Shown: positions 1 to 39,230 of the stretch, in pieces
Layout of the letters: each line of letters opens with the position of its first letter
Numbering within the stretch: the stretch's first letter is position 1
NCBI GenBank assembly: GCA_031178105.1
Contig: JAPSJX010000011.1
Location: 1 to 39,230, forward strand
Length of the DNA stretch: 39,230 nt
Reading direction: 5' to 3'
From: Agrococcus sp.
GTDB taxonomy: Bacteria; Actinomycetota; Actinomycetes; Actinomycetales; Microbacteriaceae
The notes under the pieces: model-generated
What the model was told of the DNA's origin: nothing
The model's database searches: none
The model's input: only the letters and a program-made list of their open reading frames with translations
Position numbers and translations under genes: made by a program

Positions 1-1
1 C

Positions 2-433
2 ATGTACGAGGGCCGCTGGCTCGACCCGCAGTCGCTCATGCTGCGCGAGTCGATCCAGCGCTGGGTGGGCTCGTCGGTCACCGGCGAGGTCGTGCTGCGC
101 CTGCGCCGCGGTGAGGACTACACGATCGTCGACACGCGCGGCGAGGGCTTCTCGTACCACCCCGACAAGCTCTCGATGGAGCGCGTCGGCGACGCGGCGT
201 TCGGCCCGGAGGACCGCATCGGCCAGCTGACGATGCGCAACCTCGACATCGCCGACTCGCGTTCGCGGCTCGAGGCGTACGCCGCCGCCGGGCTCATCGA
301 GGGCGAGACGAAGGCGCTGCTCGGCGCGCTCGAGGCGGGCCGCTCGGACGAGATCATGGCGTCGCCCACCGACGACCCCGAGGCGCTCGAGCAGTGGAAC
401 GACCGCGCCGCGATGGACCTCGGCACGGATTAG
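2..433 (+). CDS. argG: Argininosuccinate synthase, C-terminal part (5' truncated by window edge)
   Basis: Translation [44 protein letters not shown]...[35 protein letters not shown] resembles the ArgG C-terminus; the Met at 2 is probably internal. Confidence 0.88.
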
Positions 434-460
434 CATCGGCGCGCTCATCGGGCGCAGACA

Positions 461-488
461 GGGCCGGCCGCGCATGTGCGGCCGGCCC
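461..488. terminator. Perfect 11-bp inverted repeat (GGGCCGGCCGC-GCATGT-GCGGCCGGCCC) after argG
   Basis: Arms read directly; between the convergent argG and DUF2231-like genes. Confidence 0.75.
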
Positions 489-518
489 TTCGCTCTGCCG
501 ATCGAGCGCACCGTCGGA

Positions 519-1028
519 TCAGCGGCGGAACCCCTCGACCTGCTTCTCCTCCCCCGCGACGCGCACGCCGTAGTGGTAGGCGAGCTTGCCGCCGAGGTAC
601 CCGGACGCACCGATGAGCGCGAGCCCGACGAGGCTGAGCGCGACGCCGATGACCGGCATGTCGTCGTGGCCGGCGTCCACGCGGGCGAGCCAGCTCAGCC
701 CGAAGAGCGCGATCGCCACGAGGTTGAGCAGCATGTGCACCGTCGCGGTGCGCTTCGCCGGCGTCCCTGGGGGGATGACGCTGTAGTCGAGGAAGCCGAC
801 GACGGCCGCGACCACCGCACCGACGACGCCGATCGCCACGAGCACCTGCGCGCCGAGCAGCAGGCCGGAGGGGTCCTCGGCGAAGAGTGCCAGCACATCG
901 AAGACGAGCGTCGCGATCCATGCGCCGACCGGCACGGTGATGAGGATCGGGTGGAACGGATGCCCGTAGGGCCCGGCGAGCACCGTGCGCGGGTGCTTTG
1001 CTCGCTCGTCTGCGGTGCGGTCAGCCAT
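519..1028 (-). CDS. DUF2231-like small membrane protein
   Basis: MADRTADERAKHPRTVLAGPYGHPFHPILITVPVGAWIATLVFDVLALF..., GHPFHPILITVPVGAW motif, four hydrophobic segments; start chosen at 1028. Confidence 0.75.
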   Translation of the reverse strand: MADRTADERAKHPRTVLAGPYGHPFHPILITVPVGAWIATLVFDVLALFAEDPSGLLLGAQVLVAIGVVGAVVAAVVGFLDYSVIPPGTPAKRTATVHMLLNLVAIALFGLSWLARVDAGHDDMPVIGVALSLVGLALIGASGYLGGKLAYHYGVRVAGEEKQVEGFRR

Positions 1029-1225
1029 GGTGTCTCCTCGCGTGGGGCCGGCGGGACGCCACCGGCGGTGGTGGCTCACCATAGCCCCGGCGCCTGGAGG
1101 TCCGGCCCCGTGGGCGACGGATGGCGCTCTGCCGACGGGTGCCGCCGCATCCCCACCGGCGCGCCCCCGCAGCCGTTCGACGAGCAGGAGGGCCGAAGCC
1201 AGGGCCGCTGTGCTGTACTGAGCGG

Positions 1226-4200
1226 ATGAGCGATGCGCTCGAGCAGTTCTCCCCCGCGACCCGCGCGTGGTTCACGGGCGCGTTCGACGCTCCCACGGCC
1301 GCGCAGTCGCAGGCGTGGGCTGCGATCGCGCGCGGCGAGCACACCCTCGTCGTCGCCCCGACGGGCTCCGGCAAGACGCTCGCCGCGTTCCTCTGGGCGC
1401 TCGACCGCCTGCAGCGGGAGGATGCCGCCCCGCACGAGGAGCGCGAGCCGGGCGTCCGCGTGCTGTACGTGTCGCCGCTCAAGGCGCTCGCCGTCGACGT
1501 CGACCGCAACCTGCGCGCGCCGCTCGCCGGCATCGCGGCGCGAGGTCGTGCCGACGGCGCTGAGCCGCCGCAGATCCGCATCGGGCTGCGCACGGGCGAC
1601 ACGCCCCAGGAGGAGCGTCGCGCGCAGGCGAAGCATCCCCCCGACATCCTCATCACGACGCCCGAGTCGCTCTTCCTGCTGCTCACGAGCCGCGCGCGCG
1701 AGACGCTCCGCACCGTCGAGACGGTGATCGTCGACGAGGTGCACGCCGTGGTGCCGACGAAGCGCGGCTCGCACCTCGCGCTCAGCCTCGAGCGGCTCGA
1801 CGCGCAGCTGGCGAAGCCGGCGCAGCGCATCGGGCTCTCGGCCACGGTGAAGCCGGCCGAGGAGGTCGCCGCCTTCCTGGGCGGGCCGGCGCCCGTCACG
1901 GTCGTGGCACCGCCGAGCGAGAAGCGCATCGACCTCACGATCACCGTGCCGGTCGACGACATGACCGACCTGCGCGGTCCGCAGCGCGAGGAAGCCGCTC
2001 CGACGGGCAGCGCGTTCGGCTCGACGAAGCCCGACCAGCCGTCGATCTGGCCGCACATCGAGCGCGAGGTGCTCGAGCTCGTCGACCGGCACCGCTCCAC
2101 GATCGTCTTCGTGAACGCCCGGCGGGCGGCCGAGCGGCTCACGGCCCGGTTGAACGAGCTCGACGCGGAGCGGCTCGACGAGGCCGAGGGGTCGCCGACC
2201 GGGGCGGATGCGTCGGACCGCGCGGGCGGGGTGGTCCTGCGCGACGTCGCCGAGCACATCCGCCTGCGCCTCGCGGAGCGCGCCGCAGCTCGCGACGCGG
2301 CCGGGCCGGACGCGGAGGCCCCCCCGCTCGCTCGCGCGCACCACGGCTCCGTGTCGAAGGAGCAGCGCGGCGAGATCGAGGACCAGCTGAAGTCGGGGCG
2401 GCTCCGCTGCGTCGTCGCCACCTCGAGCCTCGAGCTCGGCATCGACATGGGCGAGGTCGACCTCGTCGTGCAGGTCGAGGCGCCGCCGAGCACGGCGAGC
2501 GGCCTGCAGCGCGTCGGCCGCGCCGGCCACTCCGTGGGCGACGCGTCGCGAGGGGTGATCATCCCGAAGCACCGGGCCGACCTGCTGCACGCGACCGTCG
2601 TCGCCGACCGCATGGCGCGCGGCGAGCTGGAGCCGATCCGGATGCCTCGGCATCCGCTCGACGTGCTCGCGCAGCAGACGGTGGCGGCCGCGGCGATGGA
2701 CGAGCTCGTCGTCGACGAGTGGTACCAGACCGTGCGGCGCGCGGCCCCCTTCGCGCAGCTCTCGCGCGGCGCGTTCGACGCGACCCTCGACCTGGTCGCG
2801 GGCGTCTACCCGAGCGACGAGTTCGCGGAGCTGCGGCCGCGCGTCGTGTGGGACCGCGACGCCGGCACGATCACCGGCCGTCCGAGCGCGCAGCGCATCG
2901 CCGTCTCGAGCGGCGGCACCATCCCGGACCGCGGCCTGTTCGGGGTCTTCCTGTCGGGCCAGGAGGGCAAGCCCGGCGCCCGCGTCGGCGAGCTCGACGA
3001 GGAGATGGTCTACGAGACGCGCACGGGCGACGTCTTCGCCCTCGGCGCCACGAGCTGGCGCGTGGTCGACATCACGCACGACCGGGTGCTCGTCGTGCCG
3101 GCCTTCGGCGAGGTCGGGAAGCTGCCCTTCTGGCACGGCGACAACGAGGGCCGGCCCGCCGACCTCGGCGCCTCGATCGGCCGTGCGACCGCCGCGCTCG
3201 CAGCCGGCACGGGCTTCGAGCTGACGCACTCCGATGAGCGCGCCCGCCGCAACCTCGAGGCGTACGTGCGCGATCAGCTCACCGCCACCGGCGCCGTGCC
3301 GACCGACCGGCAGATCGTCGTCGAGCGCTCGCGCGACGAGCTCGGCGACTGGCGCCTCATCGTCCACTCCCCCTACGGCCGACGCGTGCACGCGCCGTGG
3401 GCGCTCGCGATCGACCGACGGCTGCGGGAGGACCGCGACCTGGGCGCGGCGGCGATGGCGTCCGACGACGGGATCGTGATCCGCATCCCCGACTCCGACG
3501 CCGAGCCGCCCGGCTTCGACCTGCTGCGCTTCGAGCCGGAGGAGCTCGAGCGCATCGTCGAGGCGGAGGCGGGCGGCACCGCGCTCTTCGCGAGCCGGTT
3601 CCGCGAGTGCGCGGCGCGCGCCCTGCTGCTGCCCAAGCGCGACCCGGCCCGCCGGGCACCGCTCTGGCAGCAGCGGCAGCGCGCCGCGCAGCTGCTCGAC
3701 GTCGCCAAGCGCTACCCCGACTTCCCCATCGTGCTCGAGGCGCTTCGCGAGGTGCTGCAGGACGCCTACGACCTGCCGGCGCTGCGCTCGATCGCCGAGC
3801 GGCTGCAGCACGGCGACATCCGGGTCGTCGAGGTGGAGACGCCGAGCCCCTCGCCCTTCGCGCACCACCTGCTGTTCGGCTACGTCGGCGCGTTCCTCTA
3901 CGAGGGCGACGCCCCGCTCGCCGAGCGCCGTGCGGCGGCGCTCACGCTCGATCCGACGCTGCTGGCCGAGGTGCTCGGCACCACCGCGCTGCGCGAGCTG
4001 CTCGATCCGGCCGTGGTCGAGCGCATCGAGCTCGAGCTGCAGCGGCTCACGCCCGACCGTCGAGCGCGCGGTGTCGAGGGCGCTGCCGACCTGCTGCGGC
4101 TGCTCGGGCCGCTGCGGGTCGACGAGCTCGCGGCGCGGCTCGAGGCCGGGGCGGGACCGGGCGACGCGGCCCTCGACGAGCCGGCAGCCGCGGCCATCGC

Positions 4201-5833
4201 GGCCGAGCTCGTCGACGCCCGCCGTGCCGTGCGCGTGCGGATCGGTGACGAGGAGCGGATCGCCGCGATCGAGGATGTCGCCCGGCTCCGCGACGCGCTC
4301 GGCGTGCCGCCGCCTCCGGGCGTCCCCTCCGCGCTGCTCGAGACGGTGCTCGATCCGATCGGCGATGTCGTCGCTCGTCACGCGCGCACGCACGGTCCGT
4401 TCACCGTCGAGGATGTCGGCGCGCGGCTCGCGCTCGCGCCGGCCGTCGCGCGCTCAGCCCTGCGAGCGCTCGAGGCGCAGGGACGCGTGCTGTCGGGCGC
4501 CTACAGACCCGGCGGCAGCGGCGAGGAGTGGATCGACGCGCAGGTGCTGTCCAAGCTCAAGCGGCGCAGCCTGCAGGCGCTGCGCAGCGACGTCGAGCCC
4601 GTCGACCACGCGGTCTTCGCCGACCACCTGCTCGCGCACCAGCACGTGACCCGCCCGCTCACCGGCAGCGACGGGCTGCTCGAGGCGCTCGACGGCCTCG
4701 ACGGCCTGCCGCTGCCGCTCAGCGCGCTCGAGACGCTCATCCTGCCGTCTCGCGTGAAGGGCTACCGGCCGTCGATGCTCGACGAGCTGACCGCGAGCGG
4801 CCTCGTCACCTGGACGGGTGCGGGCGCGCTCACGGGCAAGGACGGCCGCGTCGTGCTGCGGTCGGCGGATGGGACGGCGCAGCGCCGCGACGTCGACCAC
4901 GACGACCCCGAAGCCGCAGCGATCCTGGCTGCGCTCGCCGAGGGCGGCGCCCTCTTCGCCCGCCAGCTCGGCGACATGGTGGCGCTCGACCCGGCTCGGC
5001 TGGCGGAGGTGCTGTGGCCGCTCGTCTGGGCGGGACGGATCACGAACGACACGATCGCGCCGCTGCGTGCGCACCTGCTCGGGACGCGAGCACGGTCGGC
5101 GCCCGCGCCCAGCCGGCGCGCATCGCCTGCGAGCCGCCGCCGGATCGGGCTCGCGCGGCCCTCGCGGAGCGACGCGATGCCGCTGCTCGCCGGTCGCTGG
5201 CTGCTGGCGTCGAGCCCGGCCGGGGCGCCGACCGAGCTCGCGGCCCAGACCGCCGACGCGCTGCTCGCCCGCTACGGCGTGGTCACGCGAGGCAGCGTCG
5301 TCGCGGAGGACGTGCCGGGCGGCTTCCACGGCGTCTACCAGGTGCTCAAGGCGTTCGAGGAGGGCGGCCACACCCGCCGCGGCTACTTCGTCGACGGCCT
5401 CGGCGCCGCGCAGTTCGCGGATGCGCCGGTCGTCGACGCGCTGCGGGCGCGCCAGTCGAGCGGGCCGAGCGAGGCGGTCGCGACGGTCTCGACCGTCGAT
5501 CCGGCGAATCCGTTCGGTGCGGCGCTGCCCTGGCCCGAGGCGCGCGGCGACCACAAGCCGACGCGGCGCGTCGGCGCGCTGACGACGATCGCCGCCGGTC
5601 GTGCTGTGCTGCACCTCGAGCGCGGCGGCAGGTCGCTGCTCACGTTCACGGACGACGAGGACGTGCTCGTGCGCGCGCTCGAGAGCCTCGCCGACGCCGT
5701 GACGCGGCTGGGCGGCCGGCGCCGGGTGCTCGAGCAGGTCGACGGCCGCTCGTCGCTCGACGCCGACCTCGCCCCGATGCTCGAGCGCGCGGGTCTGCGG
5801 CGGACCCCCCGCGGCTACCGGATCGGCCCCTGA
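1226..5833 (+). CDS. lhr: Lhr-family ATP-dependent helicase
   Basis: Very long ORF; APTGSGKTLAAFLW (Walker A), VDEVHAVV (DEVH), LSATVKP, ATSSLELGIDMGEVDLVVQVEAP, QRVGRAGH; start at MSDALEQFSPATRAWF. Confidence 0.92.
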   Translation: MSDALEQFSPATRAWFTGAFDAPTAAQSQAWAAIARGEHTLVVAPTGSGKTLAAFLWALDRLQREDAAPHEEREPGVRVLYVSPLKALAVDVDRNLRAPLAGIAARGRADGAEPPQIRIGLRTGDTPQEERRAQAKHPPDILITTPESLFLLLTSRARETLRTVETVIVDEVHAVVPTKRGSHLALSLERLDAQLAKPAQRIGLSATVKPAEEVAAFLGGPAPVTVVAPPSEKRIDLTITVPVDDMTDLRGPQREEAAPTGSAFGSTKPDQPSIWPHIEREVLELVDRHRSTIVFVNARRAAERLTARLNELDAERLDEAEGSPTGADASDRAGGVVLRDVAEHIRLRLAERAAARDAAGPDAEAPPLARAHHGSVSKEQRGEIEDQLKSGRLRCVVATSSLELGIDMGEVDLVVQVEAPPSTASGLQRVGRAGHSVGDASRGVIIPKHRADLLHATVVADRMARGELEPIRMPRHPLDVLAQQTVAAAAMDELVVDEWYQTVRRAAPFAQLSRGAFDATLDLVAGVYPSDEFAELRPRVVWDRDAGTITGRPSAQRIAVSSGGTIPDRGLFGVFLSGQEGKPGARVGELDEEMVYETRTGDVFALGATSWRVVDITHDRVLVVPAFGEVGKLPFWHGDNEGRPADLGASIGRATAALAAGTGFELTHSDERARRNLEAYVRDQLTATGAVPTDRQIVVERSRDELGDWRLIVHSPYGRRVHAPWALAIDRRLREDRDLGAAAMASDDGIVIRIPDSDAEPPGFDLLRFEPEELERIVEAEAGGTALFASRFRECAARALLLPKRDPARRAPLWQQRQRAAQLLDVAKRYPDFPIVLEALREVLQDAYDLPALRSIAERLQHGDIRVVEVETPSPSPFAHHLLFGYVGAFLYEGDAPLAERRAAALTLDPTLLAEVLGTTALRELLDPAVVERIELELQRLTPDRRARGVEGAADLLRLLGPLRVDELAARLEAGAGPGDAALDEPAAAAIAAELVDARRAVRVRIGDEERIAAIEDVARLRDALGVPPPPGVPSALLETVLDPIGDVVARHARTHGPFTVEDVGARLALAPAVARSALRALEAQGRVLSGAYRPGGSGEEWIDAQVLSKLKRRSLQALRSDVEPVDHAVFADHLLAHQHVTRPLTGSDGLLEALDGLDGLPLPLSALETLILPSRVKGYRPSMLDELTASGLVTWTGAGALTGKDGRVVLRSADGTAQRRDVDHDDPEAAAILAALAEGGALFARQLGDMVALDPARLAEVLWPLVWAGRITNDTIAPLRAHLLGTRARSAPAPSRRASPASRRRIGLARPSRSDAMPLLAGRWLLASSPAGAPTELAAQTADALLARYGVVTRGSVVAEDVPGGFHGVYQVLKAFEEGGHTRRGYFVDGLGAAQFADAPVVDALRARQSSGPSEAVATVSTVDPANPFGAALPWPEARGDHKPTRRVGALTTIAAGRAVLHLERGGRSLLTFTDDEDVLVRALESLADAVTRLGGRRRVLEQVDGRSSLDADLAPMLERAGLRRTPRGYRIGP

Positions 5834-6633
5834 TGCCCGAGGGCGACACGATCTACCGGGCCGCCGTGAACCTCGGCGCGGCGATGGCCGGGCGGACGAT
5901 CGAGCGCAGCGACTTCCGCGTGCCGTCGCTCGCGACCGCCGACCTCGTCGGCGAGCGCATCGACGAGGTCCGCAGCGTCGGCAAGCACCTGCTCATGCGC
6001 GGCGAGCACTGGAGCATCCACTCGCACGCCGGCATGGACGGCCTGTGGCACGTGCTGGCGCCCGGAGGTCGCGCGCCCGTCGCGAGCCACACCATCCGCG
6101 TCGTCCTCTCGACCGGCGAGCACGACATCGTCGGGTCGAGCCTGCCGGTGCTCGAGCTGCTGCCGCGGGCGGGCGATCTCGAGGCGCTCGCCTACCTGGG
6201 CCCCGACCTGCTCGACCCGGGCTGGGACGACGCGATGGCGGCCGAAGCGGCGCGACGCCTGCGGGCGACGGATGCCCCGGTGGGCGTCGCGCTGCTCGAC
6301 CAGCACGCGGTCGCGGGGCTCGGCAACGTCTTCCGGGGCGAGCTGTGCTTCCTGCGCGGCGTGCACCCTGCGACGCCGATCGGCCAGGTCGACGTCGAGC
6401 CGCTCGTCGCGCTCGCGCGCCGGCTGATGATCGCGAACCGCGATCGGACGGAGCGGACCTTCACCGGCGATGCGCGGCGCGGCCGGCGCACGTGGGTCTA
6501 CGGACGGGGCGGTCAGCCCTGCCTGCGCTGCGGCACGCGCATCCGGGACGCGCAGCTCGGCCTGGAGGACGGCATGCTGCGGCAAGTGCAGTGGTGCCCC
6601 CGCTGCCAGCCCGAGCCCCGACCTCCCGTCTGA
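5833..6633 (+). CDS. nei: Fpg/Nei family DNA glycosylase (endonuclease VIII-like)
   Basis: MPEGDTIYRAAVNL N-terminus, GKHLLMR, C-terminal zinc finger YGRGGQPCLRCGTRI...WCPRCQ; ATG overlaps lhr stop (TGATG). Confidence 0.9.
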   Translation: MPEGDTIYRAAVNLGAAMAGRTIERSDFRVPSLATADLVGERIDEVRSVGKHLLMRGEHWSIHSHAGMDGLWHVLAPGGRAPVASHTIRVVLSTGEHDIVGSSLPVLELLPRAGDLEALAYLGPDLLDPGWDDAMAAEAARRLRATDAPVGVALLDQHAVAGLGNVFRGELCFLRGVHPATPIGQVDVEPLVALARRLMIANRDRTERTFTGDARRGRRTWVYGRGGQPCLRCGTRIRDAQLGLEDGMLRQVQWCPRCQPEPRPPV

Positions 6634-6641
6634 CCGTCTTT

Positions 6642-6696
6642 GCAGGCTCAGCGCCGGTCAGGCGCGACTATCCCGCGCGATCGCCGCTCAGCCTGC
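6642..6696. terminator. Imperfect 12-bp inverted repeat (GCAGGCTCAGCG ... CGCTCAGCCTGC)
   Basis: One mismatch; in convergent gap between nei and the TrmH-family gene. Confidence 0.5.
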
Positions 6697-6706
6697 GATG
6701 ACGGAG

Positions 6707-7366
6707 TCACGCGCGGTCGGGCGCGTGCGCGCGGATCCACTCGTGCATCACGATGGCCGCTGCGGCGGCGGCGTTGATCGACCGGGTCGAGCCGAACTGC
6801 CGGATCGCGACATGCGCATCCGCGGCCGCGATCGCGGCGTCCGTCAAACCGGGACCCTCCTGCCCGAAGAGCAGCACGCAGCGCTCGGGCAGGGGCGCCG
6901 CGTCGACCGGCACCGCACCGGCGGTGTTGTCGACCGCGACGATCGGCAGCCCCGCTGCGCTCGCCCAGGCGACGAGCGCATCCACGCTCTCGTGGTGCTC
7001 GATGCGCTGGTAGCGGTCGCTCACCATCGCGCCGCGCCGGTTCCAGCGGCGCTTGCCGACGATGTGGACGGCGGATGCGGTGAAGGCGTTGGCGGTGCGC
7101 ACGATCGACCCGATGTTCAGGTCGTGCTGCCAGTTCTCGATCGCGACGTGGAAGGGATGGCGCCGGCCGTCGAGGTCGGCGACGATCGCCTCCATGCGCC
7201 AGTAGCGGTAGCCGTCGACGACGTTGCGCCGGTCGCCGTGCGCGAGCAGCTCGGGGTCGAGGCGGTCGTCGTGCGGCGGCTCGCCCTGCCACGGGCCGAC
7301 GCCCACCTCGATCTGCGCCTCGTCGATCTGCGGCTCGTCGATCTGCGGCTCGTCGGCGCTCTGCAT
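6707..7366 (-). CDS. TrmH/SpoU-family RNA methyltransferase
   Basis: NWQHDLNIGSIVRTANAF, LLFGQEGPGL, GSTRSINAAAAAAIVMHEW (SPOUT motifs). Confidence 0.88.
   Translation of the reverse strand: MQSADEPQIDEPQIDEAQIEVGVGPWQGEPPHDDRLDPELLAHGDRRNVVDGYRYWRMEAIVADLDGRRHPFHVAIENWQHDLNIGSIVRTANAFTASAVHIVGKRRWNRRGAMVSDRYQRIEHHESVDALVAWASAAGLPIVAVDNTAGAVPVDAAPLPERCVLLFGQEGPGLTDAAIAAADAHVAIRQFGSTRSINAAAAAAIVMHEWIRAHAPDRA
7308..7352. repeat. Three tandem 15-bp units (TCGATCTGCG[C/G]CTCG) in the 5' end of the TrmH-family gene
   Basis: Read directly; encodes DEPQI-DEPQI-DEAQI. Confidence 0.9.
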
Positions 7367-7375
7367 GCCTCCAGG

Positions 7376-8326
7376 CTAGGCGTCGGCAGAGGATGACCGG
7401 CCAGGTGCGAGGGGCCCCGTGGGAGCGGCGGTGATCGGGGCAGCGTCACGGGAGCGCGCGCTCGAGGTGCGGTAGACCGCGGCGAGGCCCCAGCCCGCGG
7501 CGAGCCCCACAGCCCACCAGGGTGCGGCGAGGCCTTCCGCCATCGGCCCCGCCTCTTGGGTGACGGGCGTCGCGATGCGCTCACCGGTGACGATGATGCG
7601 GTGGCTGTTGATGCCGAGCGGCGTGCACGTCACGAGGCTCACCAGGTCGCGGCCCGTGACAGGCGTCAGCAGGTCGGTGTCGGTCGGCTCGATCACCTGC
7701 ACGTCGCGCACCTCGTAGGTGAGTGCCTCACCGTAGACGTCGACCTCGAACACGTCGCCCACGCGCACGCGGTCGAGATCGCTGAACAGCACGGACTCGG
7801 GCAGGCCGCGGTGGGCGGTCAGCACGCTGTGCGCACCGCTGCCGCCGACCGGCAGCGCGGAGCCGAGCAGGTGGCCGACGCCCTTCCGCAGCGTCGCCTC
7901 GTCGGTGCCGTGGTAGACCGGCAGGTCGACGCCGATGGACGGGATGCGCACGCGCGCCATCACGTCGGCCGGCCCGAGGTCGAGCTGCTCCTCGTACGCG
8001 GCGACGACCGCACGCTGGTCCGCGAGCGGCGTCTGCCCGTACGGGTCGATGAGCGCGCCCCCGGTGAGCGTCTCGTTGTACGCGCGAGCCGCCGAGAGCT
8101 CCTGCTCCCGGCCGGCCGGGCCGAGCTGCTCCATGGCGTCGGTGTAGGCGTCGACGCGCGCCGACTGCTCGAGCTGCGAGAACCAGCTCGCCGCGGCGGG
8201 GTAGAGCAGCACCGCGACGCCGAGCATCACCATGGCGGCCACGGCGAGCGCTGATGCGGAGCCGCGTCGCCGAGCGGCGGGTCGAGCCTGGGCGGCCGAC
8301 CGGGGCGGCGACGCGAGCGCGGTCAC
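7376..8326 (-). CDS. Class C (pilus-type) sortase
   Basis: N-terminal TM, LTAHRGLPESVLFSDLDRVRVGD, LVSLVTCTPLGINSHRIIVTGER (catalytic His/Cys/Arg context), C-terminal hydrophobic segment. Confidence 0.92.
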   Translation of the reverse strand: MTALASPPRSAAQARPAARRRGSASALAVAAMVMLGVAVLLYPAAASWFSQLEQSARVDAYTDAMEQLGPAGREQELSAARAYNETLTGGALIDPYGQTPLADQRAVVAAYEEQLDLGPADVMARVRIPSIGVDLPVYHGTDEATLRKGVGHLLGSALPVGGSGAHSVLTAHRGLPESVLFSDLDRVRVGDVFEVDVYGEALTYEVRDVQVIEPTDTDLLTPVTGRDLVSLVTCTPLGINSHRIIVTGERIATPVTQEAGPMAEGLAAPWWAVGLAAGWGLAAVYRTSSARSRDAAPITAAPTGPLAPGRSSSADA

Positions 8327-8348
8327 TGCAGCTCCTCGGATGGGGTGC

Positions 8349-8383
8349 GCTCCGCGGCGGAGGACTGGCCTCCGCCGCGGAGC
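8349..8383. terminator. Perfect 15-bp inverted repeat (GCTCCGCGGCGGAGG-ACTGG-CCTCCGCCGCGGAGC) between pilin and sortase genes
   Basis: Arms read directly; lies between pilin stop (8392) and sortase start (8326). Confidence 0.8.
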
Positions 8384-8391
8384 AGGGTCGA

Positions 8392-9912
8392 TCAGACGTC
8401 GGCGCGAGCCTGGCGACGACGCACGAGGGCGAAGCCCACGGCCGTCACCAGGAGCCCTGCGCCACCGATCATGAAGGCGGCCTGGCCGCTGCCACCGGTG
8501 ACGGGGAGGGCGTACGCGGCGATCTTGTCGTTGCCCACCTGGCGCTCGATGGTGGTCTGCGACAGGTCACCGGCGGTCACGACGACCTCGAGCGGCGCCG
8601 TGCCCCGCGTGTAGCCGAGCGGAGCGACCGTCTCGACGATCCAGTAGGTGCCGGCCTTGAGGCCCGGGACGAAGGCGATGCCCTGGTCGTCCGACACGAA
8701 GTCGACCTGGTCCGGCGTCGCGGCGTCGACGGCGATCGGGTTGCGGTCGGCGGCGGCGTCGTCGGCCGACCGGTAGACGCGGAACGTGGCGCCGGAGAGC
8801 GCGACGTCCTGGGCACCCGTCTCGTGCTTGCGGATCGTCAGCGTGCCCCAGCTCGTCGGGGTGGGGGTCTCGGCGGTGAACGCGCCGTCGTCGAACGCGA
8901 CCGTGGCAGCGTTCATGATGATGCCGTCCTCGGTCTGCGCCGCCGTGTCGCCCTCGAGTGCGTCGATCGTCGTGACGATGTCCACGGTGAGCTCGGCGCC
9001 GTCGGCAGCCGCGAGCAGCGCCCGGCCGTCGGGGGTGAACGTCACCGAGAAGTCGCGGCCATCGACGACCGAGTAGTGCTGACCCGAGACGAGCGCGAGC
9101 GGCTGACGCTCGCCCGGCGTCGCGGTCGCTGCGGTGGCGGCGACGGTCGCGCCGACGTAGCCGAGTCGCGCGTCGAGCGTGTCCGTGACGACGAACGTGT
9201 CGAGGGTGTCATCCGCGGCGACCTCCGGCACATCGACCGCGATGGTCCACGACACGCGGTCGCCGAGGCCGAACGCGGCTGCGTCGTCGACGACCTTGCT
9301 GATCGTCGTCAGCGAGTTCTTCGGGTAGACGTTCACGTCGTAGAGCCACTCCGAGCCGGTCGGGTGCGCCATCGGCACCGACACGAGGAAGGGCGCCGAC
9401 TCGATCGCGATCTGGTTGGCCCCGGGCGACGTCTCCGTCACCAGGTACACGCCCAGGGGCAGGCCGGTGAGCGCCAACTGTCCGGCGTTCTGCGAGCCGA
9501 TCGCGCCCGTGCTGCCGGTGCGCGTCGTCGTCGTCCCGGCGGCGATGCGCTCCTGCGCGGTGATGATCGCGGCATCGTCGTCCGCCGCCTCGAGCTGCTC
9601 CGCGAGCTCCCAGCCTGCAGTGGTCCGCAGGTCGGTCCCGGGCACGAGCTCCACCGTGAAGCCCACGCCGCCGAGCGGCGTCAGGGCGCTGAGGTCGTCG
9701 GCGGCGAGCGCGAGACCGTTGTTCGCGAGCCCAGAGGCGACGGCGGGCTCGGCGTACTTGTGGATGGTGATCGAGCCCTCGCGGGTCGTGTCGACGTTGG
9801 GTCCCGCCGCCGACGCGGGCAGCCCGCCGCCGAGGGTGGTGATGGCCGCGAGCGCGACGGCTCCGAAGCCGACGGCGACGCGGGCGCCGAGGCGCGTGTT
9901 CGTGGATGCCAT
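8392..9912 (-). CDS. SpaH/EbpB-type LPXTG major pilin (backbone)
   Basis: Signal peptide; ITIHKY; pilin-motif-like VNVYPKN (9316-9327); E-box-like ETVAPLGY (8611-8634); LPVTG (8494-8508) + TM + RRRQAR tail; start chosen at MASTNTRLG. Confidence 0.92.
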   Translation of the reverse strand: MASTNTRLGARVAVGFGAVALAAITTLGGGLPASAAGPNVDTTREGSITIHKYAEPAVASGLANNGLALAADDLSALTPLGGVGFTVELVPGTDLRTTAGWELAEQLEAADDDAAIITAQERIAAGTTTTRTGSTGAIGSQNAGQLALTGLPLGVYLVTETSPGANQIAIESAPFLVSVPMAHPTGSEWLYDVNVYPKNSLTTISKVVDDAAAFGLGDRVSWTIAVDVPEVAADDTLDTFVVTDTLDARLGYVGATVAATAATATPGERQPLALVSGQHYSVVDGRDFSVTFTPDGRALLAAADGAELTVDIVTTIDALEGDTAAQTEDGIIMNAATVAFDDGAFTAETPTPTSWGTLTIRKHETGAQDVALSGATFRVYRSADDAAADRNPIAVDAATPDQVDFVSDDQGIAFVPGLKAGTYWIVETVAPLGYTRGTAPLEVVVTAGDLSQTTIERQVGNDKIAAYALPVTGGSGQAAFMIGGAGLLVTAVGFALVRRRQARADV

Positions 9913-9928
9913 GGAGGCGGTTCCTTCC

Positions 9929-12922
9929 TTAGGGCGAAGCATGACGGTGGGGATCGTGGGGTCTGCGGGGGGTCGCGCCGGCCGCGAGGCGCAGGCGACC
10001 GGTGCGCGCGAGCAGGACCGCTGCGGCGAGCAGCAGCAGGGCGGTGCCGCCGAGCAGGTAGGCGTCGGCGCCGACACCGCCGGTGAGCGGCAGGGCGAGG
10101 GGCGTGGGCGCGGTGGCGACGAAGCGGTAGATCGCGGTCTGGCCGGCCGCGACCGAGACGGATGCGGGATCGATCGCCTGCCAGAGCGCTGCGCTCGCGT
10201 GGTCGACGGCGCCGTTCGGGCCGACCGCGCCGAGGTACTGCTCGACGCGCAGCGCGACGTGCGGCGCCGACGAGCTCGAGCTGAGCGCGTAGGCATGGCC
10301 GGGGCGCACGGCGATCGTGTTGGCGCTCGACACCGACTCGGAGCCGACGACCGTCGCGGTCGTCAGGCCGACGAGCGAGGCGGGGCTGCCCGTGAGCGAG
10401 AACTGGGGGGCCGCGATGGCCGTCGTCCCCTCGATGCGCTCGAGCAGCACGAGCGCGGCCGTGGCGTTCGTCGCGGTGCAGCGCACGTGCATGCCGAGCG
10501 GCGCGCTGACGCGGTCGTCCACGGCGTCGGTCCAGCCGGAGCCCGTGGCGGATGCACCGGCCGCGTTCAGCGGCACGCACGCCCATCCGCCCTGCTGCGT
10601 GTAGACCGCGGGGCCGGACTCCGACAGGACGTACGGGGCGTCGGCGGTGACAGGGGCAGAGGCGGCGCTCGTCCCTGCCCGACCCGAGAACCCCGTCGGG
10701 CCGGTGGCGCTCAGGGTGAAGTCACCAGCGCTCGCGGTGCCGTTCTGCACGACCTTCGCCAGCGACAGCGTCGTCCTGCAGGTGACAGCGTTGGTGACGA
10801 CGACGCGGTTGAGGCCCTGCGTGAGCGTGATGGCGGCGCTGCCGCTGGCGATGCTCGTCGCTCGGGCGACGCCGTTCACCTCGGTGATGGTGCGGGCGTC
10901 GATGGAGCAGCCGGGCAGCCAGGCCGGGATCGCCCCGACGGTCTCGCCGACCTGCACGACGCCGCCCGGCGCATAGCCCTCGTAGACGGAGCCGAACAGC
11001 GCGCCCGCCTGCCCCGAGATCGTCGGTGCAGCGGTGAGCCACGACGGCTGCGACCCGTGCACCAGCGCCGTGCCGCCGTCGATGACCCAGCGCTTGTCGA
11101 CCACGAGCGCGACGCCGACGGTGCTCGAGGTCGTGGCCTGGGCGGTGAGGCGTGCTCCGGCGGGGGTCGAGCCGGCACCGGTCGCGGTGTTCTGGAGCTG
11201 CTGGCCGCGACGCTGCTCCGTGACGGTGACGCTGTAGCTGAGCGTGACGGTCGCGCCGACGGCGAGCGCATCGCTGCGGCTCCAGCTCACGGTCGTCCCG
11301 CTCCTGGTCACGGAGCCGGAGGTCCCTGACGAGACCGAGACAGCGACGCCCGCGGCGGCCAGCGTCGCACCGTCGAGCACTCTGCTCAGGTCGTCGACGA
11401 CCGTCGGCGCCGCCAGCGTGGTGCGCCCGGTGTTGCGGAGCGTGACCGTGTAGCGGATGACGCCGCCCACCCGCTGCACCGTGCCGGCTGCCACGTCGGT
11501 GGTCTTGGTCGTCGCGAGGGCGGGTGCCGCGAGCGCGACCCGGTGGTCCTCCACTTCTCCGCTCGACGTGATGCCGGTCGGCTCGAGCGCGCCGGACGCG
11601 ACGATGCGGACGCGCATGAACGTGGGATCGGCCTCGGTCGCCGGCTTGACATCCGCCGGGATGGTCCACCGCACCGTCGCCTGGCCGGCGGAGCTGCAGG
11701 AGCCGGCCGTAGAGGATTCGTCGGCGTCGAAGGCACCGCTCCTGTCGAAGTCGAGCCAGGCTCGCACAGGAGCGCCGGCGCCGACGCACGAGATGGTCAT
11801 GTCCTGGCTCGTGCCGGGCAGCGCGCGGAGGTCGACACGCGGCTGGTTCTGCACGAGCACATCGTCGGCGTTGCGGAAGCCGAAGGAGGCGTCCTCGTCG
11901 TCCGTGCCGGCGAGGTCGTCGGCCGTTCCATCGGACGCCATCGGGTAGCCGTCGTCGGCGTCGACGAGCGCGCCCAGCCGCGGGGTCGGCGCCGTCGTCT
12001 GCGCGAGCACGTACCCGGCGTCGAAGACGTTGGTGCGACCTGGCTCGCACACGAGACCGAGCAGGCACGACGGCTCGGTCGTCGTGCCCCCGCTCCAGCC
12101 CGGCTGGAAGACGGCAGCCGCCGACCCGTAGCCGACGGGCGCGTCGCCGTAGTCGACCGCGAGCATCACGCCCAGCGCGATCGCGCTCTTGCCGCTGCCC
12201 GAGACCGTCACGCGGGTGAGCGACGTGGCGTTCTCGGCGAACGCGACGGCCGCCGGGCCCGACGGGCAGTCGGTGCTCGCCGTCGCCCCGTGGAGCTCGA
12301 GGCGCGTGCGCTCGTCGGCGGGTCGCACGGCAGTGGTCGCCTGGGTGCAGCTGGCCCGGTAGCGATCGATGATCCGCCATGTGGAGCCGCTCGGGGCGGT
12401 GGCTCCGACGTGCTCGGCGTTGCGCGACTGCTCCGCGTCGGCGAACACCAGCCCTCCGAGCGGCTGATGCACGCCGCCCACGGTTGCCCCGCACGAGAGG
12501 TTGAAGGTGCTCGTCTCCCCGTTGAGCCGCGTCGCCAGCCCGACATCGAGCCGGTTGAGCGAGTCCGCGCCGCCGACGTTGTAGAGGTTGTCGAACGCGT
12601 CGCCCATCCAGCTCCCGGGGCGGTATGCGACGAGACCGCCGGACAGGTTCGAGATCGTGCATGAGATCGTCAGCTGCTGCCCCGCCACGGTGGAGGTGGT
12701 CGTGCGTGTGCCGTTCCCGACCACGGTGCCCGGCGTGCCCCACGAGAACCACTCGATCGCCTGCGTGAAGCGCCCGGCACCGCCGGCCGCCTTGACGGCC
12801 TGCGCCTCCGACGCAGGCATGTACGGCGCGAGCGGCATCAGCAGCGCCCCCACGACAGCAAGCGCGAGCGCCGCGACGGCGGCTCGGCGGCTGCGCCGTG
12901 CGGAGGGCCTACGAGTGCGCAT
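9929..12922 (-). CDS. Large LPXTG-anchored surface protein with GEVED-like and DUF11-like repeats; probable pilus tip/ancillary adhesin
   Basis: Signal peptide; DYGDAPVGYG...DADDGYP...DDEDASF...SSGEVEDHRVAL; DUF11-like 'VIRYTVTLRNTGRTTLAAPTVVDDL'; LPLTG (10079-10093) + TM + basic tail; stop is 16 nt from the pilin start. Confidence 0.85.
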   Translation of the reverse strand: MRTRRPSARRSRRAAVAALALAVVGALLMPLAPYMPASEAQAVKAAGGAGRFTQAIEWFSWGTPGTVVGNGTRTTTSTVAGQQLTISCTISNLSGGLVAYRPGSWMGDAFDNLYNVGGADSLNRLDVGLATRLNGETSTFNLSCGATVGGVHQPLGGLVFADAEQSRNAEHVGATAPSGSTWRIIDRYRASCTQATTAVRPADERTRLELHGATASTDCPSGPAAVAFAENATSLTRVTVSGSGKSAIALGVMLAVDYGDAPVGYGSAAAVFQPGWSGGTTTEPSCLLGLVCEPGRTNVFDAGYVLAQTTAPTPRLGALVDADDGYPMASDGTADDLAGTDDEDASFGFRNADDVLVQNQPRVDLRALPGTSQDMTISCVGAGAPVRAWLDFDRSGAFDADESSTAGSCSSAGQATVRWTIPADVKPATEADPTFMRVRIVASGALEPTGITSSGEVEDHRVALAAPALATTKTTDVAAGTVQRVGGVIRYTVTLRNTGRTTLAAPTVVDDLSRVLDGATLAAAGVAVSVSSGTSGSVTRSGTTVSWSRSDALAVGATVTLSYSVTVTEQRRGQQLQNTATGAGSTPAGARLTAQATTSSTVGVALVVDKRWVIDGGTALVHGSQPSWLTAAPTISGQAGALFGSVYEGYAPGGVVQVGETVGAIPAWLPGCSIDARTITEVNGVARATSIASGSAAITLTQGLNRVVVTNAVTCRTTLSLAKVVQNGTASAGDFTLSATGPTGFSGRAGTSAASAPVTADAPYVLSESGPAVYTQQGGWACVPLNAAGASATGSGWTDAVDDRVSAPLGMHVRCTATNATAALVLLERIEGTTAIAAPQFSLTGSPASLVGLTTATVVGSESVSSANTIAVRPGHAYALSSSSSAPHVALRVEQYLGAVGPNGAVDHASAALWQAIDPASVSVAAGQTAIYRFVATAPTPLALPLTGGVGADAYLLGGTALLLLAAAVLLARTGRLRLAAGATPRRPHDPHRHASP

Positions 12923-13055
12923 GTGTGCGTGCCTTCAGGAGAGGTGGGCAGGAGGACCTAGCCGGAGACGACCGGTCGGCGTGCGGAGCGCCCGGTCAAG
13001 ATGCGATAAACGTAATGAGTTGGACTCAGCAAACTTGCCGATCGCGCTGAAGGCC

Positions 13056-13085
13056 GCCTGAGCATCGCTCACACGATGCTCAGGC
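13056..13085. promoter_or_regulatory. Perfect 12-bp inverted repeat (GCCTGAGCATCG-CTCACA-CGATGCTCAGGC) in the divergent pilus/HAD intergenic region
   Basis: Arms read directly; between starts of divergent genes. Confidence 0.55.
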
Positions 13086-13096
13086 TCTCCTGAAGG

Positions 13097-13114
13097 TCGT
13101 TCAAAACCGAACGA
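13097..13114. promoter_or_regulatory. Small dyad TCGTTC-AAAACC-GAACGA, candidate operator
   Basis: Perfect 6-bp arms in the same divergent intergenic region. Confidence 0.35.
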
Positions 13115-13172
13115 ATCGCGCTGTTCACACCTCCGACACACTCGAAGGAGCGGCGGCGCGTAGCCTGAGCGC

Positions 13173-13991
13173 ATGCGCACCCGTGGTGACATCGAATGCT
13201 GGCTGACCGACATGGACGGCGTGCTCGTCCACGAGGAGCGGCCGCTCCCCGGCGCCAAGGAGCTGCTGCAGCAGTGGCAGGACGCCGGCACCGAGTTCCT
13301 CGTGCTCACGAACAACTCGATCTTCACGCCGCGCGATCTCGCGGCACGGCTGCGCGCGTCCGGCCTCGCCGTGCCGGAGGACCGCATCTGGACGAGCGCG
13401 CTCGCGACCGCCGACTTCCTGCACGACCAGATGCCGGGCGGCTCGGCGTTCGTCATCGGCGAAGCGGGCCTCATCACCGCGCTGCACGAGATCGGCTTCA
13501 CGATGACGGAGTCGGACCCCGACTTCGTCGTCATCGGCGAGACGCGCTCGTACTCCTTCGAGGCGATCACGAAGGCCATCCGCCTGATCGCGGCCGGTGC
13601 GCGCTTCATCTCGACGAACCCGGACGCGACCGGCCCCAGCGCGAACGGCATCCTGCCGGCGACCGGCGCCATCAACGCCCTCATCACGAAGGCGACCGGC
13701 CGCGTGCCCTACATCGTCGGCAAGCCGAACCCTATGATGTTCCGCTCGGCGCTCAACAAGATCGGCGCGCACTCCGAGGTCACCGGCATGATCGGCGACC
13801 GCATGGACACCGACATCATCGCGGGCATGGAGGCGGGTCTGCACACCGTGCTCGTGATGACGGGCATCTCCGACCCGGCACTCGTGGCGACGTATCCGTT
13901 CCGGCCCGACGAGACGCTGCAGGGCGTCTACGAGCTCGTCGACGCCATGCCCCCCGAGTCAGAGCTCGACGAGCCCCGCGCCGACCTCTAG
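13173..13991 (+). CDS. HAD-IIA family (NagD-like) phosphatase
   Basis: CWLTDMDGVLVHEERPLPGA, VLTNNS, STNPDATGPSANGILPATGA, GKPNPMMF, MIGDRMDTDIIAGMEAGL. Confidence 0.92.
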   Translation: MRTRGDIECWLTDMDGVLVHEERPLPGAKELLQQWQDAGTEFLVLTNNSIFTPRDLAARLRASGLAVPEDRIWTSALATADFLHDQMPGGSAFVIGEAGLITALHEIGFTMTESDPDFVVIGETRSYSFEAITKAIRLIAAGARFISTNPDATGPSANGILPATGAINALITKATGRVPYIVGKPNPMMFRSALNKIGAHSEVTGMIGDRMDTDIIAGMEAGLHTVLVMTGISDPALVATYPFRPDETLQGVYELVDAMPPESELDEPRADL

Positions 13992-14007
13992 CTCCCCGCT
14001 GCGTGAT

Positions 14008-14072
14008 TCTCAGCGGAGCGATCGGCGGTACGAGGGGATAGTGCCCCCGCGCTGCCAGCCGCTCCGTTGAGA
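14008..14072. repeat. 65-bp palindromic repeat, copy A
   Basis: TCTCAGCGGAGCGATCGGCGGTACGAGGGGATAGTGCCCCCGCGCTGCCAGCCGCTCCGTTGAGA; three further same-length homologues in window. Confidence 0.92.
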
Positions 14073-14073
14073 T

Positions 14074-14673
14074 TCAGGCTTCGGAGAGCAAGCGGATGAC
14101 ATGGGCGCCGAAGAGCCCTGCGGTGACCGCCGCGGCGAGCGCGGCGGGCGCGAGGATGCGGTCGATCGGGCGGTGCGCGGCCTCTCGAGCGTCGAGGCCG
14201 TCGAGCCGGATCCACCCGTAGAGCGCAGCCCTGCCCCTCCTCACCGCCGCCGCAGCCAGCGAGAGCGCGAGCAGCGCCGACACCACGGCGAGCAGCAGCC
14301 AGAGCCACGGCACCGACGCGCCTGCCGCGGCGCGGAATGGCGCGAGGGCGAGCGCACCGAGCATGAGCGGCAGCATCCACCAGGTGATCGGCGGTCCGAA
14401 GCCGCGAGCCACCGTGAGGCCGACGAGGGCGGCGACGGCGAGCAGGACGACGCCCATGAGCAGCCCGCCCCAGCCGGCCACCTGGCAGACGGCGGTCGAC
14501 AGCGAGCCGCACGCGCCCTCGTCGGCCGAGAGCAGCATGCCGGTCGCGCTCGACGCGGATGCGGCGCCGTAGCCCGCGGTCGCCCACGACGTCAGCATCC
14601 CGACCCACCCCGTGGCCGGCTGCCCGGCGACGATGAGGGGCGGCCGCGTGAAGAGGCGGTCCGACCAGCGCAC
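14074..14673 (-). CDS. Hypothetical multi-pass membrane protein
   Basis: Long hydrophobic segments; stop codon lies at the edge of repeat copy A. Confidence 0.65.
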   Translation of the reverse strand: MRWSDRLFTRPPLIVAGQPATGWVGMLTSWATAGYGAASASSATGMLLSADEGACGSLSTAVCQVAGWGGLLMGVVLLAVAALVGLTVARGFGPPITWWMLPLMLGALALAPFRAAAGASVPWLWLLLAVVSALLALSLAAAAVRRGRAALYGWIRLDGLDAREAAHRPIDRILAPAALAAAVTAGLFGAHVIRLLSEA

Positions 14674-14745
14674 GCTGCAACGCTACGCCTGCGGAGCCGG
14701 TGGCCGGGCGGGGTGCGCGGAGTGCGCGCCGCCGGTCAGGACGAC

Positions 14746-14774
14746 GGTTGCGCTGAGGCTGGCCTCAGCGAACC
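14746..14774. promoter_or_regulatory. Hairpin GGTTgCGCTGAGG-CTGG-CCTCAGCGAACC upstream of SipW module
   Basis: 12 paired positions with one bulged base. Confidence 0.4.
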
Positions 14775-14904
14775 CCGGCGCTGAGCGACACCTCCGGGGG
14801 ACCTCGGTGGTCCTTCAGGCGTCACTGTGTTTGTAAATGTGCTCGAACTGCATCCTTTTTAGCGGGCGAAGATTGCGCGACTGCGCGAGCCCAAGGAACT
14901 CTAC

Positions 14905-14915
14905 GAGGAGGAGGA
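14905..14915 (+). promoter_or_regulatory. Strong Shine-Dalgarno (GAGGAGGAGGA) for the SipW module first gene
   Basis: Purine run immediately upstream of ATG at 14920. Confidence 0.7.
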
Positions 14916-14919
14916 CGTC

Positions 14920-15582
14920 ATGACGCAGCACAAGACGCGCAAGCTGGCCGCGATCGGAGTAGGGGCGCTGGTCATCGGCGTCGGCGCGACCTACACGCTC
15001 GCCTCGTGGAACGACTCCGAGTGGGTCCACGGTGGACTCGCCGGTGCTGCCGGGATCGGCAGCTCGGAGTTCGAGGTGCAGCAGAACGCTGCGGCGCCGT
15101 ACGCGGACACGTCGGCGAACTGGGGCGACTACGAGACCAATCCGGGTGACGGACTCACGTTCACCGCCGACGCCCTCGCGCTGACGCCCGGCGACACGGT
15201 CTTCGCACCGGTGGCGCTGCGGACCACCGAGCCCTCGGTGGCCGGCACCGTCGCGCTGCAGGCCGCTGTGCCCGCATCCGGCATCGAGGTCGACGATGCC
15301 GGGGCCGCGCTCTGGAACGCTGTGCGCGTGTCGGTCTACACCGCGACCGGCCCCACCCCGCCGTCGGCATGCACGAACGACTTCGTGGCCGCCGACTGGA
15401 CGCAGATCGTGGCAGACGATCTGCTCGCGACCGCGGCGACCACCACGACGCAGAGCCTCGCCGAGAAGGCCGGCTCGACCCAGCACTACTGCTTCGCGCT
15501 GACCCTCCCTGCCGACGCACCGGACACCCTGCAGGGTCGCACGATCGCTCCGGCCTGGGAGTTCGCCTCCATCTCGCAGTGA
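14920..15582 (+). CDS. Secreted protein with SipW-dependent-type (alternate) signal peptide
   Basis: MTQHKTRKLAAIGVGALVIGVGATYTLASWNDSEWVHGG N-terminus, followed by signal peptidase gene. Confidence 0.75.
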   Translation: MTQHKTRKLAAIGVGALVIGVGATYTLASWNDSEWVHGGLAGAAGIGSSEFEVQQNAAAPYADTSANWGDYETNPGDGLTFTADALALTPGDTVFAPVALRTTEPSVAGTVALQAAVPASGIEVDDAGAALWNAVRVSVYTATGPTPPSACTNDFVAADWTQIVADDLLATAATTTTQSLAEKAGSTQHYCFALTLPADAPDTLQGRTIAPAWEFASISQ

Positions 15583-15601
15583 CGCGAACCTCGGTGTGGA
15601 C

Positions 15602-16216
15602 ATGATCAAGAAGACGTTCGGCGTGGCCGTGACGGCGATCGTCGCGGTGACGGTCGTCGCGCTCGCAGCGTGGTTCGTGTTCGCCTGGCTCGGCGGTGCG
15701 ACGCTCGTGACCTTCCGCACGGGGTCGATGGCGCCGACCATGCCTCAGGGCGCGGTCGCCGTCACGCTCCCGACCGGGGCGGATGCGCTCAGCGCGGGCG
15801 ACGTCGTCACCGTCGAGCGCGAGCCCGGCTCGCTCCCGATCACGCACCGCGTGCTGGAGGTGCGGGTGCCCGCCGAGGCGTCGGACCCGCGCCTGCGGGA
15901 GCTCGTGCTGCAGGGCGACGCCAACGCGACGCCCGACGTGGAGCCCTACCTCGTCACCGACGTCCGCCGCGTCGTCCTGTCGGTGCCCCATCTGGGCAGC
16001 GCCCTGATGGTGCTGCAGTCCCCCGTCGGGATGGGCGGGCTCACGGTGCTCGCCGGCGCCCTCGCGGCGTGGGCGTTCTGGCCTCGGCGCTCCGACGACG
16101 CGGCCGACGACGCCGCAGCCGCCGACGCCGGGGCCGATGTCGCTCGAGCCGAGGACGCAGCGCCGAGCGCTGCGCACGCCGACGCGCTGACGCCGGCGAC
16201 CCATCCCGCCGCATGA
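15602..16216 (+). CDS. Signal peptidase I, SipW/ER-type
   Basis: FRTGSMAPTMPQGAVAV (Ser box), PITHRVLEV (Ser-His type His box), LQGDANATPD, N- and C-terminal TM segments; start MIKKTFGVAV. Confidence 0.88.
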   Translation: MIKKTFGVAVTAIVAVTVVALAAWFVFAWLGGATLVTFRTGSMAPTMPQGAVAVTLPTGADALSAGDVVTVEREPGSLPITHRVLEVRVPAEASDPRLRELVLQGDANATPDVEPYLVTDVRRVVLSVPHLGSALMVLQSPVGMGGLTVLAGALAAWAFWPRRSDDAADDAAAADAGADVARAEDAAPSAAHADALTPATHPAA

Positions 16217-16929
16217 GTCGTCGCACCCGGCAGGGCATCGTCAGCGCGCTGACGGTGCTCTTCGCGACGCTCCTCCTCGCCGGATCCGGGCTGACCGCGA
16301 CGCGTGTTGCCGCCGTGCTGCACGAGGTGGCCGAGACGGGCGCGCCGGGGATGCTGGCGCTGCGCGCCGGGCCCGCCGCACCGCACTGGACCGGCGTCGT
16401 CCCCGGGGACTCGCTGCACTGGCCGATCGAGGCGTCGCTCTCGGATGCACCGACCGGCTCGCTGAGCGTCGAGCTCCAAGCGCAGGGCGGGCTCGTCGCC
16501 GCTGGCCTGACCGCCGCGGTCGAGGCGTGCACCACTCCGTTCGTCGACGCGACGTCCGATGCGGCGCCGTCGTGCGAGACGTCGGCCACGGCCGTGCTCG
16601 CCGAGACACCGCTGGCCGAGCTCGCGAGCGCGTCGAGCGGCCGCTTCGCGCTCGCCGACCTCGAGCGCGGGCATCCGCGGCACCTGCTGGTCTCGCTGCA
16701 CCTGCCCCGTTCGGCTGACCCCGCCGCGGTCGCCGGCGCGACCGCCACCGTGGGGGTCGGCCTGCACGCCGCCGGCGACTCGCCCGCGCCAGCGGCTCCG
16801 CAGACAGCGCTGCCCGAGCGACTGCCCGTCACCGGCATGGATGTGTCGGCCATCGGCTTCCTGGGCGCCGGTTGCCTCGGACTCGGCGCATGCCTCGTGG
16901 CCCGACGTCGGATGCGAGCAGCAGCGTGA
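16213..16929 (+). CDS. LPXTG-anchored surface protein
   Basis: N-terminal hydrophobic segment; ERLPVTGMDVSAIGFLGAGCLGLGACLVARRRMRAAA C-terminus; ATGA overlap with previous gene. Confidence 0.8.
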   Translation: MSRRTRQGIVSALTVLFATLLLAGSGLTATRVAAVLHEVAETGAPGMLALRAGPAAPHWTGVVPGDSLHWPIEASLSDAPTGSLSVELQAQGGLVAAGLTAAVEACTTPFVDATSDAAPSCETSATAVLAETPLAELASASSGRFALADLERGHPRHLLVSLHLPRSADPAAVAGATATVGVGLHAAGDSPAPAAPQTALPERLPVTGMDVSAIGFLGAGCLGLGACLVARRRMRAAA

Positions 16930-18725
16930 GCGGGCGGAGGGTGCGAGCACGGGGCGCGGCGGCGGCGGCAGCCGCCATCGTGGCGTCCGTCGCGCTCGTG
17001 GCGCATGGAGGTGTCACGACGGATGCGTCGTGGAACGATCGCGAGTTCGTGCACGGCGCCGCCAGCACGCTCGACTGCGCCGCCGCCGAGGGCGACTTCG
17101 CCTCGCGCAGCGCCGGGCGTCTCCTGAGCGGCTCGCTGCTCGGGATCGACCTCGACCGGATCGCCTCCGTCGACGGGCTCGTCGTCACCAACGACGGCAG
17201 CCGGAGCCGCCCCGACGCTTCCGGCGCGGCGCCGGCGGATCCCGCGCCGGACGCCTATGCCGACCCGCTGAGCGCTCAGGCGCTGGGTCTCGTCGAGGCT
17301 CAGCTGCCGGGGGTGCTGCAGTTCCCGCTCGGGACAGACCTCGGCATCGCCGGGCAGTACGCCAGGTCCAGCTCCGACGGCACGGCCGTCGGCGCCGCGG
17401 GAGCGCTCACCCCGTCCGGCGGCATCGCCCTCGATACCGATGGCCAGTACCCCGAGCTGGCGACCGTGCACGTGTCGCAGCTGCTGCGGACCATCAACCC
17501 CACGGCGGCGCCGGCGCTGGAGGGCGTCGCCGACGTGTCGCTGATCACTGGCGCCGTGACGGGCAGGTCTGAGGTCGATGGATGCGCGCTGGCATGGTCC
17601 GGCCCCGCGACCGCCGTCACGCGCGACTACCTGGCCGCATCGCTGCGCACCGACATCACCTCCCCGACCGTCGGGGCGCTGACGAGCGCGGTCGACGCCT
17701 CGGTCGACTCCCTCCAGCGCGCGGCCGACGGCATCGGCGGCAACGCCGCTGTCAGGGGCGGCATCACGAGCGGGCTCACCGCTCTGGTCGACGGCGCGCT
17801 GGACAGCTCGAGCGGACTGCGACTGAGCACGGTCACCGTCACGGAGCTCGGCGCTCCGATCGAGCTCGCGGCTGTCCGGGCGCTCGTCTCTCAGCCCTTC
17901 GGCGACGCCGGCGGCGTCGTCACGGTCGACCCCGGCGCTGGCACGATCAGCGTCGACACGGCCGCGCTGCTCACCGCCGCCTACCCGGGCCAGTACACCG
18001 ACGGGCTGAACGGCCTGCCACCGAACACGGATCTGCTGAGCGATCCCAGGATCGTCACGGCGCTCACCGCAGCCCTCGGCGCCGCCCTGCACGATTGGAT
18101 CGCGGACGTCGAGGCAGCGCTCGTGACGGCGATCGACGCCGTCGCGATCACGGCGAAGGCATCGATCTCGCTCGGCACGTACGTCGCCCTCCCGCTGCTC
18201 GCTCCTCAATGGGTCGACGTCGCGAGGATCGACGTCGACGTCTCGGGAAGCCTCGGCAGCCTCCTCGACAGCGGCGGGGTCGTCACAGCGGAGGCGACAC
18301 TGCTGTCCGACGTGCTCGGGCCGCTCACCGCAGAGCTGGACGGTCTGGCCGCCGCGCTCGTCGCCGGCGCCGGCGAGGTCGTCGGCACCACGGTCGACGG
18401 CGCGCTCTCCGCGGTCGGCAGCATCCCCGCCGAGATCGAGGCGCTGGCAGACCCGATCGTCGCCGCGGCGTCGACCGTCTACTCGACGCTCTTCGCGAGC
18501 GGGATCGTGGCCGTCACGGTGAACGCGCAGAACGCGCCGCAGGCCGGTTCCGCTCAGCCGCACGACTGGGACGCGCTGCCGGGAGGACGCTTCGAGGTGG
18601 CCGCGATGCGCATCGGTGTGCTCGGCGCGGTCGGTGAGGACGACGCCCGGCTCTACCTGGGGCGCGGCTCGGTCGGTCCAGGCTGCGTGCTGGCGAGTGC
18701 GCCACTGCCGTGCGCCGGGTACTGA
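16926..18725 (+). CDS. Choice-of-anchor-G-like secreted protein with SipW-type signal
   Basis: GTGA overlap start at 16926; N-terminus ...HGGVTTDASWNDREFVHGAASTLDC; Ala/Val/Asp-rich secreted body; no LPXTG at C-terminus. Confidence 0.7.
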   Translation: MSGRRVRARGAAAAAAAIVASVALVAHGGVTTDASWNDREFVHGAASTLDCAAAEGDFASRSAGRLLSGSLLGIDLDRIASVDGLVVTNDGSRSRPDASGAAPADPAPDAYADPLSAQALGLVEAQLPGVLQFPLGTDLGIAGQYARSSSDGTAVGAAGALTPSGGIALDTDGQYPELATVHVSQLLRTINPTAAPALEGVADVSLITGAVTGRSEVDGCALAWSGPATAVTRDYLAASLRTDITSPTVGALTSAVDASVDSLQRAADGIGGNAAVRGGITSGLTALVDGALDSSSGLRLSTVTVTELGAPIELAAVRALVSQPFGDAGGVVTVDPGAGTISVDTAALLTAAYPGQYTDGLNGLPPNTDLLSDPRIVTALTAALGAALHDWIADVEAALVTAIDAVAITAKASISLGTYVALPLLAPQWVDVARIDVDVSGSLGSLLDSGGVVTAEATLLSDVLGPLTAELDGLAAALVAGAGEVVGTTVDGALSAVGSIPAEIEALADPIVAAASTVYSTLFASGIVAVTVNAQNAPQAGSAQPHDWDALPGGRFEVAAMRIGVLGAVGEDDARLYLGRGSVGPGCVLASAPLPCAGY

Positions 18726-18851
18726 AGCGCATCCCAACCGCGGCGTCCGCCGGAGAGTCGACGGCAGTGCGCGTGAAGCTCGACGGCTCCGGCGCGGTCG
18801 GACTCGGTGACCAGCACTGGCTGCCCGTGCCGACGGACGCGCTGCGGCGCC

Positions 18852-18872
18852 ACCGCTCACGCAGTGGGCGGT
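18852..18872. terminator. Short hairpin ACCGCTCAC-GCA-GTGGGCGGT in convergent gap
   Basis: 9-bp arms with one T:G position, abutting the AEC transporter stop. Confidence 0.4.
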
Positions 18873-19799
18873 CTAGGCGGGCTTCAGCAGCCAGGCGATC
18901 AGCAGCATCACCGGCAGCGACGCGATCGTCGTGAGCAGCACGATGTCGCGCGTGATCGCGGTCGCGCGGTCGTAGCGCAGCGCGTACTGGTACATGTTCT
19001 GCGCCGACGGCAGCGCCGCCATCACGGTGCACGCGTAGACCAGCTGCTCGTCGAGGCCGAAGGCGAACCGCGCGAGCAGGTAGGCGATCGCGGGCAGCGC
19101 GAGCGACTTCAGCGCCACCGCGAGCGCCACCTCCTTGCGGCCGGAGCCCGGCTGGAGCGGGCGCTCGCCGCGCAGCGAGATGCCGAAGGCGAGCAGCATG
19201 AGCGGCACCGCCGCGCCGCCGAGGATCTCGAGCGGCGCGAGCACCGGCTCGGGCAGCCGGATGCCGAGCGCCGACACCAGCGCGCCCATCGCCGCAGCGA
19301 TGAGCATCGGGTTGCGCAGCGGCTGCGTGATGATCCCCACGAAGGATGCGCGGCCGGCGTTGAGCACGTCGAGGGTCGCCAGCAGGAGCGGCGCGAGCAC
19401 GAGCAGCTGCAGCATCAGCATCGGACCCACGAATCCGGCGTCGCCGATGACGTAGATCGCGACCGGCAGGCCGATGTTGTTGATGTTGCTGTAGCCGGAT
19501 GCGGTCGCGGCGAGCGCGATGCGGCTCGGGTCGCGCGTGAACCAGATGCGGGCGACGACGCTGTAGATCACGGCGACGGCGACGAAGCCGATGAGCGCCA
19601 CCGCGAGCACGCTCGAGAACAGCAGCCCCACATCCGCCTCGCTGAGGATGATGAACAGCAGCGCGGGGCTCGCAGCGAAGAACGAGGTCTTGTTGAGGAC
19701 CAGGCGGCCCTCCTGGCTCACGACGTGCAGTCGAGCCAGCAGCCAGCCGACGAAGATGACGAAGCCGATGACGGCGAAGCCGATGAGCACGCCGCCCAT
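18873..19799 (-). CDS. AEC (auxin efflux carrier) family transporter
   Basis: About ten hydrophobic segments, GYSNINNIGLPVAIYVIG, ALPSAQNMYQYA. Confidence 0.88.
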   Translation of the reverse strand: MGGVLIGFAVIGFVIFVGWLLARLHVVSQEGRLVLNKTSFFAASPALLFIILSEADVGLLFSSVLAVALIGFVAVAVIYSVVARIWFTRDPSRIALAATASGYSNINNIGLPVAIYVIGDAGFVGPMLMLQLLVLAPLLLATLDVLNAGRASFVGIITQPLRNPMLIAAAMGALVSALGIRLPEPVLAPLEILGGAAVPLMLLAFGISLRGERPLQPGSGRKEVALAVALKSLALPAIAYLLARFAFGLDEQLVYACTVMAALPSAQNMYQYALRYDRATAITRDIVLLTTIASLPVMLLIAWLLKPA

Positions 19800-19930
19800 G
19801 CCACCTCCGTGTTCCGTGAACTGGTCAGGAGAAGTCTGACATCACGGCGAGGGTGGTGACGCCAGCCGCAGTGGTCGCGACTCGGCAGGCGGCCCACCTG
19901 ACCGGCTCGACCAGCAGGACGGGGTGCGGG

Positions 19931-20482
19931 CTACTGCGCCTCGAGACCGAGATCGTCGAGGCGGATCGCCGCGCGGTACTCGACGCCTGCGGCCTCGATC
20001 ACCGCCTGCGCTCCGGTGGCGCGGTCGACGATCACCGCGACGGCGACGACCTCCGCCCCCACCTTGCGCAGCGCCTCGATCGCCTTGAGCGGGCTGCCGC
20101 CGGTCGTCGACGTGTCCTCGACGACGACGACGCGCTTGCCCTCGAGGTCGGGGCCCTCGACCTGCCTGCCGCGACCGTGGTCCTTCGGCTCCTTGCGCAC
20201 GACGAAGGCATCCACCTCGAGCCCGCGCGCGAGCCCGCGGTGCAGCACCGCGTTCGCGAGCGGGTCGGCGCCCATCGTGAGACCGCCCACCGCTGAGACA
20301 TCCGGGATGTCGGCGATGAGGTCGAGCAGCACGTCGCCGATGAGCGGCGCGGCCCGGTGGTCGAGCGACAGCTTGCGCAGGTCGATGTAGTAGCTGGCGC
20401 GCTTGCCGCTGGTGAGCACGAAGTCGCCGTGGAAGACGGCCTCGTCCCGGATGAGCTGGATGAGCTGGTCGCGCGCGGTCAC
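19931..20482 (-). CDS. pyrE: Orotate phosphoribosyltransferase
   Basis: FVLTSGKRASYYIDLRK, GGLTMGADPLANAV, RKEPKDHG, VVVVEDTSTTGGSPLKAIEALR. Confidence 0.95.
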   Translation of the reverse strand: MTARDQLIQLIRDEAVFHGDFVLTSGKRASYYIDLRKLSLDHRAAPLIGDVLLDLIADIPDVSAVGGLTMGADPLANAVLHRGLARGLEVDAFVVRKEPKDHGRGRQVEGPDLEGKRVVVVEDTSTTGGSPLKAIEALRKVGAEVVAVAVIVDRATGAQAVIEAAGVEYRAAIRLDDLGLEAQ

Positions 20483-20509
20483 GCGTCCCAGGCTACCCGG
20501 CGCCCCGGC

Positions 20510-21124
20510 TCAGCCGTCGCCCGGGGCGGGGAGGCTGTCGCCGCGCCGCGCGCGGCCCGTGCGCGTCTCGCGGCCGGCCCAGGCGGCGAAGCGCTCCGAC
20601 CGGCTCGCGTCGGCGGGCGGCTCCACGGCCGCGGCGAAGATCGCCGGCGTGCGGATCGCAGCCTCCTCGGCGCGCTCGCGGTAGTCCTCCATCCACGCCA
20701 GCAGCTCGGAGGGGAAGTCGAGATTGCCGGCCAACCCGACGCGCGCCGAGCCCCAGCGGATGTCCCAGGCGTGGAGCGCCATGTCGAGCGTCGCGAGCGG
20801 CAGCGCCTGGAACGCGCCCTCGTCGGCGTCGTGGGCGGCGGAGCGGAGCCGCGCGGCGAGCACCTCCCAGGCCTCGACCGCCTCGAAGTCGGAGCCGGGC
20901 GCCGTCACGCGGCTGTGATCCGCGGCGAGGTCGCCCGCTCCCTCCGCGCGCCCGAGCAGCGCGCTCCCCCCATACGCCGCCTGCACGCCGGTCACGTGTC
21001 GGACGACGTCGGCGATCGACCACTCGGTGCACGCGGACTGCAGGCCGAGCCGGTCGGCGCCGGCGCGGGCCTCGGCGGAGAACAGGTCGAGTGCCTGGAG
21101 GTAGCGATCGCGAGCGGTGCCCAT
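20510..21124 (-). CDS. Mycothiol-dependent maleylpyruvate isomerase-like / TIGR03086-type protein
   Basis: CTEWSIADVVRHVTGVQ, LDMALHAWDIRW. Confidence 0.7.
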   Translation of the reverse strand: MGTARDRYLQALDLFSAEARAGADRLGLQSACTEWSIADVVRHVTGVQAAYGGSALLGRAEGAGDLAADHSRVTAPGSDFEAVEAWEVLAARLRSAAHDADEGAFQALPLATLDMALHAWDIRWGSARVGLAGNLDFPSELLAWMEDYRERAEEAAIRTPAIFAAAVEPPADASRSERFAAWAGRETRTGRARRGDSLPAPGDG

Positions 21125-21231
21125 CCATCCATAGTGCCCGGTCGCATGTGCGGCGGCACGGCGACGTGCGCGCCGCGGACCGGATGCGCGTGGCAGCGCC
21201 CCCGCATCCGCCTCGCCCGTAGGCTCGATGC

Positions 21232-22044
21232 ATGCGCATCGCCACCTGGAACGTGAACTCCGTGCGCGCCCGCACCGCTCGCATCGTCGACTGGCTCGAG
21301 CGCAGCGACGTCGACGTGCTAGCGATGCAGGAGATCAAGTGCAAGACCGAGCAGTTCCCCTATGCAGCGTTCGAGGCCGCGGGGTACGAGGTGCAGGCGC
21401 ACGGCTTCAGCCAGTGGAACGGCGTCGCGATCGCGTCGCGGCTGCCGATGACGGAGGTCGAGCGCGACTTCCAGGGGCAGCCCGGCTACGCGAACACGGG
21501 TGACCCGGTCGTCGAGGCGCGCGCCATGGCCGCGACCGTCGAGGGCGTGCGGCTGTGGAGCCTCTACGTGCCGAACGGCCGCGACCTCGCGCACGCGCAC
21601 TACGGCTACAAGCTCGAGTGGCTGCGCGTGCTGGCCGACCACCTCGGCGCCTGGGGCGGGCGCCCGCTCGCGCTCATGGGCGACTTCAACATCGCGCCGC
21701 TCGACACCGACGTGTGGGACATCCGCGCATTCGATGGCGCGACGCACGTGTCGAAGCCGGAGCGCGCCGCGTTCGACGCGCTGCTGCAGGCGGGACTCGT
21801 CGACGTCGTGCGCGACCGCGCTCCCGGCTACACCTACTGGGACTACAAGGCCGGGCGGTGGAACAAGGACGAGGGGATGCGCATCGACTTCGTCCTGGGC
21901 ACGCCCGAGCTCGCTGAGCTCGTCTCGCACGCCTCGATCGATCGCGGCCAGCGACAGGGCGACGCCCCATCCGACCACGTGCCGGTGGTCGTCGACCTCG
22001 ACCTCGAGACCGAGCTCGACGACGACCGCCCGATGATCTTCTGA
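21232..22044 (+). CDS. xthA: Exodeoxyribonuclease III
   Basis: MRIATWNVNSVRARTARIVDWLER, MQEIKC, LYVPNGR, GDFNIAPLDTDVWD, YTYWDYKAG, MRIDFVLGT, SDHVPVVVDLD. Confidence 0.95.
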   Translation: MRIATWNVNSVRARTARIVDWLERSDVDVLAMQEIKCKTEQFPYAAFEAAGYEVQAHGFSQWNGVAIASRLPMTEVERDFQGQPGYANTGDPVVEARAMAATVEGVRLWSLYVPNGRDLAHAHYGYKLEWLRVLADHLGAWGGRPLALMGDFNIAPLDTDVWDIRAFDGATHVSKPERAAFDALLQAGLVDVVRDRAPGYTYWDYKAGRWNKDEGMRIDFVLGTPELAELVSHASIDRGQRQGDAPSDHVPVVVDLDLETELDDDRPMIF

Positions 22045-22100
22045 TGACGGATGCGCCGCTGACCGCCGGGCCCACGCGGCCGGACCCGGTGCTCGCATGA
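22044..22100 (+). CDS. Possible 18-aa coupling micro-ORF (MTDAPLTAGPTRPDPVLA)
   Basis: ATG overlaps xthA TGA (TGATG) and its TGA overlaps the next ATG (ATGA). Confidence 0.35.
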   Translation: MTDAPLTAGPTRPDPVLA

Positions 22101-22453
22101 GCGGCACCGGCGCCGGCGTCGACAACTGGGAGGACCTCGAGCCGCGGCGCGAGCGCACGCCGGTCGAGCGGCGGCGGCTCGCGGCATGGGTGCTCATCTT
22201 CGCGAACCTCCTCGGCGTGCTGCTGCTCGCGCCGCTCGGCGACGGCGGGCTCGTGCAGGCGGCCGAGGCGGCGGGCGTCGACGACGGCCCTGCGAGGCTG
22301 ACGTTCTGGGTCACGCTGCTCGGGGCCACCATCGTCGGCAACGGCATCGGGGCAGCCGCTGCGGCGACGCGGCAACGATGGGCGATCGTGCCGCCGGCGC
22401 TCGCCGCGGTCGTGAGCTGGGCGGGCTTCCTCGTCGCATCCACGCTCGTCTGA
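22097..22453 (+). CDS. Hypothetical two-TM membrane protein
   Basis: RRRLAAWVLIFANLLGVLLLAPLGDG and second hydrophobic segment; start overlaps micro-ORF stop. Confidence 0.6.
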   Translation: MSGTGAGVDNWEDLEPRRERTPVERRRLAAWVLIFANLLGVLLLAPLGDGGLVQAAEAAGVDDGPARLTFWVTLLGATIVGNGIGAAAAATRQRWAIVPPALAAVVSWAGFLVASTLV

Positions 22454-22604
22454 CCACCGGCGCCACAGCCTGCGCTCGGGAGTCGCGCGCAAGGGCGTTG
22501 CGGGCGACAGCCGGACCGCGCGCGACGCTCAGAACCGGCAGGAAAGCCGGGGTCGGGTGCAACAAACGTGCGCAAGCGACTCCATACGCTGGATTCACGC
22601 ACGG

Positions 22605-22639
22605 ATCGAGCGGTGTAGACGCCGCGCACCACTCGATCG
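22605..22639. promoter_or_regulatory. Imperfect 12-bp inverted repeat GATCGAGCGGTG ... CACCACTCGATC in leader of the DUF6421-like gene
   Basis: One mismatch, 11-nt loop, 32 nt upstream of start. Confidence 0.45.
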
Positions 22640-22671
22640 CCCCGCATCCCGACCCGAGCATGGAGGCTCCC

Positions 22672-24045
22672 ATGACGATGACCCAGGCCACCGCCGCCGA
22701 CCTCCGCCAGCACCCCGCCTGGCTCCGCATCAAGTCGGCCGCGACCGCCCTGCAGCCCATGCAGTCGAAGAGCGGCGCCATCGAGGATGCCGCCGACCAT
22801 GACGCCGCCCGTGGCCACGTCGACGAGCTGACGGCGAGCATCCGTGAGATCGCGCCGGAGTTCCCGCACGACGCCGCCTACCTCGAGCAGGCCGCGGTCG
22901 ACTTCGAGCGGTGGGCGGCCGAGGGCTTCGGCGCGCCGGACTTCTTCGACGCGCTCGTGGAGTTCCAGCCGCAACAGCACCGCGTCGACGGGCTCCAGCA
23001 CCTGGTGATCTTCCCGATGGTGACGCAGAACGGCTCGAGCGACCGGCTCGTCGAGGCGGTGCTCGTCGAGGTCATCTGGCCCGACTTCATCGCCGACCTC
23101 GAGGCGGGCGACTACTCGAACGCGCTCTTCGTGCCGCTGCGGTTCATCGACTTCACCGCCGGCTACGACACGAACTCGGCCGTGCTCTTCCCCGAGACGG
23201 TCGCGATGCGCGAGATCCCGACGTTCACGTGGGGCGCCATCTTCCAGGACCGCGAGGCCGCGCGCTTCCGCCGGGTCGTGGAGGCAGCGTGCGCGGTCAC
23301 GAAGCTCGAGCTGCCCGCGGATGCCGCGGAGATGCTCGCCGACCAGTCGCTCGCCGAGCAGACCTTCGTGATGTGGGACCTCATCCACGACCGCACGCAC
23401 ATGCGCGGCGACCTGCCGTTCGACCCGTTCATGATCAAGCAGCGCATGCCCTTCTTCCTGTACTCGCTCGAGGAGCTGCGCTGCGATCTCACCGCGTTCC
23501 GGGAGTCGGTCGCGATCGAGCGCCGGATCGCCGCCAAGGACGACGCGACGGATGCTGAGCGCGACCTGGCGAAGCACGCCAAGCTCGTGCAGTACGCGGT
23601 CATCTTCGACCGCATCTTCCGCTTCGCGATCACCGGCACGCGCACCCGCAACTACGACGGCCTCGGCGGCCAGCTGCTGTTCGCGTGGCTGCACCAGCAC
23701 CGCGTCCTCCACTGGACCGACACGCAGCTCGCCTTCGACTGGGACGAGGTGCCCGACGTGGTGAACAAGCTCGGCGAGGCGATCGAGCACCTGTACTGGA
23801 AGTCGATCGACCGGCCGAAGGTGGCGCACTGGCTCGCCGCGTACGAGCTCGTGTCGTCCGTCGTCGAGCCGCACCCCGCATCCGCCTGGAAGGCGGGCGA
23901 GCTGCCGCTCGAGGGCACGCCGCGGCAGCTCACCGACCTCGTGATGGACGACGAGTTCCCGCTCTCGATGTTCTACGAGGCGTTCGAGAAGAAGATGCGC
24001 GACGTCATCGCCTCGACGAAGGGGATCACTGCCGCGTCCGTCTGA
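22672..24045 (+). CDS. DUF6421-like conserved protein of unknown function
   Basis: Long ORF with GGAGG before ATG at 22672; conserved-looking MWDLIHDRTHMRGDLPFDPFMIKQRMPFFLYSLEELRCDL. Confidence 0.65.
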   Translation: MTMTQATAADLRQHPAWLRIKSAATALQPMQSKSGAIEDAADHDAARGHVDELTASIREIAPEFPHDAAYLEQAAVDFERWAAEGFGAPDFFDALVEFQPQQHRVDGLQHLVIFPMVTQNGSSDRLVEAVLVEVIWPDFIADLEAGDYSNALFVPLRFIDFTAGYDTNSAVLFPETVAMREIPTFTWGAIFQDREAARFRRVVEAACAVTKLELPADAAEMLADQSLAEQTFVMWDLIHDRTHMRGDLPFDPFMIKQRMPFFLYSLEELRCDLTAFRESVAIERRIAAKDDATDAERDLAKHAKLVQYAVIFDRIFRFAITGTRTRNYDGLGGQLLFAWLHQHRVLHWTDTQLAFDWDEVPDVVNKLGEAIEHLYWKSIDRPKVAHWLAAYELVSSVVEPHPASAWKAGELPLEGTPRQLTDLVMDDEFPLSMFYEAFEKKMRDVIASTKGITAASV

Positions 24046-24070
24046 GCCGAGTTGCCCGAGGGGTGCCGCG

Positions 24071-24110
24071 CGGGATGAGGGGTGCTGGTCCACCAGCACC
24101 CCTCATCCCG
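24071..24110. terminator. Perfect 19-bp inverted repeat CGGGATGAGGGGTGCTGGT-CC-ACCAGCACCCCTCATCCCG
   Basis: Between convergent DUF6421-like and Mn catalase genes. Confidence 0.88.
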
Positions 24111-24138
24111 TCGAGCACCGCTCGCGCAAGGCGCCGGA

Positions 24139-25020
24139 TCACTCCATGTGGAGCTTGTCCTGCACCTCGCCGGCGATCTTCTCCATCGTGTTCGGCTTGT
24201 CGGTCGTGCCGTACCAGCGAGCGTCCGGCCGCGTGGGCGGCGGCATCGGAACGCCCGCCTGGGGCTCGTCGCGGTAGGAGAACTCGCCGTGGCCGTCGGG
24301 GGTCGGCCCGCTCGCCCAGCTGCCCTCGCTCGCCGCCGCACCGTCGCTGAAGTTGATGTACTCGTACGAGACGTCGGTGTCCTCCTTGCGCTGCGGGAAG
24401 TTGCTCGGCACCGGGAAGTCCTCGATGCCCTCCTCGCGCAGCTCGGCGGCCGCGGCCATCCACTGGTTCTGGTGCATGGTGTCGCGGGCGAGGAGGAACT
24501 GCAGCAGGTCCCGCACGCCATGGTCGTCGGTCATGTGATAGAGCCGGGCGACCTGCACCCGGCCCTGCATCTCGGCGTTCGCGTTCGCGGTGAAGTCGGC
24601 GAGCAGGTTGCCGCTCGCCGTGATGTAGCTCCCCAGCCACGGATTGCCCATCGAGTCGACGGCGCGCGCACCGGCGCCCGCCACGATGCCGTGCTGGATG
24701 TCAGTGCCGCCGATGACCGCCGCGACCGTCGGGTCGGCCTGCACGGCGTCGCTCGTGACGCCGAGCGGCGCCTTCTCGAGCAGCTGCGCGATCATGACCG
24801 CCAGCATCTCGACGTGCCCCATCTCCTCGGCGCCGATGCCGAAGACGAGGTCGCGGTACTTGCCCGGCATGTGCATGTTCCAGGCCTGGAACTGGTACTG
24901 CATGGCGACGGTGATCTCGCCGTACTGGCCGCCGAGCACCTCCTGCAGCTTGCGGGCGTAGACCGCGTCGGGCTTGTCGGGCGTCGCCTTGTGCTGCAGC
25001 TCTTGACGATGGAAGAACAT
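24139..25020 (-). CDS. Manganese (non-heme) catalase
   Basis: MFFHRQELQHKATPDKPDAVYARKLQEVLGGQYGEITVAMQYQFQAWNM, GAEEMGHVEMLAVMI, ARDTMHQNQWMAA. Confidence 0.93.
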   Translation of the reverse strand: MFFHRQELQHKATPDKPDAVYARKLQEVLGGQYGEITVAMQYQFQAWNMHMPGKYRDLVFGIGAEEMGHVEMLAVMIAQLLEKAPLGVTSDAVQADPTVAAVIGGTDIQHGIVAGAGARAVDSMGNPWLGSYITASGNLLADFTANANAEMQGRVQVARLYHMTDDHGVRDLLQFLLARDTMHQNQWMAAAAELREEGIEDFPVPSNFPQRKEDTDVSYEYINFSDGAAASEGSWASGPTPDGHGEFSYRDEPQAGVPMPPPTRPDARWYGTTDKPNTMEKIAGEVQDKLHME

Positions 25021-25248
25021 GGGGCCTCCGGTCGATCCGCCCGAGGTCACGCCGGCCTCAGGCCGTGGCCGCGACGGTACGCGCGGCCTTCGGGGTACGT
25101 CAACGGAATCGCCGCCGACGGAGCCTGTGAGGTTGCCGCTCGCACGACGGGCGGCGGCCTGCGTCGCGCGCAGGCACGGTGCGGGCTGGCGCTCCGAACG
25201 TTGCCACTGCTGCGGAGCACGACATAGCCTGGCCATGAGGAGGGTGGC

Positions 25249-26505
25249 TTGGCGACGATCGCGGCGTACACGAGCCCGTCCATCGGCCATCTGCTGCCGC
25301 TGGTCGGCGTGCTGCTCGAGCTGCAGGCGCGCGGGCACCGCATCCGGCTGCGCACGATGAAGCGGGAGGTGCCGCGGATGCGCGCGCTCGGGTTCGACGT
25401 GGATGCGCTCGACCCGCGGCTCGAGCGCATGGAGTTCGACGACTGGCGCGCGAGGCCGCTGAGCGAGGGCATGCAGGGCATGATCGCGACCTTCTGCGCG
25501 CGCGGCGAGCTCGAGGGCCCGGACCTGCGGTCGCTGCTCGAGGACGCGTGGCCCGACCTGGTGATCACCGACCTCAACACCTGGGGCGCGGCGGCGGTCG
25601 CCGAGGCCTCCGGCCTGCCGTGGGTCGCCTTCGCCCCGTCCGTGCCGTTCGTGCGCTCCGAGGGGTGGCCCCCGTACGGGCCCGGCTTCCCGCCCGCCTC
25701 CGGATGGCGCGCCGCGGTGCGCGACGCGGTGTTCGACCGGCTCGCGCTCGGTCCCGCCGAGCGCATGATGCTCCATCAGCGCAACGCGCTGCGCGCCCGG
25801 CTGGCGGACCTTCCGCCTGCGCCGTCGGCGGGCGCGCTCGTTCGCCGGGCGCCGCTGATGCTCGTGACGACGGCGGAGCCGCTCGAGTATCACCACGTCG
25901 ACTGGGAGCCCGATCTGCAGATGGTCGGACCGACGACCTGGGAGCCGCCGACCGGGCCGCTGCCGTGGCTCGACGAGATCGACGGGCCGATCGTGCTCGT
26001 GACGGTCTCGAGCGAGTTCCAGCGCGATGGTGCGATCGTGCGCACCGCCTTCGCGGCCCTCCGCGATGAGCCGGTGACGGTCGTCGCGACGATGCCGACG
26101 GGGTCGCACGCGCGCATCCACGTGCCCCCGAACGGGCGCCTCGTCGAGCACGCCCCGCACGGGCCGCTGCTCGACCGCGCCGTCTGCGCGATCACGCACG
26201 GCGGCCTCGGCGTGACGCAGAAGGCGCTCGCGCGGCGCGTGCCGGTCGTCGTCGTGCCGTGGGGCCGGGACCAGTTCGAGGTCGCCGCCCGAGTGGAGCA
26301 CGCGGGTGCGGGGGTGCGGGTGCCACGCCGCTCGCTCACGCCCGAGCGCCTCCGGAATGCCGTGACGGAGGCCTGCAGCATGCGCGAGGGCGTCGAGGCG
26401 GTCGCTGCGGGCCTCGCCGCGGCCGGCGGGCCGGCGCGCGCGGCGACCCTCGTCGAGCAGGAGCTCGCGCGCTTCGCACTGGGCCCGTCGACGCGTCCGG
26501 AATGA
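25249..26505 (+). CDS. GT1/MGT-type glycosyltransferase (TTG start)
   Basis: TSPSIGHLLPLVGVLLELQARGH N-terminus; LVEHAPHGPLLDRAVCAITHGGLGVTQKALARRVPVVVVPWGRDQFEVAARVEHAGAG donor-site motif. Confidence 0.88.
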   Translation: MATIAAYTSPSIGHLLPLVGVLLELQARGHRIRLRTMKREVPRMRALGFDVDALDPRLERMEFDDWRARPLSEGMQGMIATFCARGELEGPDLRSLLEDAWPDLVITDLNTWGAAAVAEASGLPWVAFAPSVPFVRSEGWPPYGPGFPPASGWRAAVRDAVFDRLALGPAERMMLHQRNALRARLADLPPAPSAGALVRRAPLMLVTTAEPLEYHHVDWEPDLQMVGPTTWEPPTGPLPWLDEIDGPIVLVTVSSEFQRDGAIVRTAFAALRDEPVTVVATMPTGSHARIHVPPNGRLVEHAPHGPLLDRAVCAITHGGLGVTQKALARRVPVVVVPWGRDQFEVAARVEHAGAGVRVPRRSLTPERLRNAVTEACSMREGVEAVAAGLAAAGGPARAATLVEQELARFALGPSTRPE

Positions 26506-26528
26506 CGACCGCCGCTGCGCGGTTGCCC

Positions 26529-26557
26529 GTCTGCGGGCCCACCGACGGGCCGCAGAC
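26529..26557. terminator. Hairpin GTCTGCGGGCCC-ACCGAC-GGGCCGCAGAC
   Basis: Near-perfect inverted repeat between GT1 stop and next ATG. Confidence 0.6.
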
Positions 26558-26572
26558 CCTGGAGGAACACAC

Positions 26573-27211
26573 ATGGCGAAGATCACGATCCTCGGTGGAT
26601 CCGGATTCGCGGGCGGCTGGATCGCGCGCGAGGCGGCGGCGCGAGGGCACGAGGTGACGACCGTGTCGCGCTCGACCCCCGCTGAGCTGCCCGAGGGCGT
26701 GCGCGTGCAGCTCGGCTCGGTGCTCGACGGGCCGACGCTCACCGAGGCGCTCGACGGTGCGGAGGTCGTGGTCGGCGCGCTCGCGCCGCGCGGCGACATG
26801 GAGGGCAAGGTCGCGGATGCGTATGCCGATGTGGCAGCGCGGCTCGAGGGCAGCGACGTGCGCTTCCTCATCGTGGGCGGGTTCGGCTCGCTGAAGGACG
26901 CGAACGGCGAGCGCATCGTCAACACGGACGGCTTCGCGCCGGAGTACCGCCCCGAGTCGCTCGAGCTGCTCGCGGCCCTCGAGCGCGTGAGCGCGCTCGA
27001 GGTGGACTGGACGTACATCAGCCCGGCCGGCATCTTCGGCGGCTTCGTGCCGGACCAGACGCGTCGCGGCGAGTACCGCTCCGGCGGCGACCGCGCCATC
27101 TTCGACGCCGACGGCCAGTCGACGATCTCCGGGCCCGACTTCGCCCTCGCGGTCGTCGACGAGATCGAGGCGGACGCGCACCGGCGCCAGCACATCTCGT
27201 TCGCGTACTGA
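26573..27211 (+). CDS. NAD(P)H-binding (NmrA/YwnB-like) oxidoreductase
   Basis: MAKITILGGSGFAGGWIAREAAARGHEVT; LEVDWTYISPAGIF. Confidence 0.82.
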   Translation: MAKITILGGSGFAGGWIAREAAARGHEVTTVSRSTPAELPEGVRVQLGSVLDGPTLTEALDGAEVVVGALAPRGDMEGKVADAYADVAARLEGSDVRFLIVGGFGSLKDANGERIVNTDGFAPEYRPESLELLAALERVSALEVDWTYISPAGIFGGFVPDQTRRGEYRSGGDRAIFDADGQSTISGPDFALAVVDEIEADAHRRQHISFAY

Positions 27212-27223
27212 GTCGCGTCCCCG

Positions 27224-27284
27224 CGCGAGCGGTACCGGATGGTCGCCTCGCGCGACCGCAGGCGACCATCCGGTACCGCTCGCG
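27224..27284. repeat. Perfect 25-bp inverted repeat with 11-nt loop
   Basis: Arms 27224-27248 CGCGAGCGGTACCGGATGGTCGCCT and 27260-27284 AGGCGACCATCCGGTACCGCTCGCG. Confidence 0.93.
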
Positions 27285-27362
27285 GACGTGGCGCGGACAC
27301 CGGTCGTGACCCGCCGGCATCCGCCCCTGTCGCGGCCGGCGCTCGTCTGCGACAGTGCTCAC

Positions 27363-27554
27363 ATGGATGTCGACTGGATCCCTGACTACGGCGAGCTCCC
27401 GAAGCGCGGCCTAAGGGTGCCGCTCGAGGGCAGCGAGGACGACGCGGTCGCCGCGGTGCTCGAGCAGCTGAACGCGGGCGGAGCGACGCCGGGCGAGGCT
27501 GAGGTGCGCGACCTCGTGCGCGAGGCGCGCGCGGGCGCCGCGAAGCCCGACTGA
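27363..27554 (+). CDS. Small hypothetical protein
   Basis: 63-aa ORF MDVDWIPDYGELPKRGLRVPLEGSEDDAVAAVLEQL..., adjacent to next gene. Confidence 0.5.
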   Translation: MDVDWIPDYGELPKRGLRVPLEGSEDDAVAAVLEQLNAGGATPGEAEVRDLVREARAGAAKPD

Positions 27555-27556
27555 CC

Positions 27557-28096
27557 GTGGCGGGCCCGGTGCTGCGCGCGCTGCGACGCATCGCCGCACC
27601 GGTGTCGCGCACGCGCTGGTTCCGCCGCGTCGGGCCGCGAGCGCTGCCGGTCGCCGAGCGGGTGCTGCGGCGCGCGACCGGCGGACGCCTGGTCGTGTCG
27701 GGCATCCTCGTCCCCTCGCTCGTGCTGCACACGACCGGTGCGAGGACCGGCGAGCCGCGCCGGTCGGAGCTCATGTACACGCCCGACGGCCACGGCGGCG
27801 CGATCGTCGCCGGCACGAGCTTCGCCCGCGCGGCGCATCCGGGGTGGACGGCGAACCTGATCGCGCAGCGCGATGCCGAGGTCGTCGTGCGGGGCCGGCG
27901 CTTCGGCGTGCGGGCCGAGCGCGTGCCCGACGAGGAGCGCGATGCGACCTGGGCGCGCATCGAGCGGCAGTGGCCCGGCTACCGCCAGTACGAGCGCGAC
28001 TCCGGTCGTACCGTGTGGCTCTTCCGGCTGACGACCGACGCCGCCCCGTCGCCCTTCGACGGCCGTCTCTGGGGCTTGCCTCGCGCCGAGACGTGA
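27557..28096 (+). CDS. Nitroreductase-family deazaflavin (F420)-dependent oxidoreductase
   Basis: VLHTTGARTGEPRRSELMYTPDG, GTSFARAAHPGWTANLIAQRDAEVVVRG; GTG start. Confidence 0.82.
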   Translation: MAGPVLRALRRIAAPVSRTRWFRRVGPRALPVAERVLRRATGGRLVVSGILVPSLVLHTTGARTGEPRRSELMYTPDGHGGAIVAGTSFARAAHPGWTANLIAQRDAEVVVRGRRFGVRAERVPDEERDATWARIERQWPGYRQYERDSGRTVWLFRLTTDAAPSPFDGRLWGLPRAET

Positions 28097-28127
28097 CGCG
28101 TGGACCGCGCGCCCCTACGCTGACGCC

Positions 28128-28457
28128 ATGCCATCGCTCATCCCGCCCCTTGGGCCGAGCCGCCGCACGGCCGACCTGCTTGGCAGCGGTGCGGTGCTCG
28201 TCGCAACGGCGGTGCTCGGCTACGCCGCGAGCGTCGTCATGGGCGTGCTGCTCTTCGCCTGGAACCCCGAGGGCGGTGCGGCTCGCACGTGGGCGATGCT
28301 GCTCACGTGGCAGCTGCCCCTCGGGATCTTGATCGCGGCCGTCGTCGCCGCCGTCGCGCTCGCCATGCTGCGGCGGAGCGCCTTCCGGGTGAGCCTCGTC
28401 GCCGCGGCCGTCACGGCCGTCTCGATCGCGGCCGGGCTCGTCGTCGCCGCCAGCTGA
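28128..28457 (+). CDS. Small multi-TM hypothetical membrane protein
   Basis: Three hydrophobic stretches. Confidence 0.6.
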   Translation: MPSLIPPLGPSRRTADLLGSGAVLVATAVLGYAASVVMGVLLFAWNPEGGAARTWAMLLTWQLPLGILIAAVVAAVALAMLRRSAFRVSLVAAAVTAVSIAAGLVVAAS

Positions 28458-28495
28458 GCCCGTTTGCCGTGGCCGGACGCGGCACACTGGTCCCC

Positions 28496-29116
28496 ATGCG
28501 CATCCTCATCGCCGGCGCCACGAGCGCGCTCGGCCACGCCACCGCATCCGCCCTCCTGCAGGCGGGGCACCACGTGATCGCGGTCGGCTCGAACGCCGAC
28601 CGGCTCGGCATGGTCGATCTGACCGAGCGCTTCGAGTGCGACCTCACCGACCTGGAGGCCGTGGCGGAGCTCGGCGAGGAGGTCGGTGAGCTCGACGGGC
28701 TGCTGCACCTCGTCGGCGGCTGGCGCGGCGGCGGCGGTCTCGCGGGCCAGTCCGACGAGGACTGGGCGTGGCTCGAGGCCCGGGTGATGGGCACGCTGCG
28801 CAACACGACGCGCACCTTCGCCGACGCCATCGGCCGGTCGGAGGCCGGCGTCATCGCGATCGTCTCGACCACCGGCGTCGAGCGCCCCACCGCCGGCAAC
28901 GCGAACTACGTCGCGCTGAAGGCAGCCGCCGAGACGTGGCTCGCGGCGGTCGGGCATCAGCTGCGCACGACGCCCGCGCGCACGGTCGTCAAGCGCGTCA
29001 AGGCGCTCGTCTCCGACGCCGACCGCGCCGCGCAGCCCGACCGCGACTTCAGCGGCCACACCGACGTCACGGCCCTCGCCGACGAGCTCGCCGCCGAGTT
29101 CACCCCCCAGCGCTGA
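28496..29116 (+). CDS. SDR-family oxidoreductase
   Basis: MRILIAGATSALGHATASALLQAGHHVIAVG; LHLVGGWRGGGGL; NANYVALKAAAETW. Confidence 0.82.
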   Translation: MRILIAGATSALGHATASALLQAGHHVIAVGSNADRLGMVDLTERFECDLTDLEAVAELGEEVGELDGLLHLVGGWRGGGGLAGQSDEDWAWLEARVMGTLRNTTRTFADAIGRSEAGVIAIVSTTGVERPTAGNANYVALKAAAETWLAAVGHQLRTTPARTVVKRVKALVSDADRAAQPDRDFSGHTDVTALADELAAEFTPQR

Positions 29117-29118
29117 CT

Positions 29119-29183
29119 TCTCAACGGAGCGGCTGGTGACGTGGGGGCAGTATCCCCTCGCGTCGCCAGCCGCTCCGTTGAGA
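29119..29183. repeat. 65-bp palindromic repeat, copy B
   Basis: TCTCAACGGAGCGGCTGGTGACGTGGGGGCAGTATCCCCTCGCGTCGCCAGCCGCTCCGTTGAGA; opposite core orientation to A and C. Confidence 0.92.
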
Positions 29184-29184
29184 G

Positions 29185-29622
29185 TCAGGCGCGGGTGAGG
29201 AGGAAGAGCGGGATGAGGCGGTCGGTCTTCGTCTGGTAGTCGGCGTAGTCGGGCCACGCCTCCACCGCGCGCTCCCACCAGGCATCGCGCTCCGCACCCG
29301 GCTCGAGCTCGCGCGCGATGTAGTCGTGCCGCTCGGCCCCGTCCTGCAGCTCGACGAGCGGCTGCTGCTTGAGGTTGTAGTACCAGACCGGATGCTCGGG
29401 GGCGCCGCCCTTCGACGCGACGACCACGTACTCGCCCTCGTGCTCGACCCGCATCAGCGCGGTCTTGCGCAACTTGCCGCTCTTCGCGCCGACGCTCGTC
29501 AGCAGGATGATCGGCTTGCCCCGCAGGGTGTTCGCCTCTGCGCCGTCCGACGCCTCGAACGCCTCGGCCTGCTTGCGCGCCCACTCGGAGGTGCTGGGTG
29601 CGTACTCGCCTGTCAATGGCAT
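29185..29622 (-). CDS. Nitroreductase-family deazaflavin (F420)-dependent oxidoreductase (DDN-like)
   Basis: [62 protein letters not shown]; start at [10 protein letters not shown]. Confidence 0.88.
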
Positions 29623-29710
29623 GCGTGCTCCTTCGTCACCGCGAGCGTAGTCCGCGCGGTCGTGCGAACCCCCCAGCATGGCCGGAGCAGCGCGTCCAGG
29701 CGCACCCCAT

Positions 29711-29775
29711 TCTCAACGGAGCGACCGGTACCGCGGGGGGATAGTGCCCTCGCGCTGCCAGCTGCTCCGTTGGGA
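29711..29775. repeat. 65-bp palindromic repeat, copy C
   Basis: TCTCAACGGAGCGACCGGTACCGCGGGGGGATAGTGCCCTCGCGCTGCCAGCTGCTCCGTTGGGA. Confidence 0.92.
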
Positions 29776-29791
29776 ATCTCCCGCGCTGGGG

Positions 29792-32293
29792 CTAGAGGCG
29801 GCCGACGCGGGTGACGCGCACGACCGCGGTGCCGGCATCCGCCGAGGCCGCGAGGTCGATCGACGCCCAGATGCGCCAGTCGTGATCGCCCGCGGGATCG
29901 GCGAGGATCTGCTGCGCCTCCCAGACCGCCGGGCCCTCGTCGAGCTGCAGCATGCGAGCGCTCCGCGCATCCGCGCCGGTGCCGATCGATCCGTGCTCGT
30001 CGTAGTAGGCGTCGAGCGCGTCGCCCCAGGCGTCGGCGCCGAACTCGGCGTCGAGCTCGCCCAGCTCCTCGTGCTTGTCGAGGGCCGCGAGCTGCACGCG
30101 CCGGAACAGCTCGTTGCGCACGAGCACGCGGAACGCGCGCGGGTTCGCGACCACCGAGGGCGGCGGCGGCGGCGCGATCGGCGCCTCGCCCGGCGCGGTG
30201 GGGTGCATGAGCTCCTCCCACTCGTCGAGCAGGCTCGAGTCGACCTGCCGCACCACCTCGCCGAGCCACTCGATGAGGTCGAGCAGCTCGTCGGTCTTGG
30301 CCTCGTCGGGCACCGTCTGCCGGATCGCCCGGTACGCATCCCACAGGTAGCGCAGCACGAGCCCCTCGCTGCGAGCGAGCGCATAGTGCTGCACGTAGTC
30401 GGCGAAGGTCATCGCGCGCTCCCACATGTCGCGCACGACCGACTTCGGCGAGAGCGCGAAGTCCGACACCCACGGCTGCGACGACGCGAACACCGCGAGC
30501 GCCTCGATGAGCAGCTCGTCGAGCGGCTTCGGGTGGGTCACGGCCTCGAGCAGCTCCATGCGCTGGTCGTACTCGATGCCGTCGGCCTTCATCGCCGCCA
30601 CCGCCTCGCCGCGCGCGAGGAACTGCTGCTGCGACAGGATCGGCCGCGGATCGTCGAGCGTCGACTCGATCACCGAGATGACGTCGAGCGGATGCGTCGG
30701 TTCGGCCGGGTCGAGCATGTCGATGACCGCGAGCGCGAACGGCGAGAGCGGCTGGTTGAGCGCGAAGTTCGGCTGCAGGTCGACGGTCAGGCGGATGCGC
30801 GGCGGCGCCTCAGGATCGCGCGGGTCGGGATGCTGCTCCACGACGCCCGCCGTGCGGAGCGTCCGGTAGATCGCGAGCGCCCGCCGCTCGAGCGCGAGCT
30901 GCGAGCGCCACGGCTCGTGCGAGGAGGCGATGAGCTCGCGCATCTCGGCGAACGCGTCGCCGCCGCGGCCGATCACGTTGAGCAGCATCGAGTGGCTCAC
31001 CTGCATGTGCGAGGTGAGCGGCTCAGGCTCGGCGGCGATGAGCTTCTCGAACGAGGGCTGCCCCCACGAGACGAAGCCCTCCGGCGCCTTCTTGCGCACG
31101 AGCTTGCGGCGCTTCTTCGGGTCGTCGCCGAGCTTCGCGAGCTGCTTCGCGTTCTCCGCCTCGTGCTCCGGCGCCTGCGCCACGACCGTGCCGGCGGTGT
31201 CGTAGCCGGCGCGACCGGCGCGGCCGGCGATCTGGTGGAACTCGCGTGCCGTGAGCTGCCGCATCCGCGTGCCGTCGAACTTCGTGAGGCCTGTGAGCAG
31301 CACGGTGCGGATGGGCACGTTGATGCCGACGCCGAGGGTGTCGGTGCCGCAGATGACGCGGAGGAGCCCCTGCTGGGCGAGCTGCTCGACGAGCCGCCGG
31401 TACTTGGGCAGCATGCCCGCGTGGTGCACGCCGATGCCGCTCCGCACGAGCCTCGAGAGCGTCTGCCCGAAGCGTGTGGTGAAGCGGAACTCACCGATCG
31501 CCTCGGCGATGCGGTCGCGCTGCTCGCGGCTGATCACCTTCACCGAGGTGAGCGCCTGGGCGCGCTCGAGCGCCGCCGCCTGCGAGAAGTGCACGATGTA
31601 GACGGGCGCGCGCTGGGTGGCGAGCAGCTCCTCGATCGTCTCGTGCACGGGCGTCATCGCGTACTCGTACGAGAGCGGCACGGGCCGCTCGACACCGGTG
31701 ACGACGGCCGTCTCGCGGCCGGTGCGGCGGCTGAGGTCGTCGGCGATGCGCGTGACGTCGCCGAGCGTCGCCGACATGAGCACGAACTGCACGTGCGGCA
31801 GCGTCAGCAGCGGCACCTGCCAGGCCCAGCCGCGCTGCGGGTCGCCGTAGAAGTGGAACTCGTCCATCACGACCTGGTCGACATCCGCCGCGTCGCCGTT
31901 GCGGAGCGCGAGGTTCGCCAGGATCTCGGCGGTGCAGCAGATGATCGGCGCGTCCGCGTTCACGGATGAGTCGCCGGTCACCATGCCGACCTTCTCGGCC
32001 CCGAAGATCTCGACGAGCGCGAAGAACTTCTCGCTCACGAGCGCCTTGATGGGCGCGGTGTAGAACGTGCGCCTGCCCTGCGCGAGCGCGGCGAAGTGCG
32101 CGCCGGCGGCGACGAGCGACTTCCCGGTGCCGGTGGGCGTCGAGAGGACGAGGTTCGCGCCGCTGACGATCTCCATCAGCGCCTCCTCCTGCGCCGGGTA
32201 GAGCGGCAGGCCGCGCTCGGCCGACCAGGCGGCGAACGCCTCGAACGCGGCGTCGGGATCCCAGGTCGCTGGCGCGTGGTCGAGGAGGCTCAT
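29792..32293 (-). CDS. DEAD/DEAH-box RNA helicase with DUF3516-like C-terminal region
   Basis: LSTPTGTGKSLVAAGAH, VVMDEFHFYGD, LMSATLGD, VICGTDTLGVGINVPIRTVLLTGLTKFDG, HQIAGRAGRAGYDTAG. Confidence 0.9.
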   Translation of the reverse strand: MSLLDHAPATWDPDAAFEAFAAWSAERGLPLYPAQEEALMEIVSGANLVLSTPTGTGKSLVAAGAHFAALAQGRRTFYTAPIKALVSEKFFALVEIFGAEKVGMVTGDSSVNADAPIICCTAEILANLALRNGDAADVDQVVMDEFHFYGDPQRGWAWQVPLLTLPHVQFVLMSATLGDVTRIADDLSRRTGRETAVVTGVERPVPLSYEYAMTPVHETIEELLATQRAPVYIVHFSQAAALERAQALTSVKVISREQRDRIAEAIGEFRFTTRFGQTLSRLVRSGIGVHHAGMLPKYRRLVEQLAQQGLLRVICGTDTLGVGINVPIRTVLLTGLTKFDGTRMRQLTAREFHQIAGRAGRAGYDTAGTVVAQAPEHEAENAKQLAKLGDDPKKRRKLVRKKAPEGFVSWGQPSFEKLIAAEPEPLTSHMQVSHSMLLNVIGRGGDAFAEMRELIASSHEPWRSQLALERRALAIYRTLRTAGVVEQHPDPRDPEAPPRIRLTVDLQPNFALNQPLSPFALAVIDMLDPAEPTHPLDVISVIESTLDDPRPILSQQQFLARGEAVAAMKADGIEYDQRMELLEAVTHPKPLDELLIEALAVFASSQPWVSDFALSPKSVVRDMWERAMTFADYVQHYALARSEGLVLRYLWDAYRAIRQTVPDEAKTDELLDLIEWLGEVVRQVDSSLLDEWEELMHPTAPGEAPIAPPPPPSVVANPRAFRVLVRNELFRRVQLAALDKHEELGELDAEFGADAWGDALDAYYDEHGSIGTGADARSARMLQLDEGPAVWEAQQILADPAGDHDWRIWASIDLAASADAGTAVVRVTRVGRL

Positions 32294-32337
32294 CGCCTCG
32301 ATCTTCCCGCACGACGCCCCGCTCGGTAGAATCTCCT

Positions 32338-33900
32338 GTGCTCCCCCACCATTCGGCCCCTTCCCGCGCGCCCGCGGATGAGTCGGCGACCCCCGGCGCC
32401 GCGTCCGCCGACGCCGCGTCTGCCGCCGCAGCGGCCGCGGCCGCGACCCTCGACCCCGCCGACGTCGCGACGACCCTCCGCGTGCTCGAGACGCTCCACC
32501 GCATGGACCGCGACGACCCGCACTACGTCGCCGTGCGGCAGGCCACCGCGAACATGTTCAAGGAGGTCAAGCTCGCGAGCCGCAAGGCCAAGCACGCGCG
32601 CATCCAGGCCGCTGACCGCGCGGTGGTCGCGGCGACCGCGACCGGCGCGCCCGACCGCATCGACGACGAGACGCGGGGCATCCCGCTCGCGACCCGCGCC
32701 GCCGCGCCCACCGCCGGCACGCTCATCCGCTCGCGCGGCTGCTACATCTGCAAGCAGCAGTACACGCTCGTCGACGCGTTCTACCACCAGCTCTGCCCCG
32801 ACTGCGCGGCCATGAGCCACGCGAAGCGCGACGCCCGCACCGACCTCACCGGCAAGCGCGCGCTCCTCACCGGCGGCCGGGCGAAGATCGGCATGCACAT
32901 CGCGCTGCGGCTGCTGCGCGACGGCGCCCACACAACCATCACCACCCGGTTCCCGCGGGATGCGGTGCGCCGCTTCTCGTCGCTGCCCGACTCGGCCGAG
33001 TGGCTGCACCGCCTCAAGGTCGTGGGCATCGACCTGCGCGATCCCGCCCAGGTGATCGGGCTCGCCGAGGACGTCGCGGCCGCCGGCCCGCTCGACATCC
33101 TCATCAACAACGCCGCGCAGACGGTCCGCCGCTCCGCCGGCGCCTACGCGCCGCTCGTCGAGGCCGAGCTCGAACCGCTCCCGGAGCGCGGCCCGAACGG
33201 CGGCCCGATGCCCGAGCTCGTGACCTTCGGGCACACGAACGACGCGCATCCGCTCTCCCTCACCGCATCGGTCGCCGCGCACCCGGTGCTCGCGAGCACC
33301 GCGCGCACCGCCGACGAGCTGACCGCTGAGGCGATGGCCGCGGGCTCCAGCTCGCTCGAGCGGCTCGCGGCCGGCACCGCGATCGACGCCGGCGGCCTCG
33401 TGCCCGACGAGGAGCACATCAACTCCTGGACGCAGCATGTCGATCAGGTCGAGCCGCTCGAGATGCTCGAGGTGCAGCTCGCCAACATGACGGCACCCTT
33501 CCTGCTCGTCTCGCGGCTGCGGCCGTCGCTCGCGGCATCGAGCGCCCGCCGCACGTACGTCGTCAACGTGTCGGCGATGGAGGGCGTCTTCGGCCGCGGC
33601 TACAAGGGCCCCGGTCACCCGCACACGAACATGGCGAAGGCCGCGCTCAACATGCTGACGCGCACGAGCGCGCGCGAGATGTTCGAGAGCGACGGCATCC
33701 TCATGACCGCCGTCGACACGGGCTGGATCACCGACGAGCGCCCGCACTTCACGAAGGTGCGGCTCGCCGAGGAGGGCTTCCACGCCCCGCTCGACCTCGT
33801 CGACGGCGCCGCCCGCGTGTACGACCCGATCGTGCGCGGCGAGGCGGGCGACGACCTGTTCGGCGTCTTCCTCAAGGACTACGCACCCGGCTCCTGGTGA
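32338..33900 (+). CDS. SDR-family oxidoreductase with N-terminal CxxC...CxxC zinc-ribbon-like segment (GTG start)
   Basis: RGCYICKQQYTLVDAFYHQLCPDCA then LTGKRALLTGGRAKIGMHIALRLLRDGAHTTITTRFP, INNAAQT, HTNMAKAALNMLTRTSAREM. Confidence 0.85.
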   Translation: MLPHHSAPSRAPADESATPGAASADAASAAAAAAAATLDPADVATTLRVLETLHRMDRDDPHYVAVRQATANMFKEVKLASRKAKHARIQAADRAVVAATATGAPDRIDDETRGIPLATRAAAPTAGTLIRSRGCYICKQQYTLVDAFYHQLCPDCAAMSHAKRDARTDLTGKRALLTGGRAKIGMHIALRLLRDGAHTTITTRFPRDAVRRFSSLPDSAEWLHRLKVVGIDLRDPAQVIGLAEDVAAAGPLDILINNAAQTVRRSAGAYAPLVEAELEPLPERGPNGGPMPELVTFGHTNDAHPLSLTASVAAHPVLASTARTADELTAEAMAAGSSSLERLAAGTAIDAGGLVPDEEHINSWTQHVDQVEPLEMLEVQLANMTAPFLLVSRLRPSLAASSARRTYVVNVSAMEGVFGRGYKGPGHPHTNMAKAALNMLTRTSAREMFESDGILMTAVDTGWITDERPHFTKVRLAEEGFHAPLDLVDGAARVYDPIVRGEAGDDLFGVFLKDYAPGSW

Positions 33901-33907
33901 CGGCCCG

Positions 33908-34132
33908 ATGACGCCCGCCGAGCTGCGCGCGCTGCCCCTCGGCACGCGCGTCGTCGTGCGCTACCGCCTGCACGGCGATTCGCACGGCGCGACGGATGCG
34001 CTCGGCGACCTGGTCGCGGTCGATGCCGCGGCGTGCACCGTCGTCACCCGTCGCGGCGAGGTGGTCGTCGCCATGGCTGACATCGTCGCCGCGAAGACCG
34101 TGCCGCCGGCGCCGGAGCGGCGCCCGCGCTGA
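33908..34132 (+). CDS. Small SH3-like protein (resembles the N-terminal SH3 segment of Rv0428c-type acetyltransferases)
   Basis: MTPAELRALPLGTRVVVRYRLHG...ATDALGDLVAVDAAACTVVTRRGEVVVAMADIVAAKTVPPAP; 7 nt after SDR stop. Confidence 0.6.
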   Translation: MTPAELRALPLGTRVVVRYRLHGDSHGATDALGDLVAVDAAACTVVTRRGEVVVAMADIVAAKTVPPAPERRPR

Positions 34133-34181
34133 CCGCGCCACGATCCCCATGGGATCCCAGGCTGCCGGGGCTAGCGTGTCC

Positions 34182-34199
34182 CGCAGGGCAGTCCCTGCG
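34182..34199 (+). promoter_or_regulatory. 5'UTR hairpin CGCAGGG-CAGT-CCCTGCG directly before the Shine-Dalgarno
   Basis: Perfect 7-bp arms; a second dyad GATCCC-CAT-GGGATC at 34142-34156. Confidence 0.4.
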
Positions 34200-34214
34200 A
34201 GCAAGGAGAGCGTC

Positions 34215-34718
34215 ATGGCCGAGAACCACCACTCGAACGCCCCGCGTGGCGCAGACGGCGGCGGCGCGCCCGGGGAGCGGGTCGAGACCGAGCGCGTCGA
34301 GACCGGGCGCGTCGACGACCGCTCGCGCGACGGCTCGACGTCCACGCACGACGAGACCGACCGCACGCCGACGACGCAGGCTGCGCCGGCATCCGTCGAG
34401 CCCACGCGCATCAGCCTCGACCCGTCGCTCGACTCGCACCAGCGGCAGGGCGTCACCGGCGGCACGTGGATCGCGCTGATCCTCGGCACGCTCATCCTCG
34501 TGCTGCTGCTCATCTTCATCCTGCAGAACAACGTCCCCGCCGACTTCGCCTACTTCGGCTTCGGATTCAACCTGCCGCTGGGCGTCGCGATGCTCTTCGC
34601 GGCGATCGCCGGCGTGCTCATCGCGGCGCTCCTCGGGTCGGTGCGGCTCTTCAAGCTCGGCCGCCGCGTGCGGAAGCTCGAGAAGGAGCGCGAGACCATC
34701 AAGCGCGCCATCCGCTGA
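34215..34718 (+). CDS. LapA/DUF1049-like membrane protein
   Basis: TWIALILGTLILVLLLIFILQNNVPADFAYFGFGFNLPLGVAMLFAAIAGVLIAALLGSVRLFKLGRRVRKLEKE. Confidence 0.82.
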   Translation: MAENHHSNAPRGADGGGAPGERVETERVETGRVDDRSRDGSTSTHDETDRTPTTQAAPASVEPTRISLDPSLDSHQRQGVTGGTWIALILGTLILVLLLIFILQNNVPADFAYFGFGFNLPLGVAMLFAAIAGVLIAALLGSVRLFKLGRRVRKLEKERETIKRAIR

Positions 34719-34742
34719 CGGCCTCACGCGCGGGGTCCCCGT

Positions 34743-34758
34743 CCTGCAGACGTGCAGG
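34743..34758. terminator. Short hairpin CCTGCA-GACG-TGCAGG
   Basis: 6-bp arms 25 nt after the LapA-like stop. Confidence 0.35.
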
Positions 34759-34862
34759 ATTCTCCCCTGTCCGGTGGTCGCGCCGCGGAGTAGCCTCGCG
34801 GCACCACGCTGGGGCGACGCCAGGCCGCGCAGGCGGCCCGCCCCGACGCCGAGGGAGCGGTC

Positions 34863-35759
34863 ATGATCCTCGTCTGCGGAGCCACCGGGCTGCTGGGCAG
34901 CCGGATCGCGGAGCGTCTGCTCGACAGCGGCCAGCAGGTGCGGGCGCTCGTCCGTCCCGATACGGATGCGTCGGCGCTGCAGGCGCAGGGCGCCGCGATC
35001 GCGCGCGGAGACCTGCGCGGTCCGACGAGCGTGCGGGCCTCCCTCGCGGGCGTCGACACCGTCGTCACGACCGCGACCGCCGTCTCGCGCATCCTCGACG
35101 GCGACAAGGACCTCACGATCGACGACGTCGACCGCGACGGCACCCTCGACCTCGTGCGAGCCGCGCAGGACGCGGACGTGCGGCGCTTCGTCTTCGTCTC
35201 AGCCACCGGGGTCGGGCGAGGGCTCGAGCGCATGGCGCCGCACACCGAAGCGAAGTGGCACGTCGAGCAGGCCCTGCAGGCCTCGCCGATGCGCGAGGTG
35301 CTCGTGCGCAGCGAGATGTTCATGGAGGTGTGGCTCGAGCCGTTCTCGGGCATCGAGCCCGAGAGGGGGAAGGCGGTGATCTACGGGCGGGGGCAGGCGG
35401 CGCACCGCTACATCGCGATCGACGACCTCGCGGCGCTCTGCGCGCACCTCGCGATCGTCGACGAGCCGCCTCGCCTCGTCGAGGTCGGCGGTGCGGAGGC
35501 GCTCACCCGCAACCAGGTCGTCGCCGCGTTCGCCGCGGCCGCCGACCGGCAGCTGCGCGTGCGGCACGTGCCGCGCGGGGCGCTCGACCTGGCGTCGCGC
35601 GCGCTCTGGAACATGAAGCCGGCGCTCGCCTCGATGCTGGGCGTCGCCCTCTTCCACGACACCCATCCGAGCACGACGGATGACGCGCCGCTGCGCGCGC
35701 TCGGCATCGAGCCGCGGGCCGCATCCGACTACATCCGCGCATCCGTCGCCGTCCGCTGA
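34863..35759 (+). CDS. NmrA/atypical SDR-family NAD(P)H-binding protein
   Basis: MILVCGATGLLGSRIAERLLDSGQQVRALVRPD; FVFVSATGVGRGLERMAPHTEAKWHVEQAL. Confidence 0.85.
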   Translation: MILVCGATGLLGSRIAERLLDSGQQVRALVRPDTDASALQAQGAAIARGDLRGPTSVRASLAGVDTVVTTATAVSRILDGDKDLTIDDVDRDGTLDLVRAAQDADVRRFVFVSATGVGRGLERMAPHTEAKWHVEQALQASPMREVLVRSEMFMEVWLEPFSGIEPERGKAVIYGRGQAAHRYIAIDDLAALCAHLAIVDEPPRLVEVGGAEALTRNQVVAAFAAAADRQLRVRHVPRGALDLASRALWNMKPALASMLGVALFHDTHPSTTDDAPLRALGIEPRAASDYIRASVAVR

Positions 35760-35783
35760 CCCCCCACACTCACAAGCGGTCGA

Positions 35784-35848
35784 TCTCAACGGAGCGGTCG
35801 GCAGCGCGAGGGCAGTATCCCCTCGCACTACCAGCCGCTCCGTTGAGA
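35784..35848. repeat. 65-bp palindromic repeat, copy D
   Basis: TCTCAACGGAGCGGTCGGCAGCGCGAGGGCAGTATCCCCTCGCACTACCAGCCGCTCCGTTGAGA; opposite core orientation to A and C. Confidence 0.92.
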
Positions 35849-35888
35849 GCCACTCGATACGATCGGAGCCCGTCGCCCAGGAGGTCCC

Positions 35889-37184
35889 GTGCCCGCAGCA
35901 CCCGTGTCCGACACCGCCCGCGCCCACGCCGACGACCTCGCCGCATTCGTCGACGCGTCGCCATCGAGCTACCACGCGGCCGCGGAGGTCGCCCGCCGGC
36001 TGCAGGACGCGGGCTTCACGCCGCTCGACGAGGCGGATGCGTGGCCGGACGCCGCAGGCAGGTACCTGGTGGTGCGCGACGGCGCCGTGATCGCCTGGAT
36101 CGTGCCCGCGTCGGCGACGGCGACGACGCCCGTGCGGGTCTTCGGCGCGCACAGCGACTCCCCCGCCTTCAAGCTCAAGCCGCAGCCGACGACCGGCCGG
36201 CTCGGCTGGCTGCAGGCCGGTGTCGAGGTCTACGGCGGGCCGCTGCTCAACTCCTGGCTCGACCGCGAGCTGCGGCTCGCAGGCCGGCTCGTGCTCGACG
36301 ACGGCACCCACGTGCTCGCCGACTCCGGGCCGCTGCTGCGGCTGCCGCAGCTCGCGATCCACCTCGACCGCGGCGCGAACGACGGGCTGACGCTCGACAA
36401 GCAGGCGCACACGCAGCCCGTGTGGGGCCTCGGCGCACCGGAGTCCGCCGACCTGCTCGGCGAGGTCGCGGCCACGAGCGGCGTCGACGCGTCGCGCATC
36501 CGCGGCTTCGACCTCGTGACCGCCGACAGCACCCGAGGCGCCGTGTTCGGCAAGGACGACGCCTTCTTCGCGGCCGGCCGGCTCGACGACCTCGCGAGCG
36601 TGCACGCCGGGACGGTCGCGCTCGCGGCGGCCGCCGACGGCTTCGACGCACCGCACATCCCCGTGCTCGCGGTGTTCGACCACGAGGAGATCGGATCCGC
36701 GACGCGCTCGGGCGCGGCCGGTCCGTTCCTCGAGGACGTGCTCGAGCGCATCGGCATCGCGCTCGGCGCTGGCCGCGAGGAGAGGATGCGCGCCCTCGCG
36801 TCGTCGTGGTGCATCTCGAGCGACGTGGGGCACTCGGTGCATCCGAACTACGCCGAGAAGCACGACCCTCAGGTGCAGCCCGTGCTCGGCTCCGGTCCGA
36901 TCCTGAAGATCAACGCGAACCAGCGCTACGCCACCGACGGCCCGGGTGCCGCGGCCTGGCAGGCGTGGTGCGACGCGGCAGGCGTCACGACGCAGCCGTT
37001 CGTCTCGAACAACGCGGTGCCCTGCGGCTCGACCATCGGTCCGATCACCGCGACGCGGCTCGGCATCCGCGCGGTCGACGTGGGCATCCCGATCCTCTCG
37101 ATGCACTCGGCACGGGAGCTGGCGGGCGTCAGTGACCTGCACGACCTCACGAGGGTCGCGCAGACGTTCCTCGCCGCGAGCTGA
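35889..37184 (+). CDS. apeB: M18-family aspartyl/leucyl aminopeptidase
   Basis: FGAHSDSPAFKLKPQP, YGGPLLNSWLDRELRLAGRLVL, AVFDHEEIGSATRSGAAGPFLEDVL, DVGHSVHPNYAEKHDP, CGSTIGPITATRLGIRAVDVGIPILSMHSARE; GTG start. Confidence 0.93.
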   Translation: MPAAPVSDTARAHADDLAAFVDASPSSYHAAAEVARRLQDAGFTPLDEADAWPDAAGRYLVVRDGAVIAWIVPASATATTPVRVFGAHSDSPAFKLKPQPTTGRLGWLQAGVEVYGGPLLNSWLDRELRLAGRLVLDDGTHVLADSGPLLRLPQLAIHLDRGANDGLTLDKQAHTQPVWGLGAPESADLLGEVAATSGVDASRIRGFDLVTADSTRGAVFGKDDAFFAAGRLDDLASVHAGTVALAAAADGFDAPHIPVLAVFDHEEIGSATRSGAAGPFLEDVLERIGIALGAGREERMRALASSWCISSDVGHSVHPNYAEKHDPQVQPVLGSGPILKINANQRYATDGPGAAAWQAWCDAAGVTTQPFVSNNAVPCGSTIGPITATRLGIRAVDVGIPILSMHSARELAGVSDLHDLTRVAQTFLAAS

Positions 37185-37204
37185 CCCGAGCGGGGGTTGA
37201 GCGG

Positions 37205-38161
37205 GTGCGCATCGACTACATCCTGCCGCTGCGCTGGGACGCCGAGACCTCGCGCCGCGAGCTCCCCGAGATGACCGCCTATCTGTCGCGGCTTCGCGAC
37301 TGGGCGGATGTCGTGGTCGTCGACGGCTCGGAGCCGCAGGTCTTCGCCACGCACCATCGCGCTTGGACGTCGCTCGTGCGCCACATCCGCCCGGACGGCC
37401 CATCGACCCCGAACGGGAAGGTCGCGGGTGTGCTGACCGGCATCCGCGCCACCGACGGTCCTCACATCGTGCTCGCCGACGACGACGTCCGCTATGACCG
37501 GCGCGGGCTCGAGGAGGTCGCGCGCCGGCTCGACCGAGCGGAGATCGTCATGCCGCAGAACCACTTCCGGCCGCTCCCCTGGCATGCGCGGTGGGACACG
37601 GCGCGCTCGCTGATCAATCGCGCCATCGACACCGACTACCCGGGCACGCTCGCGCTGCGGCGCGAGGTCGCCGCTGGTGGCTACCGGGGCGACGTGCTGT
37701 TCGAGAACCTCGAGCTGATCCGCACGGTCGCCGCGCGCGGTGGCCGGGTCGAGCGAGCGAAGGATGTGTTCATCGCGCGCCGCCCGCCGAGCGCTCGGCA
37801 CTTCTGGGCGCAGCGGGTGCGGCAGGCGTACGACTCGCAGGCCCAGCCGGCGCGGCTCGCCGTGGAGCTCGCGCTGCTGCCCGCCCTGCTGCTGCAGACC
37901 CGAGCGCCGCGCGGGTTCCTGGTGTGGGCGGCTGTCGCCGTCGCAGTCGCCGAGCGGGGGCGGCGGGCTGCCGGAGGCCGGACGGTGTACTCGCGTTCGG
38001 CGGCGCTGTGGGCACCGGCGTGGGTCGCGGAGCGGGCGTTCACGGCCTGGGTCGCGCTCGCGTGGCGGGCGGCCGGCGGCGTGCCCTACGCCGGCGGTCG
38101 GCTGCGCCATGCCGCGTCGTCGATGCGGGCGCTGCGGCGGGGCGAGCAGCCCGGCGCTTGA
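37205..38161 (+). CDS. Glycosyltransferase family 2-like protein
   Basis: RDWADVVVVDGSEPQVF, GPHIVLADDDVRYDRRGLEEV, C-terminal hydrophobic segments; GTG start. Confidence 0.78.
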   Translation: MRIDYILPLRWDAETSRRELPEMTAYLSRLRDWADVVVVDGSEPQVFATHHRAWTSLVRHIRPDGPSTPNGKVAGVLTGIRATDGPHIVLADDDVRYDRRGLEEVARRLDRAEIVMPQNHFRPLPWHARWDTARSLINRAIDTDYPGTLALRREVAAGGYRGDVLFENLELIRTVAARGGRVERAKDVFIARRPPSARHFWAQRVRQAYDSQAQPARLAVELALLPALLLQTRAPRGFLVWAAVAVAVAERGRRAAGGRTVYSRSAALWAPAWVAERAFTAWVALAWRAAGGVPYAGGRLRHAASSMRALRRGEQPGA

Positions 38162-38222
38162 GGCGCCGGCACGAGCCCGTCGGGCCGCACCCTCCGCGCA
38201 CGCACTCTCCCAGCAGCAGCGC

Positions 38223-38903
38223 TCAGCGGGCGGCGAGCGCGGCCTCCTGCCGCCGCACGATCTCCTCGATCCAGGTCGGCGCGAACGGCGACGTGCAGTT
38301 CGGCGGCGTCGGGTAGTCCTTCAGCACTTCGAGTCGCTGACCGATGGCGATCGCCCGCGCGCGGTGCTCGGGGTGCGCGATGCCGATCTGCGCGAGGCAC
38401 GTGTTCATCGCCCACTGCAGCCGGTCGGGCGCGCCGCGCATCTCCGCCTCGATCGTGTCGAGCAGCCCGTCGAGGTCGAGCCCCTCGGGACGCTTCACCA
38501 CCCGCTCGCTCGTGAGCGCCCATCCGGCGCTCGCGACCACCGCGTCTGCGTCGTGGACCCATGCCTCGCGCAGCGACTCGACCTCCGGATGCTTCTTCAC
38601 GACGTAGCCGACCAACCAGTCGTGCACCTTCGGCGCGCGCGCCTCGCGCAGCATGCGGTCGAGCTCGTCCCGCGAGTACGCCTTCGGCCGGCAGAGGAGC
38701 AGCGCGAGCAGCCGGGCGGCGGTGTCGTCGGTCGCCCAGAGCTCGAGCGCGAGCTCATGCTGCGTCTTCAGCCGCTTCGCGATCGCTCGCAGCTTGCCGA
38801 GGTTCACGCCGTGGTCGTCGCCGTGACGCTCGTTCACCTCGCGCATGCGCGGGTCGTCGAGCTCAGCGAGCTCCGCCATCAGGTCAGGCACCGTCTCGGT
38901 CAT
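38223..38903 (-). CDS. DNA alkylation repair (AlkD-like HEAT-repeat) protein
   Basis: NLGKLRAIAKRLKTQHELALELWATDDTAARLLALLLCRPKAYSRDELDRML...VHDWLVGYVVKKHPEVESL. Confidence 0.75.
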   Translation of the reverse strand: MTETVPDLMAELAELDDPRMREVNERHGDDHGVNLGKLRAIAKRLKTQHELALELWATDDTAARLLALLLCRPKAYSRDELDRMLREARAPKVHDWLVGYVVKKHPEVESLREAWVHDADAVVASAGWALTSERVVKRPEGLDLDGLLDTIEAEMRGAPDRLQWAMNTCLAQIGIAHPEHRARAIAIGQRLEVLKDYPTPPNCTSPFAPTWIEEIVRRQEAALAAR

Positions 38904-38922
38904 CGCGACCTCCGCTGTCAGC

Positions 38923-39230
38923 CTACGAGCGGATGCGCCCGCGCTGGTACCCGCGGGTCGCCTCGCGCGCCGCGCGGTCCTCCGCGCTCATGACGGCGAA
39001 GACCCGCACGTCCGCGCCGGGCGGGAAGTAGTCGCGGCGACGACGCTCGAGCCCGAGCACGTACCACCACGGCGGCGTCATCGCGCCCTTCGAGCGGTTG
39101 TGCCCGCGGCACAGCGCCTGCCCGTTGCTCTCGACGGTCGGGCCACCCTTCGACGAGGGGAAGACGTGGTCGACCTCCGTCGCCGGGGCGTCGCACCGGC
39201 CCCACGCGATGAACGCCGCGCCTTCGCAGC
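38923..39230 (-). CDS. HNH endonuclease-like protein, partial (N-terminus beyond window); not in supplied ORF track
   Basis: Reverse-strand reading CEGAAFIAWGRCDAPATEVDHVFPSSKGGPTVESNGQALCRGHNRSKGAMTPPWWYVLGLERRRRDYFPPGADVRVFAVMSAEDRAAREATRGYQRGRIRS*; VDHV...N...L C..HN HNH signature. Confidence 0.82.
   Translation of the reverse strand, partial: CEGAAFIAWGRCDAPATEVDHVFPSSKGGPTVESNGQALCRGHNRSKGAMTPPWWYVLGLERRRRDYFPPGADVRVFAVMSAEDRAAREATRGYQRGRIRS

Follow-up and report, generated by a model that had tools for sequence, protein, structure and literature searches.

The four genes at positions 14920 to 18725 of the window (the whole stretch of 39,230 nucleotides of Agrococcus sp. DNA that was analysed) are, taken as a whole, best explained as a SipW/TasA-type export and assembly module, a reading to which we assign a probability of roughly 0.55. 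Judged from their sequences, the parts of this module belong to annotated families, and it is the four-gene combination that appears to be new. Its features, all on the forward (+) strand, are the following.

14904..14915, +: GA-rich Shine-Dalgarno-like run GAGGAGGAGG before gene 1, read from the sequence
14920..15582, +: gene 1, SipW-type secreted protein of 220 aa, candidate TasA/camelysin-like fibre subunit (TIGR04088, 17.3 bits)
15001..15036, +: N-terminal motif of gene 1, ASWNDSEWVHGG; A28, W30, D32 and E34 invariant among 17 aligned proteins
15602..16216, +: gene 2, SipW-type (S26B, TIGR02228) signal peptidase of 204 aa (59.1 bits)
15725..15727, +: Ser42 of gene 2 (TGSM), predicted to be catalytic, role taken from the S26 family
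15845..15847, +: His82 of gene 2 (ITHR), predicted to be catalytic, role taken from the S26 family
16213..16929, +: gene 3, 238 aa, ordinary signal peptide, beta-rich domain and wall-sorting signal, candidate fibre base
16822..16836, +: LPVTG sorting motif of gene 3, followed by a hydrophobic segment and an Arg-rich end (TIGR01167, 12.6 bits)
16926..18725, +: gene 4, choice-of-anchor G family protein of 599 aa without a C-terminal anchor (NF033766, 174.1 bits)
17025..17060, +: N-terminal motif of gene 4, ASWNDREFVHGA, from the sequence and the comparison of modules

The four open reading frames were re-read from the sequence at these positions, and the gene order given in the earlier note (SipW-type substrate, SipW-type peptidase, LPVTG protein, choice-of-anchor G protein) is confirmed. 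The 4-nt overlaps that it had claimed for the last three genes are present as well: in the ATGA at 16213-16216 the stop codon of gene 2 overlaps the ATG of gene 3, and in the GTGA at 16926-16929 the stop codon of gene 3 overlaps the GTG of gene 4. Among 30 scorable modules, genes 3 and 4 share such a 4-nt overlap in 26 cases and genes 2 and 3 in 15, a recurrence that supports translational coupling, which had been proposed from the overlaps in the window, as a conserved feature of these modules.

The gene 2 protein scores above the TIGR02228 cut-off of 51.85 bits and carries the Ser of TGSM and, in place of Lys, the His of THR; both residues are kept in 32/32 aligned sequences. Gene 1 falls just under the cut-off of 19 bits for TIGR04088, the profile of the SipW-dependent signal, which is passed by seven of the eight gene 1 homologs tested (top score 38.1 bits). 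The view that the alternate-signal families are already annotated in databases stands, gene 2 passing its profile and gene 1 coming close to its own. Since most of the tested homologs pass TIGR04088, the ASWND motif of the window is best read as a local form of this SipW-cognate signal and not as a motif new in kind. The profile TIGR04089 (alternate signal, RER_14450 type) found no match in the genome that contains the window, a result that is uninformative because it found none in the control genomes either.

The motifs of gene 1 (from position 15001) and gene 4 (from position 17025) are each directly preceded by a hydrophobic segment. In the assembly from which the window derives (1.94 Mb, 65% complete), codons for ASWND occur at these two positions only, with one match in the control, and the wider pattern A-[AS]-W-[NTK]-D-x-E adds one further match, which lies inside a 623-aa open reading frame and has no hydrophobic segment before it. 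When the family profiles of gene 1 and gene 4 were compared with hhalign, 27 columns aligned (Prob 94); these cover the signal and the motif only, and no similarity beyond them was found by this comparison, in keeping with the claim that the two substrates are alike in the motif and nowhere else. The motif is also kept in homologous modules, on which the earlier note had staked its proposal: the residues A28, W30, D32 and E34 are invariant in 17/17 aligned module members of gene 1, A-x-[WFY]-x-D-x-[EQ] is present in 27/34 module gene 4 proteins, and A-x-W in all 34. The full motif is found in 0/27 choice-of-anchor-G proteins outside modules, whose signals are of the AxA type or Tat-like; a partial exception to the separation of the two settings is locus L152, where an AxA-type choice-of-anchor-G protein is encoded immediately downstream of a SipW locus of the tandem type. 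It should be noted that module and non-module choice-of-anchor-G proteins separate on a tree with two changes, so that the contrast of 27/34 and 0/27 reflects few independent events and is consistent but not highly replicated.

Within a module, the N-terminal arms of the two substrates resemble each other more closely than they do across modules (46.8 versus 41.9; 0/10,000 permutations), and shared ancestry may partly lie behind this greater likeness. An extension of the shared arm past the motif was also considered; the similarity there is borderline (p 0.05), and a clear extension is not established. A comparison of GTSxFDC counts with unlinked proteins is left aside, since module duplicates were included among the latter.

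Gene 1 homologs are present in 45/196 and choice-of-anchor-G proteins in 74/196 genomes of the family. A neighbourhood survey, of the kind that the earlier note had proposed, recovered the module in 34 loci of one bacterial order, which represent about 20 genera and four families; the full set of four genes is present in 30 of them, and module loci were defined by profile tests on the retrieved homologous regions. These 34 loci include 22 four-gene loci in the family, the window counted (at L081, gene 1 is recognised only as a fragment), and 10 loci from the search of the order, of which L135 belongs to the same family and nine to three other families. They also include L086 and L087, a three-gene version of the module from which gene 3 is absent; here D-x-E has been lost jointly from gene 1 and gene 4, and A-x-W is retained in both. 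Because three sampled genus-mates are without matches to gene 1 or to choice-of-anchor G, the presence of the module is patchy. No match for gene 4 was found on plasmids. Together, the family matches, the 34 conserved loci and the absence of the motif from the 27 outside proteins provide good support for the proposal of a dedicated peptidase with two motif-sharing substrates, and we consider it very probable that the SipW-type enzyme acts on genes 1 and 4.

The fold of gene 1 is less firmly placed. Gene 1 matches neither the PF12389 nor the NF046066 profile (TasA/camelysin), and a sequence search of the PDB returned no useful relative. The structures of the gene 1 and gene 3 proteins were predicted from single sequences without an alignment, and the resulting models are of low confidence (mean pLDDT 51.2 and 56.8, respectively). 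Neither model has a Foldseek match under E 0.001. Among the best 50 rows for gene 1, the TasA fibre (8aur) ranks 8 and TasA (5of2) ranks 46; among the best 50 rows for gene 3, the bundling pilus 7ueg ranks 5 and 8aur ranks 39. Equally high ranks are taken by carbohydrate-binding modules and ephrin-receptor domains. The TasA-family rows are a hint only, and we regard a TasA-like fold of gene 1 as fairly likely. A profile comparison of gene 1 with gene 3 gave a similarity (Prob 77) that is not relied on. The analogy to a SipW-TasA fibre drawn in the earlier note is plausible, but the fold evidence behind it is weak. The module shows the pattern known from TasA and TapA, two SipW-type substrates that are alike only in the arm.

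Gene 3 scores under the TIGR01167 cut-off (12.6 versus 15.9 bits), and its LPVTG motif, hydrophobic segment and Arg tail are all present; L[PA]xTG followed by a hydrophobic segment is found in nearly all of its homologs. These homologs have AxA-type signals, and gene 3 is thus an unlikely substrate for SipW. Gene 4 exceeds the cut-off of 45 bits for NF033766 (choice-of-anchor G), and the gene 4 proteins of modules stop at the end of this domain without a C-terminal anchor. Many of the choice-of-anchor-G proteins outside modules run on to an LPxTG-like tail, and some of them stop at the domain too. At loci L089-L092, choice-of-anchor-G proteins without a C-terminal anchor were observed, most of them with a twin-Arg-like signal.

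We suggest that the module operates in the following way. The gene 2 peptidase would remove the signal peptides of both substrates (genes 1 and 4) by cutting near A-x-W-x-D-x-E, a step to which the observed motif, gene linkage and catalytic residues point. The mature gene 1 protein may be a TasA/camelysin-like beta-sandwich that polymerises; its N-terminal arm would act as a donor strand, with the invariant Trp as the candidate counterpart of F29 of TasA. In gene 4 the same arm is joined to a choice-of-anchor-G domain, which is unrelated; as this protein has no anchor of its own, it might enter the fibre and act there as initiator, cap or adhesive subunit, a part comparable to that of TapA beside TasA. 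The gene 3 protein would be exported with the help of an ordinary peptidase and attached to the wall by a sortase, and its sorting signal and the SipW-gene 3 fusions described below suggest that it may serve as the base beside the SipW peptidase. From the arm common to genes 1 and 4 we infer a shared strand. We place the chance that a fibre is formed at about even, and the shared donor strand is a more tentative proposition. Equally tentative is a more far-reaching version of this model, a widespread actinobacterial donor-strand system in which a TasA-like subunit and an unrelated choice-of-anchor-G protein share an arm and the peptidase is either coupled to a sortase-linked base or fused with it, with the result that export, cleavage and the start of the fibre take place at one site.

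An alternative account holds that the module is devoted to the export of two independent surface or secreted proteins, the motif serving for recognition by the peptidase only and no fibre being formed. The restriction of the similarity between genes 1 and 4 to the signal and the motif (27 columns, Prob 94), its borderline character past the motif and the weak fold matches would all suit this account, which we nevertheless consider less likely than the main reading: gene 4 is without an anchor of its own, gene 3 could provide one in trans, and related loci encode SipW and the gene 3 domain as a fusion, a combination of features that suggests joint assembly at the surface. The fusions place SipW and a gene 3-like domain in one open reading frame at nine loci (L082, L083, L084, L088, L096, L098, L149, L151 and L152), all of which also carry tandem gene 1-like proteins. 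Long SipW reading frames with a sorting-signal-like tail at their end occur at L138 and L141, and this tail may be a divergent fused gene 3.

According to a second alternative, the housekeeping signal peptidase processes both substrates and gene 2 has another role. A separate Peptidase_S26 gene is indeed present on another contig of the genome (C115; E 8e-43), but the conservation of Ser and His in all 32 aligned gene 2 sequences, the association of gene 2 with motif-bearing substrates, and the ordinary AxA or Tat-like signals, devoid of the motif, of choice-of-anchor-G proteins outside modules make this very unlikely. That gene 1 is a camelysin-type protease and not a structural subunit appears highly improbable: the one link to such enzymes is a weak match of a paralog type to Pfam Peptidase_M73 (E 0.036), which lies below the Pfam cut-off and is not shared by gene 1 itself, and there is no His among the invariant columns of the 17 aligned gene 1 proteins.

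Among known systems, the SipW/TasA-type module in the window is most readily compared with tapA-sipW-tasA of Bacillus subtilis, where SipW cleaves TasA and TapA, TasA joins via an N-terminal donor strand, and TapA shares the residues concerned (PMC9674648, PMC10151520). The two systems have in common a SipW-type peptidase, a single operon, two substrates with common N-terminal residues and an accessory protein whose core domain differs. They differ in that genes 3 and 4 are not TapA, that the wall anchor here is an L[PA]xTG protein, that gene 1 shows no significant sequence similarity to TasA, and that the phylum is presumably a different one. The sipW-tasA / calY / capP system of Bacillus cereus likewise contains SipW substrates, which assemble into mixed filaments together with a chaperone-like partner (PMC13082335); this system is described as sortase-independent, whereas gene 3 of the module has a sorting signal. 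The NCBIfam families TIGR02228, TIGR04088 and NF033766, to which genes 2, 1 and 4, respectively, belong or come close, are annotated singly. Within the same order, tandem-type SipW loci (L082-L085, L088, L096-L098, L149-L154) encode two gene 1-like proteins, SipW and mostly a gene 3-like domain; unlike the module, they have no choice-of-anchor-G gene within the unit, and their SipW frequently forms a fusion with the gene 3 domain. In the literature searched on SipW in Actinobacteria, choice-of-anchor G, SipW-dependent signals and alternate signal export, a search that left many subscription papers and preprints uncovered, the module is not described. The earlier suggestion of an undescribed system applies to the combination of genes; the parts fall into annotated families and carry a motif that is not new in kind.

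If the proposed reading is true, TasA-type fibre assembly would reach a large Gram-positive group outside Bacillus in which it is apparently undescribed, and the modules would offer a natural experiment on the joint working of a SipW peptidase, a shared arm and a wall anchor. The SipW-gene 3 fusions in particular lead to a specific and testable prediction on the site at which assembly starts.

Elsewhere in the window, the reverse (-) strand at 7376-12922 carries what resembles a canonical sortase pilus cluster, located some 2 kb from the module. It encodes a SpaH/EbpB-type LPXTG major pilin (314 bits), a large LPLTG protein in which CshA_NR2, GEVED and SpaA_2 domains were recognised, and a class C sortase (246.5 bits); this sortase is one of three in the genome and the one inside the window. 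On the forward strand, positions 1121-5833 encode a 1570-aa ATP-dependent helicase of the PRK09751 type (1665.6 bits).
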